Part shown: one piece after another, positions 1 through 64,000 of the stretch | How the letters are laid out: every line of letters starts with the position of its first letter | How positions within the stretch are numbered: the first letter of the stretch is position 1 | IMG/VR virus record: IMGVR_UViG_3300042569_002607 | Location: 1-64,000 of that record | Length of the DNA: 64,000 bases | Direction: 5' to 3' (one strand) | From: a virus | The notes under the pieces: generated by a model | What the model was told of the DNA's origin: nothing | The model's database searches: none | The model's input: only the letters and a program-made list of their open reading frames with translations | Made by a program: the position numbers and the translations under genes

Positions 1-1
1 T

Positions 2-406
2 GGTCGCCAGCGGTGGACATTCGCTATGTCGTTCGGCCAGAAGGTCCGCTACGAGCGGCCGCTCGACCACGAGCTGACGTACCAAGGGAGCGAGTACCCA
101 GGCTACGCGTTTCGCCCGTCCATCCACTTGCCGCGCTGGGCCTCACGCCTCACGCTGGAAATCACCGACGTGCGCGTGGAGCGGCTGCAGGACATCAGCG
201 AGGATGACGCGAGGGCCGAGGGATGCGCGTTGCCGCCGTCGGTCAACGAGCAGGCCAGCCGCACGCTGCATCGCGTCGAGTACTTCAAGCTGTGGGAATC
301 CCTGAATGCCGCACGCGGCTACGGCTGGGACGCGAATCCGTGGGTGTGGGTGGTTTCGTTCAATCGTGCCGCCGAGGTATCGGGTGGCCACGCTGCGCCA
401 GTCTGA
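2..406 (+). CDS. ASCH-like phage protein, 5'-truncated by the window
   Basis: The frame is open from the window edge, so the true N-terminus lies outside; the first internal ATG is at 26. The segment RPSIHLPRWASRLTLEITDV followed by VERLQDISEDDARAEG is characteristic of a common phage protein family with an ASCH-like (RNA-binding-type) fold of unknown function. The C-terminal WVWVVSFNRA also fits. Its stop overlaps the next start (TGATG), so it heads or belongs to an operon with the small genes that precede the terminase. Family recognition is from memory; the function is not established. Confidence 0.75.
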   Translation, partial: GRQRWTFAMSFGQKVRYERPLDHELTYQGSEYPGYAFRPSIHLPRWASRLTLEITDVRVERLQDISEDDARAEGCALPPSVNEQASRTLHRVEYFKLWESLNAARGYGWDANPWVWVVSFNRAAEVSGGHAAPV

Positions 407-732
407 TGCACCCGCGCCGTCGAACTCACCGGACGCACGCCAAGCCGGAGCCGATGCCCTTCGTCATCGGCACTGTGTGGCGCGCGTTGTGGTCCCTCTC
501 TGGCGGTCCCGGCGACGTGCCCGTGACAGCGGATGAAGTCGCCCACTACATTCGCAGTGCCCACCCGCGATCGGCCGGCATGATGATGATCACGCACAAC
601 GACCTGATTGCCTGCCGGCGCATCCTCGATCAACTCGTCGGCAACGGGACCGCCACGCGCGGCGCCGATCGCCCCGCGGTGACCGGTCGTCGCCCTCGCA
701 CCTACTTCACGCAGCACGAGCCGACGTCATGA
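406..732 (+). CDS. Hypothetical protein
   Basis: This 108-residue protein is not recognised. The ATG overlaps the preceding stop (TGATG), which favours this start; an internal ATG at 454 is an alternative. The N-terminus is very basic. The central part (VTADEVAHYIRSAHP, then RILDQLVGNGTATRG) could be a small winged-helix, DNA-binding-type domain, but this is an inference from pattern only. It lies in the operon leading into packaging genes. Confidence 0.6.
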   Translation: MHPRRRTHRTHAKPEPMPFVIGTVWRALWSLSGGPGDVPVTADEVAHYIRSAHPRSAGMMMITHNDLIACRRILDQLVGNGTATRGADRPAVTGRRPRTYFTQHEPTS

Positions 733-938
733 CCGTTCGTTCGGGGGACCGCATTGCCACCGGGGTGAACGACACGCGCCGTCGGCTCGCCGTGGAAGAA
801 GCCCAGGCGGGCGGCCTGCCAGAGCCGTTCACCGCCCGCGAGTGGCGCACCATGCGACGCGCGACGCTCGCGTATGCGCACGCGTTGGGCATTCCCGATC
901 GCATCGAGACCTCGCCACTGGTGGGGAGCGCGCGCTGA
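729..938 (+). CDS. Small hypothetical protein upstream of terS
   Basis: This 69-residue, mostly helical, charged protein has no recognised domain. It is translationally coupled by an ATGA overlap to the upstream gene and abuts the terminase small subunit gene with no gap. A helical segment (TAREWRTMRRATLAYAHALG) is the only visible structure. No function is proposed. Confidence 0.6.
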   Translation: MTVRSGDRIATGVNDTRRRLAVEEAQAGGLPEPFTAREWRTMRRATLAYAHALGIPDRIETSPLVGSAR

Positions 939-1496
939 ATGGCTTCACGTCGCGCCGCGCAGAATCCGGATCGCCCACGCAAGACCCGCACGAAAAAGGC
1001 CGCAGATCCTGCGGTCTCGGCGAAGCGTGGGCGTGGACGGCCTTCTAAGCGACCATCACCGGATATGGTCGCGCAGGTCGAGCGACTGGCCGCAGTGGGG
1101 TTAAATGAGCAAGAAATGGCGCTCGTGCTCGACATGCACCGTGAGACGTTTGCAAAGTACAAGCCGGTTTTTTTCGACACCGCCATAGCAAAGGGACGCG
1201 CGGTGGGAAAAATGTCGAGCGGGCTTGTGGTGATGCGCGAAATGAATCGTGGTAACATGACGGCGGTCATTTGGTACGAGAAAACCCGATGCGGGTACCA
1301 CGAGAAGACGCACACGGTGCATAGCGATCCGGACGGGCACGCGCTTTCTGCGGGTGGGACGCATGTAGCGGTTGGCATTTTCTTGCCGCCCAACGGACGT
1401 GACATCGCCGCTCCTGGGGAAGAAATCCCGGCGAGTTTTCAGGTCGTGGCGCTGCCGTCGAACGGGCGCGAGACGCCCCCCCGAGCCAACGGCTGA
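939..1496 (+). CDS. terS: Putative terminase small subunit
   Basis: This 185-residue protein would recognise phage DNA and load it onto the large terminase. The evidence is its position directly upstream of terL, a basic N-terminus with an AT-hook-like GRGRPSKR (about residues 30-37), and a helix-turn-helix-like segment (VERLAAVGLNEQEMALVLDM) followed by a helix typical of small terminases. The C-terminal third is low in recognisable features. Family assignment rests on context plus the HTH. Confidence 0.75.
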   Translation: MASRRAAQNPDRPRKTRTKKAADPAVSAKRGRGRPSKRPSPDMVAQVERLAAVGLNEQEMALVLDMHRETFAKYKPVFFDTAIAKGRAVGKMSSGLVVMREMNRGNMTAVIWYEKTRCGYHEKTHTVHSDPDGHALSAGGTHVAVGIFLPPNGRDIAAPGEEIPASFQVVALPSNGRETPPRANG

Positions 1497-1505
1497 CGAC
1501 CGATA

Positions 1506-2969
1506 ATGCCGCAAGGATCAGGACGGAGGGCGACGGGGACACGCGAGGTGGTCTCGACAGCACCCGTGTACGTGGCCACGCGCCCCGACGTGGACCCGTT
1601 CGACGAGAATGCGCCACTCACCCCGCAGCCGGGACCGCAGACGCGGTTCCTGTCGGCCAGTGCGGACATCGTCATGTATGGCGGTGGGGCCGGATCGGGA
1701 AAAACTCGAGCACTCGCGATGGAGCCAGCGCGGCACTCGCACGTGAAGGGATTCACGGCCGTGTTCTTCCGGCGCACGTACCCCGAAATCACGAATCCCG
1801 ACGGGCTGTGGGACGAGAGTAAGAAGGTCTACGGGCGTCTCGGGTGGACGATGCGCCTTGGTGACCTGGAGTGGCACACACCGGCGGGTGGCCGTGTGAA
1901 GTTTGCGCACGCGCACACCGAAGCGGATGTCGAATCGTGGAAGTCCGCGCAGATCGCGCTGCTTCTCTTCGATCAGCTGGAGACCTTCTCCGAGTATCAG
2001 TTCTGGTACCTCGTCTCGCGTAACCGCTCCACCTGCGGCGTGCGCCCGTACATTCGCGCGTCGTTTAATTGTGAGCCGGGATGGCTCGCCGATTTGCTGC
2101 AGTGGTGGTGGGACCCTGAGACGGGCTATCCCATCGCGGAACGGGACGGCGTGGTGCGGTGGCTGGTGCGCGTGAGTGGCGAGGTGCACTGGGGCAGCTC
2201 TCGTGAGGAGCTGCTCGAACGCTTCGGTCCCCTCGTGATGCCGCTGTCGTTCACGTTCATCGCGGGACGTTTGAGCGACAACAAGATCCTCGAGACGAAG
2301 GACCCGAGCTATCGCGCGAAGCTCATGGCGCTGCCCATCGTCGAACAAGAGCGATTGCTCGCGCTCAACTTCAAGATCCGTCCAGGCGCCGGCAAAGTGC
2401 TCCCGCGCGCGAAGTTCAACATCGTGCACGCCGTGCCGTCCGACCTGGTGCGGGTGGTGCGTGGCTGGGACAATGCCGCGACGCAGGGCGCGGGCGACTG
2501 GTCGACGGCCGTGAAACTCGGGCAGCGCGCGAACGGGCGGTACATCATCCTGCACCGGTGGCGGGATCAGCTGGCCACAGGCGCGCGCGATGAGGCCATG
2601 AAGAACTTGGCCAAGAGCGACGGGCCGGCGGTGGAGATCGCGATCGCGCAGGAACCCGGTAGCGCTGGCAAGGACGTGGTGTTCTACACCGTCACCGAGC
2701 TCGCCGGCTTCAGCGTCACGGCGTACCGTGACACAGGAGACAAGGTCACGCGTTCGACGCCCTTCGGCTCGCAGCTGATGGTTGGTAACGTGGACATCTT
2801 CTGTTGGGATCCGGTCGAGATGGAGGCCTTTCTCCAGCAGGTCGACGCATTCCCCACAAAGGGCGTACCCGATGACGACGTGGACGCGACAACCAAAGCG
2901 TTCAAGCATCTCACCGCGGATGGCGTCGGCGCGGGCGAGTGGGGCGAGGAAGAGTTCTCGATCATCTGA
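1506..2969 (+). CDS. terL: Terminase large subunit
   Basis: This is the ATP-driven DNA-packaging motor with a C-terminal nuclease, 487 residues long. Walker A GGGAGSGKT is at about residues 59-67. A Walker B-like stretch ALLLFDQLE lies near residue 155, followed by an aromatic-rich helix as in PBSX/T4-type terminases. The RGWDNAAT block near residue 320 matches the first acidic motif of the RNase H-like nuclease. The length is normal. The regulatory repeat at 2974-2992 follows its stop directly. Confidence 0.95.
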   Translation: MPQGSGRRATGTREVVSTAPVYVATRPDVDPFDENAPLTPQPGPQTRFLSASADIVMYGGGAGSGKTRALAMEPARHSHVKGFTAVFFRRTYPEITNPDGLWDESKKVYGRLGWTMRLGDLEWHTPAGGRVKFAHAHTEADVESWKSAQIALLLFDQLETFSEYQFWYLVSRNRSTCGVRPYIRASFNCEPGWLADLLQWWWDPETGYPIAERDGVVRWLVRVSGEVHWGSSREELLERFGPLVMPLSFTFIAGRLSDNKILETKDPSYRAKLMALPIVEQERLLALNFKIRPGAGKVLPRAKFNIVHAVPSDLVRVVRGWDNAATQGAGDWSTAVKLGQRANGRYIILHRWRDQLATGARDEAMKNLAKSDGPAVEIAIAQEPGSAGKDVVFYTVTELAGFSVTAYRDTGDKVTRSTPFGSQLMVGNVDIFCWDPVEMEAFLQQVDAFPTKGVPDDDVDATTKAFKHLTADGVGAGEWGEEEFSII

Positions 2970-2973
2970 TCTG

Positions 2974-2992
2974 CCTTGCGCTTTTGGCACGG
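2974..2992 (+). promoter_or_regulatory. Conserved 19-bp intergenic element, structural subtype, copy 1
   Basis: CCTTGCGCTTTTGGCACGG sits in the 43-bp gap between terL and the portal gene, 20 bp before the portal ATG. Identical 19-bp copies occur at 6011 and 24324. It is not a hairpin and has no T-tract. It could be a promoter element, an activator or repressor site, or an antitermination site; which one is not decidable here. Confidence 0.8.
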
Positions 2993-3012
2993 CTCGCCCA
3001 AACGTTCGCCCC

Positions 3013-4746
3013 ATGTCTGATACCCGGTACACCTCGCCCCAACAGTCCCAGGCCGTGCCTGGCGTCGACGCGAACGCGGTGCTCGTGGCCGCCATCGGCC
3101 CGGATGCCGAGGCCCACGACCGACCCGACTGGCGAGACCCTGAGAGTCTCCACCTCGAGAAGACGTGGGAAACCTGCCGGGAGGCGTACGAAGGGACCGA
3201 CGCGCTCATTGCCAATGCGCGCAAGTATCTGCCCAAGCACAAGAAAGAGAAGGCCGAAGACTACCGCGCACGTTGTGAGCACTCGGCGGTGTTCAACAGC
3301 TTCGCGGCCACCGTCAACGGCCTCAATGGGCTGGCGTTCGCGAAAGAGGCGACCCTCGGCTCCGATGTGCCGCAGAAGCTCCGGGATCATGCCGAAAACA
3401 TCGATGGCGCAGGCACCACGTTGCATGGCTTCGCGCGGCAGCTCAGTCTTGACGGCCTGATGCTCGGTACGACCGGGTTCATGGTGTTGTATCCGACGCG
3501 GCCGGACGGCGCGACCGCGTTCGACGAGAAGCAAGGCACGTTGCGCCCGTACTGGCGCCAGATCGCCGTCGAAGACATTCACTCGTGGGACTTCGCGTCC
3601 GTCGGAGCGCGCGACGTGCTGACGCATCTCGTGGTGCGTGAACAGGTCCGACGCCGGCATGGGCGGTTCGGCAGCCGCATGGTGACGCAGTACCGTGAGT
3701 TCATCCACGATGTGACGTCGGACGAGGGGCTGGCCGCCCCGGTGACGTACATCGTCTGGGAAGAGGTCAAGCTCAACGACCGCGACAAAAAGCCGCCGCT
3801 CGTGCCCGTCTCGATCGGCACGATCATGAATGCGCGGGGCACGTCGCTCTCGCGGATCCCGTACGTCGGCGTGCTCTTCGGCTCTCGGCGTGGCAAGCTG
3901 TTCGCACGGCCGCCGCTCAAGGATTTGCTGGACCTGATGCTGAAGGCGTTCCGCATCGATAGTGACCGCTCCTATCTGATGCACTTGGCGTGCGTGCCTA
4001 TCCCGGTGCGGAAGGGGTACAAGGCGCCGGTGTCAATGACGCAACTCGGCGACTCGCAGGGCGGCACGGTGCAGGTCGCGCGCGCGGGGGGTGGCAGTGT
4101 GGCCGCGCCAAACGTGCTCATGGATCTGCCGGCGGACACGCCGAATGCGTCGGGCGTCGACTTTCGATGGGCAGAGATCCAAGGGACCGCGTTTCAGCCC
4201 ACCAAAGACGAACTCGACAAGCTCAAGGCAGAGATGGGCGCGATGGGGATGCAGTTCCTCGCGCCGTCCTCACGCGCCGCCGAGACCGCCGATGCGCGCC
4301 GCCAAGATGCGCGCATCGAGAACGCGACCCTCTCGTCATTCATGTCGACGCTGGAGTCGGCAATCGAAGAGGGGCTGATCATCCACGCTGAGTATCTCGG
4401 GCTTGAGATCCGCGCGAGCGGCGAGCAGTCGGGCGGCTCGTGGACGGTGAATCGCGATTTCGAGCGCACGATCTTGGGTCCCGAGATGATCAAGACGTAT
4501 TCCGATCTCGTGCTCGCCGATCAGCTCACGCTCGAGACCTTCCTCGACTTGCTGGCGCAGGGCCGGGCGTTGCCCGATGGCTTCGATGCGACCCGCGAAG
4601 TGGCGCGGTTGCGTCAGCTCGCCGGGGATCGGGAGCGTCGCGCGGAAGACCTGGCGATTGAGCAGGCCAATGCGGCGGCCGAGGCGGCTGGCGCCGCAGG
4701 CACCGATCCGACGCCTCCCGCCGACGCGTTGGCCGCGGCTGCGTAA
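3013..4746 (+). CDS. Portal protein (DUF4055-type)
   Basis: This 577-residue protein would form the dodecameric portal ring for DNA entry and tail attachment. The N-terminal block (RPDWRDPESLHLEKTWETCR, then ARKYLPKHKKEKAEDY) resembles DUF4055 phage proteins, which act as portals. Further support is the position between terL and a MuF protein. The ATG at 3013 follows the intergenic element; the frame is open upstream into terL, but an earlier start would overlap terL. The C-terminus is Ala-rich. Confidence 0.85.
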   Translation: MSDTRYTSPQQSQAVPGVDANAVLVAAIGPDAEAHDRPDWRDPESLHLEKTWETCREAYEGTDALIANARKYLPKHKKEKAEDYRARCEHSAVFNSFAATVNGLNGLAFAKEATLGSDVPQKLRDHAENIDGAGTTLHGFARQLSLDGLMLGTTGFMVLYPTRPDGATAFDEKQGTLRPYWRQIAVEDIHSWDFASVGARDVLTHLVVREQVRRRHGRFGSRMVTQYREFIHDVTSDEGLAAPVTYIVWEEVKLNDRDKKPPLVPVSIGTIMNARGTSLSRIPYVGVLFGSRRGKLFARPPLKDLLDLMLKAFRIDSDRSYLMHLACVPIPVRKGYKAPVSMTQLGDSQGGTVQVARAGGGSVAAPNVLMDLPADTPNASGVDFRWAEIQGTAFQPTKDELDKLKAEMGAMGMQFLAPSSRAAETADARRQDARIENATLSSFMSTLESAIEEGLIIHAEYLGLEIRASGEQSGGSWTVNRDFERTILGPEMIKTYSDLVLADQLTLETFLDLLAQGRALPDGFDATREVARLRQLAGDRERRAEDLAIEQANAAAEAAGAAGTDPTPPADALAAAA

Positions 4747-4749
4747 CCC

Positions 4750-6009
4750 GTGGCGGTCTATGACATCCCGCCGCTCGGGCCCGGGTGGCACCTGCAGGCG
4801 CTCGTCGCGCGGTATCGCTTCTCAGAAACGATCTCGCGAGAGATGGTCGCCCTGTTGGAAGACGCGTATCGGCGTCTGGCGCAGCGACTTCAAGGGCTCG
4901 ACGTGCTCGATCGTCGGGACCGCAACGGGCTGGAGGATCGGTTCCTGGAAGTGCGGCGGTTGCTCGATGAGGCGTACGGGACCGCGCAGCGCACCGTCAC
5001 GGCCACCGTGCGCGAGTATGCCGCGCTGGAGTTGGAGATCGCGAACCGTCAGCTTCAGGCCCTCGCCGCCGTGCAACGCGCGACGACCGCCGGCGCGCTG
5101 GTGACCACCACGGCGGAGATGGCCACGGTCATCGGCGCCCCCGGGGCCGTGTCGGTCGTGACCTCGGCCCTGCCTCGTCAGCTGGTGGTATCCGCCGCGC
5201 GGTTGAACGACATCGTGGAGCGCGTGGACGTCGGCGGCATCGGGTTTGGCGAGTGGTGGGTGAAGGCGCGCGATGATGGGATCGCCCGCGTCCGGCGCGT
5301 CATTCAGACGGGGGTCGTGCAGGGGCAGCACCCGACCGAGATTGCCCGCCGCATCTGGGCGTCCCGCACACTGAAAGGGCCGAATGCGTGGCGGCAGTCA
5401 CGCACCGTCGCCGAGACCGTCGCCCGCACCGTGGTCACGGCGGTCCAAACCGAGGCGCAACTGACCACTGAGGCGCAGTTCCCGAATGTCATTCGGGGCT
5501 ACGTGTTCCGCGCCGTCCTCGACAGCCGCACGTCGGACATCTGCCGCTCGCTCGCGGATACCGAGTGGAAGGCCGGCGATCCGCGGATGCCGGTCCCGCC
5601 GTTGCACCCAAACTGCCGGAGTACCCTGGAGCCGATCGTCGATGTGCCAGGCATCGGGCGCACGACGTCGCACCAGCCGACGTACGAACAGTGGCTTCGG
5701 ACGCAGCCGCCGAGGGTGCAGGATCTGATCATCGGAAAAGGGGTGGCCGAGCACTGGCGCGCGGGACAGACGCGCTTGGCCGATCTGCTCTCCGTCGATC
5801 GCCGCCCGATGACGCTCGCGCAGCTCCGGCAATCGCTCGTCACTGCACAACCAGAGAGTTATATAGCGTGGGTCTCGTCCCTGCCGGACGCGAGCCTCCG
5901 CGCCGTGCTCGGGCCGACCCTCGCGCGTGAGGTGCGCAGCGGCCGCGCGTCGATTGCCGATGTGCTCCGCCAGAGTGCGGCGAGCGGCATTGTTGGCCCC
6001 GTCTCCTAG
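4750..6009 (+). CDS. MuF-like head morphogenesis protein
   Basis: This 419-residue minor head protein starts with GTG three bases after the portal stop. The C-terminal half carries the Mu gpF signature: VLDSRTSDICRSL near residue 260 and PPLHPNCRSTLEP near 285. Such proteins associate with the portal and are packaged in small numbers in the head. The N-terminal half is helical and family-specific. Confidence 0.9.
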   Translation: MAVYDIPPLGPGWHLQALVARYRFSETISREMVALLEDAYRRLAQRLQGLDVLDRRDRNGLEDRFLEVRRLLDEAYGTAQRTVTATVREYAALELEIANRQLQALAAVQRATTAGALVTTTAEMATVIGAPGAVSVVTSALPRQLVVSAARLNDIVERVDVGGIGFGEWWVKARDDGIARVRRVIQTGVVQGQHPTEIARRIWASRTLKGPNAWRQSRTVAETVARTVVTAVQTEAQLTTEAQFPNVIRGYVFRAVLDSRTSDICRSLADTEWKAGDPRMPVPPLHPNCRSTLEPIVDVPGIGRTTSHQPTYEQWLRTQPPRVQDLIIGKGVAEHWRAGQTRLADLLSVDRRPMTLAQLRQSLVTAQPESYIAWVSSLPDASLRAVLGPTLAREVRSGRASIADVLRQSAASGIVGPVS

Positions 6010-6010
6010 C

Positions 6011-6029
6011 CCTTGCGCTTTTGGCACGG
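6011..6029 (+). promoter_or_regulatory. Conserved 19-bp intergenic element, structural subtype, copy 2
   Basis: An exact copy of CCTTGCGCTTTTGGCACGG starts one base after the MuF stop and 94 bp before the scaffold ATG. The 114-bp gap is long for this compact operon, which suggests a transcription start or control point here. Confidence 0.8.
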
Positions 6030-6123
6030 GCCGCCCTAGAGTGTGCCCATGGTCGGCGGGATGCTGGCCATCCAGAACAGCGCACGGGACGTGCCCTGTT
6101 GCTGACACTTACCTCTGGAGCCC

Positions 6124-6921
6124 ATGCCCGAAATCATTCTCTCGCCCGTCGTCGATTCGCTGGAGACGGTCCCGGAATCCTACCGGGATCTGTATGAAGA
6201 GCGCGACGGAAAGCACATCCTCGGTAAGCCCATTCGCATCGACGACGTCAGCGAGATCAAAGGCGCGCTGGCGAATGAGCGACGCTTGCGACAGGAGCTC
6301 GCCGGCAAAGCCGGACAGCTGCCCGACGAAGTGAAGGTGAAGCTGCAGAAGGCGGAAGAACTCGAGCGCAAAGAGTTGGAGCGGCAGGGGCAGTATCAGG
6401 AACTCATCAAGTCGGCCGAGCAGAAGGCCGCGACCGAGATCCAGAAGTATCAGCAACGCGCGGACCGACTCAGCACCACGCTGACTCGCACGCTGGAGAC
6501 CAATGCTGCCACGAGCGCCATCAATAGTGCTGGCGGCATCGTGAAGGGGCTGCTGCCGCACGTGCTCCCGGAGCTCAAGGCCGTAGAGAACCCCGACCGC
6601 GAGGGAGAATTCACGGTGTACGTGATCGACCCGAAGGCCCCGGACAAGCCTCGGCTCAATCTCAAGACCGGTGAGCCCCTTACGGTCGATGAACTCATCG
6701 CCGAGAAGCGCGAAGACGATGTCTTGGCCAAGCTGTTCAGCGCCTCGCCCGCCACGGGCTCTGGCGGCGGCGGCTCGAACTTCGCGAAAGGCTCCGCGCG
6801 CATCGTGAAGCTGACCGCTGAGGAAGCGAAAGACACGAAGCGCTATCAGCAGCTCAAGGACCAGAAAGCCAAAGGCGAGATCGACGGCGCCATCGATCAC
6901 ATGGGCCGCAAGATCGTCTGA
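6124..6921 (+). CDS. Capsid scaffolding protein
   Basis: This 265-residue protein has a long charged helical region, about residues 45-120 (KVKLQKAEELERKELERQ and onward), typical of phage scaffold coiled coils. Ser/Gly-rich (SGGGGSN) and Lys-rich segments occur near the C-terminus. It lies immediately upstream of the coat gene, the standard place for a scaffold. It would guide coat assembly and then leave or be degraded. Confidence 0.8.
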   Translation: MPEIILSPVVDSLETVPESYRDLYEERDGKHILGKPIRIDDVSEIKGALANERRLRQELAGKAGQLPDEVKVKLQKAEELERKELERQGQYQELIKSAEQKAATEIQKYQQRADRLSTTLTRTLETNAATSAINSAGGIVKGLLPHVLPELKAVENPDREGEFTVYVIDPKAPDKPRLNLKTGEPLTVDELIAEKREDDVLAKLFSASPATGSGGGGSNFAKGSARIVKLTAEEAKDTKRYQQLKDQKAKGEIDGAIDHMGRKIV

Positions 6922-7010
6922 GCCGTTCCGCAGGACCGCAGCACACGCAGTCGTAGGCGTAGGACGGTAGGACAATCGGATCCGTGTGCGGGATGCCACG
7001 GGTCACGCCG

Positions 7011-7076
7011 CGTGAAGCGATTCACGTGCCGCACGCGGGGCGTGCACCAGACCATGCCAACGGATTCCCCGTTGGC
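7011..7076 (+). promoter_or_regulatory. Triple-hairpin leader upstream of the coat gene
   Basis: The 223-bp gap before the coat gene holds three consecutive perfect inverted repeats. They are CGTGAA-GCGA-TTCACG (7011-7026), GCACGC-GGG-GCGTGC (7031-7045) and GCCAACGG-ATTCC-CCGTTGGC (7056-7076). They lie 69-134 bases upstream of the GTG start. The coat mRNA would therefore have a structured 5' leader, perhaps for stability or for attenuating read-through. No T-tract follows, so they are not classical terminators. Confidence 0.6.
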
Positions 7077-7144
7077 GCGATCGGTGCGCGCCCCGCTTCG
7101 CGTTGGGCCGGCGCACCTCACCAACGCAGACGAGGAACGCCACC

Positions 7145-8278
7145 GTGGCAACCAACGACATTGGCAATTACAACGAAACCCAGTTTGCGCAGGAAGCGCT
7201 GATTGCGGTGGAGAAGCGACTCGGCATGGCCTCCCGAGTCTATCGCGAGTACGAGAAGGAAACGAAGGAAGTCGGCGACACCACGCAGATCCGCCGCCCG
7301 TCGACCTTCACGTCGCAGGCCGCCCCGTCCGTTGCACAGGACATCAATACCGGCAAGGTCTCGCTCGTGCTCGATCAGCACGAGGAAGTGAAGATCGAGC
7401 TCACCGACAAGCTGCGCGCGCTGTCGAACGAGAAGCTGATCGAGGATCACATCCGCCCGATGGCCTACGCGCTCGCGGACGGCATCGACAAGAAGCTCGT
7501 CCAGCTCGCGATGCAGGTCCCCTGGTTCTACCAGCTGAACGCCACGTTCACGCTGCAGGAGCTCGCGAACGCGCGTAAGGTCCTGTTCGACAATCAGGTG
7601 CCGATGGATCTGCCGAACTTGTTCGGCATGACGGATGGGCAGCTCGAAGCCAACATGCTCGGCTACCTCGCCGGCCAGAACATCAACGGGGCCAACGTCG
7701 ACGACGCGCGGCGTTACGGCGCGCTGGGCCCGCTCATGGGCGTGAACTGGTTCGCCAATCAGAACACGCCCTCGTTCACGACGACGCAAATGGCGGACGT
7801 GGTCGGTGCGACCAGCGCGGCGGCCGCTCGTGGCGCGCGGACGATCGCGATCACGGGCATCGATGCGGCTGGCACGGTCGTGCGTGGCGACACGTTCTCC
7901 ATCGCCGGCCTCACGCAACGCTTCGACGTGGCGGCCGATGCGACGGCCACCGCTGGCGCGATTGCGTCGCTGTCGTTCACGCCGCCCCTCCCGGCGGCGG
8001 TCTCGTCGGGTGCGGTGGTGACCTTCCACAAGATGACCGGCACCAAGGCCGTGAATCTCGTGTTCCATCGCAATTTCGCCGCGCTCAAGTTCGCGCCGCT
8101 GCCGGACGACATGCCCGGCGTCCAGGTCTCCACGATCCGCAACGAAGACCTCGGTCTGTCTGTCCGCGCGCGGATTTTCTACGAAGGCAACAACAGCAAG
8201 CTGTTCGTGGCCCTCGACACGCTGTACGGCTTCACGATGCTCGATGAGAATCTCGCCGCGCGCGTCTACTCTGCCTGA
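7145..8278 (+). CDS. Major capsid protein, P22 coat-like
   Basis: This 377-residue shell protein has an N-terminal half matching the P22 gp5/HK97-fold coat family: EKRLGMASRVYREYEKE near residue 20, then VGDTTQIRRPSTFTSQ, and SLVLDQHEEVKIELTDKL. An inserted beta-rich segment at about residues 230-300 (RTIAITGIDAAGT to FHKMTGT) sits where P22 coat carries its I-domain. The GTG at 7145 is preferred because GAGGAA lies 6-11 bases upstream and the homology begins there; the open frame extends back to 7103. Confidence 0.9.
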   Translation: MATNDIGNYNETQFAQEALIAVEKRLGMASRVYREYEKETKEVGDTTQIRRPSTFTSQAAPSVAQDINTGKVSLVLDQHEEVKIELTDKLRALSNEKLIEDHIRPMAYALADGIDKKLVQLAMQVPWFYQLNATFTLQELANARKVLFDNQVPMDLPNLFGMTDGQLEANMLGYLAGQNINGANVDDARRYGALGPLMGVNWFANQNTPSFTTTQMADVVGATSAAAARGARTIAITGIDAAGTVVRGDTFSIAGLTQRFDVAADATATAGAIASLSFTPPLPAAVSSGAVVTFHKMTGTKAVNLVFHRNFAALKFAPLPDDMPGVQVSTIRNEDLGLSVRARIFYEGNNSKLFVALDTLYGFTMLDENLAARVYSA

Positions 8279-8283
8279 TCACT

Positions 8284-8338
8284 CGGCGCCCCTGTGAAGC
8301 GGTGACGCGTTCGCGCGTCTCGCCCCGCACGGGCGCCG
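8284..8338 (+). other. Nested inverted repeats after the coat gene
   Basis: In the 105-bp gap after the coat stop, an outer inverted repeat CGGCGCCC (8284-8291) / GGGCGCCG (8331-8338) encloses a perfect hairpin GACGCG-TTCG-CGCGTC (8304-8319) with a stable UUCG loop. No T-tract follows. It may act as a transcript-end stabiliser or attenuator that sets coat mRNA above downstream levels; this is inference. Confidence 0.55.
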
Positions 8339-8383
8339 TGTGTCGTTCCTCAGACCCACTCAATCACTTGAGGTATTCGTATC

Positions 8384-8656
8384 ATGGCTCTCGATATCGC
8401 AGCCCCCACGGTGGAACTGTTCGTCCCGAATCTCGGGAAGGTGGTCGCGGTGAACGCGACCGACGCGGCCTACATCCGCGCGACGGCGGGCGCCGTCAGT
8501 AAGGCGGAGTACGAGGCCGCGCAGGCGCCTGCCACGAGCGCCGGCAAGCCGTTCAAGACGAAGGCGGAGAAGGAGGCGGCCGAGAAGGAAGCCGCTGAGA
8601 AGGCGGCGGCCGAGAAGGCGGCGGCCGAGAAGGCGGCGGCAGGCGCCACCACGTAA
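8384..8656 (+). CDS. Small head-region protein with AEKxA tandem repeat
   Basis: This 90-residue protein lies directly after the coat gene. The N-terminal 50 residues may be a small fold (TVELFVPNLGKVVAVN). The C-terminus is a run of five-residue AEKEA/AEKAA units, which would form a charged helix, encoded by near-identical 15-bp tandem repeats at about 8568-8640. The position suggests a head decoration or completion role, but none is recognised. Confidence 0.7.
   Translation: MALDIAAPTVELFVPNLGKVVAVNATDAAYIRATAGAVSKAEYEAAQAPATSAGKPFKTKAEKEAAEKEAAEKAAAEKAAAEKAAAGATT
8568..8643 (+). repeat. Short tandem repeat coding for AEKAA units
   Basis: Units of the type GCGGCCGAGAAGGCG repeat in tandem at the 3' end of the small gene after the coat gene. 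Copy number could vary by slippage, changing the helix length of the encoded tail. Confidence 0.6.
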
Positions 8657-8667
8657 GGCGCTGACTC

Positions 8668-9180
8668 ATGCCAGTGAGCCTGGATCCCACCGCGGGCGGG
8701 AGTGCCGCGAATAGCTACGTCGCCGTCGACACGGCCGACGCGTACTTCGCGACGCGCCTCTATGCCAACGCGTGGACCAGTCTCGCCGGTGCGGGCGGCC
8801 TCGATACCAAAGCGCAGGCCCTAATCATGGCCACGCAGCGTCTCGACGTGTTGCCGTGGGATGGCACGCCCTCGTCACTGACGCAGCGGTTGCAGTGGCC
8901 CCGGATGGGGCTCTGTGATCGGGGTGGGCGGTCGCTTCCCCACACGACCGTGCCGGACGACATCGTGCTGGCCACCTGTGAGGAAGCGTTGTCGTTGCTC
9001 GTGAAGGGCAAGGACCCGGGCACGACCGACGCGCTCGCGAATTTCAGCGCGCTCAAGGTTGGTCCCGTCTCGCTCTCGCTGCGCGACACGGCTCCACGCA
9101 CGAACGACGGGCTCCATCCGGCGGCCGTGCGCCTCGTGCTGCCGTATCTCGCCGACGCCTCCGACTTCTCGCGAGGCTGA
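8668..9180 (+). CDS. Head-tail connector (DnaT-like family of phage neck proteins)
   Basis: This 170-residue protein has GGSAANSYVAVDTADAYF at about residues 9-26 and ALIMATQRLDVLPWDG near residue 60. These match the phage family annotated as putative DnaT-like ssDNA-binding protein. In this position, first in the neck gene series after the coat, members are head-completion or adaptor proteins. The DnaT name is an annotation label and does not prove DNA binding. Confidence 0.75.
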   Translation: MPVSLDPTAGGSAANSYVAVDTADAYFATRLYANAWTSLAGAGGLDTKAQALIMATQRLDVLPWDGTPSSLTQRLQWPRMGLCDRGGRSLPHTTVPDDIVLATCEEALSLLVKGKDPGTTDALANFSALKVGPVSLSLRDTAPRTNDGLHPAAVRLVLPYLADASDFSRG

Positions 9181-9182
9181 CC

Positions 9183-9623
9183 GTGTCGCTTCTCGATTCG
9201 CTCGCCGCCGCACTGGGCCCCGTCGTGCGCCAGCTCGCCGCCGATCTCGGATGCGAGGTGGCGATCTACCGTGCCGTGATGGGGGGGGCGGCCGATGGGA
9301 CGCCCACGCGCACGTATCCCGCCGTAGATGCGGCGTGGCCCGCGGCGCGGGCGTTCTTCGAACCGGGGTCTGAGGGCGCCAGCACGCCGACGGAAGCAAT
9401 CGCAAAGCCCTTCGGTGTTCGCACCACCGCGTTTGGGACCCTCACGTTCGTGGCAGACGACCTCGGTGCACTGCCCATCGTGTCCCCGTTTGATGGCTTC
9501 CGCATTCTGACGGGCCCCTTCGCCGGCTATACGTGGTTGGCACAGGCGGATCATGTGCCGGACCCACTCGGGACCACCGGGGCCGTCCGCGTGGTGTCCG
9601 CGCCGTCCGGAGTGATCACGTGA
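9183..9623 (+). CDS. Putative head-closure (neck) protein
   Basis: This 146-residue protein starts with GTG two bases after the previous stop. It is beta-rich in its second half (TTAFGTLTFVADDLG, then FRILTGPFAGYTWLAQADHV), consistent with small head-closure or stopper folds found between the adaptor and the gp10-like neck protein. The function is inferred from order; no diagnostic motif was seen. Confidence 0.6.
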   Translation: MSLLDSLAAALGPVVRQLAADLGCEVAIYRAVMGGAADGTPTRTYPAVDAAWPAARAFFEPGSEGASTPTEAIAKPFGVRTTAFGTLTFVADDLGALPIVSPFDGFRILTGPFAGYTWLAQADHVPDPLGTTGAVRVVSAPSGVIT

Positions 9624-10243
9624 CGCAATGGAGCACGGGCTCTGGGGATGCGCCGGACGTCGCGCTGTGGCGCTTTCAGCAGGCCATCAAGGCGCGACGT
9701 GAGTCCGCGGTCGTCACGCTCGGGGCGTTACTCAAGACCGAGATCGTGCGGCAGCTCTCGACGCCGGGGGCCGGGCGCTACTACGCGAAGACCGCGCGAA
9801 CGGCGGGTGAAACCCCGCGCGGCCCGCGCAACACCGCCGAGCGGACGGCCTTGGCGCGTCGACGGCTACAGAACCGCCGCCTCAATGCGAAGCGGCAACA
9901 GACTGCCGACGCGCTGAACGCCGGCACGATTACGCGTGATGCCATTCGTTCTGCGCGTGTGTTGACCGGCCTCCACCGCGCGTCGAAGCCTGGCGATCCC
10001 CCCGCACCAGACACGGGCACGTTGCGGCGCTCCGCCTTTCTCGAGCGCACCGCGAACGGGGTGCGGGTTGGGGTGGCGATGCCGTACGCGGCCGCGCTTG
10101 AGTTCGGGACCACACGCGCGGGCAAGCAACGCAACGTGACCATTGCGCCCCGTCCGTTTCTGCGCCCAGCCATGGCAAAGATACGCGCGCAGTTCGGCGT
10201 CTTGTTTCGCGCCACGCTGCAGACCGGTGGGCCGCGCGCATGA
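9620..10243 (+). CDS. HK97 gp10-like neck/tail-completion protein
   Basis: This 207-residue protein starts with GTG overlapping the previous stop (GTGA). The C-terminal MPYAAALEFGT followed by IAPRPFLRPAM is the signature of the HK97 gp10 family. SKPGDPPAPDTGTLRRS upstream is the usual loop before it. It is larger than the typical gp10 (about 130-150 residues) because of a basic helical insertion at about residues 55-125. Confidence 0.8.
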   Translation: MTQWSTGSGDAPDVALWRFQQAIKARRESAVVTLGALLKTEIVRQLSTPGAGRYYAKTARTAGETPRGPRNTAERTALARRRLQNRRLNAKRQQTADALNAGTITRDAIRSARVLTGLHRASKPGDPPAPDTGTLRRSAFLERTANGVRVGVAMPYAAALEFGTTRAGKQRNVTIAPRPFLRPAMAKIRAQFGVLFRATLQTGGPRA

Positions 10244-10668
10244 CGACGATCGATCCGGTGCAGGCGTGGAGCGAGCACACCGTCGCGATTGTCACCGCCG
10301 ATGCCGAACTCCGCACGCTGATGGGGCGCCCCAGCGGTCTCATCGTGCCGTGGTCCACCTTCACGCTCGACGGCCCGTTGCCGGTGATCTGCTATGCCGA
10401 GATCGCCGGCCCTTCTCCCCTCAGCTCGCGCACCCAGCGCTTTTCCGCCGGGTTCGCGGTCTTCGCCGCGTCGCGATCGCTCGCCAACACGATCTGCAAG
10501 CGGCTCGACAACCTGCTGAAGTACCCGGCCTACGCGGCGCGCGGGGCGGACATCGCGCGCGACCCCGCCTCCCCGGCTGACCGCTCGTGGCCCCCCGCCG
10601 AGCCACGGCAAGATGACGCCGCGCAGTTTCGCGCCGACGTCGACCTCACGTTCCTCGTGCCCGGGTAA
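10240..10668 (+). CDS. Tail terminator protein
   Basis: This 142-residue protein is coupled to the gp10-like gene by ATGA and followed by the tail tube gene. The order and the alternating beta-strand pattern with a final AQFRADVDLTFLV strand fit the DUF3168-like tail terminators that cap the tube at the neck. Confidence 0.65.
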   Translation: MTTIDPVQAWSEHTVAIVTADAELRTLMGRPSGLIVPWSTFTLDGPLPVICYAEIAGPSPLSSRTQRFSAGFAVFAASRSLANTICKRLDNLLKYPAYAARGADIARDPASPADRSWPPAEPRQDDAAQFRADVDLTFLVPG

Positions 10669-10691
10669 TCCCGGCCCTTCCTGGAGAACAC

Positions 10692-12143
10692 ATGGGTATT
10701 CTCGACAAGCAATTCGACGTCGTCACGGGCTTTCACCTCTTCGTCGACACCCCGACCGGCGGCAATACGACCCTGTCGGCGGCCGCGCTGGCGGGAGCCA
10801 GTACGCTGGTCCTCACGTCGGCCACCAACTTTGCCATTGGCGACGACATTCGCGTCGGCTCCGGCGAAGATGCGGAGCTCTGCCGCATTCAGAACCTCGT
10901 GACGAACACCGTGACGTTGGCCAAGCCGCTGCTGTTCCCCCACCCGATTGCGGACCCCGTGGTCGAGCAGTCGGCGTTGGATCTCGGCGTGCCGGAAGCC
11001 GATGGCGCGCGCTTCAACTGTCAGGTGGAGAACACCGACGTGTTCTCGGCGCTGCAGAAGCTCGCGTATGGCACGCTCGTCGGCTACGGCGACCTGACGG
11101 TCTCGTGGCGCTACATGGCCATCACAGCGGACGTGATCGCGGCCGCCCTCGGATTGCCGCGCTCCAACGTCCTCGGCAACGGGACGGCGGCCGCGCAGAC
11201 CGGCACCGCGGGCCCTCGGTTGTTCACCACCGACGGCACCACGCTTGGAGCGGCGGCAAACTTCTCGGTCGTCATCACGGGTACGCTCAATGACGGCAGC
11301 AACGTGAAGGCGACGTTCAACGGGCTCAGCTTCAACCCGACCGTGTTCACCACGACGTTCTCGCGTGGGCAGCTCGCGACGGTGCCGGTGGCGGCGCTCG
11401 CTGCAAGTGCGGCCTTCGACTTCACCAACGTCACGTTCACGCCGGCGAACGTCATCAACACGTTCGCCTCGACCAACGCGGATCTCTTCGCCGAGATCGT
11501 CGCGGTGGCGCAGCTGACCGACTCCGGGACCGCCACCACGCTGAACGGTGCGGTGGCCGCTGGCGCATACAGTGCCGTCGTCGCGTCGGCAGCGGGCATT
11601 GTTGCGGGCGACTGGGTGCGCGTTGGCAATGAGTTCCACCTCGTGCACGGCGTCGTCACGAACACGCTGAGCTTCCGGACGCAGGTGCAGCGCGCGCAGG
11701 CCACCGGTGTGGCCGTCGTAAAGCAGAACGTGACCGACGTCGGCGGCATCGATGGCGGGTTCACGATCGCGACGCCGGGTCAGGTGACGCCGCAGCGTTC
11801 GGAAACGCGCCGACTCTCGCTCAAGTACCGCACCGGCAACATCTCGGCGCAGCTCAATTTCAACGCCACGGGGGTGACGCCCGAAAACCTGCAGCGGGCC
11901 TTTGGTATTGCCCCCGCGGCGTACGCCAACAGCGTACTGCCGATCACGTCGGCCACGGTGGCGAAGAACCTCACGGGCACGTTCGTGTTCACCGGGCTGA
12001 CGCAGGGGGGGCGGAGCGTCACCATCTGCGGCTGGAACGGCACGTGTCAGCCGAATGGCGAACTGAACATGACCCAAGCGTCGGCGCTCACGGTGCCGAT
12101 CGCGTACAAGCCGCAGGCGCTGCAGGTCTTCGTCAACACGTGA
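10692..12143 (+). CDS. Major tail tube protein
   Basis: This 483-residue protein begins MGILDKQFDVVTGFHLFVDT and is beta-rich throughout. It precedes the gene in the chaperone position and the tape measure gene, the standard tail-tube slot. It is about twice the usual tube length. Two internal stretches (about residues 30-80 and 275-340, both including a GD.VRVG-type turn and ending in transition loops) suggest added surface domains. A GAGAACACATG context gives a plausible ribosome site. Confidence 0.75.
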   Translation: MGILDKQFDVVTGFHLFVDTPTGGNTTLSAAALAGASTLVLTSATNFAIGDDIRVGSGEDAELCRIQNLVTNTVTLAKPLLFPHPIADPVVEQSALDLGVPEADGARFNCQVENTDVFSALQKLAYGTLVGYGDLTVSWRYMAITADVIAAALGLPRSNVLGNGTAAAQTGTAGPRLFTTDGTTLGAAANFSVVITGTLNDGSNVKATFNGLSFNPTVFTTTFSRGQLATVPVAALAASAAFDFTNVTFTPANVINTFASTNADLFAEIVAVAQLTDSGTATTLNGAVAAGAYSAVVASAAGIVAGDWVRVGNEFHLVHGVVTNTLSFRTQVQRAQATGVAVVKQNVTDVGGIDGGFTIATPGQVTPQRSETRRLSLKYRTGNISAQLNFNATGVTPENLQRAFGIAPAAYANSVLPITSATVAKNLTGTFVFTGLTQGGRSVTICGWNGTCQPNGELNMTQASALTVPIAYKPQALQVFVNT

Positions 12144-13054
12144 GCACGTCGCCGGAGGGAAAGCCCCCGCGATCCCGCCGGCGCGTCGCGCCCGATCCTA
12201 TCCGCGAGGACGGGGTCGGGCGTGACGTGTTGCAGGCACGCTGTCAGGTGCTCGAGCTGGCCGTGTCGAAGCAACCCGGCATCACGCCGGAGCTGGTGGC
12301 GGCCAACCGCCCCGGCGGCGCCGACAATAAGGACCAGAGTGGGACCGGCTGGCTCACCTATCTCTGTTGGCTGCACGGACAGTACGCGCGCGGCCCGCAG
12401 ACCCCGAAGGGCAACGCCGCCCGCTGGGATGCGCGCGCGATGGACGACATGCGCGCCGCGATGGCGGCGGAGCCGATCTATCTGACGATGGAAAACGGGC
12501 GGCAGATCGGCGTCTACCCCAAGGGCGAGGCGGCCCTTAACCGGCTCGTCGTGAACCAGATGGCGTTGCAGTGGGCGACCATCCGCCGCGTGGCGCTCCA
12601 TGATCTTGCCGACGAGCACACGACGACGACGCTCGACACCCTCCGGGATGTGACCCGGTTCGAAGCGTTCTTGCAGGCCGAGTTCATCACCATCGTGACG
12701 CATCCCGGCGCGTATCTCCCGTGGGACGACGTGGGCACGTGGGAGCATCCGCTCCCGCGGTGGACGCTCGAGGCCTCGCCGTTCGATCTCCTGGCGATTC
12801 GCGCCGCGTACTACGACGTGAACCTGTTCCGCATCAACGCGATTGCCGAGCGGTCGCGGCACTTTGCCAGCAGTGGTGATCCCATGCCGCTCGCCGCGTT
12901 CCTCGGCGTGATGGCCGACGAGCTGAAGGTGAAGCCGGAAGAGTTGGCCCGCCGCTACTCGCTCGGCGAAGTGTTCGCGATGAGCTACGCGAAGTATGAG
13001 GCGACCGAGCGCGCAAAGGCTCGCGCGGCCGCTGACGCGCCCCCGAAGACGTAA
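12140..13054 (+). CDS. Protein in the tail assembly chaperone position
   Basis: This 304-residue protein starts with GTG overlapping the tube stop (GTGA). It lies between the tail tube and tape measure genes, where long-tailed phages encode tail assembly chaperones. The C-terminal ELKVKPEELARRYSLGEVFA resembles the end of such proteins. No overlapping -1 frame or slippery heptamer was found, so it appears to be a single product. The N-terminus is basic. Confidence 0.6.
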   Translation: MSTSPEGKPPRSRRRVAPDPIREDGVGRDVLQARCQVLELAVSKQPGITPELVAANRPGGADNKDQSGTGWLTYLCWLHGQYARGPQTPKGNAARWDARAMDDMRAAMAAEPIYLTMENGRQIGVYPKGEAALNRLVVNQMALQWATIRRVALHDLADEHTTTTLDTLRDVTRFEAFLQAEFITIVTHPGAYLPWDDVGTWEHPLPRWTLEASPFDLLAIRAAYYDVNLFRINAIAERSRHFASSGDPMPLAAFLGVMADELKVKPEELARRYSLGEVFAMSYAKYEATERAKARAAADAPPKT

Positions 13055-13077
13055 CCTCGCCCGCACCTGAGACGCTG

Positions 13078-16000
13078 ATGTCCACCGAGACCAAGCTCGA
13101 TACGGTTTTCTACGAGATCGAAGCGAAGACCGACCTGTTCGATCGACAGATCGACCGGGCGCGGCAGAGCTTGCGCGCGCTCACCGGGGAGAAGCCCCCG
13201 GCCATCTCGGTGAAGGCCGATACCACGACTCTCGATCGCGACATCGACCGCACGAAGCGGAAGATCAAAGAGGAGTTCGGGCCCGGGAACGCCACGACGG
13301 TGAAGCTGTCGGGCGACATTCAGCAGCTTGAAAAGGCACTGAACGAGGCGAAGCGATCGGCAGCGGAACTCGGGGCGACGCGGGCCGGCAAGCCGATGGT
13401 GGCGAAGCTCGACGCGCAGATCAGCGCCTTCGAAGCGAAGATCACGCGGGCGAAGGCGCAGATCGCGCAGCTGACCAGCCAGCCGCAGTCGGTCAAGTTC
13501 GATGCGCAGGCCACATCGCTCACGTCGGCCCTCAAGAAGCTGTCGCTCGATATCGGGGACTTCGGGGAGCAGACCGCCGGTCGCCTCAATGTGTCGCCGC
13601 CGCTGGAGGAGAGCACCAGCGCCGCCAAGGCGTTCGCTGACGAGTTCGAAGTCGCCGGGACCCGCGTGGGCGCGAGCGCGACCGAGATGGCCGCCAAACT
13701 CGCGAACCCGTACACGGCGGTGGCCGCGCTCACCACTGCGCTGGCCACGCTGACGGTGATCGGGACCCAAGAAGCGGCGAAGCTCGATACCGCATTCCGC
13801 TCGCTCGAATCGGCCTTGCCACAGGGGACGAGTGTCGAAGGGCTCGGCTCGCTGAAGACCGAGATCGTGGAGTTGTCGAAAGTCACGCCGCGCTTGCCGG
13901 GCGAGCTCGCGGCGACTGCGAAGGCGATCACCGACATGGGCACCGCCGATCCCGCGGAAGTGGGCCGGAATCTGCGCACGCTCGCGCTCGTGGGCGACGC
14001 CCTGGGCAAGACGGATCTCAACCCGCTCGCCGATCAGCTCGACCTCATTGGGGATGCCTTCGGGCTCACCGGGGAGGGCGCCCGGCAGGCGTACGTGCAG
14101 ATCGTGGCCATGGCCAAGGGCCGCATCGACATCGACGATCTGAGTGGCGTGCTGTCGAAGAGCGCGACGCGCATGAACGCGCTCGGCATTTCTGCCCAAG
14201 AAGCGGCCTCGGCGATGGTCGTGCTGGTGGATGCCGGGGTGAACTCGCGGCAGATCACGACGGGACTGATTGATCTGCTCGACAAGGCCGGCAACGCACA
14301 ACGCGCCGCGCTGGAGGCAGCGTCCGCCGGGAAGGCTGGCGACGCAAAAGCCCTTGAGGTGTTTGCGCGCACGGTGAACGACACCAACGTGCGCGCGCTC
14401 GGTCTTGTGGGCACGCTGGGCCGATTGTTTACGGAGTTCAAGGGCAGCCGCGAAGCGTTCCAAGCGGCGGGGCTCTCGCTGAATGACTATCAGATTGCCC
14501 AGAAGGCGGCGGCGGCGTCGGTGGATGCCGCAAGCACGAAGACCCTCTCGTACGCCGACTCGCTGGCGAAGCTCGGCGCTTCGGCGCAGACCAATCGGGA
14601 ATCGGCCGGCGCGTTGTCGCAGATCATCAAGAACGAACTGGGTGCGCAGCTGGTCGACTTGGGCAACATCTTCCTGCCGAAGGTGATCAGCGGGCTGAGT
14701 ATCATGGCGGACCTACTGTCGCGCACTCGTCGCGAGGCAAAAGGCGCCGCCGAAGCGATGCCGGAAATCAAGGCGCTCTTGGATAGGGGCTCACTCGGCG
14801 CGGCCGTGCGGAAGGTCCAGCCGATCGTTCAGAGCGTGAATACGACGCCAGGCGTCATCGACGGCTACAGCGTTGAGCAGCTCCGTGACCTACAGGCGAT
14901 CTTCCGTCGGGTGGCGAACGCCGGCGAAGGTGGTGACGGACTCACGTCGGCGCTGCAAAAGGTGGAGGATCGCATTCGGTCGCTGTCCGGCGCGACTGCC
15001 GCGCTCGTGGTGGAGACGAAGCCAGTCCCGAACGCCTTCGAGAACGCATCCGCCAAGGCCGCCGCGCTCGCCACGAAAAACGCCGAGCTCGAGCAGCGCT
15101 TCCAATCGGCGATCGAAGGGGTCAAAGACTACGGGGAATCGCTGAACGATAGCGATCAGCCGATGGCGGCATTTGAGCGCCGCCAAGACGCGATCCGCCG
15201 TGAACTCGACAAGGTGATCGGGACGTTGCCGAAGGTCCGGCAGGCCTCGGCGCGGCTGCAGGCGAACACGATACTCGACCAACTGGCTGACGCCGGCGAA
15301 CGACTGCGCGACTCGCAGGGAATCGACCTCGCGGGAAAGTTGGCCGAACTGTTGGCCGGCCAGTCCACCAACGCGGTCGATGCGATCGCCCGCCAATATG
15401 CAGAACTCGAGAAGCGGCTGCGGGCGGTGGCGACGGCGGCAGACTCTCTCGGGACGGAAGAAGGCAAGCTGACCGCGAAGCGGGCGAATGAGGGCATCAA
15501 AGCGCTGGAGGGCCAACGCGACGCCCTCATCGAGGTCGAGCGGGTCGCGCAGGAATTTGCGCGGTCGCTGCAGACGATCACGACGTTCGAGCGGCAGAGT
15601 AATGCGGGGTTCGCGGAGGCCGGCGTCACCCTCGCCGATTACCGCAAGGCGCTTGGCGATCTCGCACGCGAAGAAAGCCGGCTGCGCGAGATTCGGGACC
15701 GCGCAGCGGAGGGCACTGTCGCGCGCACGAAGGCGGAGGAAGCGCTCAAGGCGGTGCAGGCCAAGCGCCTTGAGATCGAGAAGAACGGCGAGCAGGCCAT
15801 CCCGAAGTCGGCTGAAGCCGTCGGGCTCACGCAACGGCTCGGCTCCAGCCTCAAGGTGGCCGCACAAGCGGGGCTCGGTCTCGTGCAGATCATTGGGCAA
15901 GGGAACAGTGAACTCGGCGCCATGCTCGCGGGCGTCGGCTCGCTCGCGGCGGGCATTGAGGGCATCGCGGCGGCCGCGCAAAAGGCCGGCGGCTTCTCGA

Positions 16001-18504
16001 AGCTGTTTTCGAGCGGTGCTGGTATCGCGTCGGTCATTCCGGCGCTGACGCAGACCGTCGGCGGCATCGTCGCGGTCTCGCAATCCCTTGGTGGCAATGA
16101 CCAAGCGGGCAAGGCGCTCCGTGACACGATGGAAGCGAATACCGCCGCGATCGTGCTCCTCTCCCGCAACCTGAACGATCTGGGCGCGAGCTTCAGCGGT
16201 ACGCAGCTGCGCGGGGTGTTCGATGGCATTCAGCGGCTGTTCAGCGAGGGGCGCACCCCGAGCAACTTCCTGAATCTCGGCGTGGCCAAGATCGGGCAGA
16301 AGTACAACAACTACAGCCTCGGTGACGAGCGGCTGCCGGACTACGTGAAGATCGATCCGAACAAGTTCTTCGCGTCTGTGGGCACCAGCATGGCCGATGT
16401 CGAAGCGGTGGCAAAGAAGCTGGGGATCACGTTGGACGGCTCGGTGGGCAGCTACCGCAAGCTGGCGGAGGCGCTCGCCAAAGCCGACTTCGAAGCGCTG
16501 TCGAACACGCTGGAAGGGATCACGCGCCGGTTCTCGATTCTGAACAAGATCGCCGGCACGTCGAACGACCCGCTCGAGCAAGTCGCCAACAAGTTCCGCA
16601 GCATCGTCGGCATCGCCCCGGAGATCGCCAAGATCTTCGACGTGAACGACGTGTTTACGTCGGAAGGGCGTGCCCGACTGCGCGCGGGGGTAGCGGACCT
16701 ACTCACGGAGGTGCTGTCGTTCGACGCCGATTCGGAAGAGGCGAAGGACTTCATGCTAAACAAGCTCGGCGGGCTTTCGCTGGATGAGTTCCTGACGCTC
16801 TTCGGCGGGATCCTTGATGGGCTCGATGATTTCCGCGATGGCTTGGAGTCGTTCGTCGACGGGCTCGACGTGTTCCAGAAGGCCGCGCACGTGTTCGGCG
16901 CACAGGGGCTGAGCTACGTCACCGGGCTGATCAATGCCTACGGCAACAAGTTCGGCTCGCTGCAGGGGCTGCTGGATGGCGTGGATCTGTCCACCGCGGA
17001 CGGCGTGGCCACGGTGCTCTCGCGACTGCGGGCGCGCTTCGCCGAACTGCTGGAAGGCGGCCTGACGCTGGAGGAAGCGGATATCGCGGACGCGATTCTC
17101 GACATCATTGGCACGCTCGAGCAGCTGCCGGCCGCCCTGGATCCGCTGTCAGAGGCCATCAATACCGCGTCCGAGAAGTTCGGGATTTTCGGCACGTCGG
17201 CGAAAGATCAGTTCACCGAGCTCGGGGCGTACTTCAAGGCGAAGTTCCCGTTCAAGGGACCGACTGGACTTGCCGACGTGTTGGGCCCGGACTTCCAGAA
17301 CGAAATTGGTACGGAGGCCGGCCGCACGAAGCTCAAGGACAACATCGGCGCCGCCATCAACGCGATTCTCGCCGACGGCAAGATCACGGACGCCGAGCGC
17401 CCGTTGTTGGATGCGTTAAAGCAGCTGTTCTCCCTGGTCAACCAGACGATCAAGGATGCGGCGGATGAAGCCCAAAAGAATGCGGACGACGTCGCCAACA
17501 CAGCGGCCACGACCGAGCAGACGCGGCAGGCGGGCTTGGGTGGGCGGGCGCGCGACGCGCGGATGAACATCGGCCTGAATGATCTCACCGGCGCCGAGGC
17601 GTTCACGGCTTCTCTGCAAGGGTACAGCGCCGCCTTTGCGGCGCTCTTCGCCACGTTCGATGTGACGACGCTCGAAGGCATCGACGCGGCGAACGCGGGG
17701 CTGATCGACATTTACAACAGCCTCGCCACGATGACGGACGCCGAGATCCTCGACAAGTTCGGGATGACGCGCGATGAGGTGCTGACGGCGCTGGCCGACG
17801 TGGAAGGCGGTTTGGATGGCCTTTCGAGCACGCTGCAGGATTTCAAGAAGCGCGGCGTCGACTTCGTGAAGGACCTGAACATCGAATTCCTGAACGCCAC
17901 CGGGCAGGGCTTGGAGGCGGTCAAGATCCAAACAAAGCTCTGGGTAGAGCAGATGATCGCCACCGCCAAGACACTCGGCGTGTGGACCCAGGAGATCGAG
18001 AATCAGATCCGGGCGGTGGGCACGTCGCGCATCAACAACGCGGCAAGTGCCGCGGCGCCCCAATCCTCGGTGTCGTTCAGTAGTGCGCGGGCGGAGTCGA
18101 CGGCGGCAGACGTGAGAACGATCGACGGGGAGATCACCGCGCAGCGGGTCCAATCGATCACGGCCGCGGAAGCGATGACCCTCACGAACGTGCTCGCGTC
18201 GTCGTTGGTGGAGCACCGCGCGATCCGCGTCGCGTCCGAGCAAATGGCCGCCATGCTGTCGGTCCTCGTCGGCGGCCCCCTCCCGTCACTGCAGGTGCCG
18301 TCGTTGCCGATGGGGACCGGGCAATACGGCGCATCGGCGCCTGGCATGTTCACGCTCATCGTGAACGTTAACGGCCCCATTCTCGGCCAGTCCGCCAGCG
18401 ACGCTGGCCGGCAGCTAGCGGAAGCGGCGTTGCCCTATCTGAACGAATCGCTTGCGCGCGCGGCGGGCGTTCAAGCGCAGCTCGCCGGGGTGCCACTGTC
18501 ATGA
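13078..18504 (+). CDS. Tape measure protein
   Basis: This 1,808-residue protein is the longest gene and sets tail length; at about 0.15 nm per residue it implies a tail near 270 nm (inference). The N-terminal 180 residues are coiled coil. A TP901-type tape-measure core follows (LANPYTAVAALTTALATLTV near residue 205, then AKSATRMNALG-type repeats). A hydrophobic Gly/Ala segment near 925-965 may insert into the host membrane. The C-terminal part is helical. Confidence 0.95.
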   Translation: MSTETKLDTVFYEIEAKTDLFDRQIDRARQSLRALTGEKPPAISVKADTTTLDRDIDRTKRKIKEEFGPGNATTVKLSGDIQQLEKALNEAKRSAAELGATRAGKPMVAKLDAQISAFEAKITRAKAQIAQLTSQPQSVKFDAQATSLTSALKKLSLDIGDFGEQTAGRLNVSPPLEESTSAAKAFADEFEVAGTRVGASATEMAAKLANPYTAVAALTTALATLTVIGTQEAAKLDTAFRSLESALPQGTSVEGLGSLKTEIVELSKVTPRLPGELAATAKAITDMGTADPAEVGRNLRTLALVGDALGKTDLNPLADQLDLIGDAFGLTGEGARQAYVQIVAMAKGRIDIDDLSGVLSKSATRMNALGISAQEAASAMVVLVDAGVNSRQITTGLIDLLDKAGNAQRAALEAASAGKAGDAKALEVFARTVNDTNVRALGLVGTLGRLFTEFKGSREAFQAAGLSLNDYQIAQKAAAASVDAASTKTLSYADSLAKLGASAQTNRESAGALSQIIKNELGAQLVDLGNIFLPKVISGLSIMADLLSRTRREAKGAAEAMPEIKALLDRGSLGAAVRKVQPIVQSVNTTPGVIDGYSVEQLRDLQAIFRRVANAGEGGDGLTSALQKVEDRIRSLSGATAALVVETKPVPNAFENASAKAAALATKNAELEQRFQSAIEGVKDYGESLNDSDQPMAAFERRQDAIRRELDKVIGTLPKVRQASARLQANTILDQLADAGERLRDSQGIDLAGKLAELLAGQSTNAVDAIARQYAELEKRLRAVATAADSLGTEEGKLTAKRANEGIKALEGQRDALIEVERVAQEFARSLQTITTFERQSNAGFAEAGVTLADYRKALGDLAREESRLREIRDRAAEGTVARTKAEEALKAVQAKRLEIEKNGEQAIPKSAEAVGLTQRLGSSLKVAAQAGLGLVQIIGQGNSELGAMLAGVGSLAAGIEGIAAAAQKAGGFSKLFSSGAGIASVIPALTQTVGGIVAVSQSLGGNDQAGKALRDTMEANTAAIVLLSRNLNDLGASFSGTQLRGVFDGIQRLFSEGRTPSNFLNLGVAKIGQKYNNYSLGDERLPDYVKIDPNKFFASVGTSMADVEAVAKKLGITLDGSVGSYRKLAEALAKADFEALSNTLEGITRRFSILNKIAGTSNDPLEQVANKFRSIVGIAPEIAKIFDVNDVFTSEGRARLRAGVADLLTEVLSFDADSEEAKDFMLNKLGGLSLDEFLTLFGGILDGLDDFRDGLESFVDGLDVFQKAAHVFGAQGLSYVTGLINAYGNKFGSLQGLLDGVDLSTADGVATVLSRLRARFAELLEGGLTLEEADIADAILDIIGTLEQLPAALDPLSEAINTASEKFGIFGTSAKDQFTELGAYFKAKFPFKGPTGLADVLGPDFQNEIGTEAGRTKLKDNIGAAINAILADGKITDAERPLLDALKQLFSLVNQTIKDAADEAQKNADDVANTAATTEQTRQAGLGGRARDARMNIGLNDLTGAEAFTASLQGYSAAFAALFATFDVTTLEGIDAANAGLIDIYNSLATMTDAEILDKFGMTRDEVLTALADVEGGLDGLSSTLQDFKKRGVDFVKDLNIEFLNATGQGLEAVKIQTKLWVEQMIATAKTLGVWTQEIENQIRAVGTSRINNAASAAAPQSSVSFSSARAESTAADVRTIDGEITAQRVQSITAAEAMTLTNVLASSLVEHRAIRVASEQMAAMLSVLVGGPLPSLQVPSLPMGTGQYGASAPGMFTLIVNVNGPILGQSASDAGRQLAEAALPYLNESLARAAGVQAQLAGVPLS

Positions 18505-21500
18505 TCACACCCACGCTCGAAGTCATCTCGGCATTCGCCACTGGCAGCGCCAATGGTAAGCTTGAACTTGTACGCGCGGTCTCGGTGCAGCAGATCGACA
18601 ACAACGACGCCCTCGTGGCGGCCGTGCGATTGCCGACGAATGTACCCGTGAAACAGCGCACGAAGCTGCGGTTCACCGGAAACGACGGTTACGTCCGCGA
18701 GTATAGGGTGCGGCGCTACCGTACGAACACGCAAAATCGCGTGATGGAGATCGAAGCCGGCCCAGTCTGGATGGACCTCGCGACCGCGGGCGACACGGCT
18801 ACTACCAACGCCAACGCAACTACCTTCACGATTGAGGCGACGCTCAGCGCGAGCGATTGGCTGACGTCTCTGGTTCTCACCAATCTCGCCAGCGACGGCC
18901 TGACGTGGCTCGACACCGTGCTCGGCACGATTGAAGCTACCGGCACGCGGTACTTCAAGTTCGTCAATGCGACGCGTCTTGAAATTCTGCAAGCGGTCGC
19001 TGCGGCGTTTCAGGTCGAGTGGTCCATTGCTCAGCCGAGTCCGGGTGCCCTGTATCGTATCAATCTGTTCACGCAGCGCGGGGCCTCTGCTGGCGTCTCG
19101 TACTTTGCGCTCGCACGCAACGTGATGCTGAAAGACACGGAGAGTGCGGACGACCAATTGGTGACGCACGTGAAGCCACTCGGCGACACACCGAGCGGTG
19201 GTGTCGATTCGGCAACGCTCGCTGACAATCTGTGGCGTGTGTCCGCTATCACGAGCGGATGGGTGTCTCTGGTTGATCCTGCTGGTGGCAGCGCGCCGAT
19301 CGCTTTGGATGATCTGGCAAATACGATGACGCTGTTTGGTCCGATGACCGGATCAACCGCGCCCTTGACGTACCAGGTGCTCGACAGTCGCGCCAGTGAT
19401 GGCGCGGTCTTGCTGTCGTCGACGAGCGGACTCGCCGTGGGTGCCCTTGTGTCGCTGCGCCGCAATGCATCCGGAGACGGCGTGTACGAGCTGATGCACC
19501 CCGTCGCGGCAGCGGAATACGACCGCGTGGTGGCGACGCCGGAGATGAACGGGATGCGCGGCGAGGCGAACTACGTGGAGGACGGGCGCTTTGTCAATGG
19601 GCTCGCCAACTGGGCCGCAATCAACGGGACGACGCCGCCGAACTTCGTCGAAGTGAAGCGCAGCGAACTTGGTGTCACGCTGAGCGGTCAGGCGAACGGC
19701 GCGCGCGCGGCGGCAACTGGGACGGGGACGCCATTTGCCATCAAGGGACTTCCGGCGAATAGCTTCGTGCGACAGCAAGCGCTCATAAAAGTTGGTGGGG
19801 CGACGCTGCCGGTCACCGCTGACGCGATTCCCGACACGAGCGGCGCGCTCACGCTGGCACTCGGCGGCGCTGGATTGCCAGGCAGCTACCCAGACAACAC
19901 GCCGTTCACGTTGATTCGGCGGGAGGTGCGGACGTGGACGCTGGACGGCGAGCATTCCGTGCTGGCGACGAACCTCCGCTTCACCGACAGCAACACGGAC
20001 GGCATCTTCGCGGTCAATACGGGGACGCTCACGAGCACGTCGGGCGGGTTTGTTGCGGGGATGCAGACCGTTCAGTACGTGGACGCGCCCCTGTTCGCCG
20101 GACGCATTCGGGTATCCCCTCCGTTCGGGTTCTTTCAGGCGCTGGACCTCGGCGCCTCAAGTGTTACTCCGGACTTCGCGTTCGTGCGCTTTGTCAATGC
20201 ATTCTTCGGGGCTACCGTTGGGTCAATCCGCATCATCGGCACGCAAGCCACGCCTGTTGTCGTCGGCACGACGCGCCTGTCGTTTCGCGGGACAAATGGC
20301 GTGGTGGTCTGCGCGAGAGTAAGCGCGAATCTCGGAGGGGGAGATTTTGAGATTACGGCGGAGAATGGGTCCGTGTTCTACGGATTCAACGGCCAAGGGT
20401 ATGATGCCGTAAACGATTGGTTCGTGATGACGGTCAGCAACGGCGTCATGGCAAGCGGATCGACGTGGACCGCCACGCTCACCCGCGAAACGCGCACCGT
20501 GTTCTGCAACGGACCCGTGAGCGCGGGCGCAATGTCGTTGCCGTGCAAGGCGCAAGCGAACCTTGCCACGCGCAATTGGACGGCGAGCGACACGATCTCC
20601 ATGACGCGCGACATTGCGTGCACGGTAGACGTGACCGCAGCGGGCAGCATCGTCGATGAGTTTGAATTCGACATCGATCTCGGGATGGACGTGTTTATTG
20701 GCAAGAGCCATAGCGTCACATTCAACGCGGCCACTAGCACGTTTGACGAGGTCGATGCCGCCGACCGCCCCAACCCGCTATTCCTCGGTGAGTGGCGGTT
20801 TGTTAGCATCGTCGGCAGCACTATCAATCTGTTCAAGGCGCCGGATGATCCGGGCCCCTCCAATCCGCTACCGACCGGCGTTCTTAACCTCGCGTGGGCC
20901 GTCACGGACACCTACGCGCTGACCGGGACGGCAAGCTGGGGCACGAATGGTCGCGTCACGCTGAACTTGGCTAGCGCTATCCCGGCGGGCAGAAGCTACG
21001 CCCGTGGGCTGCCGGTTGGGTCGAATTGGGTCAGCGGGTTTATGCGGCTTCACGCCGCGCGCTCTGGTGGCAACAGCACGGTCGAACTGTTCGGTCATGA
21101 CGCGTTCTTCTCCAACACCGACCCGTCTTCCGCCTCACGCGGCGCATTGTATCGCATCACGGCGAGTGGTAGCACCATGCCGATCCCCGGCAACACGTTG
21201 ACGGCAGCGGCAACCGCGCAGGCAGACGGGAGCGGCAACGCGAGCGTGACGCTCACGGCGGCGAATGCCAACGCGATCGCCAACAACGAAACAGTCACGA
21301 TCGCGACGCCGCAGATGCTGCGCCCGAGCGATCCGCGTACGGGTAGCATCGTGCGCCTGCTCTACGCGGTCGGGAACAGCAGCATCCCACTCACGGCCAC
21401 ACCGGGCATCCGATCCAACTACTGGTGGGTGCCGGTGCCCGTCGGCGGCAGCAAGGTCGTGACGGTGTACGGCGTGATCGCGATGAATACTGGCGCATAC

Positions 21501-22037
21501 ACGCTCGGCCAACTGCCCGCCGTGGCCGTGGTCGGCACCGCCCGCGAGATCCTCGGGTATACGCGCTTTGCGGATGCTACGGTAAATGTTGGCACCTTGG
21601 TCCATGGCACGCTGATCGCAAGCGCCACCATCACAACGTCACGCGCCGTTGCCATTGCCGCCTACGGTGGCTTTGTCGACACACCAGGATCGTGGCACGC
21701 GTTGATTGAGGGGTGGGGGATCATCTCGCCGGCGACGGACGTGCCCTTCGTCAACGGTTCGCACGCGAATGCGCTGTGGCTGTCGGCGATCAAATACCTG
21801 CAGGTCTACGGGCGCGCGGTGTCGAAGCTCTCGGTCACGGTCGCTCAGCTGCAGGCCGCCACCGGCATGACGTTGTTGCCCACGGCTCCGGTCATCGGCC
21901 AAACCATTCGCGATGAAGACACGGGCGACACGGTACGTCTTGCCGCGGTATCGATCGACCATTTTGACTTTACGCGCACAGAGTACACCCTCGACTCGCT
22001 GCGCCCAACCGCCGCTCGCCTACTCGGGGTACGATAA
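18501..22037 (+). CDS. Tail hub / baseplate protein with large distal extension
   Basis: This 1,178-residue protein is coupled to the tape measure gene by ATGA. The first about 220 residues look like a gp27-type hub (prophage tail/endopeptidase tail family), including ARNVMLKDTESADDQLVTHV and the ...VKPLGD turn. The remaining 900 residues are beta-rich and probably form tail-tip or receptor-contact domains. Codon and base usage look less GC-rich than in the head genes. No peptidase catalytic residues were identified. Confidence 0.75.
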   Translation: MITPTLEVISAFATGSANGKLELVRAVSVQQIDNNDALVAAVRLPTNVPVKQRTKLRFTGNDGYVREYRVRRYRTNTQNRVMEIEAGPVWMDLATAGDTATTNANATTFTIEATLSASDWLTSLVLTNLASDGLTWLDTVLGTIEATGTRYFKFVNATRLEILQAVAAAFQVEWSIAQPSPGALYRINLFTQRGASAGVSYFALARNVMLKDTESADDQLVTHVKPLGDTPSGGVDSATLADNLWRVSAITSGWVSLVDPAGGSAPIALDDLANTMTLFGPMTGSTAPLTYQVLDSRASDGAVLLSSTSGLAVGALVSLRRNASGDGVYELMHPVAAAEYDRVVATPEMNGMRGEANYVEDGRFVNGLANWAAINGTTPPNFVEVKRSELGVTLSGQANGARAAATGTGTPFAIKGLPANSFVRQQALIKVGGATLPVTADAIPDTSGALTLALGGAGLPGSYPDNTPFTLIRREVRTWTLDGEHSVLATNLRFTDSNTDGIFAVNTGTLTSTSGGFVAGMQTVQYVDAPLFAGRIRVSPPFGFFQALDLGASSVTPDFAFVRFVNAFFGATVGSIRIIGTQATPVVVGTTRLSFRGTNGVVVCARVSANLGGGDFEITAENGSVFYGFNGQGYDAVNDWFVMTVSNGVMASGSTWTATLTRETRTVFCNGPVSAGAMSLPCKAQANLATRNWTASDTISMTRDIACTVDVTAAGSIVDEFEFDIDLGMDVFIGKSHSVTFNAATSTFDEVDAADRPNPLFLGEWRFVSIVGSTINLFKAPDDPGPSNPLPTGVLNLAWAVTDTYALTGTASWGTNGRVTLNLASAIPAGRSYARGLPVGSNWVSGFMRLHAARSGGNSTVELFGHDAFFSNTDPSSASRGALYRITASGSTMPIPGNTLTAAATAQADGSGNASVTLTAANANAIANNETVTIATPQMLRPSDPRTGSIVRLLYAVGNSSIPLTATPGIRSNYWWVPVPVGGSKVVTVYGVIAMNTGAYTLGQLPAVAVVGTAREILGYTRFADATVNVGTLVHGTLIASATITTSRAVAIAAYGGFVDTPGSWHALIEGWGIISPATDVPFVNGSHANALWLSAIKYLQVYGRAVSKLSVTVAQLQAATGMTLLPTAPVIGQTIRDEDTGDTVRLAAVSIDHFDFTRTEYTLDSLRPTAARLLGVR

Positions 22038-22390
22038 TGGGACGTTACACGGTGGAACCCGGCACAGGCCGGATCATTCGTGAAGAGCCGCTACTCACGC
22101 AACGCGAGTTCATGAAGCGGTGGCGGGAGAGTGGCGCCGGGGCAGTCTTGTCGATGCTCTTTGCGTTGGAGGTCAAAGACTCGGCGGCCGGCGCGCAGGC
22201 GCGCGAGTGGCTGACGGAGTTTCGAACGGCACGCGGGATCGATCCACTGTTGGACGAGACCGCCACGAGTACGGATGCGGCGCTGTCGTTCGGTATCGCC
22301 ACAGGCGTCATCACGTCTGCGCAAGCGGCGGCCGCTCGCCCGCTGATTCTTGCGCCGGTGCCCGACCCCCCACAGTGGAACGAGGAATAA
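22037..22390 (+). CDS. Hypothetical tail-region protein
   Basis: This 117-residue protein has a TAATG overlap with the hub gene. It has a short beta N-terminus (MGRYTVEPGTGRIIREE), then helices. It is not recognised. Its fixed place between hub and Dit-like genes suggests a tail accessory part. Confidence 0.65.
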   Translation: MGRYTVEPGTGRIIREEPLLTQREFMKRWRESGAGAVLSMLFALEVKDSAAGAQAREWLTEFRTARGIDPLLDETATSTDAALSFGIATGVITSAQAAAARPLILAPVPDPPQWNEE

Positions 22391-22393
22391 CGG

Positions 22394-23197
22394 ATGCCGT
22401 CGATCTATCTCGATGATACCGCGATTGAGGATATGGGGATGATCCTGTACGAGGGCGCTCCATACCTCGGTGGCTTCACGCGCACCCGCGAGCACACGCC
22501 ATGGCCAGGTCGGGCCGGCACCGTCGCCGCGTCTCAGGCCACCACGGGACCGCGGCTGATCCGGATGGTCGTCGATGTCCCCTGCTCCACCCCGGCGCAG
22601 CGCACCGCGTTGCTGGATCTGTATGGAGACTTGCTCACCGGCACCAAGGAGGTCCGCTACGCTGACGCGCCCGACCGCGTGATGCGTGGCCAGTGTCGCG
22701 TCTTCGAAGCGGACATTCCGGTCGCGCCACGCTGGGTGAACCTTGAGCCGCGCGTCGTCGTCGAGATCGAGTGCCCGATCGCGCACCGGTGGGACGCGCA
22801 GCCGCAGTCGCGCGTGCTCAGCAGCACGCCGACCCCGATCCCGGTGGGCACCCTTGCGCATGGTGGGCTGGTAACCGTCATGGGGGCGAGTGCCGGCGCC
22901 CTGTCCACGACGACCACGCTCCGGTACCGCGGGATCTCGGGGGTGGTGCTTGGAGAACTGACGCTCACGCCGGCCTTGCTCGCCGGGGAATACGCGCTCA
23001 TCGATCTCAACCTCGCGACGATCACGAAGGTGAGCACCGCAGGGGTGCGCAGCGACGCGTACGCCTGGAAGACCGGCGGCGGCACATGGTTCAAGCTGTA
23101 CCCACGCGACGGCACCCGCGCACTCGGCGCGTGGCCCACGCTCGAGCTCACGGCGGGTTCCGGCTTGTATGTGTTCCGCCGCAACTGGGTGAGCTGA
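22394..23197 (+). CDS. Distal tail (Dit-like) protein
   Basis: In this 267-residue protein the early Dit features MGMILYEGAPYLGGFTRTRE and the VVVEIECPIAHRWDAQ stretch precede a C-terminal galectin-like beta region (TLRYRGISGVVLGELTL). It would form the hexameric ring joining tube to tail tip. Unusually, it follows rather than precedes the hub gene. Confidence 0.65.
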   Translation: MPSIYLDDTAIEDMGMILYEGAPYLGGFTRTREHTPWPGRAGTVAASQATTGPRLIRMVVDVPCSTPAQRTALLDLYGDLLTGTKEVRYADAPDRVMRGQCRVFEADIPVAPRWVNLEPRVVVEIECPIAHRWDAQPQSRVLSSTPTPIPVGTLAHGGLVTVMGASAGALSTTTTLRYRGISGVVLGELTLTPALLAGEYALIDLNLATITKVSTAGVRSDAYAWKTGGGTWFKLYPRDGTRALGAWPTLELTAGSGLYVFRRNWVS

Positions 23198-23946
23198 TGA
23201 CGATCCCCATCACGCCGGCGGAGTTCGATGCCGCCGACCTCGAGATCACCAGTCGGTGCATCGCGCACTGGCGCGGCGATGACCTCGCCATCGATTTGGT
23301 CAGCGGACAACCGGGGACGTTTTCCCGCGGGGCCACGGCGACGGTCTTCGATTCGAACGGGGTCAGCATTACCGTGGCGAATGCGATGCCACGCTTCGAA
23401 CCGCGCGACTGGCTCGGCACGAGTGCGCGGACACACATGGGGCTCCTTATGGGCACCAGCGACCGGCTACACTACGCGGCCGACTGGCGCCCGCGCGCGT
23501 GTGCCTTTTGGATCGAAGGGATCGAAACCGGAGGCGCGGCCATTGTGGGCGGCGGCGTGCTCTCGGTGACGATTGATGCGGCCACCGGCGCCTACCTGAT
23601 CGTCGACTCCAACGGGACGACCTATCGCGTCCGGCACAGCAACGGCGTCAATGCCGAAGTGGTGCAGGCGCTGGCGGTCGCCCCGACGGTCGGTCAGCGG
23701 TTCGTGCTCCGGGGGCAGTTGTATGCCGATGGATCCGTCCAGCTCTGGCAAAGTCTCAACGAGGGGGCCGAGACGAATACCGCGCGTTCGACGGCGCCGG
23801 CCGCCGGGCTCGCGGCCAGCTGGGGGGCCGGGGCACGACTCCGGCTCAACAGCGTCGGCACGGGCAACGGCGGCAGTCTGTGGGCTCGCCGGTTCAAAGT
23901 GGTGCCTGGTGTCCCCGACTACACAACACTCAACCGATTGTTCTGA
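23197..23946 (+). CDS. LamG-like minor tail protein
   Basis: This 249-residue protein has TGATG coupling to the Dit-like gene. RCIAHWRGDDLAIDLVSGQ at the start and the GQLYADGSVQLWQSLNEG/RLRLNSVGTGNGGSLWARR strands near the end are those of concanavalin/LamG-type phage proteins ending in an R.FKVVPG-type strand. A carbohydrate-binding or tail-tip role is likely. Confidence 0.6.
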   Translation: MTIPITPAEFDAADLEITSRCIAHWRGDDLAIDLVSGQPGTFSRGATATVFDSNGVSITVANAMPRFEPRDWLGTSARTHMGLLMGTSDRLHYAADWRPRACAFWIEGIETGGAAIVGGGVLSVTIDAATGAYLIVDSNGTTYRVRHSNGVNAEVVQALAVAPTVGQRFVLRGQLYADGSVQLWQSLNEGAETNTARSTAPAAGLAASWGAGARLRLNSVGTGNGGSLWARRFKVVPGVPDYTTLNRLF

Positions 23947-24317
23947 TGGCGCCTCTTGATCCTGAAGCCGCGAAAGTCGGCCACGCGCTCACCGACTCCG
24001 TTGCGGAGACCGGTCTGATCGCCCTCGTCACGGCGGTCATGACGTGGGTCATTTCCCGCCTCACGGTGTCGGCACGGATCGCTCAGCTGGAGCACACGGT
24101 GACCGAACGGCTGGATGTGTTCCAAGCGGACATCCTGCGTCGCCAATCTGAGATCGAGGGGCGCGTGCACTCGATTCACCAAGAGCTCTATGGCGCGCAG
24201 GGAGACGGCGGCATGATGCGCAGCTTGGAACGCCTCCAGTCCGACGTGGAGATCATCAAGGAAAGCACGGCGCGACTGAACGCGAACCTCGAAATCCTTC
24301 TGCGCCGCGTGCCGTAG
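23946..24317 (+). CDS. Membrane-anchored coiled-coil protein (holin or lysis accessory)
   Basis: This 123-residue protein is TGATG-coupled. It has one transmembrane helix at about residues 21-40 (TGLIALVTAVMTWVISRL) followed by a long amphipathic helix to the end. It is the first gene of the lysis region. The topology resembles class III holins or phage XhlA-type haemolysin proteins, which have the reverse order, so the exact role is uncertain. Confidence 0.6.
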   Translation: MAPLDPEAAKVGHALTDSVAETGLIALVTAVMTWVISRLTVSARIAQLEHTVTERLDVFQADILRRQSEIEGRVHSIHQELYGAQGDGGMMRSLERLQSDVEIIKESTARLNANLEILLRRVP

Positions 24318-24323
24318 GTTTCC

Positions 24324-24342
24324 CCTTGCGCTTTTGGCACGG
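24324..24342 (+). promoter_or_regulatory. Conserved 19-bp intergenic element, structural subtype, copy 3
   Basis: An exact copy of CCTTGCGCTTTTGGCACGG begins 6 bases after a stop and 71 bp before the holin-candidate start. A CCCGAG motif follows at 24357, as in other leaders carrying this element. It marks the head of the lysis cassette. Confidence 0.8.
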
Positions 24343-24413
24343 CCTTCCGCACCCTTCCCGAGTCCAACACGCCGGGCCCGGACGGCCTAGCGCCGCACAC
24401 TCTGCGCAGGGAG

Positions 24414-24677
24414 GTGATCGTGTTCCAGTTGTCGAAGGCGTGGGGGTGGTACCTACTCGCCATCCAGATCCTGAACGGCGTCGCCGCGGCGCTGGCCGTT
24501 TTTGCGATGAAGCTGCCGCCGGAGACCCAGGCCACCGTGCTCGGGTGGAATGCCGCGATCGCCGGCGCCGTCGGTGGCGTACAGGCGTTCACGAAGTCGC
24601 TGAGTGATACGGACGGCGATGGCACCCCCGACCTGTTCGACGCCACCCCCAACGGCCCGCCCCCGGGCGCGGGGTGA
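24414..24677 (+). CDS. Holin candidate with DxDxDG calcium-binding-like tail
   Basis: This 87-residue protein has two hydrophobic segments (about residues 10-30 and 42-60) typical of small holins. The C-terminus is SDTDGDGTPDLFDATPNG, the repeat unit of thrombospondin-3-type calcium-binding proteins, which is odd for a holin. The start is GTG at 24414 (a second GTG is two codons on), with GAGG just upstream. It overlaps the next gene by GTGA. Confidence 0.65.
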   Translation: MIVFQLSKAWGWYLLAIQILNGVAAALAVFAMKLPPETQATVLGWNAAIAGAVGGVQAFTKSLSDTDGDGTPDLFDATPNGPPPGAG

Positions 24678-25171
24678 CGGTGCCTACCGCGTTGTCGTTC
24701 CCGATGGCGTCGGTGCCGCAGCTGGCATCGACGCTTTCGTCGACCGCCTCTTCGCGTCCGCGATTCCTCGCGCCGGCCGACGAACTGTCCGTGACGTTCC
24801 TACGCGGCGGGAAGGTCCGCCTCGAACAGCCGATCGTGTTCGCCGATGTCGACGGCATCCACGTCACGCCGTCGGGCGTGATCAGCGATGGCACCACGTC
24901 CCCCGCGCCGTTCTGGCCGTTCCTCGGTCATCGGTTGAGCTACAGCCTGTTCCCGCCCAGCGTGCAGCACGACTACCAGCTCGAGCAGGCCCAACGCCAG
25001 CGTGCGCGCGGTGAGCCACATCAATCCCGTGTCGCCATTGACCGGCGCTCCTATCGCGCGCTGCGGGCATGGGGCAATGGCCGGACTCGCGCAGGGTGGC
25101 ACTACGCCGGCGTGCGCGTCAAGGCGCTCACGGTCGGTCCGAATTGGGATGGGGAGGAGGTCACGTCTTGA
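24674..25171 (+). CDS. DUF1353 family phage protein
   Basis: This 165-residue protein has a GTG start overlapping the holin-candidate stop. The block VISDGTTSPAPFWPFLG followed by SVQHDYQLEQA is the DUF1353 signature (SDG.S.P ... HD). This family is usually found in phage lysis or tail regions. The biochemical role is unknown. Confidence 0.8.
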   Translation: MTVPTALSFPMASVPQLASTLSSTASSRPRFLAPADELSVTFLRGGKVRLEQPIVFADVDGIHVTPSGVISDGTTSPAPFWPFLGHRLSYSLFPPSVQHDYQLEQAQRQRARGEPHQSRVAIDRRSYRALRAWGNGRTRAGWHYAGVRVKALTVGPNWDGEEVTS

Positions 25172-25692
25172 GTACGATCGCCCCTCTTCCGGATCTGGCC
25201 CCGTGGCTGCCGTCGGCCACGGACGCGCGCGTGGCCGCCGTCGTGCGGCACGCCCTTGCGCGCGTTGGCGTGTGTGAAATGCCACTCGGCTCGAATCGCA
25301 GTACGCTCATTGACGAGTGGGCGCGCGAAGCCGGCGCTGAGCTGGGGTCGTTCTGGTGCGCGAACCTTGCCACGAAGGTCTGGCGCGCGGCGGGCCTGCC
25401 CACGGCGGGCAAAGGGAAAGATCCGTCGTGTGATCTGCTGATGCATTGGGCGAAGGATACGCAGCGATGGAGCACGACCCCGGCGCTCGGTGCCCTCGTG
25501 TTCTACGGACCCAACGCGAACGACGCGACGCACGTCGCCGTGGTGGTGCGCTTGTCGCCCGCCGCGCTCGTCGTCGGGGGCAACGAACGCTGGGGCGCGC
25601 TCGCGTCGCGGAATGGTGTCGCCGTGCAGCTTCGCGCCGAACAGCGCACGGACATTCTCGGCTATGCGCATCCGTTTCCGGTGGCCGTATGA
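25168..25692 (+). CDS. CHAP-type endolysin (peptidoglycan amidase/peptidase)
   Basis: This 174-residue protein most likely starts at the TTG that overlaps the previous stop (TTGA), with GGGAGGAGG upstream. The CHAP-like core includes the nucleophile Cys near residue 63 (GSFWCANLATKVW), a His near 121 (NDATHVAVVVR) and VGGNE downstream. It would cut peptidoglycan after holin action. Only a catalytic domain is visible; there is no cell-wall-binding module and no signal peptide. Confidence 0.8.
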   Translation: MSTIAPLPDLAPWLPSATDARVAAVVRHALARVGVCEMPLGSNRSTLIDEWAREAGAELGSFWCANLATKVWRAAGLPTAGKGKDPSCDLLMHWAKDTQRWSTTPALGALVFYGPNANDATHVAVVVRLSPAALVVGGNERWGALASRNGVAVQLRAEQRTDILGYAHPFPVAV

Positions 25693-25781
25693 AGCGCCCG
25701 CTCGTGACCGCCGCACTGTGTGCCCTCACGGCGCTCGTGACCTACCTGCTGACGTACTTCCAGCTCAAGGGGTTGTCGTGA
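25689..25781 (+). CDS. Tiny membrane peptide
   Basis: This 30-residue peptide is ATGA-coupled to the lysin gene: a basic MKRP start, then one transmembrane helix (about residues 5-25). Its place in the lysis cassette suggests a lysis accessory or a second small holin/pinholin. No homologue is recognised. Confidence 0.55.
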   Translation: MKRPLVTAALCALTALVTYLLTYFQLKGLS

Positions 25782-25909
25782 CGTACTTCCCGCGCATCCG
25801 CCCCGTGCTCCGACTCTCGCAGTGGTGCGCCTTCGTGCTGGCCGCGTTTCTCGCCGCCGTGGTCGGGATGATGGCGGGCACACTCGCGGCAGCGGCGGTG
25901 TGGACATGA
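25778..25909 (+). CDS. Small membrane protein
   Basis: This 43-residue protein starts with GTG overlapping the previous stop. One long hydrophobic helix (CAFVLAAFLAAVVGMMAGTL) spans about residues 17-40. It is coupled to neighbours on both sides, so it is expressed with the lysin. It may be a holin partner; this is an inference. Confidence 0.55.
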   Translation: MTYFPRIRPVLRLSQWCAFVLAAFLAAVVGMMAGTLAAAAVWT

Positions 25910-26232
25910 GCAAGCTCAAACACGCAACGGGCAACGACCATCACGTTGCATGGTGGTGCCCCGGATGCAGTGCCGTGCACTCGATCCCTGTAACCGGTTC
26001 GAAGGCCTGGCAATGGAACCGTAGCGATGATGCGCCGACGTTCTCGCCGAGCGTGCTTGCGCATCCCCATCCAACGCTCGGGGAGGGGGACATCCCGACG
26101 ATGACGCCGCTCTGTCACACATTCATCACCGACGGCGTGATCGACTTCCTGAGCGACTGCACGCACGCGCTCGCGGGGCAGAAGGTGCCGATGGTCGAAT
26201 GGCGCGGCTACAACGCTGAGGCGTACACATGA
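25906..26232 (+). CDS. DUF6527-like zinc-binding phage protein
   Basis: This 108-residue protein has WWCPGCSAVHSIPV at the N-terminus, then W.WN...APTFSPSVLAHP, then CHTFITDGVIDFLSDCTHAL. This matches a widespread phage family (DUF6527, sometimes mis-annotated as ammonia monooxygenase). The Cys/His pattern suggests one metal site. The function is unknown. Confidence 0.75.
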   Translation: MSKLKHATGNDHHVAWWCPGCSAVHSIPVTGSKAWQWNRSDDAPTFSPSVLAHPHPTLGEGDIPTMTPLCHTFITDGVIDFLSDCTHALAGQKVPMVEWRGYNAEAYT

Positions 26233-26810
26233 AGCCGACCTACTACCGCCCCCGCTACGCCCCTGTGGTGTGGGGTGTCGTGATCGCCCTCGCGCTCGCC
26301 GCCGCCCTCGTCTTCGCACATCGTGCCGCCGTGGCGTCTGCCGTGGCCGCTGAGCGGGCGACGGTGCTACGGGAAGGGGAAGGGCTGCTTCGCGTCGCCT
26401 TGTCGCACAGCGCGGCCCTCAAGCGGGAAGCGGATTCGCTGCGGGTCGTCGTGGCGCGCGTGGACACGGTCCTCGTGAGTCGACTGCGGACCGTGCGCGA
26501 TACCGCATGGCTCCCCGCCGACACGTCGCCCGTGGTGCGCCTCGCTGCCTGCCGTGCCACGCTCGACACCCTCGCCACCGACTGCGAGCGGTTCCGCGCC
26601 ACGGCAACCGCCGCACTCGCCAACGCCGACAGCCTACACCGCGCCGACAGCGCCGCCGCACACGCGCAGTCAATCATCACCGCTGGCATCACCCGCAGCC
26701 GTGACGCCGCGCTCTCGCAGCTCGCGTCCCACGGTAAGCGCCGGTCTTTCGAGCGGGGCGTGTGCGTCGCGTCCGGCCTTCTCAACGTCCTGCAATGGAG
26801 AGCGCGATGA
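26229..26810 (+). CDS. Inner-membrane spanin (Rz-like)
   Basis: This 193-residue protein has an N-terminal transmembrane anchor at about residues 13-32 (VVWGVVIALALAAALVFA) followed by an Ala/Arg-rich periplasmic coiled coil, the i-spanin architecture. It directly precedes a lipoprotein gene with an ATGA overlap, as expected for a spanin pair that fuses the two host membranes. Confidence 0.75.
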   Translation: MKPTYYRPRYAPVVWGVVIALALAAALVFAHRAAVASAVAAERATVLREGEGLLRVALSHSAALKREADSLRVVVARVDTVLVSRLRTVRDTAWLPADTSPVVRLAACRATLDTLATDCERFRATATAALANADSLHRADSAAAHAQSIITAGITRSRDAALSQLASHGKRRSFERGVCVASGLLNVLQWRAR

Positions 26811-27436
26811 AGTTCCTCTGTCTGCTCCTGCCGTTCCTCATCGGCTGCGGCCGTGTCGAGGCTAGCACCACCGACCTCCCGACCCTCACGGTCGAGATGC
26901 AAGCCGACTCGGCGCGCGTCATCGCGACCTGGCGCCGTCCGTGCGACGCGCGCGGCTGCGCCGATGGCTACCGCGTGCAGTGGACCGCTGGCGCCGTCTC
27001 GCGCCTCCGCACCACGGCGGCACTCGCGGACACACTGTGGGTGCCCCGCCCCTCCGTCGGTGACACGCTCGTCGCGACGGTCGCCGTCACCGCGTCGCGT
27101 CGTGGCATCGTCGGCGCGACGCGCACCGCTACCGCTGTCGTCCGCCATCCCGACGCGCCGCCGCCGGCGGTGGATTCGCTCCGCACGGATACGCTCACCG
27201 TCGAAGGCGCGCTACTCGACTCGTTCCCCGTCGTGGCGGTGCGGGACACGCTGGGCCGCTCCGCCAGAGACCTGCCGCTGTACGGCGCGCTGCGCCTCTG
27301 CGCCCTCGCGCGCAATCGCTACACGGGCCTCGTCACCATTCTCATCCCCGCGTCGATGGCCGAGGACGATGAAACGCGTGAGGCGGAACGCTGCGAGCGC
27401 GCGCGCGCCTCGTACAGCGTCGAGCGTGCCGGATGA
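26807..27436 (+). CDS. Lipoprotein, putative outer-membrane spanin with Fn3-like domain
   Basis: This 209-residue protein has MKFLCLLLPFLIGCG as a lipoprotein signal with lipobox LIGC and Cys14. A fibronectin-III-like domain follows (TLTVEMQADSARVIATW to VVRHPD, about residues 25-125). It occupies the o-spanin position, but typical o-spanins are much shorter. It may span the periplasm with a rigid beta domain. The start at 26807 is fixed by the ATGA overlap and the signal peptide. Confidence 0.65.
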   Translation: MKFLCLLLPFLIGCGRVEASTTDLPTLTVEMQADSARVIATWRRPCDARGCADGYRVQWTAGAVSRLRTTAALADTLWVPRPSVGDTLVATVAVTASRRGIVGATRTATAVVRHPDAPPPAVDSLRTDTLTVEGALLDSFPVVAVRDTLGRSARDLPLYGALRLCALARNRYTGLVTILIPASMAEDDETREAERCERARASYSVERAG

Positions 27437-27990
27437 CGACGCCGAGCCCCGAGACGGTGGCGACGTGGTGGCGCGCGGGGGACTTCGACCGCGCGCTGCC
27501 CGTGCTGCGGACATGGGGCCAGCAGCTGACGCGGCGGCTTCCGGCCGACGTCGCGGACGACGTGTGCGCGACGTTGTTGGTACGCGCATGGCGGTCGCCC
27601 ACGATCCCTGACGACCCGCTGCGGTGGGCCGCGCGCGTCGTGCAGAATTTGCAACACGATGTCCGCAAGCCGGTCTGGAATCGCCCCGGCCGCATCGTGT
27701 CGCTGGAGACCGACCAGTTGGCCAGCGCGTTCCCCGCGCCCGATGCGTTTATCGACGCGGAGCATGACGCGGCTATGGTGCAGCTGGCGCGCGCTGCGAT
27801 CCGTCGCCTGCCCGATGTCACGCGCCGGTGTTTTGTCCTGACCGTGTGGCACGGACAGACCAGCGCCGTCGTCGGCGACGCGCTTGGGCTGTCCCCTGCC
27901 GCCGTGCGGATGTGTGTCACGCGGGCGCGGCGCACCCTCGCGCGCTCGACGCGCCGTGCCGCGCGGCAGCTGTCGGTACTGGCCCGATGA
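27433..27990 (+). CDS. ECF-type RNA polymerase sigma factor-like protein
   Basis: This 185-residue protein has sigma region 2-like helices at about 35-80 (DVCATLLVRAWR, then LRWAARVVQNLQHDVRK) and a clear region 4 helix-turn-helix at about 120-170 (IRRLPDVTRRCFVLTVW, then VGDALGLSPAAVRMCVTRAR). The size and domain order are those of ECF sigma factors. It overlaps the o-spanin gene by ATGA, so it is co-transcribed with lysis genes. It could redirect host RNA polymerase to late promoters; target sites are not proven. Confidence 0.75.
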   Translation: MTTPSPETVATWWRAGDFDRALPVLRTWGQQLTRRLPADVADDVCATLLVRAWRSPTIPDDPLRWAARVVQNLQHDVRKPVWNRPGRIVSLETDQLASAFPAPDAFIDAEHDAAMVQLARAAIRRLPDVTRRCFVLTVWHGQTSAVVGDALGLSPAAVRMCVTRARRTLARSTRRAARQLSVLAR

Positions 27991-28178
27991 CGCTGCGCCT
28001 CCGTGTGCAACCCAAACCGCACAACAAAGTGCGCGTCTCTGTGTTTGTGCCGTGCAACCACGGGCACCACGGCGCGGGCGCGCTCGATCTGCCGGAACTG
28101 CTCTGGCGGACCCTGCTCTACCCCATCCTCACCGCTGGCGCCGCACGGCACGGCGTTACCCTGACACTGGAGCCCTGA
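27987..28178 (+). CDS. Small hypothetical protein
   Basis: This 63-residue protein is ATGA-coupled to the sigma-like gene. A basic beta N-terminus (LRLRVQPKPHNKVRVSVFV) is followed by one helix. It is not recognised. Tight coupling to the sigma-like gene makes a regulator such as an anti-sigma possible, but there is no direct support. Confidence 0.55.
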   Translation: MTLRLRVQPKPHNKVRVSVFVPCNHGHHGAGALDLPELLWRTLLYPILTAGAARHGVTLTLEP

Positions 28179-28603
28179 TGGCTGACGCAATTCTCGACGC
28201 GCACATCGCGCAGCGCCGCGCGGCGCTCGTGGCGGCGTTTCCGCAGATCGACCCGACGCACTACGTCGACGGCGTATTGCAAGACCGCGCCGACCGCTAC
28301 GCGGCGCATCTCGCGACGATGACCATCGCGCCCGACATGGTGCAGTGGGCGCTCACGATGGGGCGCCGCTATGGCCCGTGGGTCAAGGTGCATCACTTCG
28401 TCGCGGACTGGCTCACGGCGCTGCTCATCATCCGCTACGGCGAAGAGCCCGACGCCGCGCGCTCCGACGATCCGAACTTCCACGGCTGGCCGGTGGCGTT
28501 CACGGACGACGATACCGCGCGCGCGAGTGAGTTGCTCGCCGGTACCAAGTGGCCGCAGGCGCTGACGCTGCTGCCGAAGAACCCGCTCGCACAGGAGGGC
28601 TAA
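28178..28603 (+). CDS. Hypothetical protein
   Basis: This 141-residue, mainly helical protein has aromatic residues in the middle (YGPWVKVHHFVADWLTALL). The ATG overlaps the previous stop codon. There is no recognised family. It lies between the lysis/sigma genes and the putative fibre genes. Confidence 0.6.
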   Translation: MADAILDAHIAQRRAALVAAFPQIDPTHYVDGVLQDRADRYAAHLATMTIAPDMVQWALTMGRRYGPWVKVHHFVADWLTALLIIRYGEEPDAARSDDPNFHGWPVAFTDDDTARASELLAGTKWPQALTLLPKNPLAQEG

Positions 28604-28606
28604 GCC

Positions 28607-29038
28607 ATGTCGCAGATGACGGATATCGCCGAGAACGACTTTATCGACGTCTACATTCGCAATCAGGCGAGCGGCAAGCCCACGTCGTGGAACATCCGCC
28701 TGTATACCGCTGCTCCCGGTGAGACCGGCGGGGGCACCGTGGCCAGCTACACCAACTACGCCGACGTCTCGGTCGCCGCGTCGCTCGCTAACTTCGCCGG
28801 CACGCAGGGCGCTGGCACCACGACCGCCAGCACCGGCACCGGTGGCGTCACGTCGAACAACAACGTGCTGACCTTTGGCACGGCGGCAGGCTCCGGCCCC
28901 CAGACGCTGACCCACTTCGCGTGGTGCAACGCGACGACCCCGTGGTACTACGGCGCCCTCACCACGTCGCGCACGATCAACAACGGCGACGTGGCGCCGA
29001 GCTTTGCGGCGGCGGCGTTGACGTTGACGGCGGCGTGA
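28607..29038 (+). CDS. Tail fibre-like protein (Gp80-type domain)
   Basis: This 143-residue protein opens MSQMTDIAENDFIDVYIR and contains the pattern RLYTAAPGETGGGTVASY...HFAWCNA...YYGALTTSRTINNGD. This pattern is common in small phage tail fibre or virion surface proteins. The fold is beta-rich, with Gly/Thr/Ser-rich loops. It is the first of a run of candidate surface genes. Confidence 0.7.
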   Translation: MSQMTDIAENDFIDVYIRNQASGKPTSWNIRLYTAAPGETGGGTVASYTNYADVSVAASLANFAGTQGAGTTTASTGTGGVTSNNNVLTFGTAAGSGPQTLTHFAWCNATTPWYYGALTTSRTINNGDVAPSFAAAALTLTAA

Positions 29039-29499
29039 TGACCGCCGCCGAGATCCGCACCGCCATTACGAACGATCCGGCGGTGCTCGCGCTCATGCCG
29101 GATACGGTCGCGATCACGGCCGCGCTCTCGGCAGGACGGACCACGCTCACGCTCACGATGATTACCGAACGCCGGATCTTGTCGGCGCTCGGCGTCGTCG
29201 CGGGGGCGGTGTTCCTCGACGCGCTCGACGCGTTTGCGGCGGCGACGCTCCCGCCCGAGCATCCCCTTGCCGCGTATCACAGCGGCATCCGTCGCGCGGT
29301 TGGCTGGCTCAAGACCGACGACGGCATCGACATCGGTGACCCGACGTCGCAGGCCATGCTCGACGCCCTTGCAGCGGCTGGCGTGGTGACAGCGGAAAGC
29401 GCCGCCATCGTCAAAGGCATCGCGCGCGTCCCCGATCCTCTCTCTGAACTCGACGTGCGTCGTGCGGTGTTCGCCGACGACGGCACGCCACTGGTGTAA
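29038..29499 (+). CDS. Conserved phage protein of unknown function
   Basis: This 153-residue protein has a TGATG overlap. MTAAEIRTAITNDPAVLALM at the start and GIDIGDPTSQAMLDALAAAG in the second half recur in phage proteins encoded next to tail fibre genes. It is helical and acidic. No function is assigned. Confidence 0.65.
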   Translation: MTAAEIRTAITNDPAVLALMPDTVAITAALSAGRTTLTLTMITERRILSALGVVAGAVFLDALDAFAAATLPPEHPLAAYHSGIRRAVGWLKTDDGIDIGDPTSQAMLDALAAAGVVTAESAAIVKGIARVPDPLSELDVRRAVFADDGTPLV

Positions 29500-29501
29500 T
29501 C

Positions 29502-29894
29502 ATGCCGAAGACACAAACACGGACTGTACTCGTCTCTAGCACCAGTCGTGCGGCCGGTGCAGCAGCCACGCGCGGCACACTGGACGTGTCTGCCGTCGAT
29601 GGCGGCATCGTCACGTTCCGCATCACGAATGGGCCCACGGGGCCGACGGCGCAATGCGTCGGGCGCATCATGATCGCGCACAAAGATTCGGCAATGCCGG
29701 CAGCCGCGGCCGAAGGCACGGGCGATACCGCGTGGAAGCAGGTCTATGAGATCGGCGCGGGGCTCGCTGCCAACGCGAACGCGCGTGGCGTGTACCGCTT
29801 CGGTCCCGAGGTCGCGTACATCCAGATTGAGTGTACGGGCAACACGGGCCAACCCGTGACCGTAGAAGCCCACGCGACGACGTTCGTGTACTGA
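29502..29894 (+). CDS. Hypothetical virion-region protein
   Basis: This 130-residue, beta-rich protein (ISN-like strands, FRITNGPTGPTAQCVGRIMI, then QIECTGNTGQPVTVEAHAT) looks like a compact beta-sandwich of the kind used for capsid decoration or fibre heads. It is inferred from composition and neighbours only. Confidence 0.55.
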   Translation: MPKTQTRTVLVSSTSRAAGAAATRGTLDVSAVDGGIVTFRITNGPTGPTAQCVGRIMIAHKDSAMPAAAAEGTGDTAWKQVYEIGAGLAANANARGVYRFGPEVAYIQIECTGNTGQPVTVEAHATTFVY

Positions 29895-30832
29895 TGCTGC
29901 TGCTTGACGCGCCGTTCGACAGCCAACCGCAGGAAGCGGTTGAAATCGACTGGGGAAACTCGATCACAGATGGGTTGCTGTGGGCGCAGAACGGGTCGTC
30001 TCTGCTGAACACGTTCGGACGGCAAGACATTATCCAAATCAATGGAACGATCTCGCCATCGGAAGCGAATGCCATCGGGTCAGGCTTGCAGTTCAGTGCG
30101 TCGCAGTGGGTTCGCTGTTATGAAACAGGCGCACCACGAGGAGACAGGCAGTTCACCGGCCTTGTGGTAATGACGCGCATTGGCTCGGGACGCGCCACGG
30201 TTATGGGAGCGTTTCCTGGCGCGGGCGGTACGGGTATGACGTACTTCGGCTACACGGTAACGGGACAGCTAGAGGTAGACACGAATGACGGGCAGTTCCG
30301 TGTCAATGTGTCGTCCTTTGCGCCGATCGCCGTCGGCGCATCCGGTGTACTCTGCGCCCGTTGGCGAGGAGACAACGGCGCTGACGTGTTTTGGAATGGT
30401 ACCAGAACCGACAACCCGTACACGACCGCGCTCGGGACACTCGCCCCGCGTGAGATTCAGCTGGGCTCGTGGAATGCAGGCGGCGACGCGTTGTTCAATG
30501 GCATTCTTCACTCATCGTTCTTTTGGGATCGTGAGCTGTCAGACGAAGAGGTCAGGAGCGTAAGCGCGAACCCGTGGCAGCTCTTCCGCGCGCCGGTGGA
30601 TTACTGGGTTCCGAGCGTCTCCCCGACGATTCTCACCCCCGACGCCACCCTCAGTAACACGAATTGGAGCGCTGTCGGTGCCGCCTCGTTACACGCGGCG
30701 CTCGCCGCTGGCGATAGCGACTACATCACCGCGAGCACGGCGGGCGCGGTGGCGGAACTGTCGCTGACGAACCCGTCGCCCCTGCTCACGCTGACCGACG
30801 CGTCGTTTACCGTGCGCGCACGCCTCAACTAA
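29894..30832 (+). CDS. LamG/concanavalin-like adhesin
   Basis: This 312-residue protein has a TGATG overlap. A lectin-type beta-sandwich spans about residues 30-235, ending in the characteristic FFWDRELSDEEVRSVSANPW turn of phage LamG proteins. It probably binds host surface glycans. Base composition is visibly lower in GC than flanking genes, which suggests recent acquisition or exchange. Confidence 0.7.
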   Translation: MLLLDAPFDSQPQEAVEIDWGNSITDGLLWAQNGSSLLNTFGRQDIIQINGTISPSEANAIGSGLQFSASQWVRCYETGAPRGDRQFTGLVVMTRIGSGRATVMGAFPGAGGTGMTYFGYTVTGQLEVDTNDGQFRVNVSSFAPIAVGASGVLCARWRGDNGADVFWNGTRTDNPYTTALGTLAPREIQLGSWNAGGDALFNGILHSSFFWDRELSDEEVRSVSANPWQLFRAPVDYWVPSVSPTILTPDATLSNTNWSAVGAASLHAALAAGDSDYITASTAGAVAELSLTNPSPLLTLTDASFTVRARLN

Positions 30833-30849
30833 CCCCTACTCACCCGGCC

Positions 30850-31284
30850 ATGGCAGACGACGTACAGATTACTCCCCGTAGCGGTGACAGCGCCCTCGAA
30901 AACATCAGTACCGAGGAAGTCACGACGCTGAACGGCAGCACGGTGACCGCGAAGCAAGTGCAGCGCGTCGCGCCGGTGCTCATCAGTGGCGACGCGACAG
31001 GCGTCGACGTCGGCCGCAACAACCCGATGCCGACCGAAGTCTACGGCGAACTGGTCGAGGCCATCGAAGCGATGCGCTTCGCCGTGCAATCGCTGACGCG
31101 CAGTGTGGGGCTGCTCACCGTCGACGGCGCGGGCCGCGTCCGCATGGTATCGGACTCGATCGCAATCGCGTCCGGCAACCTCACCAATCAGGGGCAACTC
31201 GGCGGCCTGTCGGCCAACGATGCGATTCCCTCGTTCCTCGGAATGCGCGCGGACGGCCTGCGCGCGAACATCACCATTACCTGA
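30850..31284 (+). CDS. Hypothetical virion-region protein
   Basis: This 144-residue protein starts MADDVQITPRSGDSALENIS, has a central helix (GELVEAIEAMRFAVQSLTRS, trimeric coiled-coil-like) and a beta C-terminus. It could be a short fibre or attachment linker between adhesins. Not recognised. Confidence 0.6.
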   Translation: MADDVQITPRSGDSALENISTEEVTTLNGSTVTAKQVQRVAPVLISGDATGVDVGRNNPMPTEVYGELVEAIEAMRFAVQSLTRSVGLLTVDGAGRVRMVSDSIAIASGNLTNQGQLGGLSANDAIPSFLGMRADGLRANITIT

Positions 31285-31295
31285 GCCCATAGCCC

Positions 31296-32726
31296 ATGCC
31301 TACGACCAACGGCAACCGAAAGCTCCTCGATCTCAAGCGCTGGGAAATGTGTGCACCGCTGCCGCAGATCACCAACAGCGCGATGTTCGTCGCGTCTTCG
31401 CGGCACTTCCGTCAGCAACAGATGCTGGTGTCGAGCGCGACGGTCGCACAGCTGCATAACCCTGGCGAAGACGGCTGGGTTGCGGTCCCGTCGCCCGCGC
31501 TCGGCAGCTTCGCCGTGGGCGCGTGTGGCGTGGGCGGCGCGATCTCGACGGGCGCCACGGCGGGTGTCGCGTCGCTGACGGCCACGGGCGGCACCACGTC
31601 GACGATCGTCACGAATCAAACGCTCGCGCGCGCTCTGCGCGGCTATCACGTGCACATTCTCGCGGGGCCGAACGCGGGCGTCACGTTGGAGATCCTCAGC
31701 AACACGATCGGCGCCAACGCGACGATTATCGTGGACGAGCAAGGCAGCGCGTTTACCGCGTCGACGGTGTATCGCCTGATCACGCCGGTGTGGTACGTGT
31801 TCGGCGGCGGGACGCTGGCGGTTGGCAGTTTCCGCAAGTACGACTACGCGACGAATACATGGGTCACGCTCGCGAACACGGGGTTGCCCGCCTCGTTCGG
31901 CACCGACGGCAAGCTGTTTAACACGCCATCGTGGATTGATACCGGCTACAAGCAGTTCGCGACGGGCACCGCGACGGCGGGCGGCGCGAGCACGCTGACC
32001 AACAGCGCGCGCAACTGGACCACGAATCAATGGGCGAACTGTCAGGTCCGAATCGTCTCCGGCACGAACGCGGGGCAGATTCGCACGATCGCGAGCAACA
32101 CCGCCACCGTGCTCACGACGACGGCCGCGTGGCCGACGCCCCCTGATGCGACGACGGTCTATAGCATCGAAGGCAACGACGATTTCCTCTACCTGCTCGG
32201 CAACAACGCGGTGACGCTCTACCGCTACTCGATCGTCGGCAACACGTGGACGACCCTCGCGCCGACCCTCGCGCGCGCGGGCGTCGCGAACAACGCGGTC
32301 TCGGCGCACTGGATTCACAGCGCCACGGCGGCCGAATGGAAGGCGGAGAACACGATCCAAAACGGCCGCTACGTGTACAGCTTTCGCGGCGGCGGCTCGG
32401 CGGCGCTCGATCGGTATGACATCGCGCTCAACACGTGGGCCGCGCTCACGTATGCGCCCGCGACCGAGACGCTCACGACCGGCACCAAATACTGCTACCT
32501 GAAGGACCGCATCTACATCACGAAGGAAGCGACCGGCCGCTGGTTTGTGTTTGACGTCGTGGAGAACGCCATGCACCCGTGGTCGACAATGCTCTACCCG
32601 CAGGGCGGCGCCGTGATCGGGGACACGTCCTGGGACGCGACGTTCCGAGACGGCACGACCGAAATCGACTTCGTCTACATGGCGCTCAATACCAGCGCCA
32701 TCGTCCTCCGCCAAATGGTGATCTGA
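31296..32726 (+). CDS. Kelch/beta-propeller-like structural protein
   Basis: This 476-residue protein has repeated blades of the type FRKYDYATNTWVTLA, YRYSIVGNTWTTLAP and DRYDIALNTWAALTY, which are kelch-like. A segment SGTNAGQIRTIASNT and its partner AGPNAGVTLEILSNT are internal repeats of a second small beta domain. It is probably a host-contact or tail decoration protein. Confidence 0.7.
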   Translation: MPTTNGNRKLLDLKRWEMCAPLPQITNSAMFVASSRHFRQQQMLVSSATVAQLHNPGEDGWVAVPSPALGSFAVGACGVGGAISTGATAGVASLTATGGTTSTIVTNQTLARALRGYHVHILAGPNAGVTLEILSNTIGANATIIVDEQGSAFTASTVYRLITPVWYVFGGGTLAVGSFRKYDYATNTWVTLANTGLPASFGTDGKLFNTPSWIDTGYKQFATGTATAGGASTLTNSARNWTTNQWANCQVRIVSGTNAGQIRTIASNTATVLTTTAAWPTPPDATTVYSIEGNDDFLYLLGNNAVTLYRYSIVGNTWTTLAPTLARAGVANNAVSAHWIHSATAAEWKAENTIQNGRYVYSFRGGGSAALDRYDIALNTWAALTYAPATETLTTGTKYCYLKDRIYITKEATGRWFVFDVVENAMHPWSTMLYPQGGAVIGDTSWDATFRDGTTEIDFVYMALNTSAIVLRQMVI

Positions 32727-32727
32727 C

Positions 32728-32898
32728 ATGACCGTTGATGATCTCATCGAGATGGCGGACGCGCGGCTCGCGCTGTGCGCGCAGCGTCGGAGCGTCGCGG
32801 TCGCGGACGGCGACGTGCAAGCCGTGATCCGACTGGACGCCGAAATCGCGCAGACCGAAGCGACGCGCACGGTGTTGCTCACGTCGCGCCCGTCGTAA
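32728..32898 (+). CDS. Small helical protein
   Basis: This 56-residue protein starts one base after the propeller gene stop and ends before the repeat adhesin gene. Two helices (VDDLIEMADARLALCAQR and DVQAVIRLDAEIAQTEAT) could pair as a hairpin, as in small virion linkers or tail fibre chaperones. Spacing and continuous coding support it. Confidence 0.6.
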   Translation: MTVDDLIEMADARLALCAQRRSVAVADGDVQAVIRLDAEIAQTEATRTVLLTSRPS

Positions 32899-32910
32899 CC
32901 GGATCGCCGC

Positions 32911-33921
32911 GTGTCGCTGCTCCTGCTGCTGCGGCCCAGTACGGAGCCTGCCGCCCCGCTGACCGTCGCGCTGCTCCAAGGCGCGACGGTCATTGCGACA
33001 CGCATCATCAGCGGGCTGACGACGACCGAGACGGACTACGCGTTCGTCCTCACGGCCGGCGAGCGCGCGGCGATTACCGATCAGACCGCCCTCCGGCTGC
33101 GCTGGACGCTCGGCACGGCCACGGCGGTGCGCGTCACCGAGGCGCGGGTCTCGCTCACAGGGACGCCATCGACGACCGGGGCGGCCCTCGCGGGCGACGT
33201 CGTGGTCACGATCGCGGCGACCGGTGCTCTCACGGTCGACAAGCCGCTAAGCGGTACGGCAGCGGTCGCGCTGGTGACGAGCGCCGCGTTGACGGTCGGG
33301 AAGCCGCTCGCGGGCGCGTCCTCGGTTGCCGTCACCACCAACGGCGCGCTGGCGGCGGTGGGGATGAGCGCCGCGAGTGCGGTGTCGGTCGGTACCGCCG
33401 GCGCGCTCGAGGTCCCGAAGCCGCTGAGCGGGGCCGTGCTCGCGGCGATCACCGTGAGTGCCGCCCTCACCGTGGCCAAGCCGCTGGCCGGGAATGCGGC
33501 GCTGGCCCTTACGACGGCGGGGGCCCTCGACGTCCCGAAGCCGCTGGCGGGCACCGTGTCGGTCTCGGTGGCGGCCGTCGGCAGTGTGGTGGTGCCGAAG
33601 CCGCTCGCGGGCGGGGTCAGCGTCAGCGTGGTGGGCGCGGGGGCGCTGCGGGTGCCGAAGCCGCTATCGGGCGTGGTGGAGATTGCCGTCACCACCAGCG
33701 GCGCACTGCTCTCGCTGACGATCGGCCGCTACCTCAACGGCGTACAAACCGTCGTGCCGCGCTACGCGGGAGTGTTGTGGGTCGGCGCCCGCGCTGACGC
33801 GGACCTCACGGTGGATGAACGATTGGCGAGCGTCGTGGCGCTCATCGCCCGCTTCGAAGCGGACGCGCTGCATTCCGCTGGCGGCGGTGCGCTCGCCGTG
33901 ATTGCCGGCGAACCTACATAA
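32911..33921 (+). CDS. Adhesin with about eight tandem 20-residue PKPLxG repeats
   Basis: This 336-residue protein starts with GTG. After a beta domain (residues 1-85), about eight units of 19-20 residues follow the pattern PKPLAG-x5-V-x3-GAL-x-V. The unit starting near residue 140 has lost KPL and reads GMSAA. The C-terminus (about residues 270-336) is unique. The regular beta repeats suggest a fibrous shaft with a distal cap. It starts 12 bases after the preceding gene. Confidence 0.7.
   Translation: MSLLLLLRPSTEPAAPLTVALLQGATVIATRIISGLTTTETDYAFVLTAGERAAITDQTALRLRWTLGTATAVRVTEARVSLTGTPSTTGAALAGDVVVTIAATGALTVDKPLSGTAAVALVTSAALTVGKPLAGASSVAVTTNGALAAVGMSAASAVSVGTAGALEVPKPLSGAVLAAITVSAALTVAKPLAGNAALALTTAGALDVPKPLAGTVSVSVAAVGSVVVPKPLAGGVSVSVVGAGALRVPKPLSGVVEIAVTTSGALLSLTIGRYLNGVQTVVPRYAGVLWVGARADADLTVDERLASVVALIARFEADALHSAGGGALAVIAGEPT
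33230..33700 (+). repeat. Tandem 60-bp coding repeat (KPLxG units)
   Basis: About eight near-60-bp units code for the beta repeats of the adhesin. The most conserved core is AAGCCGCT(A/G/C) followed by GCGGG or GCGGT, at roughly 33240, 33300, 33420, 33480, 33540, 33600 and 33660. Copy number change by recombination would lengthen or shorten the fibre. Confidence 0.7.
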
Positions 33922-33932
33922 CGCGAGGCCTT

Positions 33933-34313
33933 ATGGCGAACAACATCGCGCCCGAATGGCCCGTCGATAACGACGGCCTGTGGTGGTGCAAGATCACGCA
34001 GAAGCAGCCGAATCCCACCACGGGCGAGATCGAAGATATCGACGTGATCGGTCGGAACGACGTCATCGCCTTCCCGTCCGCGACCGAGACGCTCAGCGAT
34101 GCGGAGACAATTCACGCAGACCTGCAGCTCACGTTGACCAACGTCGCGGGCACCAACGTGTACTACGCCTATCCGCAGGGTGACAAGGCGCGGCTCCGTT
34201 TGTTGCCGACGTATCTCGACCAACCCGTGTGGATCCACTTTAAGGCGGGCGACGGGGATTGGCACGAGGCGGCACGCACGATGGTGCGCAACAAGCGCAC
34301 GGCCACGGGCTGA
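33933..34313 (+). CDS. Hypothetical virion-region protein
   Basis: This 126-residue, aromatic-rich protein (APEWPVDNDGLWWCKITQKQ, then VYYAYPQGDKARLRLLPTYL) has a beta pattern. It lies between the repeat adhesin and a coupled pair of small genes. Not recognised. Confidence 0.6.
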   Translation: MANNIAPEWPVDNDGLWWCKITQKQPNPTTGEIEDIDVIGRNDVIAFPSATETLSDAETIHADLQLTLTNVAGTNVYYAYPQGDKARLRLLPTYLDQPVWIHFKAGDGDWHEAARTMVRNKRTATG

Positions 34314-34315
34314 GT

Positions 34316-34708
34316 ATGGCACGCCCCGCTCAACCGCTTACGCCGGCCGAACCGACGCTCATCGTGGATGGGCGTTCGGTGTTTCTCGCGCGCTCTCCCG
34401 TCCTCGAGGATGCCCGCGGCGCCCCCTACGATGGGCGCCAGGTGTCGCTCTCGCTGACGGCCACCGACGACCCCGTCGGGGCGCCTCCCATTCACCCAGC
34501 CCTCGCGGGTCCGGGGGTCGGCATCGGCGGCGGGGTGTACACGCTCGCCCTGCTCCCGCGTGACTTGTGGTTACGCCTCGCCGCCTACGCGCACGAGCGC
34601 ATTTACGTGTGCACGGCGACGCCGGAGCATCCGCCGCACTTCAGCCCCGTGCGCGTCGTATGGCGCGTAGCCGAATACCCCACGCCTGCGATCGAGGCAC
34701 GCGCATGA
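34316..34708 (+). CDS. Hypothetical virion-region protein
   Basis: This 130-residue protein starts two bases after the previous stop. The beta pattern (TLIVDGRSVFLARSPVL, later RIYVCTATPEHP and VRVVWRVAEYP) suggests an immunoglobulin-like or small beta domain. No family is recognised. Confidence 0.6.
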   Translation: MARPAQPLTPAEPTLIVDGRSVFLARSPVLEDARGAPYDGRQVSLSLTATDDPVGAPPIHPALAGPGVGIGGGVYTLALLPRDLWLRLAAYAHERIYVCTATPEHPPHFSPVRVVWRVAEYPTPAIEARA

Positions 34709-34932
34709 CTCGGCGCCGCAGCACGCTCACGCTCGGGTACGAGGAGACGCAGGCGTCGCTTGACCGCGAAGACGTGGTCTTGCAGCAGCGCCGCGCGCAG
34801 CATCGGCCGAGTACGTCGCGCCCCCTTGCCCGCTGCGCCACGTGTGGGCAGTGGCCGCGCTGGCGCGAGACGGTGACGGGGACGCTTTGCGTGGGGGATG
34901 GGGGCTCGGGACATCCATACAGCACGCAGTAG
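34705..34932 (+). CDS. Small CxxC protein
   Basis: This 75-residue protein is ATGA-coupled to the upstream gene. It has a basic helical N-terminus, then RCATCGQWPRW and TLCVGDGG. The three cysteines could hold a metal, but a fourth ligand is not obvious. It is the last gene of the rightward structural block. Confidence 0.55.
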   Translation: MTRRRSTLTLGYEETQASLDREDVVLQQRRAQHRPSTSRPLARCATCGQWPRWRETVTGTLCVGDGGSGHPYSTQ

Positions 34933-35052
34933 GCGGCGAAACGTCCGCCAATTCGGGAGCCGACCCCGAGGATTTTCGGAGCCCCCCGCCACGCTGGAAT
35001 CGCGTAAAGCCCACGTTTTCAATCGTTTCCGGCCCTTTTGAACCAGTGTACC

Positions 35053-35071
35053 CCGTGCCACTTGCGCAAGG
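35053..35071 (-). promoter_or_regulatory. Conserved intergenic element, hybrid copy on the minus strand
   Basis: The minus strand reads CCTTGCGCAAGTGGCACGG, differing from the structural subtype only in the centre (AAG for TTT). It lies in the 230-bp gap that separates structural genes from the DUF932 gene, 91 bp before that start. A possible sigma70 promoter (35062) overlaps it. Confidence 0.65.
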
Positions 35072-35090
35072 GGTAGCCTTGGGATATCCT
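35062..35090 (+). promoter_or_regulatory. Possible sigma70-like promoter for the DUF932 gene
   Basis: TTGCGC (35062-35067), a 17-bp spacer and TATCCT (35085-35090) lie 72 bp upstream of the ATG. It overlaps the minus-strand conserved element, so a protein bound there would block or alter it. Confidence 0.45.
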
Positions 35091-35162
35091 TATTGTGTGG
35101 CCAGCGCGGAGACACCACCTCCGGCACTGACGGCCCACTCCCATTTCCCGAGGATACACACC

Positions 35163-36218
35163 ATGGCTCACGAACTCGACACCCGCGACAACGGCGCCGC
35201 CGCCTTCGTCTCCCTCCGCCAGTCCGCGTGGCACCAGCTCGGCACGATCGCCGCCGACGAAATGACATTCGACGAAGCGATGCATCTGGGCGGACTCGAT
35301 TACCCGTTGGCCCTTCGTCCGCTCACCACGTCGCTGTCTATCGAAGGCGCGAACGGCGACGAAATCGATACGCTCGCGATCGACGTCCCGGGACATCGCG
35401 CCGTAGTCCGCGCGGACCGGAATCTGGTGCTTGGCGTGGTCTCCGATCGCTACGAACTGGTGACGAATCGCGAGGCCATGCAGATGGTGGACGTGCTCGT
35501 GAATGACGGCCTCGCCGTGATCGAAACGGCGGGCGTGCTTCGCGAAGGCGCTGATGCGTGGATGGCGCTGCGCTTCACCGGTGAGCAGATCGACGCGGCT
35601 GGCGAGAACGGCGGCGACGAGATCAAGTTCTACGGGCTGGTTCGCACGAATCACAACGGCAAGGCCTCGGTTCAGGTCGCGACGACCCCCGTGCGGGTGG
35701 TGTGCGCGAATACACTGGCCATGGCGCTGGGCAACGGGCAGACGACGGTCCGCAGCGTGCTCCACATGGGGGCACAGGCACGGAACAAGGTGCGCGACGC
35801 GGCGCAGTCGCTGTGGTCCGGCACGTTGCAGGACGCCGAGAAGATGGCGGCGGCGTTTGCCACGATGCGCCGCACAAGCATTTCCGAAGCGCAGTTCGAA
35901 ACCGCGGTACTCGATGTCCTCTGCCCCATGCCGGCCGAGCCGGACGCCGACGCGTCCAAGCTGGCCCACGCGCTGTTCCCGTCGCGCGTGCTGAAGGCCA
36001 CCGAAACGCGCTTCCGCATTCAGGAACTGTGGATCAGCGGCACCGGCCAGCAGGGCGCGTGCACCGCGTGGGATGCCTATAACGCCTGCACGGAAGCGCT
36101 GGACCACTTCGACGCGGTGACCGTGAAGGGCGAGCGCCTGACGGCGCTCCTGCCGACGGGCAAGCTCGCGCAGCTGAAGGCCACCGTGTTCGATCGCCTG
36201 CTGTCGCTGGCCGTCTGA
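35163..36218 (+). CDS. DUF932 phage/plasmid-like protein
   Basis: This 351-residue protein has NGAAAFVSLRQSAWHQLGT at the N-terminus and FYGLVRTNHNGKASVQVATT with PVRVVCANTLAMAL in the middle. This is the DUF932 (TIGR03299) family common in phages and plasmids. Its function is not established. The ATG follows a CCCGAGGA leader motif; an earlier in-frame start would lie inside the gap. A strong terminator follows it. Confidence 0.85.
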   Translation: MAHELDTRDNGAAAFVSLRQSAWHQLGTIAADEMTFDEAMHLGGLDYPLALRPLTTSLSIEGANGDEIDTLAIDVPGHRAVVRADRNLVLGVVSDRYELVTNREAMQMVDVLVNDGLAVIETAGVLREGADAWMALRFTGEQIDAAGENGGDEIKFYGLVRTNHNGKASVQVATTPVRVVCANTLAMALGNGQTTVRSVLHMGAQARNKVRDAAQSLWSGTLQDAEKMAAAFATMRRTSISEAQFETAVLDVLCPMPAEPDADASKLAHALFPSRVLKATETRFRIQELWISGTGQQGACTAWDAYNACTEALDHFDAVTVKGERLTALLPTGKLAQLKATVFDRLLSLAV

Positions 36219-36225
36219 TGACCTC

Positions 36226-36263
36226 ACGCCGGCGCGGGACACCACCCCGCGCCGGCGTCTTTT
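36226..36263 (+). terminator. Rho-independent terminator after the DUF932 gene
   Basis: A 13-bp perfect GC-rich stem, ACGCCGGCGCGGG (36226-36238) / CCCGCGCCGGCGT (36246-36258), with a 7-nt loop is followed by TCTTTT. It would end the DUF932 transcript a few bases after the stop codon, making this gene a separate transcription unit. Confidence 0.9.
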
Positions 36264-36285
36264 CCCCTCTCCCGAGATCCGCCCG

Positions 36286-36564
36286 ATGACCTGTCCCATT
36301 CCCGTGCGCCGCGCGACGCGTCGGCGCCCCAGTGTTCCCGCGACGTCCAGCCCGGCGTGCACGCTGCAGCGCATTACCGTCGTGATTCGGCTCGGTGACG
36401 TCGTTGTCACCGCGTGCCGCGTGGCGGGTGCGCGCTATGTCCTTTGCTTCGATCGCGGCGAGCGTCGGCCCCGATTTGTGACGATGCCACGCAAAACGCT
36501 CGCGACCATGCTTCGCTACGCGCGCCGCGTGGGGCTCCCGTCGCGCATTCTCGGGAGGGTGTGA
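36286..36564 (+). CDS. Small basic hypothetical protein
   Basis: This 92-residue, Arg-rich protein has a beta centre (ITVVIRLGDVVVTACRVAG, then YVLCFDRGE) and a basic helical end (TLATMLRYARRVG). It follows the terminator and a CCCGAGATCCGCCCG leader. Its charge suggests nucleic-acid contact; not recognised. Confidence 0.55.
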   Translation: MTCPIPVRRATRRRPSVPATSSPACTLQRITVVIRLGDVVVTACRVAGARYVLCFDRGERRPRFVTMPRKTLATMLRYARRVGLPSRILGRV

Positions 36565-36566
36565 AT

Positions 36567-36938
36567 ATGCCCACCTTACAGGGAAACACGCTGCGGAGTG
36601 CATTGAGCCTCGCCGCGCAAGTCATGAGTGATCTGGACGGCGACCTGGCTTTTGCGCTGCATATCGCCAGCATCGGGCACGCCGCGATGACGGATATGCT
36701 GGCGGACGTCGTTCTTGCCGTCATCACCCGCGTGGTGGACGAGACGGGATCACTTGAGACGTATTGGGAGGGCATCGAGCATCGCGGGATTCCGCTCTAC
36801 GAATGCGCGAACGCGATCGCGACCGTGATGCAGGACCGCGGGCTCAGTGACGCGGCGACGTTGGAAGCCGCTGCCATCGACGCGTGCCTGGCACTGCTCC
36901 AGCCGATCCCGACGGCGGAGGACCGGCACCATGGCTAA
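36567..36938 (+). CDS. Hypothetical helical protein
   Basis: This 123-residue, acidic, almost all-helical protein (LSLAAQVMSDLDGDLAFALH, then AVITRVVDETGSLETYW) starts two bases after the previous stop with GGGAGGGTG just upstream. No domain is recognised. Confidence 0.6.
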   Translation: MPTLQGNTLRSALSLAAQVMSDLDGDLAFALHIASIGHAAMTDMLADVVLAVITRVVDETGSLETYWEGIEHRGIPLYECANAIATVMQDRGLSDAATLEAAAIDACLALLQPIPTAEDRHHG

Positions 36939-37191
36939 ATGGTACGCAGGCTATCGCACAGCGCTCGGTCTCGAGAGTGAGCCGGTGGCGCATGACACGT
37001 GGTCCGACGCACGCACGTCGTTGCGAGACATCGCCCATGTGCAGCTCATGAGCGCCATATGCGCCGGGCGGGCTTCTGCGGTGCGCGAGATGGAGGCGGT
37101 GCTCGATGACGTCGACGCGTGCACGGCCGATGCAGAACACGAGTTCGAAGGGGAGGGGCTCACCTTCTTTCTGGAGGAGCGCGCCCCATGA
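36931..37191 (+). CDS. Small hypothetical protein
   Basis: This 86-residue protein overlaps the preceding gene by 8 bp. It is helical and acidic, ending in EGEGLTFFLEERAP. Operon position is the only clue; not recognised. Confidence 0.55.
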   Translation: MAKWYAGYRTALGLESEPVAHDTWSDARTSLRDIAHVQLMSAICAGRASAVREMEAVLDDVDACTADAEHEFEGEGLTFFLEERAP

Positions 37192-37577
37192 CGATCCTCC
37201 CGCCCGCGGGCGCGGTTCCGGCCGTTCCTTGCCCGTCTCCCGACACTTCTCCCGTTTCCCCTTCCCTACCTCCTTGCGCACCAGATGCGTCGGTTCACGG
37301 GGCCATTCCGCGGCGTATTGCGCCGGCCGCGCTTGACCGATTTATGACGGTGTACGAGCGGCAGCTCCGCGCGCTCGTTGTCCGGCCATCGCTCGGCTAC
37401 GGCTTCACGCTCGACGAGGTCCCGCGCGTCGTCGCACGAATGCGCGAAGCCTTCCGCACGGGCACTTACAACCGGAAGGGACATGCGCTCAACGGGACGT
37501 GCCGGAGTCTCGGGATCTCCACCTCGCGGCGGTCAATCGACGCGTACCTCAGCGGAGGGCGCGGTCATGGACCATAA
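37188..37577 (+). CDS. Hypothetical protein with basic C-terminal domain
   Basis: This 129-residue protein is ATGA-coupled. A Pro-rich low-complexity N-terminus (about 45 residues) is followed by a compact region (LDRFMTVYERQLRALV, then RMREAFRTGTYNRKGHA and CRSLGISTSRRSIDAYL) that resembles a helix-turn-helix with a basic recognition helix. DNA binding is an inference. Confidence 0.55.
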   Translation: MTILPPAGAVPAVPCPSPDTSPVSPSLPPCAPDASVHGAIPRRIAPAALDRFMTVYERQLRALVVRPSLGYGFTLDEVPRVVARMREAFRTGTYNRKGHALNGTCRSLGISTSRRSIDAYLSGGRGHGP

Positions 37578-37905
37578 CGATCCCGCCTTCAAGCAATGGC
37601 TCGTCAGCGTCTCGGCGGCCGCCGCGCGTGAGCTGGCCGACGTCGTCACGCGCCCGTGTAGTGTGGCCGTCGTGCGCCGTGCCGTGCGCGCGGCGCTGCA
37701 GGACGACGCCTGTCCGTCGGACATCCGTGGCGAGCTCGTGACACACCTGACGCGTCTGACGAACGCGAACAAACCGGCGCGACGTGATGCGCCGGTGTTG
37801 GTGAAGTTCTCCGCCGAAGAAAAAGCGCGCGTGGCGGAGCGCGCCCGTGCCGCGAATGTCGCGGTGGCGACCTATATCCGGGCCTGTGCCCTAGGAGAAC
37901 TCTGA
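37567..37905 (+). CDS. Putative ribbon-helix-helix (MobC-like) protein
   Basis: In this 112-residue protein the C-terminal VLVKFSAEEKARVAERARAA followed by NVAVATYIRACAL is the strand-helix-helix pattern of RHH DNA-binding proteins such as mobilisation accessory proteins. It overlaps the upstream gene by 11 bp and ends at the ParB-like start. It might autoregulate this operon. Confidence 0.6.
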   Translation: MDHNDPAFKQWLVSVSAAAARELADVVTRPCSVAVVRRAVRAALQDDACPSDIRGELVTHLTRLTNANKPARRDAPVLVKFSAEEKARVAERARAANVAVATYIRACALGEL

Positions 37906-38561
37906 TGCCCCCGCGTTCCCCCGCGAACAAGTTGAGACCGCCGATGCCACCAGCCTCACCGGAAACGGCAGCGCTTACAATGCAGATGGTCCCAACTCTG
38001 TCCCTGCAGCCAGCGCCGTGGAACCCGCGGCGCATCGCGCCAGATGCGCGACAACGGCTGCGGGCAGGCATCGAACGGTTTGGCTTTGTACAACCCGTCA
38101 TCGCGCGCGAGGAGGACCGCCTCATTGTTGGCGGACATCAACGTTGGGACATCGCCGTTGAACTGCAGCTGCCCACCGTACCCGTCATCTTTCTCGCCGG
38201 TCTGACGGACGCGCGTGCAAAAGCGCTGGCCGTGCTGCTCAACAACAAAGATGCCCAGGGAGAGTGGGAGATGTCGTCGTTGACCGCTCTACTCGAGGAG
38301 CTTGCCGTGGATCCGCTGGAGGAGTTGCTGTCGGCGACTGGCTTCGAAGCGAGCTCGCTTGAAAAGCTGCTTGGGACTGGCGCGAGTGACGCGGCGGTGC
38401 TCACGCCGCTCGAAGTGCGGCCGCTCCCGAAGATGGTGTGGGTGCTGATCGGTGCGCCGTCTGGCCAGTACGCCGATATCGCCGACCGCGTCCAAGAGAT
38501 CGCGACCGTCTCGGGCATTCTGTGTGAGGTGGTGTCCAGTGACCACGGAGCGCCGGCGTGA
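37905..38561 (+). CDS. ParB-like (ParB/Srx fold) protein
   Basis: This 218-residue protein has the ParB N-terminal core at about residues 25-100: PAPWNPRRI, then GIERFGFVQPVIAREED, IVGGHQRWDIAVEL and VPVIFLAGLT. Phage members of this family often sit beside methyltransferases or DUF5131 proteins and may act as nucleases, NTPases or DNA-specificity factors. No HTH of a true partition ParB is visible. It is coupled to the next gene by GTGA. Confidence 0.8.
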   Translation: MPPRSPANKLRPPMPPASPETAALTMQMVPTLSLQPAPWNPRRIAPDARQRLRAGIERFGFVQPVIAREEDRLIVGGHQRWDIAVELQLPTVPVIFLAGLTDARAKALAVLLNNKDAQGEWEMSSLTALLEELAVDPLEELLSATGFEASSLEKLLGTGASDAAVLTPLEVRPLPKMVWVLIGAPSGQYADIADRVQEIATVSGILCEVVSSDHGAPA

Positions 38562-39205
38562 GCGGCACGGGCAAAGTCGACAACGACTACTTCGGCGCGA
38601 AGCTGGCGCTGCGTCGGTACTTCCTTCGCACCTACCACGCGGGGCAGACCACGAAGGTGTTCGATGCGTGCCAGGCGACAGGACAATTGTGGAAGACCCT
38701 GCGCCAGGAGTTCGCGGTCTCGTACTTCGGCGTGGATCGTACGCCGCAACCCGGACGCCTGCAGATCGACTCGGCGCGAGTGCTGGCCACGCCCGGGTGG
38801 TCGTTCGACGTGATCGACGTCGATACCTACGGCGCTCCGTGGACGCACTGGGAACAGATTCTTCGGCATGGCCGCGCGCCGGTGTCGGTGTTTCTGACGA
38901 TCGGTTCGACGATGTTCAACGGGAGCACCGACAACGTCGCGCTACGCGCGATTGGCCTCGGGCCGATCATCAGCAAGATCCCGCCGTCGTTTCGCCGCCG
39001 GCTTGACGAACTTGGCGTAGATTATTGTCTGGCAATGAGTTACACTTACCGCTGGCGCGTGGTTGACGCACAAGAGGCACCCCGTGGACGGTCTGCGCGG
39101 TACCTCGGTCTCCACTTGGTACCCGAGGCTGTCGGCACGTCCGTGCCAAACCCGCAAGCGACCGGACACCACCCGGCGCCTGCGTCACCTTTCCCGAGGA
39201 CCTGA
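38558..39205 (+). CDS. Methyltransferase-like protein (Rossmann core)
   Basis: This 215-residue protein has a GTG start overlapping the ParB-like stop. TKVFDACQATGQLWKTLRQE (motif I-like, with a degenerate glycine loop), SYFGVDRTP (motif II-like acidic strand end) and FDVIDVDTYGAPW (motif IV position) suggest a class I SAM-methyltransferase fold. A standard catalytic DPPY/NPPY is absent, so it could be inactive or a different enzyme. Coupling to the ParB-like gene suggests joint function. Confidence 0.6.
   Translation: MSGTGKVDNDYFGAKLALRRYFLRTYHAGQTTKVFDACQATGQLWKTLRQEFAVSYFGVDRTPQPGRLQIDSARVLATPGWSFDVIDVDTYGAPWTHWEQILRHGRAPVSVFLTIGSTMFNGSTDNVALRAIGLGPIISKIPPSFRRRLDELGVDYCLAMSYTYRWRVVDAQEAPRGRSARYLGLHLVPEAVGTSVPNPQATGHHPAPASPFPRT
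39141..39158 (-). promoter_or_regulatory. Conserved intergenic-type element, GGG subtype, minus strand
   Basis: The minus strand reads CTTGCGGGTTTGGCACGG, a perfect match to the GGG subtype. It overlaps the last codons of the methyltransferase-like gene and lies 50 bp before the DUF5131 start; a CTTTCCCGAGGA leader lies between. It is oriented against the gene it precedes. Confidence 0.75.
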
Positions 39206-39207
39206 AC

Positions 39208-40098
39208 ATGGCAGAAGGCTCAATCATCGCGTGGACCAATCACACCCTGAACCCGTGGATGGGGTGTCTCAAGATCAGCGACGGCTGTAAGAACTGTTAC
39301 GCCGACACGCTGGTCACCAATCGCATGAAGCTGAACGTGTGGGGGCCTGCCTCCACAACCACGCGTAAGGTGACCAGCGCCGCTATCTGGGCGAAGCCGC
39401 ACAGCTGGAATCGCGCCGCCGCAAAGGCTGACGAGGAGACGTTTGTGTTCTGCGCGTCGCTCTGTGACGTCTTCGAAGATCATCCGGTCGCAGACGCCAC
39501 GCGGCCACGTCTCTGGGACGTCATCCGCGCTACGCCGCATCTCACCTGGCAGCTCTTGACCAAACGTCCTGAGCGCATTGCGGCACACCTGCCAGCGGAT
39601 TGGGGTGAGGGCTGGCCCCACGTGTGGCTCGGCACGTCGATCGAGGACATGCGCGTGGCGAGTCGCGCGGATCATCTGCGCCGCGTGCCGGCGGTGGTGC
39701 GCTTCATCAGCTACGAGCCGGCGCTCGGCCCGCTCGACGATCTCAACCTGTCCGGCATCGATTGGGTTATCTACGGCGGGGAGTCGGGACCCGGGTATCG
39801 AGCGCACGATCTCGCGTGGCCGCGCGTTATGCGCGATCGCTGTGCCGCGGAAGGCGTTGCCTTCTTCTTCAAGCAGTCGGCCGCGCCGCGCACCGAGATG
39901 GGCATTCGACTCGACGGAGAGTTGATCCGCCTCTGGCCAACGCCACGCACGGTGCAGCATCCGTCTTTTCCGGACTACCGACCAGCCAGCATTCGCCGCA
40001 CCCCGCCGGATAAGGACTACTCCCCGCGCTACTCCACAACGACACCGGCGGAACCGCCGGCGCTCGGCGCCGAGATAGCGGAAGGGCTGCTGCTGTAG
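39208..40098 (+). CDS. DUF5131 (phage Gp37/Gp68-like) protein
   Basis: This 296-residue protein opens IAWTNHTLNPWMGC with Cys20, Cys27 and Cys30 (GC-x6-C-x2-CYA), reminiscent of a radical-SAM or iron-sulphur cysteine cluster. It continues with WQLLTKRPERI, WLGTSIED and DWVIYGGESGPGYR, the DUF5131 signature. The enzyme activity is unknown. It is usually encoded with ParB-like proteins, as here. Confidence 0.85.
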   Translation: MAEGSIIAWTNHTLNPWMGCLKISDGCKNCYADTLVTNRMKLNVWGPASTTTRKVTSAAIWAKPHSWNRAAAKADEETFVFCASLCDVFEDHPVADATRPRLWDVIRATPHLTWQLLTKRPERIAAHLPADWGEGWPHVWLGTSIEDMRVASRADHLRRVPAVVRFISYEPALGPLDDLNLSGIDWVIYGGESGPGYRAHDLAWPRVMRDRCAAEGVAFFFKQSAAPRTEMGIRLDGELIRLWPTPRTVQHPSFPDYRPASIRRTPPDKDYSPRYSTTTPAEPPALGAEIAEGLLL

Positions 40099-40109
40099 CG
40101 GCGCACGCG

Positions 40110-40592
40110 ATGAACGCGCCGCCGTATCCCGAACCGGTGAACGCGCCACGCGAGAAGCGACCGGATGGGTCGGTGCTGCTCCATGCAGCGCCGCCCCTGC
40201 GTCGCTTTCCCATCGCGGAAGCCCCAGGCTTCGCCGTCGAAGTCACCGATCGCCCCGAGGCGGTCTACTTGCTGGGGAAACCTGACGGCTCGGAGATCCC
40301 GGTCCCGTGCCGGCTCTGTGGCACCTGGAACCCTGCCACCATCAGTGGTCGGCACTTCTTCTACGCGTGGGAACCGGACGTCGCGCTCGAGCTCACCAGC
40401 GTGCGCCGCGTGGAGTGCCTTATCGGCCGCCTGGCGTTTCCCAGCGGCTGGGCGGCGTCGCCGTGGTTCGCGAACACGTCGCGCCGTGCCCTGCTCCGCC
40501 AGTTGAGTGCATTCACCGCGGCATTCCTCGACGAACGCCTCACGAAGTCGGTGGCACTCATGCGCGCGGTCTCACGGCAAGACGCGCGATAG
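40110..40592 (+). CDS. Hypothetical protein with CxxC
   Basis: This 160-residue protein has a Pro-rich start, a centre with VPCRLCGTWNPATI (one CxxC) and aromatic strands (HFFYAWEPDVALEL), and a helical C-terminus. It is the gene after DUF5131 in the same operon. Not recognised. Confidence 0.55.
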   Translation: MNAPPYPEPVNAPREKRPDGSVLLHAAPPLRRFPIAEAPGFAVEVTDRPEAVYLLGKPDGSEIPVPCRLCGTWNPATISGRHFFYAWEPDVALELTSVRRVECLIGRLAFPSGWAASPWFANTSRRALLRQLSAFTAAFLDERLTKSVALMRAVSRQDAR

Positions 40593-40639
40593 CGTCCAGA
40601 CTGGCGACGCCGGCTACGTGCGTCGCCTATCTTTATCTA

Positions 40640-40876
40640 ATGTCTCAACGATCCCCGAAGAAGCTGCGCATTGCCGATGACACGCCACTGGGGCACCTGA
40701 TTGGCGCCGAACTTCTCAGACCGCGAACCGTTACCGCGCTGACTCGCACGATGTGGACCGTGGGGCAGCTTCGCGCGTGGTGGCGAGATCACGAAGCCGG
40801 ATCGGCCGCGGTGCTGCCCTGGGTCGGCCCGGCGGCGATGGACGACATTCGCCGCGCCATGCGTCGGATCGCATGA
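40640..40876 (+). CDS. Small protein resembling the RNA polymerase alpha C-terminal domain
   Basis: This 78-residue protein's residues 20-75 (GAELLRPRTVTALTRTMW, TVGQLRAWW, then LPWVGPAAMDDIRRAM) follow the helix pattern of RpoA alpha-CTD / helix-hairpin-helix. The match includes the T.G.L turn and the conserved V/I.G..... DI.. end. It could bind DNA or act on host transcription. Assignment is by pattern only. Confidence 0.55.
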   Translation: MSQRSPKKLRIADDTPLGHLIGAELLRPRTVTALTRTMWTVGQLRAWWRDHEAGSAAVLPWVGPAAMDDIRRAMRRIA

Positions 40877-40978
40877 CGCCAGCCCTCCCACGTTTCCGGT
40901 CGGTCTTCGTCCGCCGCAAGTGACGCGAAGCAGCGCTCGCGGGCGCGGCGCGGGATGCGCGGCCGGTGACTTATCGCG

Positions 40979-41007
40979 TTGACAACATAGGGGTATGCCC
41001 CTATTTT
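40979..41007 (+). promoter_or_regulatory. Strong sigma70 promoter with an operator palindrome in its spacer
   Basis: TTGACA (40979-40984), a 17-bp spacer and TATTTT (41002-41007). The spacer and the first -10 bases hold a perfect inverted repeat ATAGGGG-TATG-CCCCTAT (40987-41004). A repressor bound there would directly block polymerase. The first gene downstream encodes an HTH protein (41074). Confidence 0.75.
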
Positions 41008-41073
41008 TATGGTGTCGGCGCGAGTGGCGCCGGCACGAACCGCCCACTGGGGCGCTGCCCCGAGGATACCGAG

Positions 41074-41685
41074 ATGACCGCTTTCTTTGCCGCCTACACC
41101 GACGCCATGATCTGCGCCGTCGGCACGTCGCCCGCCGAGGCCATCGCGACCGCTCGCCGCGAGATGCAGGAGCCGGACGCCGAGCTGGAGACGGCGCGCA
41201 TTTCCGAGACGCTGGCCGCGTACATCGCCAGCGGTCACACGCCCCGCCGCTGGGACATCGTCGGCGGCTCGCTCATCGACACGACGCACGCCGATGCCGA
41301 CGCCGATTTCGTGCGGTGCGACTCCGACGCGGGCGACGGCGGGTGGTCGCTCCACGCGCCGGACAGCACGGACGAGGATATTGCCGAGGGGCTCGCGCTC
41401 GAACTGGCCAGCGGCACCGGCAAGCCCACGCGGGAGGACTACGACCTCGCCCGGGCGCAGATGGCGAGCCCGGCCCGCGCGTCGACGTGGGCGCTTCGGC
41501 GCCTCGTCGCCGCCTCCGGCCTCACGCCGACCGAGCTGTCCCGCGTGCTGGGCCGCGATGACCGCACGATGCGCCGCTGGCTGTCGGGGGAGCAGGACGT
41601 GCCCGACACGCTGGCGCAGCAGGTCGCGCGGCTCCGCGTCACGGCGGTGGACCCGGAGTGGGTCCACCTGACGTATCGCCGCTGA
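41074..41685 (+). CDS. HTH-domain protein, probable autoregulator
   Basis: This 203-residue protein's N-terminal 130 residues are acidic and unrecognised. The C-terminus has a helix-turn-helix (ALRRLVAASGLTPTELSRVL, then GRDDRTMRRWLSGEQDVP) of the XRE/Cro type. The ATG is chosen because it follows CGAGGATACCGAG and the promoter at 40979. The upstream palindrome makes autoregulation plausible. Confidence 0.65.
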   Translation: MTAFFAAYTDAMICAVGTSPAEAIATARREMQEPDAELETARISETLAAYIASGHTPRRWDIVGGSLIDTTHADADADFVRCDSDAGDGGWSLHAPDSTDEDIAEGLALELASGTGKPTREDYDLARAQMASPARASTWALRRLVAASGLTPTELSRVLGRDDRTMRRWLSGEQDVPDTLAQQVARLRVTAVDPEWVHLTYRR

Positions 41686-42485
41686 TGGCGCGACCGAAAG
41701 CCACGGTCCCGGACGAGCCGCTCCCGAGCGAGGACTACATCACGCTGTTCGACGGGCAGGGAGCGAGCCCGTCGCGTGGCTACATGCTCGCGATGACGAT
41801 GGACGGCACGCACCGCAAGGTGTGGCACGGGGTCGCCAAGTACGGATCGTGGGCGGCGGCGCTTGCGGCCGCGCGTCAGGCGCGGGAAATCTGGCTGGCG
41901 ACGCGCGACCCGCAGGATGCCGTGCCCGGCCGGGGGAAGCGGGCGCATACGCGCGGGTGTCGGTATGACGCAGTGCGGCGGCAGTGGGTCGCACGCTGGA
42001 CCGATCCCATCGTGCGGCGCCTGTACTCCGTCGGCTGTGGCGACGGCGAGGCCGGCCGGGAGCGTGCCCACGCACTGCGCGCAGAGGCCGAATCCCGGAT
42101 TGCGTCGCATCGCCCGACGATGGACCTGGTGCCGCCGAGGGGACGGGCGCCGGCGATCCGGCGCCAGACGAAAGAGGCGCTGACAGAGCGGTTGGCCGAT
42201 CTCCAGCGCAAGATTTGGGCGCTCAAGTCGGAGCAGCACCGGGTGCGCCTGAGCCTGCGCGCGCTTGAGGGCGACGACGGGCCAGCGCCGGCCATGCCGC
42301 AGCACGAGAGCCGCACGCTCCGCGCCGAGGTCGCGCGCATGTCGCGGGCCGGGTACAGTGTGCGCGACATCGCGTCGCATCTCGGCATCACCGAGCGCGC
42401 GGTGTATTCGCACCGGCACAAGGCGGGGGTAGCGACGCCCAGAGCGGAAACGCCGGGCGAGCCGCAGCCGCCAGACGGGGGTTGA
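41685..42485 (+). CDS. AP2-like plus HTH DNA-binding protein
   Basis: This 266-residue protein is TGATG-coupled to the HTH gene. Two AP2-type units are visible: HRKVWHGVAKYGSWAAALAA (about residues 42-65) and RYDAVRRQWVARWTD with the following strand and helix (about 90-130). Near the C-terminus is an HTH (VARMSRAGYSVRDIASHLGI). AP2 domains in phages occur in homing endonucleases and regulators; no nuclease motif is seen, so a regulator is more likely. Confidence 0.65.
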   Translation: MARPKATVPDEPLPSEDYITLFDGQGASPSRGYMLAMTMDGTHRKVWHGVAKYGSWAAALAAARQAREIWLATRDPQDAVPGRGKRAHTRGCRYDAVRRQWVARWTDPIVRRLYSVGCGDGEAGRERAHALRAEAESRIASHRPTMDLVPPRGRAPAIRRQTKEALTERLADLQRKIWALKSEQHRVRLSLRALEGDDGPAPAMPQHESRTLRAEVARMSRAGYSVRDIASHLGITERAVYSHRHKAGVATPRAETPGEPQPPDGG

Positions 42486-42510
42486 CTAATTAGACGGTCA
42501 GTGTTATTAT
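42482..42510 (+). promoter_or_regulatory. Sigma70 promoter for the RadC-like gene
   Basis: TTGACT (42482-42487), a 17-bp spacer and TATTAT (42505-42510). The -35 overlaps the stop of the upstream gene. An ATCATGAT palindrome lies across the -10 end (42508-42515). The spacing is ideal and the region is AT-rich compared with its surroundings. Confidence 0.75.
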
Positions 42511-42581
42511 CATGATGTCGGGCGCAACGAGCGCTGACCAGTGGCGGGCCGCTGATTCGGTCCGGTAGCGCAGGAGCAACA

Positions 42582-43037
42582 ATGGAAGCTGTGTCCCTCC
42601 CCTCGTGGTGCCGCATTGTCCGGGAGACGTCGCCGGAGCTGGTGGCCGCGTTCGCCGCACGCCCGACAATCGCCGGCCCGACGGATGCGGCCGCGTACCT
42701 CGCCCCGCGCCTCGTCGCTGAAGAGGTTGAGGTGTTTGCGGTCATGATGCTCGACGCACAGAACCGTGTCATGGCGATGCACGAAGTCACGCGCGGGTTG
42801 GTAAACTCCTCGCTGGTCCATCCGCGTGAGGTGTTCCGGCTCGCGATTGCGGTCGGCGCGTCATCCATCATCGTCGCGCACAATCACCCGAGCGGCGTGC
42901 TGACGCCGAGCCCGGAAGACATCGAGGTCACGCGCGCGCTCGTGGCCGCCGGCGAAGTGCTGGACATCCCCGTCCGCGATCACCTGATCATCGGCCTCAG
43001 TGGCCACCGGTCGCTGGCGTCGGACGGGTACATCTGA
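42582..43037 (+). CDS. RadC-like JAB/MPN-domain protein
   Basis: This 151-residue protein is a RadC/JAB domain without the N-terminal helix-hairpin-helix of chromosomal RadC. The metal motif HNHPSG (near residue 100) and the downstream D (TPSPEDIEVTRAL) are intact, as is the upstream E (residue about 49). Single-domain RadC proteins are common on phages, plasmids and defence islands; the activity is not settled. It has its own promoter. Confidence 0.9.
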   Translation: MEAVSLPSWCRIVRETSPELVAAFAARPTIAGPTDAAAYLAPRLVAEEVEVFAVMMLDAQNRVMAMHEVTRGLVNSSLVHPREVFRLAIAVGASSIIVAHNHPSGVLTPSPEDIEVTRALVAAGEVLDIPVRDHLIIGLSGHRSLASDGYI

Positions 43038-43046
43038 CGATCATCA

Positions 43047-43069
43047 GGCGCCGCCACAGTGGCGGCGCC
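43047..43069 (+). terminator. GC-rich hairpin after the RadC-like gene
   Basis: A perfect 9-bp stem GGCGCCGCC-ACAGT-GGCGGCGCC starts 10 bases after the stop. There is no T-run, so it may stabilise the transcript end or only slow polymerase rather than act as a classical terminator. Confidence 0.45.
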
Positions 43070-43111
43070 CATGCGGCTCCCCTCGCCGAATCCCTCACCG
43101 AGAGCACGATC

Positions 43112-43498
43112 ATGTCTGACGGACCTCCCATCACCTACAGCACGACGCACCCAGAGCCGAGGCGCACGGTCGATCACGCAGAGGCACCGCGTGTGCCGAC
43201 TCCTGCGGCTCAGCAACGCCTGCGCGACCTCGTCAATGACCCGACGCCGAGCGGAGACACCAGGGGCTCCGCATTGCCGGCGCCGCATTCGGGGGCGCGA
43301 TTTTCGCAGCGGCAGGCGGCGCGAAAGCTGCTGGCCGGACGCAGCTATCAGGCCGTGCAAGCGTGGCTGAGAGGCGAGCCCGTCCCGACCGCCACGGCCG
43401 AGTTCCTCGAGCACGACCTACAGCGCGTCGACGCGCGCCTCGAGGATCGGATGATCCGCATAGCCGAGGACGAGATCGCGATTGTAGTGAAGCGGTAA
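43112..43498 (+). CDS. Hypothetical protein with HTH-like segment
   Basis: This 128-residue protein has a low-complexity N-terminal half. The second half (FSQRQAARKLLAGRSYQAVQ, then AWLRGEPVPTATAEFLEHDL) resembles an XRE-like helix-turn-helix that ends in a long helix. It lies between the RadC-like gene and the HTH-ImmA pair. Confidence 0.55.
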   Translation: MSDGPPITYSTTHPEPRRTVDHAEAPRVPTPAAQQRLRDLVNDPTPSGDTRGSALPAPHSGARFSQRQAARKLLAGRSYQAVQAWLRGEPVPTATAEFLEHDLQRVDARLEDRMIRIAEDEIAIVVKR

Positions 43499-43528
43499 AG
43501 CGGCCAGAGTAACCTTCATAATCAGCTT

Positions 43529-43558
43529 TTGACGGTGGGACAAACGCCAGCGTAATTG
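43529..43558 (+). promoter_or_regulatory. Sigma70-like promoter for the ImmA/IrrE pair
   Basis: TTGACG (43529-43534), an 18-bp spacer and TAATTG (43553-43558). The inverted repeat TTGTT-GGAG-AACAA (43556-43569) overlaps the expected transcription start and could be an operator for the HTH-ImmA protein. The region is AT-rich. Confidence 0.55.
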
Positions 43559-43596
43559 TTGGAGAACAACGCGTTAGCAGTTTTTACCTGTGGAGT

Positions 43597-44235
43597 ATGC
43601 AAGATTTTTGCAGAAATTCCGACATCATTTCCGAGGTGAAAGTGTCCCACGCAAAGAGCTGGTGTGAGGCGGTGCGGCAGGCGGAAGCGCTGTGGATCGA
43701 CGCGATTATCGCTGCGGATGCACGACTGCCAATGGAGATTCGGCCTTTCCTGAACCTCAGCTTGGCGAAGCAGAATCTGTCGCACCTGATTCGGCGCGAG
43801 CTGATCCAGAGCGGCTTGCCCGTCGTGGCGCAGCCGTCCGGGAATTCCGATGTCGATTACTTCGTGCTGAAGGGGACGGCGGTAATCCGGGTGAAGGGCC
43901 TCAACAAGCAGGGAAGGCCGTCTAACTACGCGACAGATACCGCCCTGCAGTATCACCTTGGCGATGCGGTTGACAGCCTGCCGGATCTACCGCCGCTTCC
44001 GCGAGTCGATGTGTCGTACCATCTCGACGAGGTGCTCTTCGTGGTTCGCGCAGTGGAACTGCTCGAATGGCGAGAGAACCGCGCGGTTCGGCGCTACCAG
44101 TTGCCTGCGTTTGGGATGCCTCGGGAAATCGAGGTGGCCGAGGAGTTGCCGTTCGAAGTCGCGCCGGCGACCATTCGCCCGAAGCGCGAGGAGATGAACC
44201 GTCGTCGTCGCGCGAGGCGCGAAGGAGAATCGTGA
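43597..44235 (+). CDS. Hypothetical partner of the HTH-ImmA protein
   Basis: This 212-residue protein is coupled to the HTH-ImmA gene (GTGA). The central part (LIRRELIQSGLPVVAQPSGN, then DYFVLKGTAVIRVKG and VSYHLDEVLFVVRAVELLEW) is a beta-rich domain; the C-terminus is a very basic tail (MNRRRRARREGES). GC content is lower than in the surrounding genes. It is probably half of a two-gene module, possibly substrate, toxin or antitoxin; not recognised. Confidence 0.65.
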   Translation: MQDFCRNSDIISEVKVSHAKSWCEAVRQAEALWIDAIIAADARLPMEIRPFLNLSLAKQNLSHLIRRELIQSGLPVVAQPSGNSDVDYFVLKGTAVIRVKGLNKQGRPSNYATDTALQYHLGDAVDSLPDLPPLPRVDVSYHLDEVLFVVRAVELLEWRENRAVRRYQLPAFGMPREIEVAEELPFEVAPATIRPKREEMNRRRRARREGES

Positions 44236-45290
44236 ATAGGGTTCGGGTGAACGGGGAACTGTTGCAGCTGGCTCGCCAACGCGAAGGGCTGACGCAGACG
44301 ATGCTTGCCGAGCTCAGTGGAGTTGGGAGTCCGCTGATCTCTCGCGTGGAATCGGGCCTCGTCACGCACCTGCCAGAGGAGTCCGCACGCAAGTTGGCTG
44401 ACGCGACGCATGTGAGCGTGCGGTTTTTCGATAAAGACCCTACGGTGCGCCATCTCGGCTTCCATCGACTGTATCGTCTTCAGCGGAAAGTCGGCGTTCG
44501 CGCACTTGAGCGTCTTGAAAGCGAGATCAACGCACGTCGGCTTCACATAATCAGCCTGCTCAAGAAGTTCGACGTGGAACACGCGATGCCGTTGCCATCT
44601 CGCTCAGACTTTGAGGGCCTATCGCCGATGCAGGCCGCTCAGGAGATCCGCCGGATGTGGCTTGTAAAGCGCGGAGTCATCGGCCCCATCACGCCGTTAC
44701 TCGAGGCGGCAGGCATTCTCGTTGTTGAGGTCGATGTTGCAGAAAAGGCATTCGAAGGACTGGCGGTTCACGCCTTCGATGGCATTCCACTCGTTTTCGT
44801 TCGCAAGGGGCAAACCGCTGATCGGCGACGCTACACGCTCGCACATGAGCTGGCACACCTGCTGCTGCATCAGTCGACGACAGAAGAACAGGAGAAAGAA
44901 GCCGAAGAGTTCGCGGCCGAGCTGATCATGCCCGAAGAATATGCTCGGAATCTGTTGGCAAACTTCACCATCCAGAAGGCGCTGGAGCTCAAAGCTCGCT
45001 ACCAGATATCCGTACAGTTCTGCATCATGCGCGCAGCACAACTCGAACTCATCGGAAAAGACGAGAAGACGAGGCTGTTCAAGTATGTGTCCATGAAAGG
45101 CTGGCGGACCGAGGAACCGTATGCGATGCCTCCGGAACGACCGACCATCCTCAGTGACATTCTACGTTCAGTCATCAAGCAACTCGCCTATACGGTTGAA
45201 GAGCTCGCAGACGAGTTCGGCGAAACTCCAGATCGAGTGCGTGATTACTTCTTCACGGAAGATCAACCCAATCGCCTCCGCTTGGTGTGA
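44232..45290 (+). CDS. HTH-ImmA/IrrE family metallopeptidase
   Basis: This 352-residue protein has a GTG start overlapping the upstream stop. An XRE helix-turn-helix is at about residues 8-60 (ARQREGLTQTMLAELSGVG). A zinc peptidase core near residue 204 has TLAHELAHLLLH (HExxH) with the third ligand likely in EKEAEEFAAELIMP. ImmA/IrrE proteins cleave or inactivate repressors. Here it may control this module or phage induction, or form a toxin-antitoxin-like or defence module with its partner. Confidence 0.85.
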   Translation: MNRVRVNGELLQLARQREGLTQTMLAELSGVGSPLISRVESGLVTHLPEESARKLADATHVSVRFFDKDPTVRHLGFHRLYRLQRKVGVRALERLESEINARRLHIISLLKKFDVEHAMPLPSRSDFEGLSPMQAAQEIRRMWLVKRGVIGPITPLLEAAGILVVEVDVAEKAFEGLAVHAFDGIPLVFVRKGQTADRRRYTLAHELAHLLLHQSTTEEQEKEAEEFAAELIMPEEYARNLLANFTIQKALELKARYQISVQFCIMRAAQLELIGKDEKTRLFKYVSMKGWRTEEPYAMPPERPTILSDILRSVIKQLAYTVEELADEFGETPDRVRDYFFTEDQPNRLRLV

Positions 45291-45301
45291 GCCAAGAATC
45301 G

Positions 45302-45330
45302 AACGCCCCACCGTCACCGGTGGGGCGTTT
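45302..45330. terminator. Bidirectional terminator between convergent genes
   Basis: An 11-bp perfect stem AACGCCCCACC-GTCACC-GGTGGGGCGTT followed by T on the + strand lies between the + strand ImmA gene and the converging - strand gene. It can end transcripts from both sides. Confidence 0.85.
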
Positions 45331-45334
45331 GCAT

Positions 45335-45811
45335 TCACGGCTCTGGCTGCTTTGCGGCGAACGTTTTAGCAACTAGCGCGTGGGTTCGAAAGACACACGT
45401 AATTTGAAAGGCCATGCGAGAAGACATTGTGCCGTACGATTTGAACTGTTTGGGTATCGAGAGTTGCCCGATCAGGGCCTTTACATCATCGAATGAGTGG
45501 ATCGAAATCGTGTGGGCGAACTTGTTCCGGATTTTGAAGATGGTCCTGAGCTCTTGATGCTCATCGTCATCAATCAATCCAAAGGCGTGTGCGACCGTGA
45601 GATGCCGTGAAACTTGTTCTTCACACAGCGATCTAGCGGACGCGTTAGGCCTCGTGCTTGCGGCGATCAATCGCGCAAGCTGATCCTCAATCTGGCCGGC
45701 CAGCAGAATGGCCACCTCGCGATCGCTAAGAACGTTCCACGCATTGAAGCGGGTGTTCATTTCGGCGACCTGCTCAAGCAAGTCCCTTTCTTTCGAAGGC
45801 ACCTCAGTCAT
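45335..45811 (-). CDS. MltR/DUF4145-like helical protein
   Basis: This 158-residue protein starts at the ATG that overlaps the upstream minus-strand stop (ATGA); a longer frame begins at 45844. Its helices (ILLAGQIEDQLARLIAAS, then LRTIFKIRNKFAHTISI with the conserved IRNKFAH) match the pattern of MltR-type mannitol repressor-like and DUF4145 proteins, which are frequent in phage and defence contexts. The role is unknown. Confidence 0.65.
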   Translation of the reverse strand: MTEVPSKERDLLEQVAEMNTRFNAWNVLSDREVAILLAGQIEDQLARLIAASTRPNASARSLCEEQVSRHLTVAHAFGLIDDDEHQELRTIFKIRNKFAHTISIHSFDDVKALIGQLSIPKQFKSYGTMSSRMAFQITCVFRTHALVAKTFAAKQPEP

Positions 45812-46119
45812 AGCGGCGCCCACCTCGTCACCGCCCCAATCCACTTCCGCCCCGTCCCGCTGTCGTCATTCCACGTGACGATCACCTTGCACGCCCACGG
45901 CCCGGGACCCTGCAGGATGCGCAGCGCCGTCCGTTCGCCACGGCCGAGCGACGCGGGGAGCTCTCCGGCGAGCAGCTCCGAGACGTCGTCGCCGTTGTGC
46001 TCGAGTGTGCACCGCAGCTGCACCGCAGTGTCATCACCAGTGTTCTCGATCACCAGCTGGCGACGGTGTCCGGCTCCATCGGGGCGCGCGGAGAGGGCGG
46101 CGGATTTGCCGAAGGGCAT
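45808..46119 (-). CDS. Small hypothetical beta-rich protein
   Basis: This 103-residue leftward protein is coupled to the gene at 45335. Beta pattern (RQLVIENTGDDTAVQLRCTL, then ACKVIVTWNDDSG) like a small immunoglobulin-type domain. Not recognised. Confidence 0.55.
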   Translation of the reverse strand: MPFGKSAALSARPDGAGHRRQLVIENTGDDTAVQLRCTLEHNGDDVSELLAGELPASLGRGERTALRILQGPGPWACKVIVTWNDDSGTGRKWIGAVTRWAPL

Positions 46120-46121
46120 GG

Positions 46122-46370
46122 CTAGCGGATGTGCACGGTCTCAACCCAACCACAGTGGCGATTGGGACACGTAACCACTGCTGACCGTAGCCCGACCGGT
46201 ACAAGCGATCCGCGGGGGGCCGCGATCGCCTCCCATGTTGTCTCACAGCTCTCGCACTCGACGGTGGCACTCAGAATGGGACCGGTCAAAGGACGGGAGC
46301 CCATCGGTGATCGGCTGATCAGATTCGACGCGATCTGTTTGAAGCGCACGTTTCGAAGATTAAAGGCCAT
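46122..46370 (-). CDS. Small zinc-ribbon-like protein
   Basis: This 82-residue leftward protein has two cysteine pairs (CESCETTW and CPNRHCGW) that form a zinc-ribbon pattern in the second half. It lies two bases upstream of the next leftward gene. It might bind nucleic acid or protein; function unknown. Confidence 0.6.
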   Translation of the reverse strand: MAFNLRNVRFKQIASNLISRSPMGSRPLTGPILSATVECESCETTWEAIAAPRGSLVPVGLRSAVVTCPNRHCGWVETVHIR

Positions 46371-46408
46371 TGCCGCTCCTGATATCGAGAAGGTGTTTCA
46401 CGTGCATT

Positions 46409-46425
46409 CCGCGCATGGACGTTTC
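46409..46425 (+). repeat. 17-bp direct repeat, copy A
   Basis: CCGCGCATGGACGTTTC occurs here, in the 61-bp gap between two leftward genes, and again at 48587-48603 in the gap left of the recombination operon. The two copies flank the repressor region. It may be a regulator binding site or a recombination scar. Confidence 0.6.
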
Positions 46426-46431
46426 GGGGGG

Positions 46432-46824
46432 TTAGCGACCTAGGCATTTTGTCCGGTACTGATTAAACCGAGCTTCGGCCGACGTCCCCGCCGCGCCTTT
46501 TTCCGTGATGACATCACCGCGACGGCCAGCGAATGATTCAAATCCGGTATAGGCGCCGAAGGAGTTTCGCGCGTTGAACTCGCCGCACACATAGAACACG
46601 GAATCAGACTCGGCCGACACGATGCCTTGCCATTGCACGGAACTCGGGTCCTTCATGCGACTTGCGAGTTCGTCTTTGACCATCTGTTCGGCCACCGGCT
46701 GCCGGTAGCGCTCGCGCGTTTCCTCCTCGCTGGGCCCCAGCGCACAGAATCCGGCGACCAGGAGAAGCACGACGAGGATCGTCCCCCCGCATCCGACTTG
46801 AAACGCCTTTCCAACAGTTGACAC
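46432..46824 (-). CDS. Membrane-anchored or exported small protein
   Basis: This 130-residue leftward protein's GTG at 46824 is chosen because AAGGAGG lies about 8 bases upstream; an ATG at 46866 gives 14 more residues. An N-terminal transmembrane or signal helix (GGTILVVLLLVAGFCALG) precedes ASRMKDPSSVQWQGI and VCGEFNARNSFGAYTGFESF, a pattern of small bacterial membrane/secreted proteins. It could be a lysogenic conversion factor. Confidence 0.65.
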   Translation of the reverse strand: MSTVGKAFQVGCGGTILVVLLLVAGFCALGPSEEETRERYRQPVAEQMVKDELASRMKDPSSVQWQGIVSAESDSVFYVCGEFNARNSFGAYTGFESFAGRRGDVITEKGAAGTSAEARFNQYRTKCLGR

Positions 46825-46938
46825 AGTCTCCCTCCTTCGAATGGGTAACTTCCCACAGATTTCCACACCGTCGCGAGCTTGCCGCGTCCCACAATTGCGG
46901 CTGTCAGATCAGCCCGCCATACTCCGGCAACCCCAAAA

Positions 46939-47265
46939 ATGCCCCGAATGGTGAAGCCGTCCGCGACCTGCTATTTCCGTCTTGAGCGCCCAATGCGCTT
47001 CCCCATCGCCGGCGAGGCTGGGGACTTCTTGGCCGTGATGCCGCCGGCCTTCCGTGAGAACCTCTGGATGCTGCAGGCGGAGTCGCTGTGGGTCATTCGC
47101 CGCCGCGCGTTTGAGGAAGGGAAGCTGTGGTCCATGCTGAACGACAAGGTCGACGATGGCACACTCACTTTGCTGCACGCTCCTGGTCGTCGGTTTTTAG
47201 GTCATCTGGTCGAATCTGGGCAGCTGTCGACTGCTCAAGCGCTTCGGGTGTTACGGGCGGGGTAG
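46939..47265 (+). CDS. Uncertain small protein between leftward genes
   Basis: From ATG 46939 this reads 108 residues; ATG at 46993 is an alternative start, and the frame is open back to 46879. The product (MRFPIAGEAGDFLAVMPPAF, LQAESLWVIRRRAFEEGKLW, then LLHAPGRRFLGHLVESGQLS) looks protein-like and could be helical. It overlaps the 3' end of the repressor gene by about 100 bp tail to tail, which lowers confidence. Confidence 0.4.
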   Translation: MPRMVKPSATCYFRLERPMRFPIAGEAGDFLAVMPPAFRENLWMLQAESLWVIRRRAFEEGKLWSMLNDKVDDGTLTLLHAPGRRFLGHLVESGQLSTAQALRVLRAG

Positions 47266-47644
47266 CCTTTCGCTCGCCAGAGGCGTCGACCGGCGCGCGC
47301 ATCGACTCTGCGATGGACGCGAGGCGCGCCGCGAGATCAACCGCGTATCCACGCGCTTCCTCGACACGCCCACGCCAGTAGTCGAGACTCTCAGAGCCCG
47401 TGACCAACAGCGCGTTCACCAGCGTTCCCGGCTCGAGCTCGTACGCTCGCTCTACGACGGACAAGGTTTCGTCCTCAAGTGGCAGACCACCGGTTTCCCA
47501 GTTGTACACCGTTTGTCGCGTCTTCCCGGACGCTCTGACAATGTCCGGAATGCTCTTGCCAGACTGTATGCGCGTCGACTGAAGAAAATGGCCGGCTCGC
47601 TGTCGGAGTAGTGTCAAATTTATACTTGACAGTTGACAATGCAC
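47165..47644 (-). CDS. XRE-family repressor (candidate phage immunity repressor)
   Basis: In this 159-residue leftward protein the helix-turn-helix is at about residues 28-60 (GKSIPDIVRASGKTRQTVYN, then WETGGLPLEDETLSVVERAY). The C-terminal half is helical with no visible cleavage domain, unlike lambda CI. It is divergent from an excisionase/Cro-like gene across operator-like repeats, the classic lysogeny switch layout. The start is uncertain: GTG 47644, or the TTG at 47617. Confidence 0.75.
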   Translation of the reverse strand: MHCQLSSINLTLLRQRAGHFLQSTRIQSGKSIPDIVRASGKTRQTVYNWETGGLPLEDETLSVVERAYELEPGTLVNALLVTGSESLDYWRGRVEEARGYAVDLAARLASIAESMRAPVDASGERKATPPVTPEALEQSTAAQIRPDDLKTDDQERAAK

Positions 47645-47697
47645 GGCTGTACACTTGTAAAGCGCCTGTTTAACAGGTGGATGCCAGTCGCTTTACA
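47611..47697. promoter_or_regulatory. Divergent switch region: promoter and nested operator repeats
   Basis: A rightward promoter is visible: TTGACA (47626-47631), 18 bp, TACACT (47650-47655). Leftward, TATAAAT occurs at about 47618-47624. Inverted repeats are TGTCAA...TTGACA (47612-47631), CCTGTT-T-AACAGG (47665-47677) and TGTAAAGCG (47656-47664) / CGCTTTACA (47689-47697), the last enclosing the previous one. These look like operators controlling both genes. Confidence 0.75.
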
Positions 47698-47706
47698 TGA
47701 GGATGT

Positions 47707-47988
47707 ATGCCCCGACACCAGTCTCCCGCCAAGCGCGCGACCGGAAAGAAGAAGCGGTCTCTCCCATGGAGTGGACCCATTCCGCTTGGTCCCATGTCGC
47801 TCCGGCTTGCCGCCAAGATCATTGGCGGCGTGAACTCCTATGGAGTGATGCGGTTGATCGCCGAAGGAGAATTGAGCGGCCAGAAGGTGCACAACACCGC
47901 CGGTGGCCATGCCCTCCAGGTTTTGGGGGAGTCGGTGGCCGCCTACGTGGCCAGGCGTGAGGCCGCGCCGCAGCGCGGTATCGCGTGA
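47707..47988 (+). CDS. Excisionase/Cro-like HTH protein
   Basis: This 93-residue protein has a basic N-terminus (RATGKKKRS) and a MerR/excisionase-type HTH (LRLAAKIIGGVNSYGVMRLI, then AEGELSGQKVHNTAGGHALQ). It faces the repressor across the operator region, so it may be the Cro-like or excisionase arm of the switch. ATG 47707 is preferred over 47697 because the alternative frame is not protein-like. Confidence 0.65.
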   Translation: MPRHQSPAKRATGKKKRSLPWSGPIPLGPMSLRLAAKIIGGVNSYGVMRLIAEGELSGQKVHNTAGGHALQVLGESVAAYVARREAAPQRGIA

Positions 47989-47990
47989 TC

Positions 47991-48473
47991 TCACGTCTTT
48001 CGTCCCCGTTCGCTGGCGCGGATGGCGCGCAGCGTCCTCCCGCTGATCTCCACACCATCCGGTGTGGTCTCCGGCCGCAGCAGGCAATCGGCCGGGATCT
48101 CGGGCGGCACGGCGCCAGAGAGGCGGCCATACGTCACCCAGCCGGGATCGACGGTCAGCCCGAAGTCCACGCGAGCCCACTGCACCAGCGCCATGATCAG
48201 ATCGGGGGTCCAGCGCCGATGCGAGCGCACCAGCCGCGAAACGGTCGTGTACGACTGGATGCTCTGCGAGTCGACGTAGGCATTGAGCCCTTCGGCGACC
48301 ACCGGATGGCTCAGGTGCGGGGTCTCGCGCGGCAAGTCGGCCCGCTGATCCAGCAACGACAAGACCAATCGGGCGCGGTTCGCCATCGCCAACTGCAGCG
48401 GGCTGGAGCTCCGCAGCGATTCGGAGGCGCCGTACTTCTTTCCGGACGGGCGGGATGTCGTAGCCATGGGCAA
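47991..48473 (-). CDS. Probable DNA-binding regulator
   Basis: This 160-residue leftward protein (ATG at 48467 is an alternative start) converges with the excisionase-like gene, with a two-base gap. The middle (YVDSQSIQSYTTVSRLVRSH, then RRWTPDLIMALVQWARVDFG) looks like an XRE-type HTH followed by LTVDPGWVTYG, a phrase typical of phage repressors. It could be a second regulator at the border of the recombination operon. Confidence 0.55.
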   Translation of the reverse strand: MPMATTSRPSGKKYGASESLRSSSPLQLAMANRARLVLSLLDQRADLPRETPHLSHPVVAEGLNAYVDSQSIQSYTTVSRLVRSHRRWTPDLIMALVQWARVDFGLTVDPGWVTYGRLSGAVPPEIPADCLLRPETTPDGVEISGRTLRAIRASERGRKT

Positions 48474-48586
48474 ACGCTCGGGACGTGTGGTGGTAGTCAG
48501 CTCCTACGCGGTACCCCTTCGCTCCGCACGATCAACGCCGGGACGATAGCGCACGGCCCCGGGTTGCGATCTCCGCAAGGAGTTCG

Positions 48587-48603
48587 CCGCGCATGGACGT
48601 TTC
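48587..48603 (+). repeat. 17-bp direct repeat, copy B
   Basis: A second exact copy of CCGCGCATGGACGTTTC, matching 46409-46425, same strand, 2.2 kb apart. It lies 252 bp upstream of the recombination operon. Confidence 0.6.
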
Positions 48604-48682
48604 AGCAGGGGCTGACGAGCGGAATATGTCGCGCGGGTGCGCAATCCGACAGGCGGAACGCCGCGCGGATGCGCCAACGCAA

Positions 48683-48710
48683 AGCGGCAGGAGCCGAGGC
48701 CCCTGCCGCT
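48683..48710 (+). other. Hairpin in the leader of the recombination operon
   Basis: Perfect 9-bp stem AGCGGCAGG / CCTGCCGCT with a 10-nt loop, no T-run after it. Possible RNA structure or attenuator in the long upstream region. Confidence 0.5.
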
Positions 48711-48854
48711 GCGACCACCGCACCACACGGTGGATTTGTTTGCGCGCTCCCGAGGACGAATCCCCCACGCGCTCTCACAAAGTAGGCAGTCCCCCCCTGT
48801 GGCGCCAGACCACCACATCGGCGCGACACTCCTTCCCACAATCCCGAGGACCTG

Positions 48855-50345
48855 ATGGCGATTCAATTCCAACGCGCGACACGTCGTCGCGTGAAGATCA
48901 AAATGCTGTTGAAGGGCCCTACCGGTTCGGGCAAGACGTATGGCGCCCTGCACATCGCCGACGGGCTCGCGCCTGGCAAGATCGTGCTGATCGACAGCGA
49001 GCACGATCGCTCCGAGTTCTATGCCGACGTGGTGCCGTTTGATCGTTCCTCGATCGACGATCACACGCCGAAGGCCTACGCAGCACACATTCGTGCCGCC
49101 GTCGATGCCGGCTACGAAGTGGTAATCGTCGACTCCCTCTCGCACTGCTGGATCAACGTGCTCGAGCGGAAGGACGCGTACGACAAGGCCAATCCGCGAT
49201 CGAATCAGTGGACGAACTGGGGCTTGTTCGGTGGCGAGTGGGATGAACTCATGCGCACGATCCTAGAGGCGCCGATCCACGTGATCTGCACGGCGCGTTC
49301 GAAGATGGCGCACGAGCAGGTTGAGCAGAACGGAAAGAAGCAGGTCGTGAAGCTCGGCCTCGCACCGCAGCTGCGCGATAACACCGAGTATGAGTTTGCG
49401 ATCTGCTTCGATGTGGAGCAGACGACCGATAAGCGCCACCCCGCCCAGGTGTCCAAGGACAATACGAACCTGCTGAGCGAACCGGGTCGCGTGTGGGATC
49501 TCACCGACGGGGCCGTGCCCGCACTCATTCGCAAGTGGATGGAGACGGCGCGTGAGGTTGAGCGCCCGCTTCCGGAGACGCAGCAAGCGATTGATGATGC
49601 GCTGTTGGATCTACCCGAAGGGCTCCAGGCAAAGTCTCGGAAGAAGATCGCGCAGTACAAGCAACAAGGCTTCCCCGAAACGAAGGCGCAGGAAGTGTTG
49701 GCACAGCTTCGCGTGCTCGTGCAAGGCGCGGTGGCGCCGACGGCACCGGCCGTCGCGGCGGCACCGACGCCGCCAGCAGTCCCGCACCCGCCGGTCGACG
49801 ACGCGCCGCCGCTCACCAACGACGCACACGAGACCTCTGATGACCGCACGCCCCTGCCCTCGATGTCGCTCAGTGAAGCGGCCTCGATGACGGTGACGCT
49901 GTCAGACGGCGCGAAAGCGCTCGGGGATCTGAGTACGAAGTCCCTCAAGAAGCTGCGCCCGCTCGCTGTCGAGCGTGAGAACCTCGCATTGGTACAGGCG
50001 ATCGATGTGGTCCTGGCCGATCATGCCGCGCTCGCGTCCCCGGCCGCTCCGCCTGCCGTCACTGCGTCACGTGGTGTCGCGCCGGATCTCGGCGAGCCGT
50101 CCTTGACTATCGCTGGGAAGATGCAGGTGAAGACGGAAGCCGGCTCGTATCAGCTCCAGCAGTTGCCACGGCGGTACCTCGAGCGATGCCTACAGCACCG
50201 CACAGACCTCACGCACGAGATGCGCGCGGGCATCCGCGTGGTGCTGGCGTACCGCGACGGCAACCCGATGGATCCGCACGTGATGGAAGTGGAGTCCAAG
50301 GACGCGCCTGACGAGGTCCAGCACGTGAGCACCGCCGGCACCTGA
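48855..50345 (+). CDS. RecA-fold ATPase, Sak4/AAA_24-like recombination protein
   Basis: This 496-residue protein has Walker A LKGPTGSGKT at about residues 19-28, a Walker B-like VVIVDSLSHCW near 95 and an AAA_24-type core to about residue 225. The remainder is a Pro/Ala linker and a C-terminal domain (KMQVKTEAGSYQLQQLPRRY). The following ssb gene supports a role in single-strand annealing or recombination as for Sak4. The ATG follows TCCCGAGGACCTG. Confidence 0.8.
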   Translation: MAIQFQRATRRRVKIKMLLKGPTGSGKTYGALHIADGLAPGKIVLIDSEHDRSEFYADVVPFDRSSIDDHTPKAYAAHIRAAVDAGYEVVIVDSLSHCWINVLERKDAYDKANPRSNQWTNWGLFGGEWDELMRTILEAPIHVICTARSKMAHEQVEQNGKKQVVKLGLAPQLRDNTEYEFAICFDVEQTTDKRHPAQVSKDNTNLLSEPGRVWDLTDGAVPALIRKWMETAREVERPLPETQQAIDDALLDLPEGLQAKSRKKIAQYKQQGFPETKAQEVLAQLRVLVQGAVAPTAPAVAAAPTPPAVPHPPVDDAPPLTNDAHETSDDRTPLPSMSLSEAASMTVTLSDGAKALGDLSTKSLKKLRPLAVERENLALVQAIDVVLADHAALASPAAPPAVTASRGVAPDLGEPSLTIAGKMQVKTEAGSYQLQQLPRRYLERCLQHRTDLTHEMRAGIRVVLAYRDGNPMDPHVMEVESKDAPDEVQHVSTAGT

Positions 50346-50412
50346 CACGAGCACCGATGACCTTGCTGGTAGGCATACCGCCTGCCGGCAGCCAAACCTT
50401 TTGGAGCGTTCC

Positions 50413-50982
50413 ATGAATATCGATCTCAAGGCCCTCGGCATCACCGAGGAGCAGCTCGTCGAGAAGATCATCGACAAGACCGTCGAGCGGCTACTCACGT
50501 CGGTCGGCTACGATGAGGACGGCGACGAGTTCGTCGTAGACTCGCGCCTCGTGAACAACCTCAACGATCTCACGAAGAAGCTTATCGACGCGAAGGTAGA
50601 GCAGCTCGCGGACACGCACGTGAAGCCGCTGATAGAGTCGCGCCTCGAATCGCTCGTGCTGCAGCAGACAAACGCATGGGGCGAGAAGACGGGCCAGCCG
50701 GTCACGTTCATCGAGTATCTGATCAAGCGCGCCGACGCGTACATGACCGAGCCTGTGGACCACAACGGCAAGGCGAAGGGTGAGGGCAACTCGTACGACT
50801 GGCGCCAGAGCACGACGCGCGTGTCGTACCTGATGGACAAGCACCTGCAGTACAGCATCACTGTGGCGATGCAAGAGGCGCTGAAGACGGCGAACAGCAG
50901 CATCACGAAGGGCCTCGCTGACGCTGTAAAGATGTCCCTCGCTGAAGTACAGGCGAAGCTGAAAGTCGAGGTGAAGGTATGA
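50413..50982 (+). CDS. Hypothetical protein between recombinase and SSB
   Basis: This 189-residue, helical, charged protein (EEQLVEKIIDKTVERLLTSV, then LNDLTKKLIDAKVEQLADTH). ATG 50413 has GGAGCGTTCC upstream; a TTG at 50401 would add four residues. It ends by overlapping the ssb start. It may be a recombination or SSB partner; not recognised. Confidence 0.65.
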   Translation: MNIDLKALGITEEQLVEKIIDKTVERLLTSVGYDEDGDEFVVDSRLVNNLNDLTKKLIDAKVEQLADTHVKPLIESRLESLVLQQTNAWGEKTGQPVTFIEYLIKRADAYMTEPVDHNGKAKGEGNSYDWRQSTTRVSYLMDKHLQYSITVAMQEALKTANSSITKGLADAVKMSLAEVQAKLKVEVKV

Positions 50983-51458
50983 GCCGCTCGCTGAATCGCG
51001 TCACGCTTATTGGCCACGTTGGCGGTGATCCCGAAGTCCGCGACGTAAACAACGGCAGCCGCGTCGCGACGTTCTCATTGGCCACGAGTGAATCGTGGAC
51101 CAACGACGCGGGTCAGGCAACAGAGAAGACCGAGTGGCATCGGGTCGTCGTGTGGAACAAGGGGAAGCGCACCCTGGCCGATTTCGTTCAGCAGTACATC
51201 AAGAAAGGCGAGAAGCTCTACGTCGAAGGGAAAGTCACGTATCGACAGTGGGAAGACAAAGACGGGCTGAAGCGCACGACGACCGAAATCAACGCGAGCG
51301 AGCTCATGCCGCTCGGTGGACGACGCGACAATGATGCAGGTGCGGAAGCACGAGCGCCTCGCGCGTCGGCAGCGCCAGCTACGCCGAAACCGGCGCCAGC
51401 GGGTGACAGTTTCCCTGACGCTCTGCTGGATGACGACGACGATCTCCCTTTTGACTGA
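50979..51458 (+). CDS. ssb: Single-stranded DNA-binding protein
   Basis: This 159-residue protein has an OB fold at residues 1-110 (SLNRVTLIGHVGGDPEVRDV, then TEWHRVVVWNKGKRTLADFV and KGEKLYVEGKVTYRQW). It has a disordered linker and the acidic tip DDDDDLPFD that recruits partner proteins. It protects ssDNA in phage replication and recombination. ATGA-type overlap with the upstream gene. Confidence 0.97.
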   Translation: MSRSLNRVTLIGHVGGDPEVRDVNNGSRVATFSLATSESWTNDAGQATEKTEWHRVVVWNKGKRTLADFVQQYIKKGEKLYVEGKVTYRQWEDKDGLKRTTTEINASELMPLGGRRDNDAGAEARAPRASAAPATPKPAPAGDSFPDALLDDDDDLPFD

Positions 51459-51470
51459 CGGGTGACGATC

Positions 51471-51896
51471 ATGAGCAAGACCTGCTTCAAGTGCGGCGAG
51501 CTAAAGCCGCTGGAGCAATTCTATCGTCACCCCCAGATGGCCGATGGGCACTTGAATAAGTGCAAGGTCTGTACGCGGAAGGATGTTCGCCTCAATCGTC
51601 GTGCGAAGCGAGTGTACTACAACGAGTACGACGTGCAGCGATACCGGAAACAGCACAGGTGGCCAGATCGCGATCCACAGAAGGCACGTGCCACGGCCAT
51701 GGTAAACATTCGTGTACAACGAGGGACGATGATTCGGCCGAAGCGATGCTCGCAATGCGGCCGATCGGATCTCGCGATCGAAGCGCATCACGATGACTAC
51801 AGCAAACCGCTAACGGTTCGATGGCTCTGCACTTCGTGTCACGACAATCACCACGCAATGGAGAACATCCCGGTTCCCCATGTCGATCATGATTAA
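51471..51896 (+). CDS. Zinc-binding HNH-like endonuclease candidate
   Basis: This protein is 141 residues from ATG 51471 (a GTG at 51462 is possible). The N-terminal zinc knuckle is CFKCGELKPLEQFYRHP with CKVC. The C-terminal half has RCSQCGRSDLAIEAHHDDYS and WLCTSCHDNHHAM, two CxxC pairs around HH-D-Y, the arrangement of small phage HNH proteins. Its location in the recombination operon fits a DNA-cutting role. Confidence 0.7.
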   Translation: MSKTCFKCGELKPLEQFYRHPQMADGHLNKCKVCTRKDVRLNRRAKRVYYNEYDVQRYRKQHRWPDRDPQKARATAMVNIRVQRGTMIRPKRCSQCGRSDLAIEAHHDDYSKPLTVRWLCTSCHDNHHAMENIPVPHVDHD

Positions 51897-52215
51897 CGAC
51901 GACACCGCCGATCTCGGCGCCGCTCCCTTTGCGCGGGCCCGACGCGGCCGGGTGCAGATCGAGCTCCCGCAGATCGCGGTGCAGACGCAAGACGCGGCGC
52001 GCATCGCGGGCATGGGCGACGACGTGCTCCGAAAGATCCCGTGGCGCGTGTTGCCCTTTGCGCGCCACGGCAAGCACCGGTGGTACCTGGTGGCCCACGT
52101 GCAGCTCTTCGCGGAACGACTGATGGCCCTGCGCATCGCGCGCGGCGAGCCGAAACACATTGAATCCCTCTTGGCACTCGCGGTTGAGCTGCCGTCCATG
52201 GAGCACGACATATGA
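51880..52215 (+). CDS. Hypothetical protein
   Basis: This 111-residue protein overlaps the HNH-like gene by 17 bp; an ATG three codons later is an alternative start. The helical segment (VQTQDAARIAGMGDDVLRKI, then RYWYLVAHVQ-like strand) could be an excisionase-type winged helix that reads DNA. No family is certain. Confidence 0.55.
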   Translation: MSIMINDDTADLGAAPFARARRGRVQIELPQIAVQTQDAARIAGMGDDVLRKIPWRVLPFARHGKHRWYLVAHVQLFAERLMALRIARGEPKHIESLLALAVELPSMEHDI

Positions 52216-53192
52216 GCGCGATGGCAGATCAGTCGGCAGCAATCGACGAGGCGATCAGCTTGCTGGGGGAGAACGGCTATCGCGTGTTGCGCCCGTTCGT
52301 CGGGCGCGCGCGCGATTACGTGGAGGTGGCTGACGTGCCTGAGGCATCACCACACGTGGGATGTGGCATGATGGTCGATACCGAAACGACGGGGCCCGAC
52401 GTCTCGGTTGACGAGATCATTCAACTGGCCGTGACGCCGTTCCTATTTGACCGGCAGACCGGCGCGATCCTGCACGTGCACGCGGCCGTAGTGATGTACG
52501 AAGAACCCTCGCGCCCGATCACGGAGGCGGCGTCCGCCGTCCATGGGATCTCGCCCGATCGTCTGGTGGGGCAGCGGTTCCATGCGGATCTCGTTGCAGA
52601 GCTCTGGACCATGGCCGAGGTGATCTGCGCGCACAACGCGGCGTTCGATCGGCCGATGCTCGATCGACGGTTCGGGGCCACACTGCCCGAGCGCGCCTGG
52701 GGGTGCACCTACGTCGACGTACCATGGCGGCGGGCGAAGTATCCGAGCGCAAGCCTTGGCGCGCTGCTCATTGAGCACACGGAGCACTTCTTTGCGGGGC
52801 ATGATGCCGCCGATGATTGCTACGCGGCCCTGCACTGCTTGGCGATGCCATTCCACACCCCCGGCTTTGACGCCACCGAGCAATACCCCTTCTGGCACGT
52901 GCTGCAACGCGTCCAGCAACGCGTCGTGCGCCTGTTCGCCACCGGTGCCCCGTTCGAAACGAAGGACGCGCTGCAGCGGCGCGGCTACAAGTGGAACGAT
53001 CCGAGCAAGCCTGGGGCGCAGTTCAAGGGGTGGCACCGGAAGGCGTGGTGGCGTGAGGTCCCCGAGGAGGCCCTTGAGGAGGAATACGCGTGGATGACGA
53101 CCGCCGTCTATGGCGGACGACCGGCGGCATTGCTGAGCGGTCGGGAAGACGTTCCGGCCACGAAGCGCTTCGCGAAGGGCGGCGCGCCATAA
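52212..53192 (+). CDS. DnaQ-like 3'-5' exonuclease
   Basis: This 326-residue protein is of the DEDDh type: VDTETTGPD near residue 55 (Asp and Glu), ICAHNAAFDRPML near 140 (third Asp) and FFAGHDAADDCYA near 195 (His and last Asp). The C-terminal about 100 residues (residue 230 on: RGYKWNDPSKPGAQFKGWHR) contain a domain often fused to phage exonucleases. It likely edits or trims DNA during recombination or replication. Confidence 0.88.
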   Translation: MSAMADQSAAIDEAISLLGENGYRVLRPFVGRARDYVEVADVPEASPHVGCGMMVDTETTGPDVSVDEIIQLAVTPFLFDRQTGAILHVHAAVVMYEEPSRPITEAASAVHGISPDRLVGQRFHADLVAELWTMAEVICAHNAAFDRPMLDRRFGATLPERAWGCTYVDVPWRRAKYPSASLGALLIEHTEHFFAGHDAADDCYAALHCLAMPFHTPGFDATEQYPFWHVLQRVQQRVVRLFATGAPFETKDALQRRGYKWNDPSKPGAQFKGWHRKAWWREVPEEALEEEYAWMTTAVYGGRPAALLSGREDVPATKRFAKGGAP

Positions 53193-53494
53193 TGCGAGAC
53201 TCGGTACTCCTCCGGCGCGATGACGCGAGCTGCAACACGACGACGGCGGTGCAGCAAACGCGCATTGCCATCGAGAAGGTCGCACGGTCGCAGACATGGG
53301 ACATTGAAGGCGCGTCGCCGTTTCCCATGGACGTGCTCCCGCTCCTACAGGACGCGAGTAAGCTCCTCGCCAAGGCGCACGCGAAGATCCGCGCCCACGC
53401 TCAGGAGCATGTGTGGCCGGCGCACCGCGTGCATCATCAGCGTGAGCGCATGACCGAGACGTTCCGTGCAACCGAGGATCCCACCCATGGGTGA
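53192..53494 (+). CDS. Small hypothetical protein
   Basis: This 100-residue protein has a TAATG overlap with the exonuclease gene. It is helical, His-rich near the end (AHAQEHVWPAHRVHHQRERM). Not recognised. Confidence 0.55.
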   Translation: MRDSVLLRRDDASCNTTTAVQQTRIAIEKVARSQTWDIEGASPFPMDVLPLLQDASKLLAKAHAKIRAHAQEHVWPAHRVHHQRERMTETFRATEDPTHG

Positions 53495-53783
53495 CGCGGG
53501 TGACGTGTGGAACGCCGCGCGCAGCAATCGACAGGAGGCGAACGCGGCTCGCTACCACCGGTGTGTGGCGCAGCTCGCGGAGTATCCGTATCACGTGCAG
53601 CAGTTCAATCATGGGGCGCACTGGCGTGTGGATGTGCTGGGCGTCGCCTTCGACTTCTGGCCGCACACCGGCAAGTATCGCAGCCAGACGAGCGGTCCGG
53701 TCATGCAGGGGACCGCTGCGGATTTCGTGGAGTTTCTCGCGCGGGCGCGCTCGGCGCTCGCCACCTTGGTGACCGTGAGGTAG
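53487..53783 (+). CDS. Small hypothetical protein
   Basis: This 98-residue protein overlaps the previous gene by 8 bp. The pattern FNHGAHWRVDVLGVAFDFWP, then HTGKYRSQTSG resembles small phage proteins with a two-layer alpha/beta fold. It lies just upstream of the excision/integration genes. No function assigned. Confidence 0.6.
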   Translation: MGDAGDVWNAARSNRQEANAARYHRCVAQLAEYPYHVQQFNHGAHWRVDVLGVAFDFWPHTGKYRSQTSGPVMQGTAADFVEFLARARSALATLVTVR

Positions 53784-53790
53784 CAGACCG

Positions 53791-54162
53791 ATGGCACTCC
53801 CTTTGTTGGCAACATCAAGCATGGAAGAGCTGCTCGAGGAATGGGCACGTGATGCCGCGACGCTGCGCAAGCACGGCCAGTCCGCGCTCGCGCAGCAGTT
53901 GGAGACCGTGGTGACGCGCGTGCGTGAGGTCGCCGAAGAGTGGCTGGACACGCTCACTGAAGGAGAGGCCGCATTGTACTCGGGCCAGTCGACGCGATGG
54001 CTTGCACAGCGCTTCGAGTCGTACGCGCGTCGAGGACTGGCGTTCAAGCGTGGGCGCGCCCGTGTGTATCGCCGGTGTGCCCTCCCTCGGCGGTCAGAGA
54101 TCGTGGCGGCGTACGTGGCCGGCCAAGAGGCGGCGCGACAGACGCGTGCGGTGTCGCTGTGA
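53791..54162 (+). CDS. HTH protein upstream of the integrase (excisionase candidate)
   Basis: This 123-residue protein has an N-terminal helical region, then LTEGEAALYSGQSTRWLAQR and a basic strand (FKRGRARVYRRCALP), the order of an excisionase-type winged helix. It overlaps the integrase start by GTGA, so the two are made together, as with xis-int. It is a second excisionase candidate besides 47707. Confidence 0.55.
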   Translation: MALPLLATSSMEELLEEWARDAATLRKHGQSALAQQLETVVTRVREVAEEWLDTLTEGEAALYSGQSTRWLAQRFESYARRGLAFKRGRARVYRRCALPRRSEIVAAYVAGQEAARQTRAVSL

Positions 54163-55493
54163 GCGAGACGAAGGCGAGAAAGGAACTGTACCGCGCCGGC
54201 GGGCGCGGGGATCTCGTGCGTGTGGTGGTCGACACGGGCGAGAATCGCACGATCGTGTACTATCGCGACGCCGACGGCATCCCACGGAAGAAGAAGTATC
54301 CGAACACGAAGACGGGGCGCGATGCCGCCAGGGCCTTCGGCGAAGGGTGGTTGTCGGCGCGTGATCGCATGGTGCGCGAGCGGGCAACCGCCGCAATCAA
54401 TGCGGGACCAACGCTCACGGTCCGCGGGCTGTGGGACGCGTATAAGGCGGCGGAGTTCTCGCTCGAAGTCGGGCACGGGCTACGGGAAGCCACGCAGCGC
54501 TCGTACACCCAGCACTGGCGTCGCTTCGAGCTCTTCATCGGCAAAGATCGCTTGGCGGAGACAATCAAGGTCCCGGAGCTCGCCGAGTTGAAGCGGCAAG
54601 ACTTAGACGCCGAGCGCGCCCTGAATCAGATCAAGCAGACATTCAACGTGGTGCGCACCGTGTTTCGGTGGGGCGTCGAACAGGAGCTGATGATCCGCTC
54701 GCCGCTGGCGCTCATGCGGTGGAAGTCGCGCAAGGATGAACCCAAACCGCTGGAGCCCGACGAGTACACGGCGGACGAGAGCGAGCGCATCCTCGCCGCG
54801 TTGGACAAAACGGACACCCGCCAGTGGAAGGCGTGGGTGTTCGTGATGCTGGCCGCGCACTACGGCCAACGCGCCAACGCCGTGCTCCATCTCCGGTGGC
54901 AGGACATCGATTGGGAGGCGGGGATCATCCGGTGGCCGGGACGCTTCCAGAAGCAGGGGCGCGATCTCGTGCGCCCGATCCTGTGGGAGGCGTATTCCGC
55001 ACTGCTGACGGCGCAGCAGGAGCGGGAGCGGGCCGCCGGCTTCCGTCGCCTGAAGCACCACAAGAGCGCTCACAGCACTCGCGAGCGACTCGAGTCCGCG
55101 GACTGGGTCCTCTTTGCCGAGCGCGATCGCGCCAAGCCGATGTCGTACCAGTCGCTGCATTACCACATCTGCCAGGCGGAGATTCGCGCGAAGGTGGACG
55201 CGAAGCCCTACCGGAAGGCGCACGGGCTCCGGCGCATGTTGCTCGGCAAGGTGCTCGAAGAGACCGGCGACCGCGCGTTGGCGTTGGAAGTCATTGGCGA
55301 TCGCGATCTCTCGCAGCTGGCGAGCTATGACCGGCGCATCGACGTGCGGACGGCCGCTGCGCTCCGGCAGGTCAGCATCGAGGGGCAAATGGAAGCCAGT
55401 GCGAAACTGTCCCCGAAACGTCCCGACGTCCCCGAAAACGAAACGGCCCCCGGAGGACCGGAGGCCGTAACTTCAAACGTGGAGGCAACTTAG
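54159..55493 (+). CDS. int: Tyrosine integrase
   Basis: This 444-residue recombinase for site-specific integration has a core-binding domain (about residues 85-180) and a catalytic domain. The first Arg is in GQRANAVLHLRW (about 238), the HxLRR box in KAHGLRRMLLGKV (about 354-358) and the nucleophile Tyr in LASYDRR (about 389). The usual second His box (GH) reads GDRDLS, so that His is replaced. An extended C-terminus follows. The GTG start overlaps the HTH gene. Confidence 0.9.
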   Translation: MSETKARKELYRAGGRGDLVRVVVDTGENRTIVYYRDADGIPRKKKYPNTKTGRDAARAFGEGWLSARDRMVRERATAAINAGPTLTVRGLWDAYKAAEFSLEVGHGLREATQRSYTQHWRRFELFIGKDRLAETIKVPELAELKRQDLDAERALNQIKQTFNVVRTVFRWGVEQELMIRSPLALMRWKSRKDEPKPLEPDEYTADESERILAALDKTDTRQWKAWVFVMLAAHYGQRANAVLHLRWQDIDWEAGIIRWPGRFQKQGRDLVRPILWEAYSALLTAQQERERAAGFRRLKHHKSAHSTRERLESADWVLFAERDRAKPMSYQSLHYHICQAEIRAKVDAKPYRKAHGLRRMLLGKVLEETGDRALALEVIGDRDLSQLASYDRRIDVRTAAALRQVSIEGQMEASAKLSPKRPDVPENETAPGGPEAVTSNVEAT

Positions 55494-55503
55494 AAATGCA
55501 ACG

Positions 55504-55548
55504 CTCAGAGCCACAGATCGGGATTGAACCGATGACCGCATCGTTGGA
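55504..55548 (-). other. Putative attP core: 3' half of a tRNA gene
   Basis: Eleven bases after the integrase stop, the minus strand carries a perfect T-arm (ATCGG-TTCAATC-CCGAT) followed by CTGTGGCT as an acceptor 3' strand. No matching D-arm or anticodon stem precedes it, so this is a tRNA 3' fragment, the usual attP core of phages that integrate into tRNA genes. The tRNA identity is not determinable from this part. Confidence 0.7.
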
Positions 55549-55593
55549 GAAATCGGACGAATCGCGGGCTTCCCTCTGTCGCACCCCGACTCG

Positions 55594-55610
55594 CCTTGCG
55601 GGTCTGGCAC
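55594..55610 (+). promoter_or_regulatory. Conserved element, GGG subtype, variant inside the att region
   Basis: CCTTGCGGGTCTGGCAC matches the GGG subtype with one change (TCT for TTT) and then diverges. It lies between the attP core and the arm-like repeats, 109 bp before the next gene. Confidence 0.6.
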
Positions 55611-55647
55611 AAGAAACCCCGGTTTTTCGCGCAAGTCAAGACAGAAG

Positions 55648-55683
55648 TGGCAACGAAATGGCAACCGGCGACGGGATGGCAAC
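55648..55683 (+). repeat. Three TGGCAAC direct repeats, candidate integrase arm sites
   Basis: TGGCAAC occurs at 55648-55654, 55659-55665 and 55677-55683. Related GGCAAC is at about 55485, on the other side of the core. Short direct repeats flanking the core are the expected layout of integrase arm-type binding sites. Confidence 0.6.
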
Positions 55684-55719
55684 GGACGCGGTGGAACGCC
55701 GCCACGCCGGAGCGTCCCG

Positions 55720-56238
55720 GTGCCGATAACGACCGACGACGTCGCCATCCTGTCCGCCCAACTCGCCTTTATCCGACGCGAGCGGTTGGCCCAGTGGACG
55801 AGCGCGCGTGCGTTCCGATCGTTCCGTGGCGCGCCGACGCCGAGACACCGTGCCCTGATCGACTTATGCGATGCGCTGGCCGCGGCGCAGCTCGCCCAGT
55901 TGCACGACTCGCCGACCTGGGCGGCGCTGGAGTCCGCGGGGCAACGCGTGTGCCTGGAGGTCCTGACGCAGGTGGTGGAACGGGTCACGCGGTATGGGAC
56001 CGGCCTCGGCAGTGACGAGCTGGAGACCCTCGAGGCGTGTACCCGCCGCCGGCTGTTGGCGGCGCTCCCGCCTGACGCGCAGGACGGTGCGGATACCGAG
56101 TGGTGGAGCGTCGCGCACTCCGGGCTGCTCTACGCGATGGAGCTCCGGGATGGGGTCCGGCAGTGGTGGCCCGTCACGGTCCCGCTGGCGATCGCCAGCG
56201 AGTCGCTGCCGGCGGAGGTGCGCCAGTATGTCGCGTAA
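55720..56238 (+). CDS. Hypothetical protein downstream of attP
   Basis: This 172-residue protein starts with GTG. It is mainly helical (ALIDLCDALAAAQLAQLHDS, then RVCLEVLTQVVERVTRYG). Not recognised. It begins the rightward operon beyond attP and overlaps the next gene by 11 bp. Confidence 0.6.
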   Translation: MPITTDDVAILSAQLAFIRRERLAQWTSARAFRSFRGAPTPRHRALIDLCDALAAAQLAQLHDSPTWAALESAGQRVCLEVLTQVVERVTRYGTGLGSDELETLEACTRRRLLAALPPDAQDGADTEWWSVAHSGLLYAMELRDGVRQWWPVTVPLAIASESLPAEVRQYVA

Positions 56239-56635
56239 CGCCTCTCGGCAGGATCTGGCCGAAGAGCAGATTGCGCGGTCGCGCCGGATGCCATCCGACG
56301 ACGACTTGGGGCCGCTCTTTGCGCCAACGCTCCCCGAGGCGGCCCCCGTGGCCGCCGTGGATCACGGTACCAGCCGGGACGCGGCTGACCGGGTGCTCCC
56401 GATTACCGGCGCGCTCCGTCGTCGCATCCTGGTGTTGCTCATCGACGCCTACGACGAAGGGATGACGGACAAAGAGCTCGAAGATCTGCCGGAGATGAAG
56501 CGGTACGGATTCTCAACGGTGCGAAAGCGCCGGAGCGAATTGTTCAAGGCGGGGTTGCTGAAAGCCGCCGGCTCCCGCGGTGGGCTGACCGTGTGGGTCG
56601 CGCTGCCCCATGCCTCCGCCGTCCTCGGGCCCTAA
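56228..56635 (+). CDS. Winged-helix-like phage protein
   Basis: In this 135-residue protein the C-terminal ILVLLIDAYDEGMTDKELED, then GFSTVRKRRSELFKAGLLKA and GGLTVWVAL form a winged-helix pattern frequent in phage early proteins. It may sense or bind DNA near the origin. It overlaps the upstream gene by 11 bp; a regulatory element follows the stop. Confidence 0.65.
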   Translation: MSRNASRQDLAEEQIARSRRMPSDDDLGPLFAPTLPEAAPVAAVDHGTSRDAADRVLPITGALRRRILVLLIDAYDEGMTDKELEDLPEMKRYGFSTVRKRRSELFKAGLLKAAGSRGGLTVWVALPHASAVLGP

Positions 56636-56636
56636 C

Positions 56637-56654
56637 CCTTGCGGGTTTGGCACG
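56637..56654 (+). promoter_or_regulatory. Conserved element, GGG subtype, at the head of the replication operon
   Basis: CCTTGCGGGTTTGGCACG begins one base after a stop codon in a 165-bp gap, 146 bp before the next start (56801). The inverted repeat CCAGT...ACTGG (56686-56700 region) follows. It sits where a helicase/initiator operon promoter would be expected. Confidence 0.75.
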
Positions 56655-56800
56655 TCGTAGTCACATTCGTGCATCCAGTCCTGAACCCACTGGATGCCTC
56701 GCCGGAAGCGTCTTTCGCGCCCCACGGCCACCGGCCCTACACGTCTCGCGCGTGTTGGGGGGTTCACCGGTGGTCGGGGGCGTGTTCTTTGGGAGGCAGT

Positions 56801-57016
56801 ATGGCCGTCAGCACGGCCGCTCGACTGGTGGTCCCGATCGCGCCGGATGATACCGCGCCGGATCGCCCCCTGTCGGAAGACGATCAACGATTGGTCGCCG
56901 CGTGGTTGCGGCGTTTGGAACGCGAAGCCCCCGCAGGCAGCGCGGACCTCACGGTCCCGCGGTATCTCGCACGTCGCATCGCGGCCACCTTTGCGCCCGC
57001 GGAGCCGACCGCATGA
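56801..57016 (+). CDS. Small hypothetical protein upstream of helicase
   Basis: This 71-residue protein's ATG is preceded by GGGAGG at good spacing, which decides the start; the open frame extends back to 56639 but would cover the regulatory element. One helical segment (LSEDDQRLVAAWLRRLERE). It overlaps the helicase start by ATGA. Confidence 0.6.
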   Translation: MAVSTAARLVVPIAPDDTAPDRPLSEDDQRLVAAWLRRLEREAPAGSADLTVPRYLARRIAATFAPAEPTA

Positions 57017-58353
57017 CGGTGCCTATTCGCCATCGTACCTGCGTGTTCCCCGGCTGCGGCCTCAGCTTCGATCCGCCGGCGGAGCCGTTGGAGCACGAAG
57101 GGCATCTGTTCTGTGGCCAGCATCGGATCGGGGGACAGATGTTCCTGAAGCGCGGCTGGTCGCTCGACCTGCTGGTGCACTGGCCACGTTGCCGGTGGTG
57201 TCGCACGGTGCTGCCGCAGAAGCGCTATGAGCACTACATCGACGACGGCTGGGAGCCGGGCGGCTACGTCTACTGCGACGCGCACGCCGTCATCGAAGGC
57301 CGTGACCCGGAACTCATTGCGCTGCGGGGGCTCGATGAAGCGTCCGCGATCGACGAGATCTCTGACGAGAAGCTCGTCCGGTTCCCCCAAGCCGCGTTAC
57401 ATCGACTCGCCGGCCCCATGGCGCCGGGGCGTCTGTGCTACGTCTGCGCGTTCAGCGGGGGCGGCAAGACCGTGTCCGTCACGAACTGGATCTGGCATTG
57501 GGTGAAGGTGGCGGGGCTTCGCGTGCACTACCTGCCGACGGAAGGCAGCATCGGCGAGGTGCTCACGCGCTTCGCGTGCTTTCTGGCGGGTGCCGACGCG
57601 GACGAGGCGCTGTCGTATCGCTACCGCGATGCGGAACGAGCCGGCGACGTGCGGGCGAAGATCATGCGCCAGGAGATTGCGCTGGCCCGGGAAGAGTTGC
57701 GCCGTGATCGCGAGTTCCTCACGAACCTACGCATCGATCCCATTGAGACGCTCACCCCGTCCAGCTTTCGCACCGCGATTGAAGCGACGCGCGTCATGGA
57801 GAGCGAGCTCCTCATTGTGGATCATGTGGACCACATGGAGTCTGATGCCGATGATCAGCACCCCGACATCGTCATCTCAAACCGCGTGCAAATGATGGCG
57901 CTGCGCGCGGCGAAATCGCTGAACATTCCGGTCCTCGCGTTGTCGCAACTCAACAGTCGGTATGCCGGGGCTGGGCAAGATCCGCTGGTGAAGTTCCGCC
58001 CGCCATCGCCTGACTGGATGTACAACAAGGGCAAGAAGGAAATGCTCGGGGCGCAGATCATCGGACTGCATCGCGTCCTCGATCCGCGGGCGGACCCGAG
58101 CGCGCTGCGCAAGGTCCGCAACCGCGAGCTCGATCCATGGCGCGTGAGCTTGCCCAACGTGATGGGGTGCTCGGACATGAAGTTTCGCTTCGGCCGTGGC
58201 ACCGCGCGCGGCACCGTGCTGCTGCAGTACGCCGAAGGTCGCCTCAGCGACATGCCGCAGGACTTGTTCGACCTCGCTGACGACGCGGCCACACCGCCAC
58301 CAACCGCGCCGACTCCCGCCGCTCCCGACCCTCTCGCTTGGATTCACGATTGA
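57013..58353 (+). CDS. DnaB-like replicative helicase with N-terminal zinc domain
   Basis: This 446-residue protein has an N-terminal region with Cys/His clusters (CVFPGCGLSFDP, FCGQHRIGG, CRWCRTVLP, YCDAHAV) resembling two zinc fingers. The helicase core has Walker A CAFSGGGKTVSV near residue 150 and Walker B ELLIVDHVDHM near 262. The QLNSR motif and a C-terminal Arg-rich block complete a RecA/DnaB-type ATPase. The DnaB N-terminal helical domain is replaced by the zinc region. Confidence 0.85.
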   Translation: MTVPIRHRTCVFPGCGLSFDPPAEPLEHEGHLFCGQHRIGGQMFLKRGWSLDLLVHWPRCRWCRTVLPQKRYEHYIDDGWEPGGYVYCDAHAVIEGRDPELIALRGLDEASAIDEISDEKLVRFPQAALHRLAGPMAPGRLCYVCAFSGGGKTVSVTNWIWHWVKVAGLRVHYLPTEGSIGEVLTRFACFLAGADADEALSYRYRDAERAGDVRAKIMRQEIALAREELRRDREFLTNLRIDPIETLTPSSFRTAIEATRVMESELLIVDHVDHMESDADDQHPDIVISNRVQMMALRAAKSLNIPVLALSQLNSRYAGAGQDPLVKFRPPSPDWMYNKGKKEMLGAQIIGLHRVLDPRADPSALRKVRNRELDPWRVSLPNVMGCSDMKFRFGRGTARGTVLLQYAEGRLSDMPQDLFDLADDAATPPPTAPTPAAPDPLAWIHD

Positions 58354-58371
58354 ACCGGCACGACTGCACCC

Positions 58372-59334
58372 ATGCCTAACCTCTGCATCATCCCCGCGCG
58401 CGCACTCGCCGACGACCGCGTCACTCCGACCCAACTCCGCGTTCTCCTGGCGGTAGGCACCTTCACGTCCCGCGACGGCGGCGGCGTGTGGGCGAGCAAC
58501 GCCACCATTGCGGACGTGGCCGGCCTTCATGTGCGACACATGCGAGACGCCCTCAAGGCGCTCGTCAGCTTTGGCTATGTCCGCAAAATTGCTCGCCCAG
58601 GACGCACCGCCATTATGGCCATCGTCCTCGATGACCCCCTCGAACCACCCTGCACAGAATCCGTGCAGACCCGAAAAGTGAAGCCTTCGGCACCCTGCAC
58701 AGAATCCGTGCAGACCACCTCGCACGAGATCGGTGCACCCGGGTGCACGAAATCGGTGCACCAAACGACCTCCTTAGCGGCCCCAGTGAACGAGATCCTT
58801 TCAGCTGACGCTGAAAGGCCATCAGTCGGCGTAGACCCCGCAATGGTGTTTGACCTCGCCGAGGATGACGAACTGGTGGCCCCACCGATCGACAAGCGAG
58901 CCGTAGAAGCGCCGCCCAGACGCCGCGCACCAGCGAAGCCGAAACCGCCCGCGCAGTTCCCGCACTTCACGCCGGAGCTTCGTGGACAGCTTCTCACGAT
59001 TTGGGAAGAGGGCGTGCGTCCATTGGCCAACGGGGAGCACGGGCGACTGTTCGCGACGTTCGGCCCCTTCTTCCGGATGCCGGAAGCTGAGCGCCCCCCA
59101 GAGCATCCGCGCGACGCCGAGGTCATGGCAGCGCTCATGGAAATTCTTTCTGCTCGGGCCGATGGCTTAGGGGGCGACAAATACGGGTCCCCAACGTTCG
59201 CCGCTGAGAAGATCCGGCCAGTAGTCCACATCCTCCGAGAATGCACGTACGACCCTGCTGCTCGTCTCGAACGTGTTGATCGCGCGCTTGGGCTACGCCG
59301 TCACCCGTCAGCTGGTGGACCTTCGTTTCGCTAG
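58372..59334 (+). CDS. O-like replication initiator with internal origin
   Basis: This 320-residue protein has an N-terminal winged helix (residues 10-85; LRVLLAVGTFTSRDGGGVWA, then AGLHVRHMRDALKALVSFGY). A linker repeats CTESVQT/CTKSVHQ at about 93-130, coded by four iteron DNA repeats. The C-terminal domain (residues 190-300) is helical. Its position next to a DnaB-like helicase and the internal iterons match lambda O: it would bind its own gene as origin and load the helicase. Confidence 0.8.
   Translation: MPNLCIIPARALADDRVTPTQLRVLLAVGTFTSRDGGGVWASNATIADVAGLHVRHMRDALKALVSFGYVRKIARPGRTAIMAIVLDDPLEPPCTESVQTRKVKPSAPCTESVQTTSHEIGAPGCTKSVHQTTSLAAPVNEILSADAERPSVGVDPAMVFDLAEDDELVAPPIDKRAVEAPPRRRAPAKPKPPAQFPHFTPELRGQLLTIWEEGVRPLANGEHGRLFATFGPFFRMPEAERPPEHPRDAEVMAALMEILSARADGLGGDKYGSPTFAAEKIRPVVHILRECTYDPAARLERVDRALGLRRHPSAGGPSFR
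58651..58667 (+). repeat. Origin iteron 1
   Basis: TGCACAGAATCCGTGCA, a 17-bp imperfect palindrome (TGCAC/GTGCA arms) inside the initiator gene. The first of four iterons. Confidence 0.75.
58696..58712 (+). repeat. Origin iteron 2
   Basis: Exact copy of TGCACAGAATCCGTGCA, 45 bp from iteron 1. Confidence 0.75.
58721..58737 (+). repeat. Origin iteron 3
   Basis: CGCACGAGATCGGTGCA, a diverged copy, 25 bp from iteron 2. The palindrome GTGCAC-CCGG-GTGCAC (58733-58748) bridges iterons 3 and 4. Confidence 0.7.
58744..58760 (+). repeat. Origin iteron 4
   Basis: TGCACGAAATCGGTGCA, 23 bp from iteron 3. Spacing of about one to two helical turns between iterons 2-4 would place initiator on one face. 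Confidence 0.75.
58797..58818 (+). other. Inverted repeat next to the iterons (origin hairpin)
   Basis: A perfect 9-bp inverted repeat CCTTTCAGC-TGAC-GCTGAAAGG begins 36 bp after iteron 4. It may form a structure used in origin opening or helicase loading. It is the only perfect hairpin in the initiator gene that I noted. Confidence 0.65.
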
Positions 59335-59340
59335 ACCTGT

Positions 59341-59358
59341 CATTGCGGGTTTGGCACG
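59341..59358 (+). promoter_or_regulatory. Conserved element, GGG subtype
   Basis: CATTGCGGGTTTGGCACG lies 6 bases after the initiator stop and 37 bp before a tiny gene. A TCCGAGATCCCG leader precedes the ATG. Confidence 0.75.
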
Positions 59359-59395
59359 CTCTACACGTCCCACCTCACACCACTCCGAGATCCCG

Positions 59396-59473
59396 ATGAC
59401 GACGTTTCACGAGTTTCTGCAAACCACAGCGCCCACGACACGCGATACGCGCTACGTGGAGGTCCTGGCATGA
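59396..59473 (+). CDS. Tiny peptide gene (25 residues)
   Basis: ATG 59396 to the stop overlapping the next ATG (ATGA). The peptide is MTTFHEFLQTTAPTTRDTR followed by six more residues. It has the same leader organisation as full genes, so it may be a coupling leader peptide or a real microprotein. Not recognised. Confidence 0.5.
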   Translation: MTTFHEFLQTTAPTTRDTRYVEVLA

Positions 59474-59724
59474 AAAACAAACTGACCGATCTGAACGACC
59501 TCCTCTTTGCGCAGCTCGAACGGCTGGCCAGTGACGACCTTGACGCGGAGCAGATCACGCAAGAAGTGCAGCGGGCGACGTCCATGGTGCAGATTGCCGA
59601 CCGCATCGTGGATACCGCCCGGCTGCAACTCGACGGTGCCAAGTTCGTGGCCGATCATGGCGGGAAGTTGGCGCAGCTGCCGGCCACGATGGCGATCCCC
59701 GCGACGACCGGGCCCAAGGCATGA
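59470..59724 (+). CDS. Small helical phage protein
   Basis: This 84-residue protein opens MKNKLTDLNDLLFAQLERLA and is all helical to KFVADHG. The pattern is shared by small phage proteins encoded next to HNH or replication genes, function unknown. It is coupled to both neighbours. Confidence 0.65.
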   Translation: MKNKLTDLNDLLFAQLERLASDDLDAEQITQEVQRATSMVQIADRIVDTARLQLDGAKFVADHGGKLAQLPATMAIPATTGPKA

Positions 59725-60557
59725 AGGGCCGACACATCGCGTACCGCGCGGACGAGCTCGCGTTCATCCAAGCGCGGCAGGCAGAGTCCCGTCAGGCGAT
59801 TCATGAGGCCTTCGTGATCGCGTTCGGTCGGACCGATGTGGCCGTGACGCACATCAAAGCGCTCTGCACTCGCATGGGGTGGACGTCTCGCGCGCCGTAC
59901 ACGCCGGACGAGGATGCCATCATTCGCGCGAGGTATGCCGACTCCCCTACCGAGGCGGTGGCGCGGGCCATCGGGCGAACCACGCGGTCGGTGTACCACC
60001 GGGCGCGGCAGCTTCACCTGACGAAGTCGGCCGCGTTTCTGGCCAGTGCGCAATCCGGTCGCCTCACGCCAGGCGATTCCCGTGGCGCGAGCACCCGTTA
60101 CGCCAAGGGGCAGACACCGGCCAACAAGGGCGCGAAGCGTCCCGCCGGATGGGCACCTGGACGGATGCGGGAAACCCAGTTCTCCGCGGACGCGCAAAGC
60201 TGGAATACCCAACCCGTCGGCGCCGAGCGCATTATCGGCGGCTACCGCTGGACGAAGGTCCGCGACGAACGCCGCGTGCGGTGGGATCAGAACTGGCGGC
60301 AGACGCATATCCTCTCGTGGGAATCTGTCCACGGACCGATCCCAAGCGGCTGGTGCCTGAAGTGCCTTGACAGTAATCGCCTCAACTGCGATCCGAGCAA
60401 CTGGCATCTGATCGAGCGCGGCGTCCTCCCGCTCATCAACGGCGGCAAGGGCTCCCGACTCAGCTACGATCACGCGCCCGAGGATCTCAAGCCGACCGTC
60501 CTCGCCGTCGCCAAACTCCGCCGTGCGGCGAAGCAGCGACGCGGGCAACCGGCATGA
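59721..60557 (+). CDS. HNH endonuclease with Myb/HTH-like N-terminus
   Basis: This 278-residue protein has an N-terminal helical DNA-binding repeat (YTPDEDAIIRARYADSPTEA, then RAIGRTTRSVYHRARQLHL), like a Myb-type HTH. The HNH core near residue 195 has QTHILSWESVHGPIPSGWCL, then CLDSNRLNCDPSNWHLI, with the His and Asn of the HNH_3 type. It could be a homing or packaging-linked nuclease. Confidence 0.8.
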   Translation: MKGRHIAYRADELAFIQARQAESRQAIHEAFVIAFGRTDVAVTHIKALCTRMGWTSRAPYTPDEDAIIRARYADSPTEAVARAIGRTTRSVYHRARQLHLTKSAAFLASAQSGRLTPGDSRGASTRYAKGQTPANKGAKRPAGWAPGRMRETQFSADAQSWNTQPVGAERIIGGYRWTKVRDERRVRWDQNWRQTHILSWESVHGPIPSGWCLKCLDSNRLNCDPSNWHLIERGVLPLINGGKGSRLSYDHAPEDLKPTVLAVAKLRRAAKQRRGQPA

Positions 60558-60838
60558 CGATGACGGATGGTCAGATTCAACTCGCCACCCTCGTGCTGGT
60601 GCATGGCGGGGTGTACACGATCGAGTTGCAGGGCGGCGCGCAGTATCACGGCGTGCGGTGGGACCGCCCGCTGCTGTCGTTCATGCTGAATGCCAGAGGC
60701 GGCGTCCCGCTGCGATTCACCGAGCGGGTGCGACGGACCGACGACGACGCGCTCTGGTTCGACTACGCGCAACTCCGGATGGCGGCGGTGCCCGTGCCGG
60801 CGTCACCTGACGCCGCCGCCCTCGTCCGGCGAGGCTGA
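60554..60838 (+). CDS. Small hypothetical protein
   Basis: This 94-residue protein is ATGA-coupled to the HNH gene. Beta pattern (GGVYTIELQGGAQYHGVRWD, then LLSFMLNARGGVPLRFTERV). Not recognised. Confidence 0.55.
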   Translation: MTMTDGQIQLATLVLVHGGVYTIELQGGAQYHGVRWDRPLLSFMLNARGGVPLRFTERVRRTDDDALWFDYAQLRMAAVPVPASPDAAALVRRG

Positions 60839-60839
60839 G

Positions 60840-61121
60840 GTGCAGTACCGTCTGTGCTCGTCCCGCCGCGTCCAGCCGTTGCCGGTGGATGCGCCCGCGT
60901 GGAGCTTGGCGGAGCGCATGTTCGCCGGTTCGTGGGCGTGCGAGTTCCGATCGATCGAAGAGGCGAGCGTGGCCGAGGTGCTCTGGCAGGCCGGTCTCGT
61001 GGTGCGGCTTGAGCACTTGCCGGGACCGCGGCGGGTGCGGTACACCCTGTCCCAGGCCGGCGCGGCCGCAGTCCGCGATCGCGTGTACGGCCCCGTACTC
61101 CCCGTGCAGAATCTGCGCTGA
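60840..61121 (+). CDS. Small hypothetical protein, winged-helix-like
   Basis: This 93-residue protein starts with GTG. ASVAEVLWQAGLVVRLEHLP, then VRYTLSQAGAAAVRDRVYG looks like the second half of a winged helix (helix, wing, helix). DNA binding is an inference. The regulatory element at 61126 follows its stop. Confidence 0.55.
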   Translation: MQYRLCSSRRVQPLPVDAPAWSLAERMFAGSWACEFRSIEEASVAEVLWQAGLVVRLEHLPGPRRVRYTLSQAGAAAVRDRVYGPVLPVQNLR

Positions 61122-61125
61122 TACC

Positions 61126-61144
61126 TCTTGCGGGTTTGGCACGG
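61126..61144 (+). promoter_or_regulatory. Conserved element, GGG subtype, with inverted partner
   Basis: TCTTGCGGGTTTGGCACGG starts four bases after a stop. An inverted partner lies at 61245-61259. A downstream CATTAT lies 17 bp after TTGCGG, which could act as a -10, though other copies lack this. Confidence 0.75.
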
Positions 61145-61226
61145 CAGACACATTATTGCGCAGGACGCTCCACCGCGCGGGACATGCCACCACCGTGATC
61201 CGCGTCGACCCTTCTCCCGAGTCGCA

Positions 61227-61487
61227 ATGCCTATGACCTCCGAGCGTGCCAAACCCGCATTCTCACACCGCGCCGACGGTGTGCTCTCCGACGAGAGCGC
61301 GGCGGTGACCTTAGCCGAGTTTGAGCGCTGGCGCTCCCTCGCGGGCGTTGGCGCGCCCGTCCAGTTTCCGCAGGCGCTTGGGGTCGCACTCCTCGATCTC
61401 GCGATTGCCGAGCTCCGCGCGTATCGCGCTCAGGCGGCGCTGTCCGCCATCGTGCGCGGCGAAGCGCGACCGACCACGGTGCCATAG
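61227..61487 (+). CDS. Hypothetical protein
   Basis: This 86-residue protein's ATG (or the second ATG at 61233) follows CTCCCGAGTCGCA. It has a helical C-terminus (LGVALLDLAIAELRAYRAQA). The inverted regulatory element overlaps its codons 7-11. Not recognised. Confidence 0.55.
   Translation: MPMTSERAKPAFSHRADGVLSDESAAVTLAEFERWRSLAGVGAPVQFPQALGVALLDLAIAELRAYRAQAALSAIVRGEARPTTVP
61245..61259 (-). promoter_or_regulatory. Conserved element, GGG subtype, minus strand, inside a gene start
   Basis: The minus strand reads TGCGGGTTTGGCACG. With the + strand copy at 61126 it forms an inverted pair about 100 bp apart that encloses the leader of the gene at 61227. Such an arrangement suits DNA looping or protein bridging. 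Confidence 0.65.
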
Positions 61488-61490
61488 CAC

Positions 61491-61616
61491 GTGGGCGACA
61501 GTCTCCGGCTCGTCAGTGCGAGTGTCGACGCGCTGCTGGCGGCGGCGACGATCAATCGTGCCCTCGAGCGCGTGCAACAGGCGTCGCGGTTGTTTGGGGG
61601 CCGTCCCCATGCGTGA
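61491..61616 (+). CDS. Tiny helical protein (41 residues)
   Basis: GTG 61491 begins three bases after the previous stop and ends 8 bp inside the next gene. Helix (SASVDALLAAATINRALERV). Spacing supports translation; no family known. Confidence 0.45.
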   Translation: MGDSLRLVSASVDALLAAATINRALERVQQASRLFGGRPHA

Positions 61617-61779
61617 TCGCCTTCCCGTGCTCCTCCTCGCGCCGTGGTGGCCATATGCCGTCGCGGTCGCGTGCCTGATCATCGCCGTGATCGTGTCGTC
61701 GCGCCATCGCGAAACCGCGCGTCGCGAACTACAGCGGTTCACCGCGCGCATTCCTCGGAAGGGCGCATGGCGCGTATGA
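61609..61779 (+). CDS. Small single-pass membrane protein
   Basis: This 56-residue protein overlaps the preceding gene by 8 bp. One transmembrane helix (about residues 13-31: WPYAVAVACLIIAVIVS) and a basic cytosolic tail (RRELQRFTARIPRK). Function unknown; possibly anchors a phage complex to the membrane. Confidence 0.6.
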   Translation: MRDRLPVLLLAPWWPYAVAVACLIIAVIVSSRHRETARRELQRFTARIPRKGAWRV

Positions 61780-61949
61780 CCCGAGGCGACACGGCCGCGC
61801 GCTTAGCGGCCGCGGACGAGGCCGCGCGCGAGGAACGGTTCGATCGCTTTATGGTGCGATTCCTCGCCGTGTGTGTTTCAGGGTTCGTACTGCTGGCTCT
61901 GTTGCTGGTGGTGCGCGCCGTGATCTTGGCGTGGAGTGTGGCGCCATGA
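61776..61949 (+). CDS. Small membrane protein
   Basis: This 57-residue protein is ATGA-coupled (ATG at 61767 is an alternative). An amphipathic N-terminal helix precedes one transmembrane segment (FLAVCVSGFVLLALLLVV). It forms a pair with the preceding membrane protein. Confidence 0.55.
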   Translation: MTRGDTAARLAAADEAAREERFDRFMVRFLAVCVSGFVLLALLLVVRAVILAWSVAP

Positions 61950-62479
61950 GTCGCGTCCCGCCCATCGACGCGTTGGCCACTCGCGTCGTTCCGGTCATCC
62001 TTGGTAGCCCCGGGCTGCCGACGTGCGCGTACCGCGCGCGCGTGCCTGGTGCCTCGGAGCGTTCCCTGTACCGCGCGCTCGCCCGGTTGCGCGATCGCGG
62101 CGTCGTGCGAAGCGAACGAGCGCTGACGCGCAGAAGCGATGCCGTGCGGTGGTATCCGACGCCGCTCGCGCTGACCTACACCAGCGAGATTGTGGGGGAG
62201 GCGTCTCGCTTACGCGCAAGCATGATGGAGCTGATGGCGGACGGTGTCTGTCGCGCGCTGCGCGAGACGGCGGACGCCCTCCGCGTGCCGGTTCCCCGCG
62301 CCTATCGCGCGCTGTACGATCTGAGTCGCACGGGGGCGGTGGTGCGGGTCGGCGAAGGCCGAGGCTCACGGTGGGTTGCCACCGATGTGGACGAGCCGTT
62401 TGTGCCGCAGCCGTACATGACAAGTCTTCGCGCCCAGGTGCTTCGGTTGCCGCCGGCGTCGAACGGACGGCGGGCATGA
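61946..62479 (+). CDS. Protein with two winged-helix-like segments
   Basis: This 177-residue protein is ATGA-coupled. Two similar modules are visible: ASERSLYRALARLRDRGVVR near residue 32, and PVPRAYRALYDLSRTGAVVR near residue 115, followed by a wing-like SRWVA. It looks like a tandem winged-helix DNA-binding regulator. Confidence 0.65.
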   Translation: MSRVPPIDALATRVVPVILGSPGLPTCAYRARVPGASERSLYRALARLRDRGVVRSERALTRRSDAVRWYPTPLALTYTSEIVGEASRLRASMMELMADGVCRALRETADALRVPVPRAYRALYDLSRTGAVVRVGEGRGSRWVATDVDEPFVPQPYMTSLRAQVLRLPPASNGRRA

Positions 62480-63006
62480 AGGCGACGTGTCCAGGTTGCC
62501 ACGGTGCGGTGCGTACCGCGCGTGACGCCACTGGCGCCCCTGAGATGCGCTACTGCGTGACGTGCGGAGATCGCAGCTACGTCAATGCTGATGGGAAGTG
62601 GTCGCCGTATGCCAGCGATACGCTCTGGCGTCAGCGGTTCCTCACGCGGCGGTATGTGGATGCGTGGATCAAGGGCGATGCGGAGCGGAGCGGACGCTCC
62701 GTGAAATCTTCACGTGCAGCGGTCATGGCCGCACTCGCCCCGTTGTTCGCCGACCATCGCGTGCCCCACTGGCACACGTGGAGCGCCACAGCGTGCGACA
62801 CGATCACGCGCGTGGCCATAGTGCGCGTCACTCAGGTGGCTGACGCGATCGTGTCTGGCCCCGAGCGCTTTGGGTTGCATGTGGCGCGCGCGAAGCAGAG
62901 CCGGTGGCCGCGCGCCATGATGGCGTGGTTGCTCTTCCGAGATCGTGCCCGGGTCGCCCTTGCGCGGTGGACGACGCGCACACGCCTCACCGACGGCGTT
63001 GACTGA
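62476..63006 (+). CDS. Zinc-ribbon protein with basic C-terminus
   Basis: This 176-residue protein has an N-terminal zinc ribbon (CPGCHGAV near residue 5 and CVTCGD near 27). The rest is helical and Arg-rich. It is ATGA-coupled to the double winged-helix gene. Nucleic-acid binding is likely; not recognised. Confidence 0.6.
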   Translation: MKATCPGCHGAVRTARDATGAPEMRYCVTCGDRSYVNADGKWSPYASDTLWRQRFLTRRYVDAWIKGDAERSGRSVKSSRAAVMAALAPLFADHRVPHWHTWSATACDTITRVAIVRVTQVADAIVSGPERFGLHVARAKQSRWPRAMMAWLLFRDRARVALARWTTRTRLTDGVD

Positions 63007-63404
63007 TGCCGCGCGATACGCGTCCCCTGCGTCCGATCGTGCGCACGCAGCTTGAGCGCCTGCTCGCCGTCAGTCCCGACGGCCGCACGATCACGGAGTT
63101 GCGCGCCTTCCTCGTGACGCAGCGTCCGGCGTCACGCGACACGATCGCTCGCGTGCTGGCGGATCTCGTCGCCGAGGCCTTGGTGCACCCCACCAGCGAA
63201 CCCGCGTGGCGGCGTCGCGTCCGCACGCGCCTCACCGCGCCCGCGCGCCGATCCCTCCGGGGCCGTGCGCATGTGCTGTACGTCCCCACCCGTGCGCTGC
63301 ACGACCGTGTGCGCTCGTGGTTTTTGCTCGAGGCGCCGACTGACGCCTCAGCGGTTTCTCACCCTGCACACTCTGAGGTCGTAGTCGATGGCGAACACGT
63401 TTGA
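63006..63404 (+). CDS. Winged-helix-like protein
   Basis: This 132-residue protein has a TGATG overlap. QLERLLAVSPDGRTITELRA, then RDTIARVLADLVAEALVHPT is a winged-helix pattern followed by a basic wing. It is the third such protein in this operon. It overlaps the last gene by 17 bp. Confidence 0.6.
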   Translation: MPRDTRPLRPIVRTQLERLLAVSPDGRTITELRAFLVTQRPASRDTIARVLADLVAEALVHPTSEPAWRRRVRTRLTAPARRSLRGRAHVLYVPTRALHDRVRSWFLLEAPTDASAVSHPAHSEVVVDGEHV

Positions 63405-64000
63405 CTTCACGCCGTTTGATCGGCAGCTGCTGAAACTCGCGGCCGAGTCGGCGTCGGCGGTGGCGAAGACGGCGAAGAAGGCGGCGCAAAAGGCGTATCT
63501 CACCGCCGCCGAATCCGAAGCGCATGAGATGGAAGGGTACGCGGACGAGGCGATCCGCTTTCTGAACAATCCCGACGGCATCGTGGAAGAGAGTGCGACC
63601 GACGACGCCACCGAGGAGGAGCGCAAGGAGGCCGTGCAACTGATGTTCGGCCATCGCGCGGCTCTCCGCGTCGGTTGTCTCATCCTGATCAAGGATGCCG
63701 AAGGGTTGATCGAAAAGCAGACCGAGATCTTTGCCGACTCCGACGGGACGCACGAACGCGTGAAGGATTTCCGTCGGCTCGAGTCTCGGCTGCGTGGCAT
63801 GAACAGCGATCAGACCGAGCTGCCGCTCCCAATCAAGGATCCCGACGCCGCCCCGTCCGAGGCCGCTGCCGACGAGGACGCGGAGATCACCGACGGTCCG
63901 CTCGGCCCGTTCGATGCGCCGCCCGTTGCCGCGCCGCTGGCCCTTGGCTCTGGGACCGCGGATCCCATCGACATCCCCGATGCCGAATTCGAAATCCTCG
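63388..64000 (+). CDS. Hypothetical protein, 3'-truncated by the window
   Basis: ATG 63388 opens a frame with no stop to the window end (204 codons). The first 140 residues are helical and charged (SASAVAKTAKKAAQKAYLTA, then LIKDAEGLIEKQTEIFADSD). After that comes an acidic, Asp/Ala/Pro-rich, disordered stretch. Coiled-coil parts suggest an oligomer or scaffold. Not recognised. Confidence 0.65.
   Translation, partial: MANTFDFTPFDRQLLKLAAESASAVAKTAKKAAQKAYLTAAESEAHEMEGYADEAIRFLNNPDGIVEESATDDATEEERKEAVQLMFGHRAALRVGCLILIKDAEGLIEKQTEIFADSDGTHERVKDFRRLESRLRGMNSDQTELPLPIKDPDAAPSEAAADEDAEITDGPLGPFDAPPVAAPLALGSGTADPIDIPDAEFEIL

Follow-up and report, generated by a model that had tools for sequence, protein, structure and literature searches.

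Genomic context of the sigma factor gene

The operon considered here contains genes for an endolysin, DUF1353 and DUF6527 proteins, an Rz-like protein, an ECF-type sigma factor, a conserved protein without assigned function and a Gp80-like fibre/virion protein (Table 1). It belongs to the 73,670-base IMG/VR virus record IMGVR_UViG_3300042569_002607, whose positions 1–64,000 make up the 64,000-base stretch analyzed in this work (the window; genome G000 in the comparisons below). The record encodes a terminase, portal, capsid, integrase, Sak4-like protein and DnaB-like helicase and, judged by this gene content, the virus is an integrase-bearing (temperate) tailed phage. Directly after the integrase gene, at 55494–55600, the reverse strand carries GGTTCAATCCC, which by eye resembles the T-arm context of a tRNA 3′ end and is perhaps an attachment site; neither ARAGORN nor Rfam reported anything there. 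Other recognizable products include a DUF932 protein (35163–36218), a DUF5131 protein (39208–40098) and an IrrE-like M78 peptidase (44628–45290).

Table 1. Features of the sigma factor locus and the repeated elements in the window
Feature	Position	Strand	Remarks
Element TTGCGCTTTTGGCACGG, ahead of portal gene	2976..2992	+	tested as sigma target; unsupported
Element TTGCGCTTTTGGCACGG, ahead of gene at 6124	6013..6029	+	exact 17-base repeat
Element TTGCGCTTTTGGCACGG, ahead of lysis operon	24326..24342	+	exact 17-base repeat
Endolysin (CHAP; PHROG 9589)	25168..25692	+	86% identical to endolysin of sigma carrier G006
Rz-like protein, N-terminal membrane anchor, 193 aa	26229..26810	+	homologues by tblastn
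Exported "NRYTG" protein, 209 aa	26807..27436	+	ATGA overlap with sigma gene; lipobox LIGC in window phage only
ECF-type sigma factor gene (P0001)	27433..27990	+	ATG start, 185 aa; region 2 at about aa 18–80, linker, region 4 at about aa 112–170
Small ORF, 63 aa	27987..28178	+	ATGA overlap with sigma stop codon
Conserved gene, function unassigned	28178..28603	+	marker of the syntenic locus in relatives
Gp80-like fibre/virion protein (PF23140)	28607..29038	+	conserved next gene; Pfam match

The sigma ORF is present exactly as a preliminary description of this DNA had given it. Its start overlaps the end of the NRYTG gene by ATGA, its stop overlaps the start of the 63-aa ORF in the same manner, and the Rz-like and NRYTG genes are joined by an overlap of the same type. 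Inspection of the upstream sequence revealed neither a good Shine-Dalgarno sequence nor a promoter belonging to the sigma gene itself. Because of the overlaps on both sides and the lack of a good Shine-Dalgarno sequence, translational coupling of the sigma gene to its neighbours is plausible, which agrees with one half of the earlier proposal that it is coupled to the spanin genes. The other half, the spanin identity of the gene immediately upstream, is insecure: considered as the outer-membrane partner of a two-component spanin, its product matched no spanin family in Pfam or PHROG and, since its relatives have no lipobox, the label is weakened and has to be considered doubtful. The Rz-like protein, also without a family match in Pfam and PHROG, is a possible inner-membrane spanin. 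The 63-aa ORF had no family match either, and an anti-sigma character of its product was unsupported by every test made. A homology of this ORF to a small ORF of the phage fragment G002 seemed possible by eye and was unsupported on comparison.

Assignment to the ECF-type sigma factors

Region 4 was the most readily recognized part of the protein. The Pfam model Sigma70_r4_2 matched the window protein above its cut-off (E 6.5e-08; 32.5 bits against 25.7) and was found in all four members of the family assembled in this work. The general ECF model TIGR02937 (sigma70-ECF) covered aa 18–171 with E 1.2e-08 and 34.7 bits, which is under the curated value of 42.9, and matched each of the four members with a best E of 2e-13, while TIGR02983 covered aa 39–173 (E 9e-11, again under the curated cut-off) and the "RNA polymerase sigma factor" family PHROG 1740 covered aa 42–171 (E 4e-05). 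Region 2 was more elusive. Of the region 2-like and region 4-like helices that had been proposed initially, only the latter could be confirmed with Pfam in the window protein itself, which is the one family member without a Sigma70_r2 match; the other three were matched at E ≤ 1 (best 3e-05), and a profile restricted to region 2 of the four members recovered it by matching the ECF sigma factor SigL with E 8e-06. A search of PDB with the whole family profile retrieved sigma factors only, with SigL as the best match (E 2.8e-13) spanning both domains, and ECF sigma factors also ranked top in a phmmer search of PDB with the window protein.

The layout agrees with a two-domain ECF protein, a class of about 160–220 aa: 185 aa with two helical parts joined by a linker, and neither region 1.1 nor region 3. 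A family search of the adjacent genes recognized no anti-sigma factor; this does not exclude ECF membership, because none was found for the sigma factor of phage Privateer either (PMC7881722). At the level of sequence family, the product is established as an ECF-type (two-domain sigma-70) sigma factor, and the earlier reading of an ECF-type sigma gene within the lysis operon is borne out by the Sigma70_r4_2, ECF and region-2-only profiles. The detection of region 4 alone by Pfam in the window protein would also suit a late activator similar to RinA or ArpU, which resembles region 4 and is no sigma factor at all, but this is hardly credible in view of the detectable region 2 in the family, the ECF profiles spanning both domains and the lack of any ArpU or RinA family match in Pfam and PHROG. 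Another Sigma70_r4-like match in the window, at 42351–42425, was rejected as a sigma candidate, as it belongs to a 266-aa protein (41685–42485) with a C-terminal HTH_23 domain and a sub-threshold Sigma70_r4 match.

Two AlphaFold models of the protein, based on a single sequence and on three sequences, were both of low confidence (pLDDT 55 and 60), and both had the ECF order of helices. In Foldseek searches with these low-confidence models, the best PDB matches of the first were ECF sigma factors, and the best BFVD matches of the second were phage ECF sigma factors, including the GAP52 protein K4F9S8. The outcome is favorable to the sigma fold, for which structure prediction had been suggested as a check, within the confidence of such models. 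Since the window protein is the most diverged member of its family, lacks the C-terminal extension carried by its relatives and has a region 2 below Pfam detection, it may have lost promoter binding.

Relatives of the sigma factor and of its upstream neighbour

No close relatives of the window sigma were found, either with peptide patterns in viral and genome contigs or by tblastn against phages. Diverged relatives were reached through the neighbours: the Gp80-like gene and the conserved gene preceding it, used as queries, led to G001 and G002, whose sigma factors are 34–37% identical to the window protein and are encoded at the same place, ahead of homologues of these two genes. A profile built with the two additional sequences then led to G005 and G006, which are identical over 16 kb, and to the end of G007. 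G006 has 46.6 kb and looks near complete by gene content; G001, G002 and G007 are fragments. Together with the window phage, the gene is thus conserved in four phage lineages, the three others (G001, G002 and G006) being uncultivated and having it at the junction of lysis and fibre genes, and the occupation of this junction by relatives of 34–36% identity indicates that the gene has been retained. The sigma gene of G006 likewise shares four bases (GTGA) with the gene preceding it. The same phage shares with the window an endolysin of 86% and an integrase of 62% identity, compared to only 28% for the portal and 25% for the capsid protein, so that the sigma locus evidently moves between mosaic phages. 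Two other relatives, G003 and G004, possess the flanking genes and no sigma gene. Queries with head morphogenesis and capsid proteins brought no further relatives beyond G003. Among isolated phages only weak matches to unannotated faecal contigs were obtained, and the phage isolate collection contained no close relative of the family; many unstudied phage homologues are present in BFVD.

The protein encoded immediately upstream is a member of a small family characterized by a hydrophobic N-terminal stretch and by an NRYTG motif that is invariant among its members. Its gene lies near the sigma gene in the window phage, G001, G002 and G006, and is absent from the G003 and G004 sequences; a pairing seen in four phages against two is suggestive only. 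The co-occurrence covers four lineages, of which two or more have head modules that look unrelated, and both genes are missing from the two relatives. The LIGC lipobox occurs in the window copy, and the three homologues have no early cysteine. As an exported protein without a cytoplasmic part, it is not a typical anti-sigma factor. The two genes might still form one module of the lysis cassette, in which an envelope-facing protein and a coupled ECF sigma would time or tune lysis or fibre expression according to the state of the envelope, although we regard this as improbable.

Repeated elements and their relation to the sigma factor

The preliminary description had also named conserved elements at 2974, 6011 and 24324 and tentatively joined them with the sigma factor into a dedicated late-transcription programme. 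The elements are real: three exact copies of the 17-mer TTGCGCTTTTGGCACGG begin two bases further on (Table 1), and the window contains 10 sites with up to three mismatches to it, compared to a mean of 2.3 in shuffled sequences, none of which (0/100) reached 10. An alignment of eight window sites with seven sites of G003 gave a common 16-base core, TTGCG[C/G][T/G]TTTGGCACG, followed after about 8 bases by a weakly A/T-rich stretch. This arrangement may be read as TTGCGC in the role of a −35 element, a conserved spacer after it and then a poor −10 region, and the sites are probably promoters; the copy heading the lysis operon is the probable promoter of the operon containing the sigma gene. A sigma-54 reading of the GGCAC part was rejected, as the aligned sites have no GC at the −12 distance. 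Apart from the three exact copies, the core sites of the window are located at 56639, 59343 and 61128 on the plus strand and at 39141 and 61244 on the minus strand. The core exists in two versions, with C-T before the portal, gene-8 and lysis genes and with G-G elsewhere in the genome.

The link between the elements and the sigma factor was lost in the comparison with the sister phage G003, which is collinear with the window gene by gene (78% identity of the major capsid protein, 66% of the terminase and 62% of the portal). The same three gaps carry the element in G003: at 10431 it lies between the terminase and portal genes, at 7415 it precedes the gene-8 homologue and at 63794 the lysis operon. 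Both Pfam and the family profile detected no sigma gene in this phage. Conversely, no copy of the element with up to two mismatches was present in the sigma carriers G001, G002, G005, G006 and G007 (G001, G002 and G007 being fragments), and at three mismatches two sites each were found only in G005 and G006, which is no more than with a control pattern. Elements without sigma in one phage and sigma without elements in the others indicate that the two are inherited separately. Furthermore, the sigma gene is located about 3 kb downstream of the element heading its own operon, so that a sigma acting through this element would be needed before its own synthesis and would face a start-up problem when turning on its operon from zero.

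The late-transcription programme tying the sigma factor to the elements was abandoned on these grounds, and a late-gene switch reading TTGCGCTTTTGGCACGG in front of the operons for head, tail and lysis is very improbable, even though the elements are real and situated before late operons. Phage sigma factors running late genes do exist: for gp36 of phiEco32 and gp47 of 7-11, which are ECF-type factors from the Kuravirus-like group, action on late promoters of the phage has been demonstrated experimentally, but in the phiEco32-like phages the sigma gene belongs to a middle-gene cluster and is separate from the late genes (PMC8948821). When one genome contains both a sigma gene and a repeated motif resembling a promoter, the two are easily joined into a story; in this case the sister genome disagrees.

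The non-coding gaps of the sigma carriers yielded no common target motif, a weak negative result in view of how far the proteins have diverged. A trial of bipartite motifs and of classical ECF promoter patterns in these gaps also showed no notable excess.

Proposed role of the sigma factor

With a probability of about 0.58, the product is a true ECF-type sigma factor that is made late together with the lysis proteins and serves as an accessory specificity factor, and not as the switch of a late programme. Judged from gene position alone, the protein would be translated late from the lysis operon, its gene being coupled to the neighbouring ones. Binding to the core of the host RNA polymerase and to a −10 element would fall to region 2, and binding to a −35 element to region 4; a part of the polymerase pool might thereby be diverted, in late infection or following induction, towards a few promoters. 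Candidate targets are the later fibre genes or genes of the host. The copies of TTGCGCTTTTGGCACGG that precede the operons for head, tail and lysis would most likely be ordinary promoters or control sites that are read without the sigma.

Lysogenic conversion, with the sigma acting on genes of the host either in the lysogen or in the course of infection, is a rather unlikely alternative with several facts in its favor, namely the integrase of the phage, the accessory nature of a gene that is missing from sister phages and the existence of phage sigma factors acting on the host (PMC9429907). The location of the gene speaks against it: it is embedded in a late operon, overlaps both neighbours by ATGA and has no promoter of its own that could be seen, and an operon of this kind would be expected to be off in a lysogen.

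SigN (ZpdN) of the Bacillus subtilis plasmid pBS32, a sigma factor of a mobile element, has a toxic effect. In a similar way, the phage protein could mainly withdraw core RNA polymerase from the host sigma as a late shut-off or killing factor with little promoter specificity. Its coding place among the lysis genes and the failure to find a target motif in the carriers would fit, but the best conserved part of the protein is region 4, the −35-binding part, which a pure competitor could do without, and we consider this explanation unlikely.

Comparison with known systems

ECF sigma factors of phages have already been described for the Kuravirus-like phages and Privateer (PMC8948821, PMC7881722); the window sigma is a further one, with an unusual position and a possible partner gene. 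Like gp36 of phiEco32 and gp47 of 7-11, with homologues in GAP52 and Privateer, the window sigma is phage-encoded and small and has two sigma domains; as for Privateer, no anti-sigma factor was found. It has no close sequence relation to gp36: hhalign of a three-member alignment against gp36 gave a probability of 33%. Furthermore, in contrast to the middle-gene cluster location in phiEco32 and 7-11, it is encoded in a lysis operon, the conserved late elements do not track it, and the phiEco32-type co-occurrence of a sigma gene with a late promoter motif was not seen among G001, G002, G003, G005, G006 and G007.

The best full-length profile and PDB matches were to the actinobacterial SigE family (TIGR02983) and to SigL of Mycobacterium tuberculosis, respectively, from which the window protein differs in remaining under the curated cut-offs and in having no recognized anti-sigma neighbour. 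The likeness to SigN of pBS32 is by description, both being encoded on mobile elements, albeit on different replicons. With the sigma factors of Bacillota phages, which alter sporulation (PMC9429907), it has in common a phage gene for a sigma-70 family protein that possibly acts on the host; in contrast to those factors of endospore development, it is of the ECF type and belongs to unrelated phages. Among the ECF sigma factors known from phages, those acting as middle-gene switches in lytic phages have received the most study. A conserved ECF sigma at the end of the lysis cassette of integrase-bearing phages, untied to the late promoter-like elements, suggests that phages also put sigma factors to a different use.

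Follow-up and report, generated by a model that had tools for sequence, protein, structure and literature searches.

Two overlapping genes of a temperate phage probably form a toxin-antitoxin (TA) module of the RosmerTA type, with gene 2 as the RmrA antitoxin and gene 1 as a toxin that would represent a new RmrT family. The pair lies in a window of 64 kb (i.e. the whole stretch of DNA that was analysed) out of a virus record of 73,670 bases. This window encodes a terminase large subunit (1506-2969), a head morphogenesis gene, an integrase (53997-55493), a replication initiator (58372-59334) and a leftward HTH regulator (47165-47644, minus strand), a gene content indicating that the source is a temperate tailed phage or prophage. 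The kind of system is known (i.e. RosmerTA) and the novelty is an RmrT family that is unrecognised by present models. A stress switch, a TA-like unit or a defence module had originally been predicted; the TA and defence readings are well supported by family and synteny, whilst toxicity, neutralisation, autoregulation, the trigger and an antiphage effect are properties that we infer for the pair.

In agreement with the prediction of two coupled genes, both are intact co-directional reading frames on the plus strand. Gene 1 (43597-44235) encodes 212 aa from an ATG start and overlaps by four bases (GTGA) with gene 2 (44232-45290), which encodes 352 aa from a GTG start preceded by AAGGAG. A promoter-like sequence of their own is present 5' of gene 1 (TTGACG-N16-CGTAAT, 43529-43556, plus strand), but the match is modest (9/12 consensus bases) and a standard promoter scan made no call there. 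The inverted repeat proposed for the start site (43556-43569, 5-bp arms) was discarded as a chance-level feature, with 35% of shuffles holding as many. Downstream, a hairpin with perfect 12-bp arms and a 4-nt loop (45302-45329; -36.2 kcal/mol over 55 nt) closes the gene pair, facing a convergent gene (45335-45844), and is likely a shared terminator of the convergent genes. Perfect hairpins with arms of at least 10 bp and loops of 3-8 number three in the 64 kb, this one among them. The strong bidirectional terminator of the original prediction is, to this extent, borne out as an exceptional hairpin between convergent genes, but a terminator scan made no call because the hairpin tail is just TTT. 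A further perfect hairpin (36226-36258; 13-bp arms, 7-nt loop) was observed 3' of an ORF ending at 36218. An Rfam scan of 40-50 kb and a tRNA scan found nothing. The GC content of the pair was 58.2% as compared to 65.8% for the window, within the lowest 2.3% of equal-length stretches. Low GC extends past the pair to ~47.6 kb, across the phage immunity region, and therefore does not single out the pair as an insert; the idea of an inserted moron keeps its low GC, but as a regional property that argues little for insertion.

Gene 2 is a predicted RmrA-type antitoxin that combines an HTH with an M78 (ImmA/IrrE) domain, as foreseen in the description of a peptidase that also bears an HTH. Pfam scans detected HTH_3 (E 2e-12), i.e. 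an N-terminal Xre-type HTH (44265-44426, plus strand), and Peptidase_M78 (E 3e-17), i.e. an IrrE N-terminal-like peptidase domain (44703-45032, plus strand; PF06114, E 3.2e-17). The M78 domain contains an intact zinc-binding HELAH (H205-E206-L-A-H209; 44844-44858, plus strand), placing gene 2 among the M78 (ImmA/IrrE) metallopeptidases with HExxH, and this motif is intact in 68/68 RmrA that have a partner of the gene 1 family. Fourteen PADLOC models for RmrA, the RosmerTA antitoxin, matched gene 2 with a best E of 9.7e-51. The spr1629 repressor/antitoxin of NCBIfam (NF052239) shares the HTH and M78 domains and is a distant relative (residues 92-329, E 9e-27), but the score of 94 bits is far under the curated cut-off of 335 bits. 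The PADLOC model PD-Lambda-2_B gave a weak match restricted to the peptidase region (E 6e-5). PD-Lambda-2 includes an M78-type defence component, found as ImmA/IrrE in an antiphage screen (PMC9519451), but the match of gene 2 to this system is far weaker than that to RmrA.

Gene 1 had been described as a protein of no recognised family with a very basic tail. Both points held, as no match was obtained in Pfam, NCBIfam or PADLOC (the latter up to E 1) and the C-terminal end reads KREEMNRRRRARREGES. Used alone as a query, gene 1 retrieved nothing from viral, genome, plasmid or phage collections, and its family was reached via RmrA synteny only. Relatives of gene 2 on plasmids and phages nearly all have a ~200-aa hypothetical protein directly upstream, and several of these proteins are homologous to gene 1. 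Iteration of a profile over 175 fetched loci assembled a family of 59 distinct members, which come from four or more phyla and from plasmids and phages, and a profile HMM built without the window protein recovers gene 1 (E 8.7e-12). By sequence, gene 1 is a divergent member of this family and the window copy is the most diverged. An Acinetobacter phage member corresponds to phrog_15813 (unknown function). A PDB sequence match to fish ISG15-like proteins (E 7e-4) was put down to chance, since it was lost when the family profile was used. Another unrecognised family of partners (~225 aa) was observed 5' of alphaproteobacterial RmrA (L004 1849-2532, L007 1858-2535 and L015 1849-2532); its HHalign probability against the gene 1 family was 28% over 189 columns, and the L004 protein had no Pfam, PADLOC or PHROG match.

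The original prediction had named a failure of the two genes to co-occur elsewhere as its refutation. This test was run and the genes do co-occur, with 59/59 family members encoded immediately 5' of an RmrA and no member anywhere else in the fetched DNA of the 175 loci. Searches from the partner side remove the bias of having begun from RmrA. In phage and plasmid records RmrA was next door in 14/14 cases (8 phage and 6 plasmid), and a partner-profile search of ~780 genomes found seven new genomes with an adjoining RmrA in 7/7, giving 21/21 overall. When RmrA sequences were ranked by their score against the clade profile, the partner accompanied 45/45 distinct sequences with ≥350 bits (nine of which had seeded this profile), at least 12/20 with 250-350 bits and 0/99 with <250 bits. 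Distances among RmrA and among their partners were correlated (Mantel r 0.78, p 2e-4). The gene 1 family is an obligate neighbour of RmrA and the pair is co-inherited.

Phyla are intermingled in the tree, a pattern that a mobile unit would be expected to give, and the pair is sparse, occurring in ~1% of genomes and on plasmids, phages and chromosomes. One locus in an Aquabacterium MAG (L198, 3897-9740) carries the pair directly after brxL, abutting a BREX brxL-pglZ operon whose PglZ and BrxL were confirmed by PDB matches; BREX was within 7 kb in 1/11 loci tested, such that few loci lie behind the defence-island link. The TA architecture and the occurrence on plasmids and prophages would also suit a module serving solely for plasmid or prophage maintenance (i.e. 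addiction) with no role in defence. This is rather unlikely given that the pair is also chromosomal, once beside BREX, and that other RosmerTA are antiphage, although the two roles are compatible.

Relationships between gene 1 and the known RmrT toxins were examined through the upstream slot. In RmrA relatives lacking the gene 1 family, this slot was occupied by a PADLOC RmrT toxin in 10/10 tested. Profile alignments of the gene 1 family with clusters of these alternative partners extend nearly end to end, and family-to-RmrT scores surpassed the reversed controls and, in each of six clusters, every one of 40 block shuffles. Taken as single sequences, the alternative partners outscored unrelated neighbour proteins of equal length (p 2e-5). 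The HHalign probabilities between the gene 1 family and the RmrT clusters were low (1-28%), and remote homology to RmrT is accordingly taken as supported, short of proof. No PADLOC RmrT model matched any of eight upstream partners of other RmrA (seven family members and that of L004). The obligate pairing with RmrA, the presence of RmrT in the same slot and the remote homology together make gene 1 most likely a putative toxin of a new RmrT family that current models miss.

RosmerTA in the broad sense comprises an RmrA and a variable toxin. The pair has this arrangement in that its HTH + M78 antitoxin belongs to the RmrA family and the two genes form an operon in which the partner takes the place of RmrT; detection by PADLOC takes matches to both RmrA and RmrT models, and here the RmrA models alone match. 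The module of Gordonia phage Kita, a RosmerTA that is experimentally toxic and antiphage, shares with the pair a toxin-first coupled arrangement, an RmrA antitoxin with HTH and M78 domains, a toxin slot of ~210 aa and carriage by a phage (PMC10440598). The partner differs from known RosmerTA toxins in being matched by no RmrT model, and a membrane segment is predicted in the Kita toxin, which depolarises membranes; gene 1, by contrast, is modelled as a soluble alpha/beta fold. Fusions of Xre and M78 domains were earlier predicted to be TA components, with HTH-M78 antitoxins accompanied by varied toxins (PMC2701414). These COG2856-Xre candidates resemble the pair in that a small partner gene adjoins an Xre-M78 fusion and in being frequent in phages and plasmids, but the partner there is a PIN or RelE toxin; either identity for gene 1 was rejected as a Pfam scan gave neither. 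Gene 1 is probably a toxin that stops the cell as a measure against rival phages.

Control of the pair was addressed by examination of upstream sequences. The motif GGAATATTTT was matched at 9/10 positions or better upstream of the pair in 20/51 distinct loci, as compared to 0.6 in shuffles and none in a control stretch, and it formed a direct repeat with 10-13 bp spacing in eight loci. Among loci found later, 3/7 had a site of the GGAATATTTT or GGAATAATTT form against an expectation of 0.07. The motif was seen across phyla, often as a direct repeat ~11 bp apart (e.g. L016, L032, L024, L120, L194 and L195). A general inverted-repeat operator was not found across relatives, as p ≤ 0.05 was reached in just 7% of loci; what is conserved instead is the direct repeat. 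Conservation of GGAATATTTT across relatives suggests that the pair is autoregulated, with the motif as a putative operator for the RmrA HTH.

The copy in the window departs from this pattern. The GGAATATTTT motif is absent upstream of its pair, the recognition helix of gene 2 has Ser at the position of Gln33 (kept in at least 85% of the clade), its RmrA forms the longest branch (2.41) in the tree of this family, and its gene 1 is without the family-consensus residues R59, R61 and W165. Together these features mark the window copy as an outlier that has changed jointly in toxin, antitoxin and operator, and the activity of its gene 1 could be altered given the three missing residues.

Strong regulation, to which the conserved promoter motif points, would also be expected of a switch of the ImmA/ImmR or IrrE/DdrO type, in which gene 1 or a different repressor would be cleaved or controlled by the M78 peptidase and phage induction would be tuned by gene 1 as a sensor or co-regulator. 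Cleavage of repressors by M78 proteases is proven in ICEBs1 and Deinococcus, the M78 metallopeptidase domain with an intact HExxH is common to those systems and gene 2, and the pair lies beside a phage immunity region with its own HTH regulator. Such a switch is nevertheless improbable: ImmA and IrrE act on a separate HTH repressor, whereas here a single protein unites HTH and peptidase and is paired with a non-HTH protein; the pair also occurs outside phages, on plasmids and chromosomes, with no fixed third regulator; and in relatives the slot of gene 1 is filled by RmrT toxins.

Structural models were generated with AlphaFold for gene 1 (pLDDT 79.6) and for a canonical family member, L096 (pLDDT 85.0, core >90). 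In comparisons with solved structures, restriction enzymes (e.g. NaeI, EcoRV, SwaI, BglI and HincII) ranked at the top for both. The gene 1 model aligned with EcoRV (Z 6.5, rmsd 4.5 over 142 residues) and SwaI (Z 6.5, rmsd 4.3 over 136 residues) and the L096 model with NaeI (Z 7.8, rmsd 3.5 over 133). For the alpha-beta-beta-beta-alpha-beta core of PD-(D/E)XK enzymes the best solved matches are thus restriction enzymes at Z 6.5-7.8, all below 8, a range that may reflect only a common arrangement. With neither model did a Foldseek match reach E 0.001 (E-values of at least 2e-3), and therefore no named fold is claimed. At the (D/E)-x-K place of restriction-endonuclease-like folds, conservation and the model identify an R-x-K in gene 1 (R98-V-K100; 43888-43896, plus strand) on strand 95-102. 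Across 44 weighted family clusters, this site has R in 84%, R or K in 91% and the K in 98%, and R98, K100, T113 and Y141 are among the most conserved residues of the family.

The catalytic D...(D/E)-x-K of PD-(D/E)XK enzymes is absent from gene 1, and no conserved core acid was found among the 44 clusters. Since Arg replaces the (D/E)-x-K acid and no core acid is conserved, metal-dependent cleavage is unlikely, and gene 1 is unlikely to be a metal-dependent nuclease. The ranking of restriction enzymes first by both models is what a DNA-acting nuclease effector of PD-(D/E)XK-like fold, kept inactive by RmrA, would give, but with every Z below 8, no Foldseek E under 2e-3 and an Arg in place of the acid, this effector is a distinctly unlikely identity for gene 1. 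A more specific form of the RosmerTA reading is put forward tentatively, as possible but doubtful: an undescribed cross-phylum RmrT family with a restriction-endonuclease-like fold, in which a basic R-x-K-[K/R] site has taken over from the metal-binding acid and the mechanism would hence be metal-independent or purely nucleic-acid-binding, with RmrA repressing via a tandem GGAATATTTT operator.

The genomic setting of the pair was also considered. The pair adjoins the phage immunity region, a place at which phages often keep rival-exclusion genes. This probable region (47165-48473) consists of the leftward HTH regulator and a short rightward ORF (47707-47988). Left of the pair, genes for a ParB-like protein, phrog_2045 (unknown function) and a RadC-like JAB protein are clustered (37905-43037). 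The convergent leftward gene (45335-45844, minus strand; GC 0.539, i.e. low) encodes 169 aa that include RNKFAH, which fits the R-x4-H pattern of HEPN domains, and has only distant relatives, namely gp48 of Burkholderia phage KS9 and an Acinetobacter plasmid gene; it could be another defence or regulatory gene.

Under the RosmerTA reading, genes 1 and 2 would be translated as a coupled pair, with RmrA binding and neutralising the putative toxin and, via its HTH, repressing the shared promoter. Infection by a rival phage, or stress, might then disturb the M78 domain or the complex such that toxin is freed or derepressed. The freed toxin would arrest growth of the cell, and this arrest would protect the prophage-bearing population and keep the element in the lineage.

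Calling of RosmerTA needs models for both antitoxin and toxin, and a whole class with an unrecognised toxin would consequently be missed by such tools. The ~60 family sequences, drawn from several phyla, together with the conserved promoter motif and the fold model make the mechanism and control of the toxin directly testable. The findings also add a temperate phage with a probable rival-exclusion module adjoining its immunity region.
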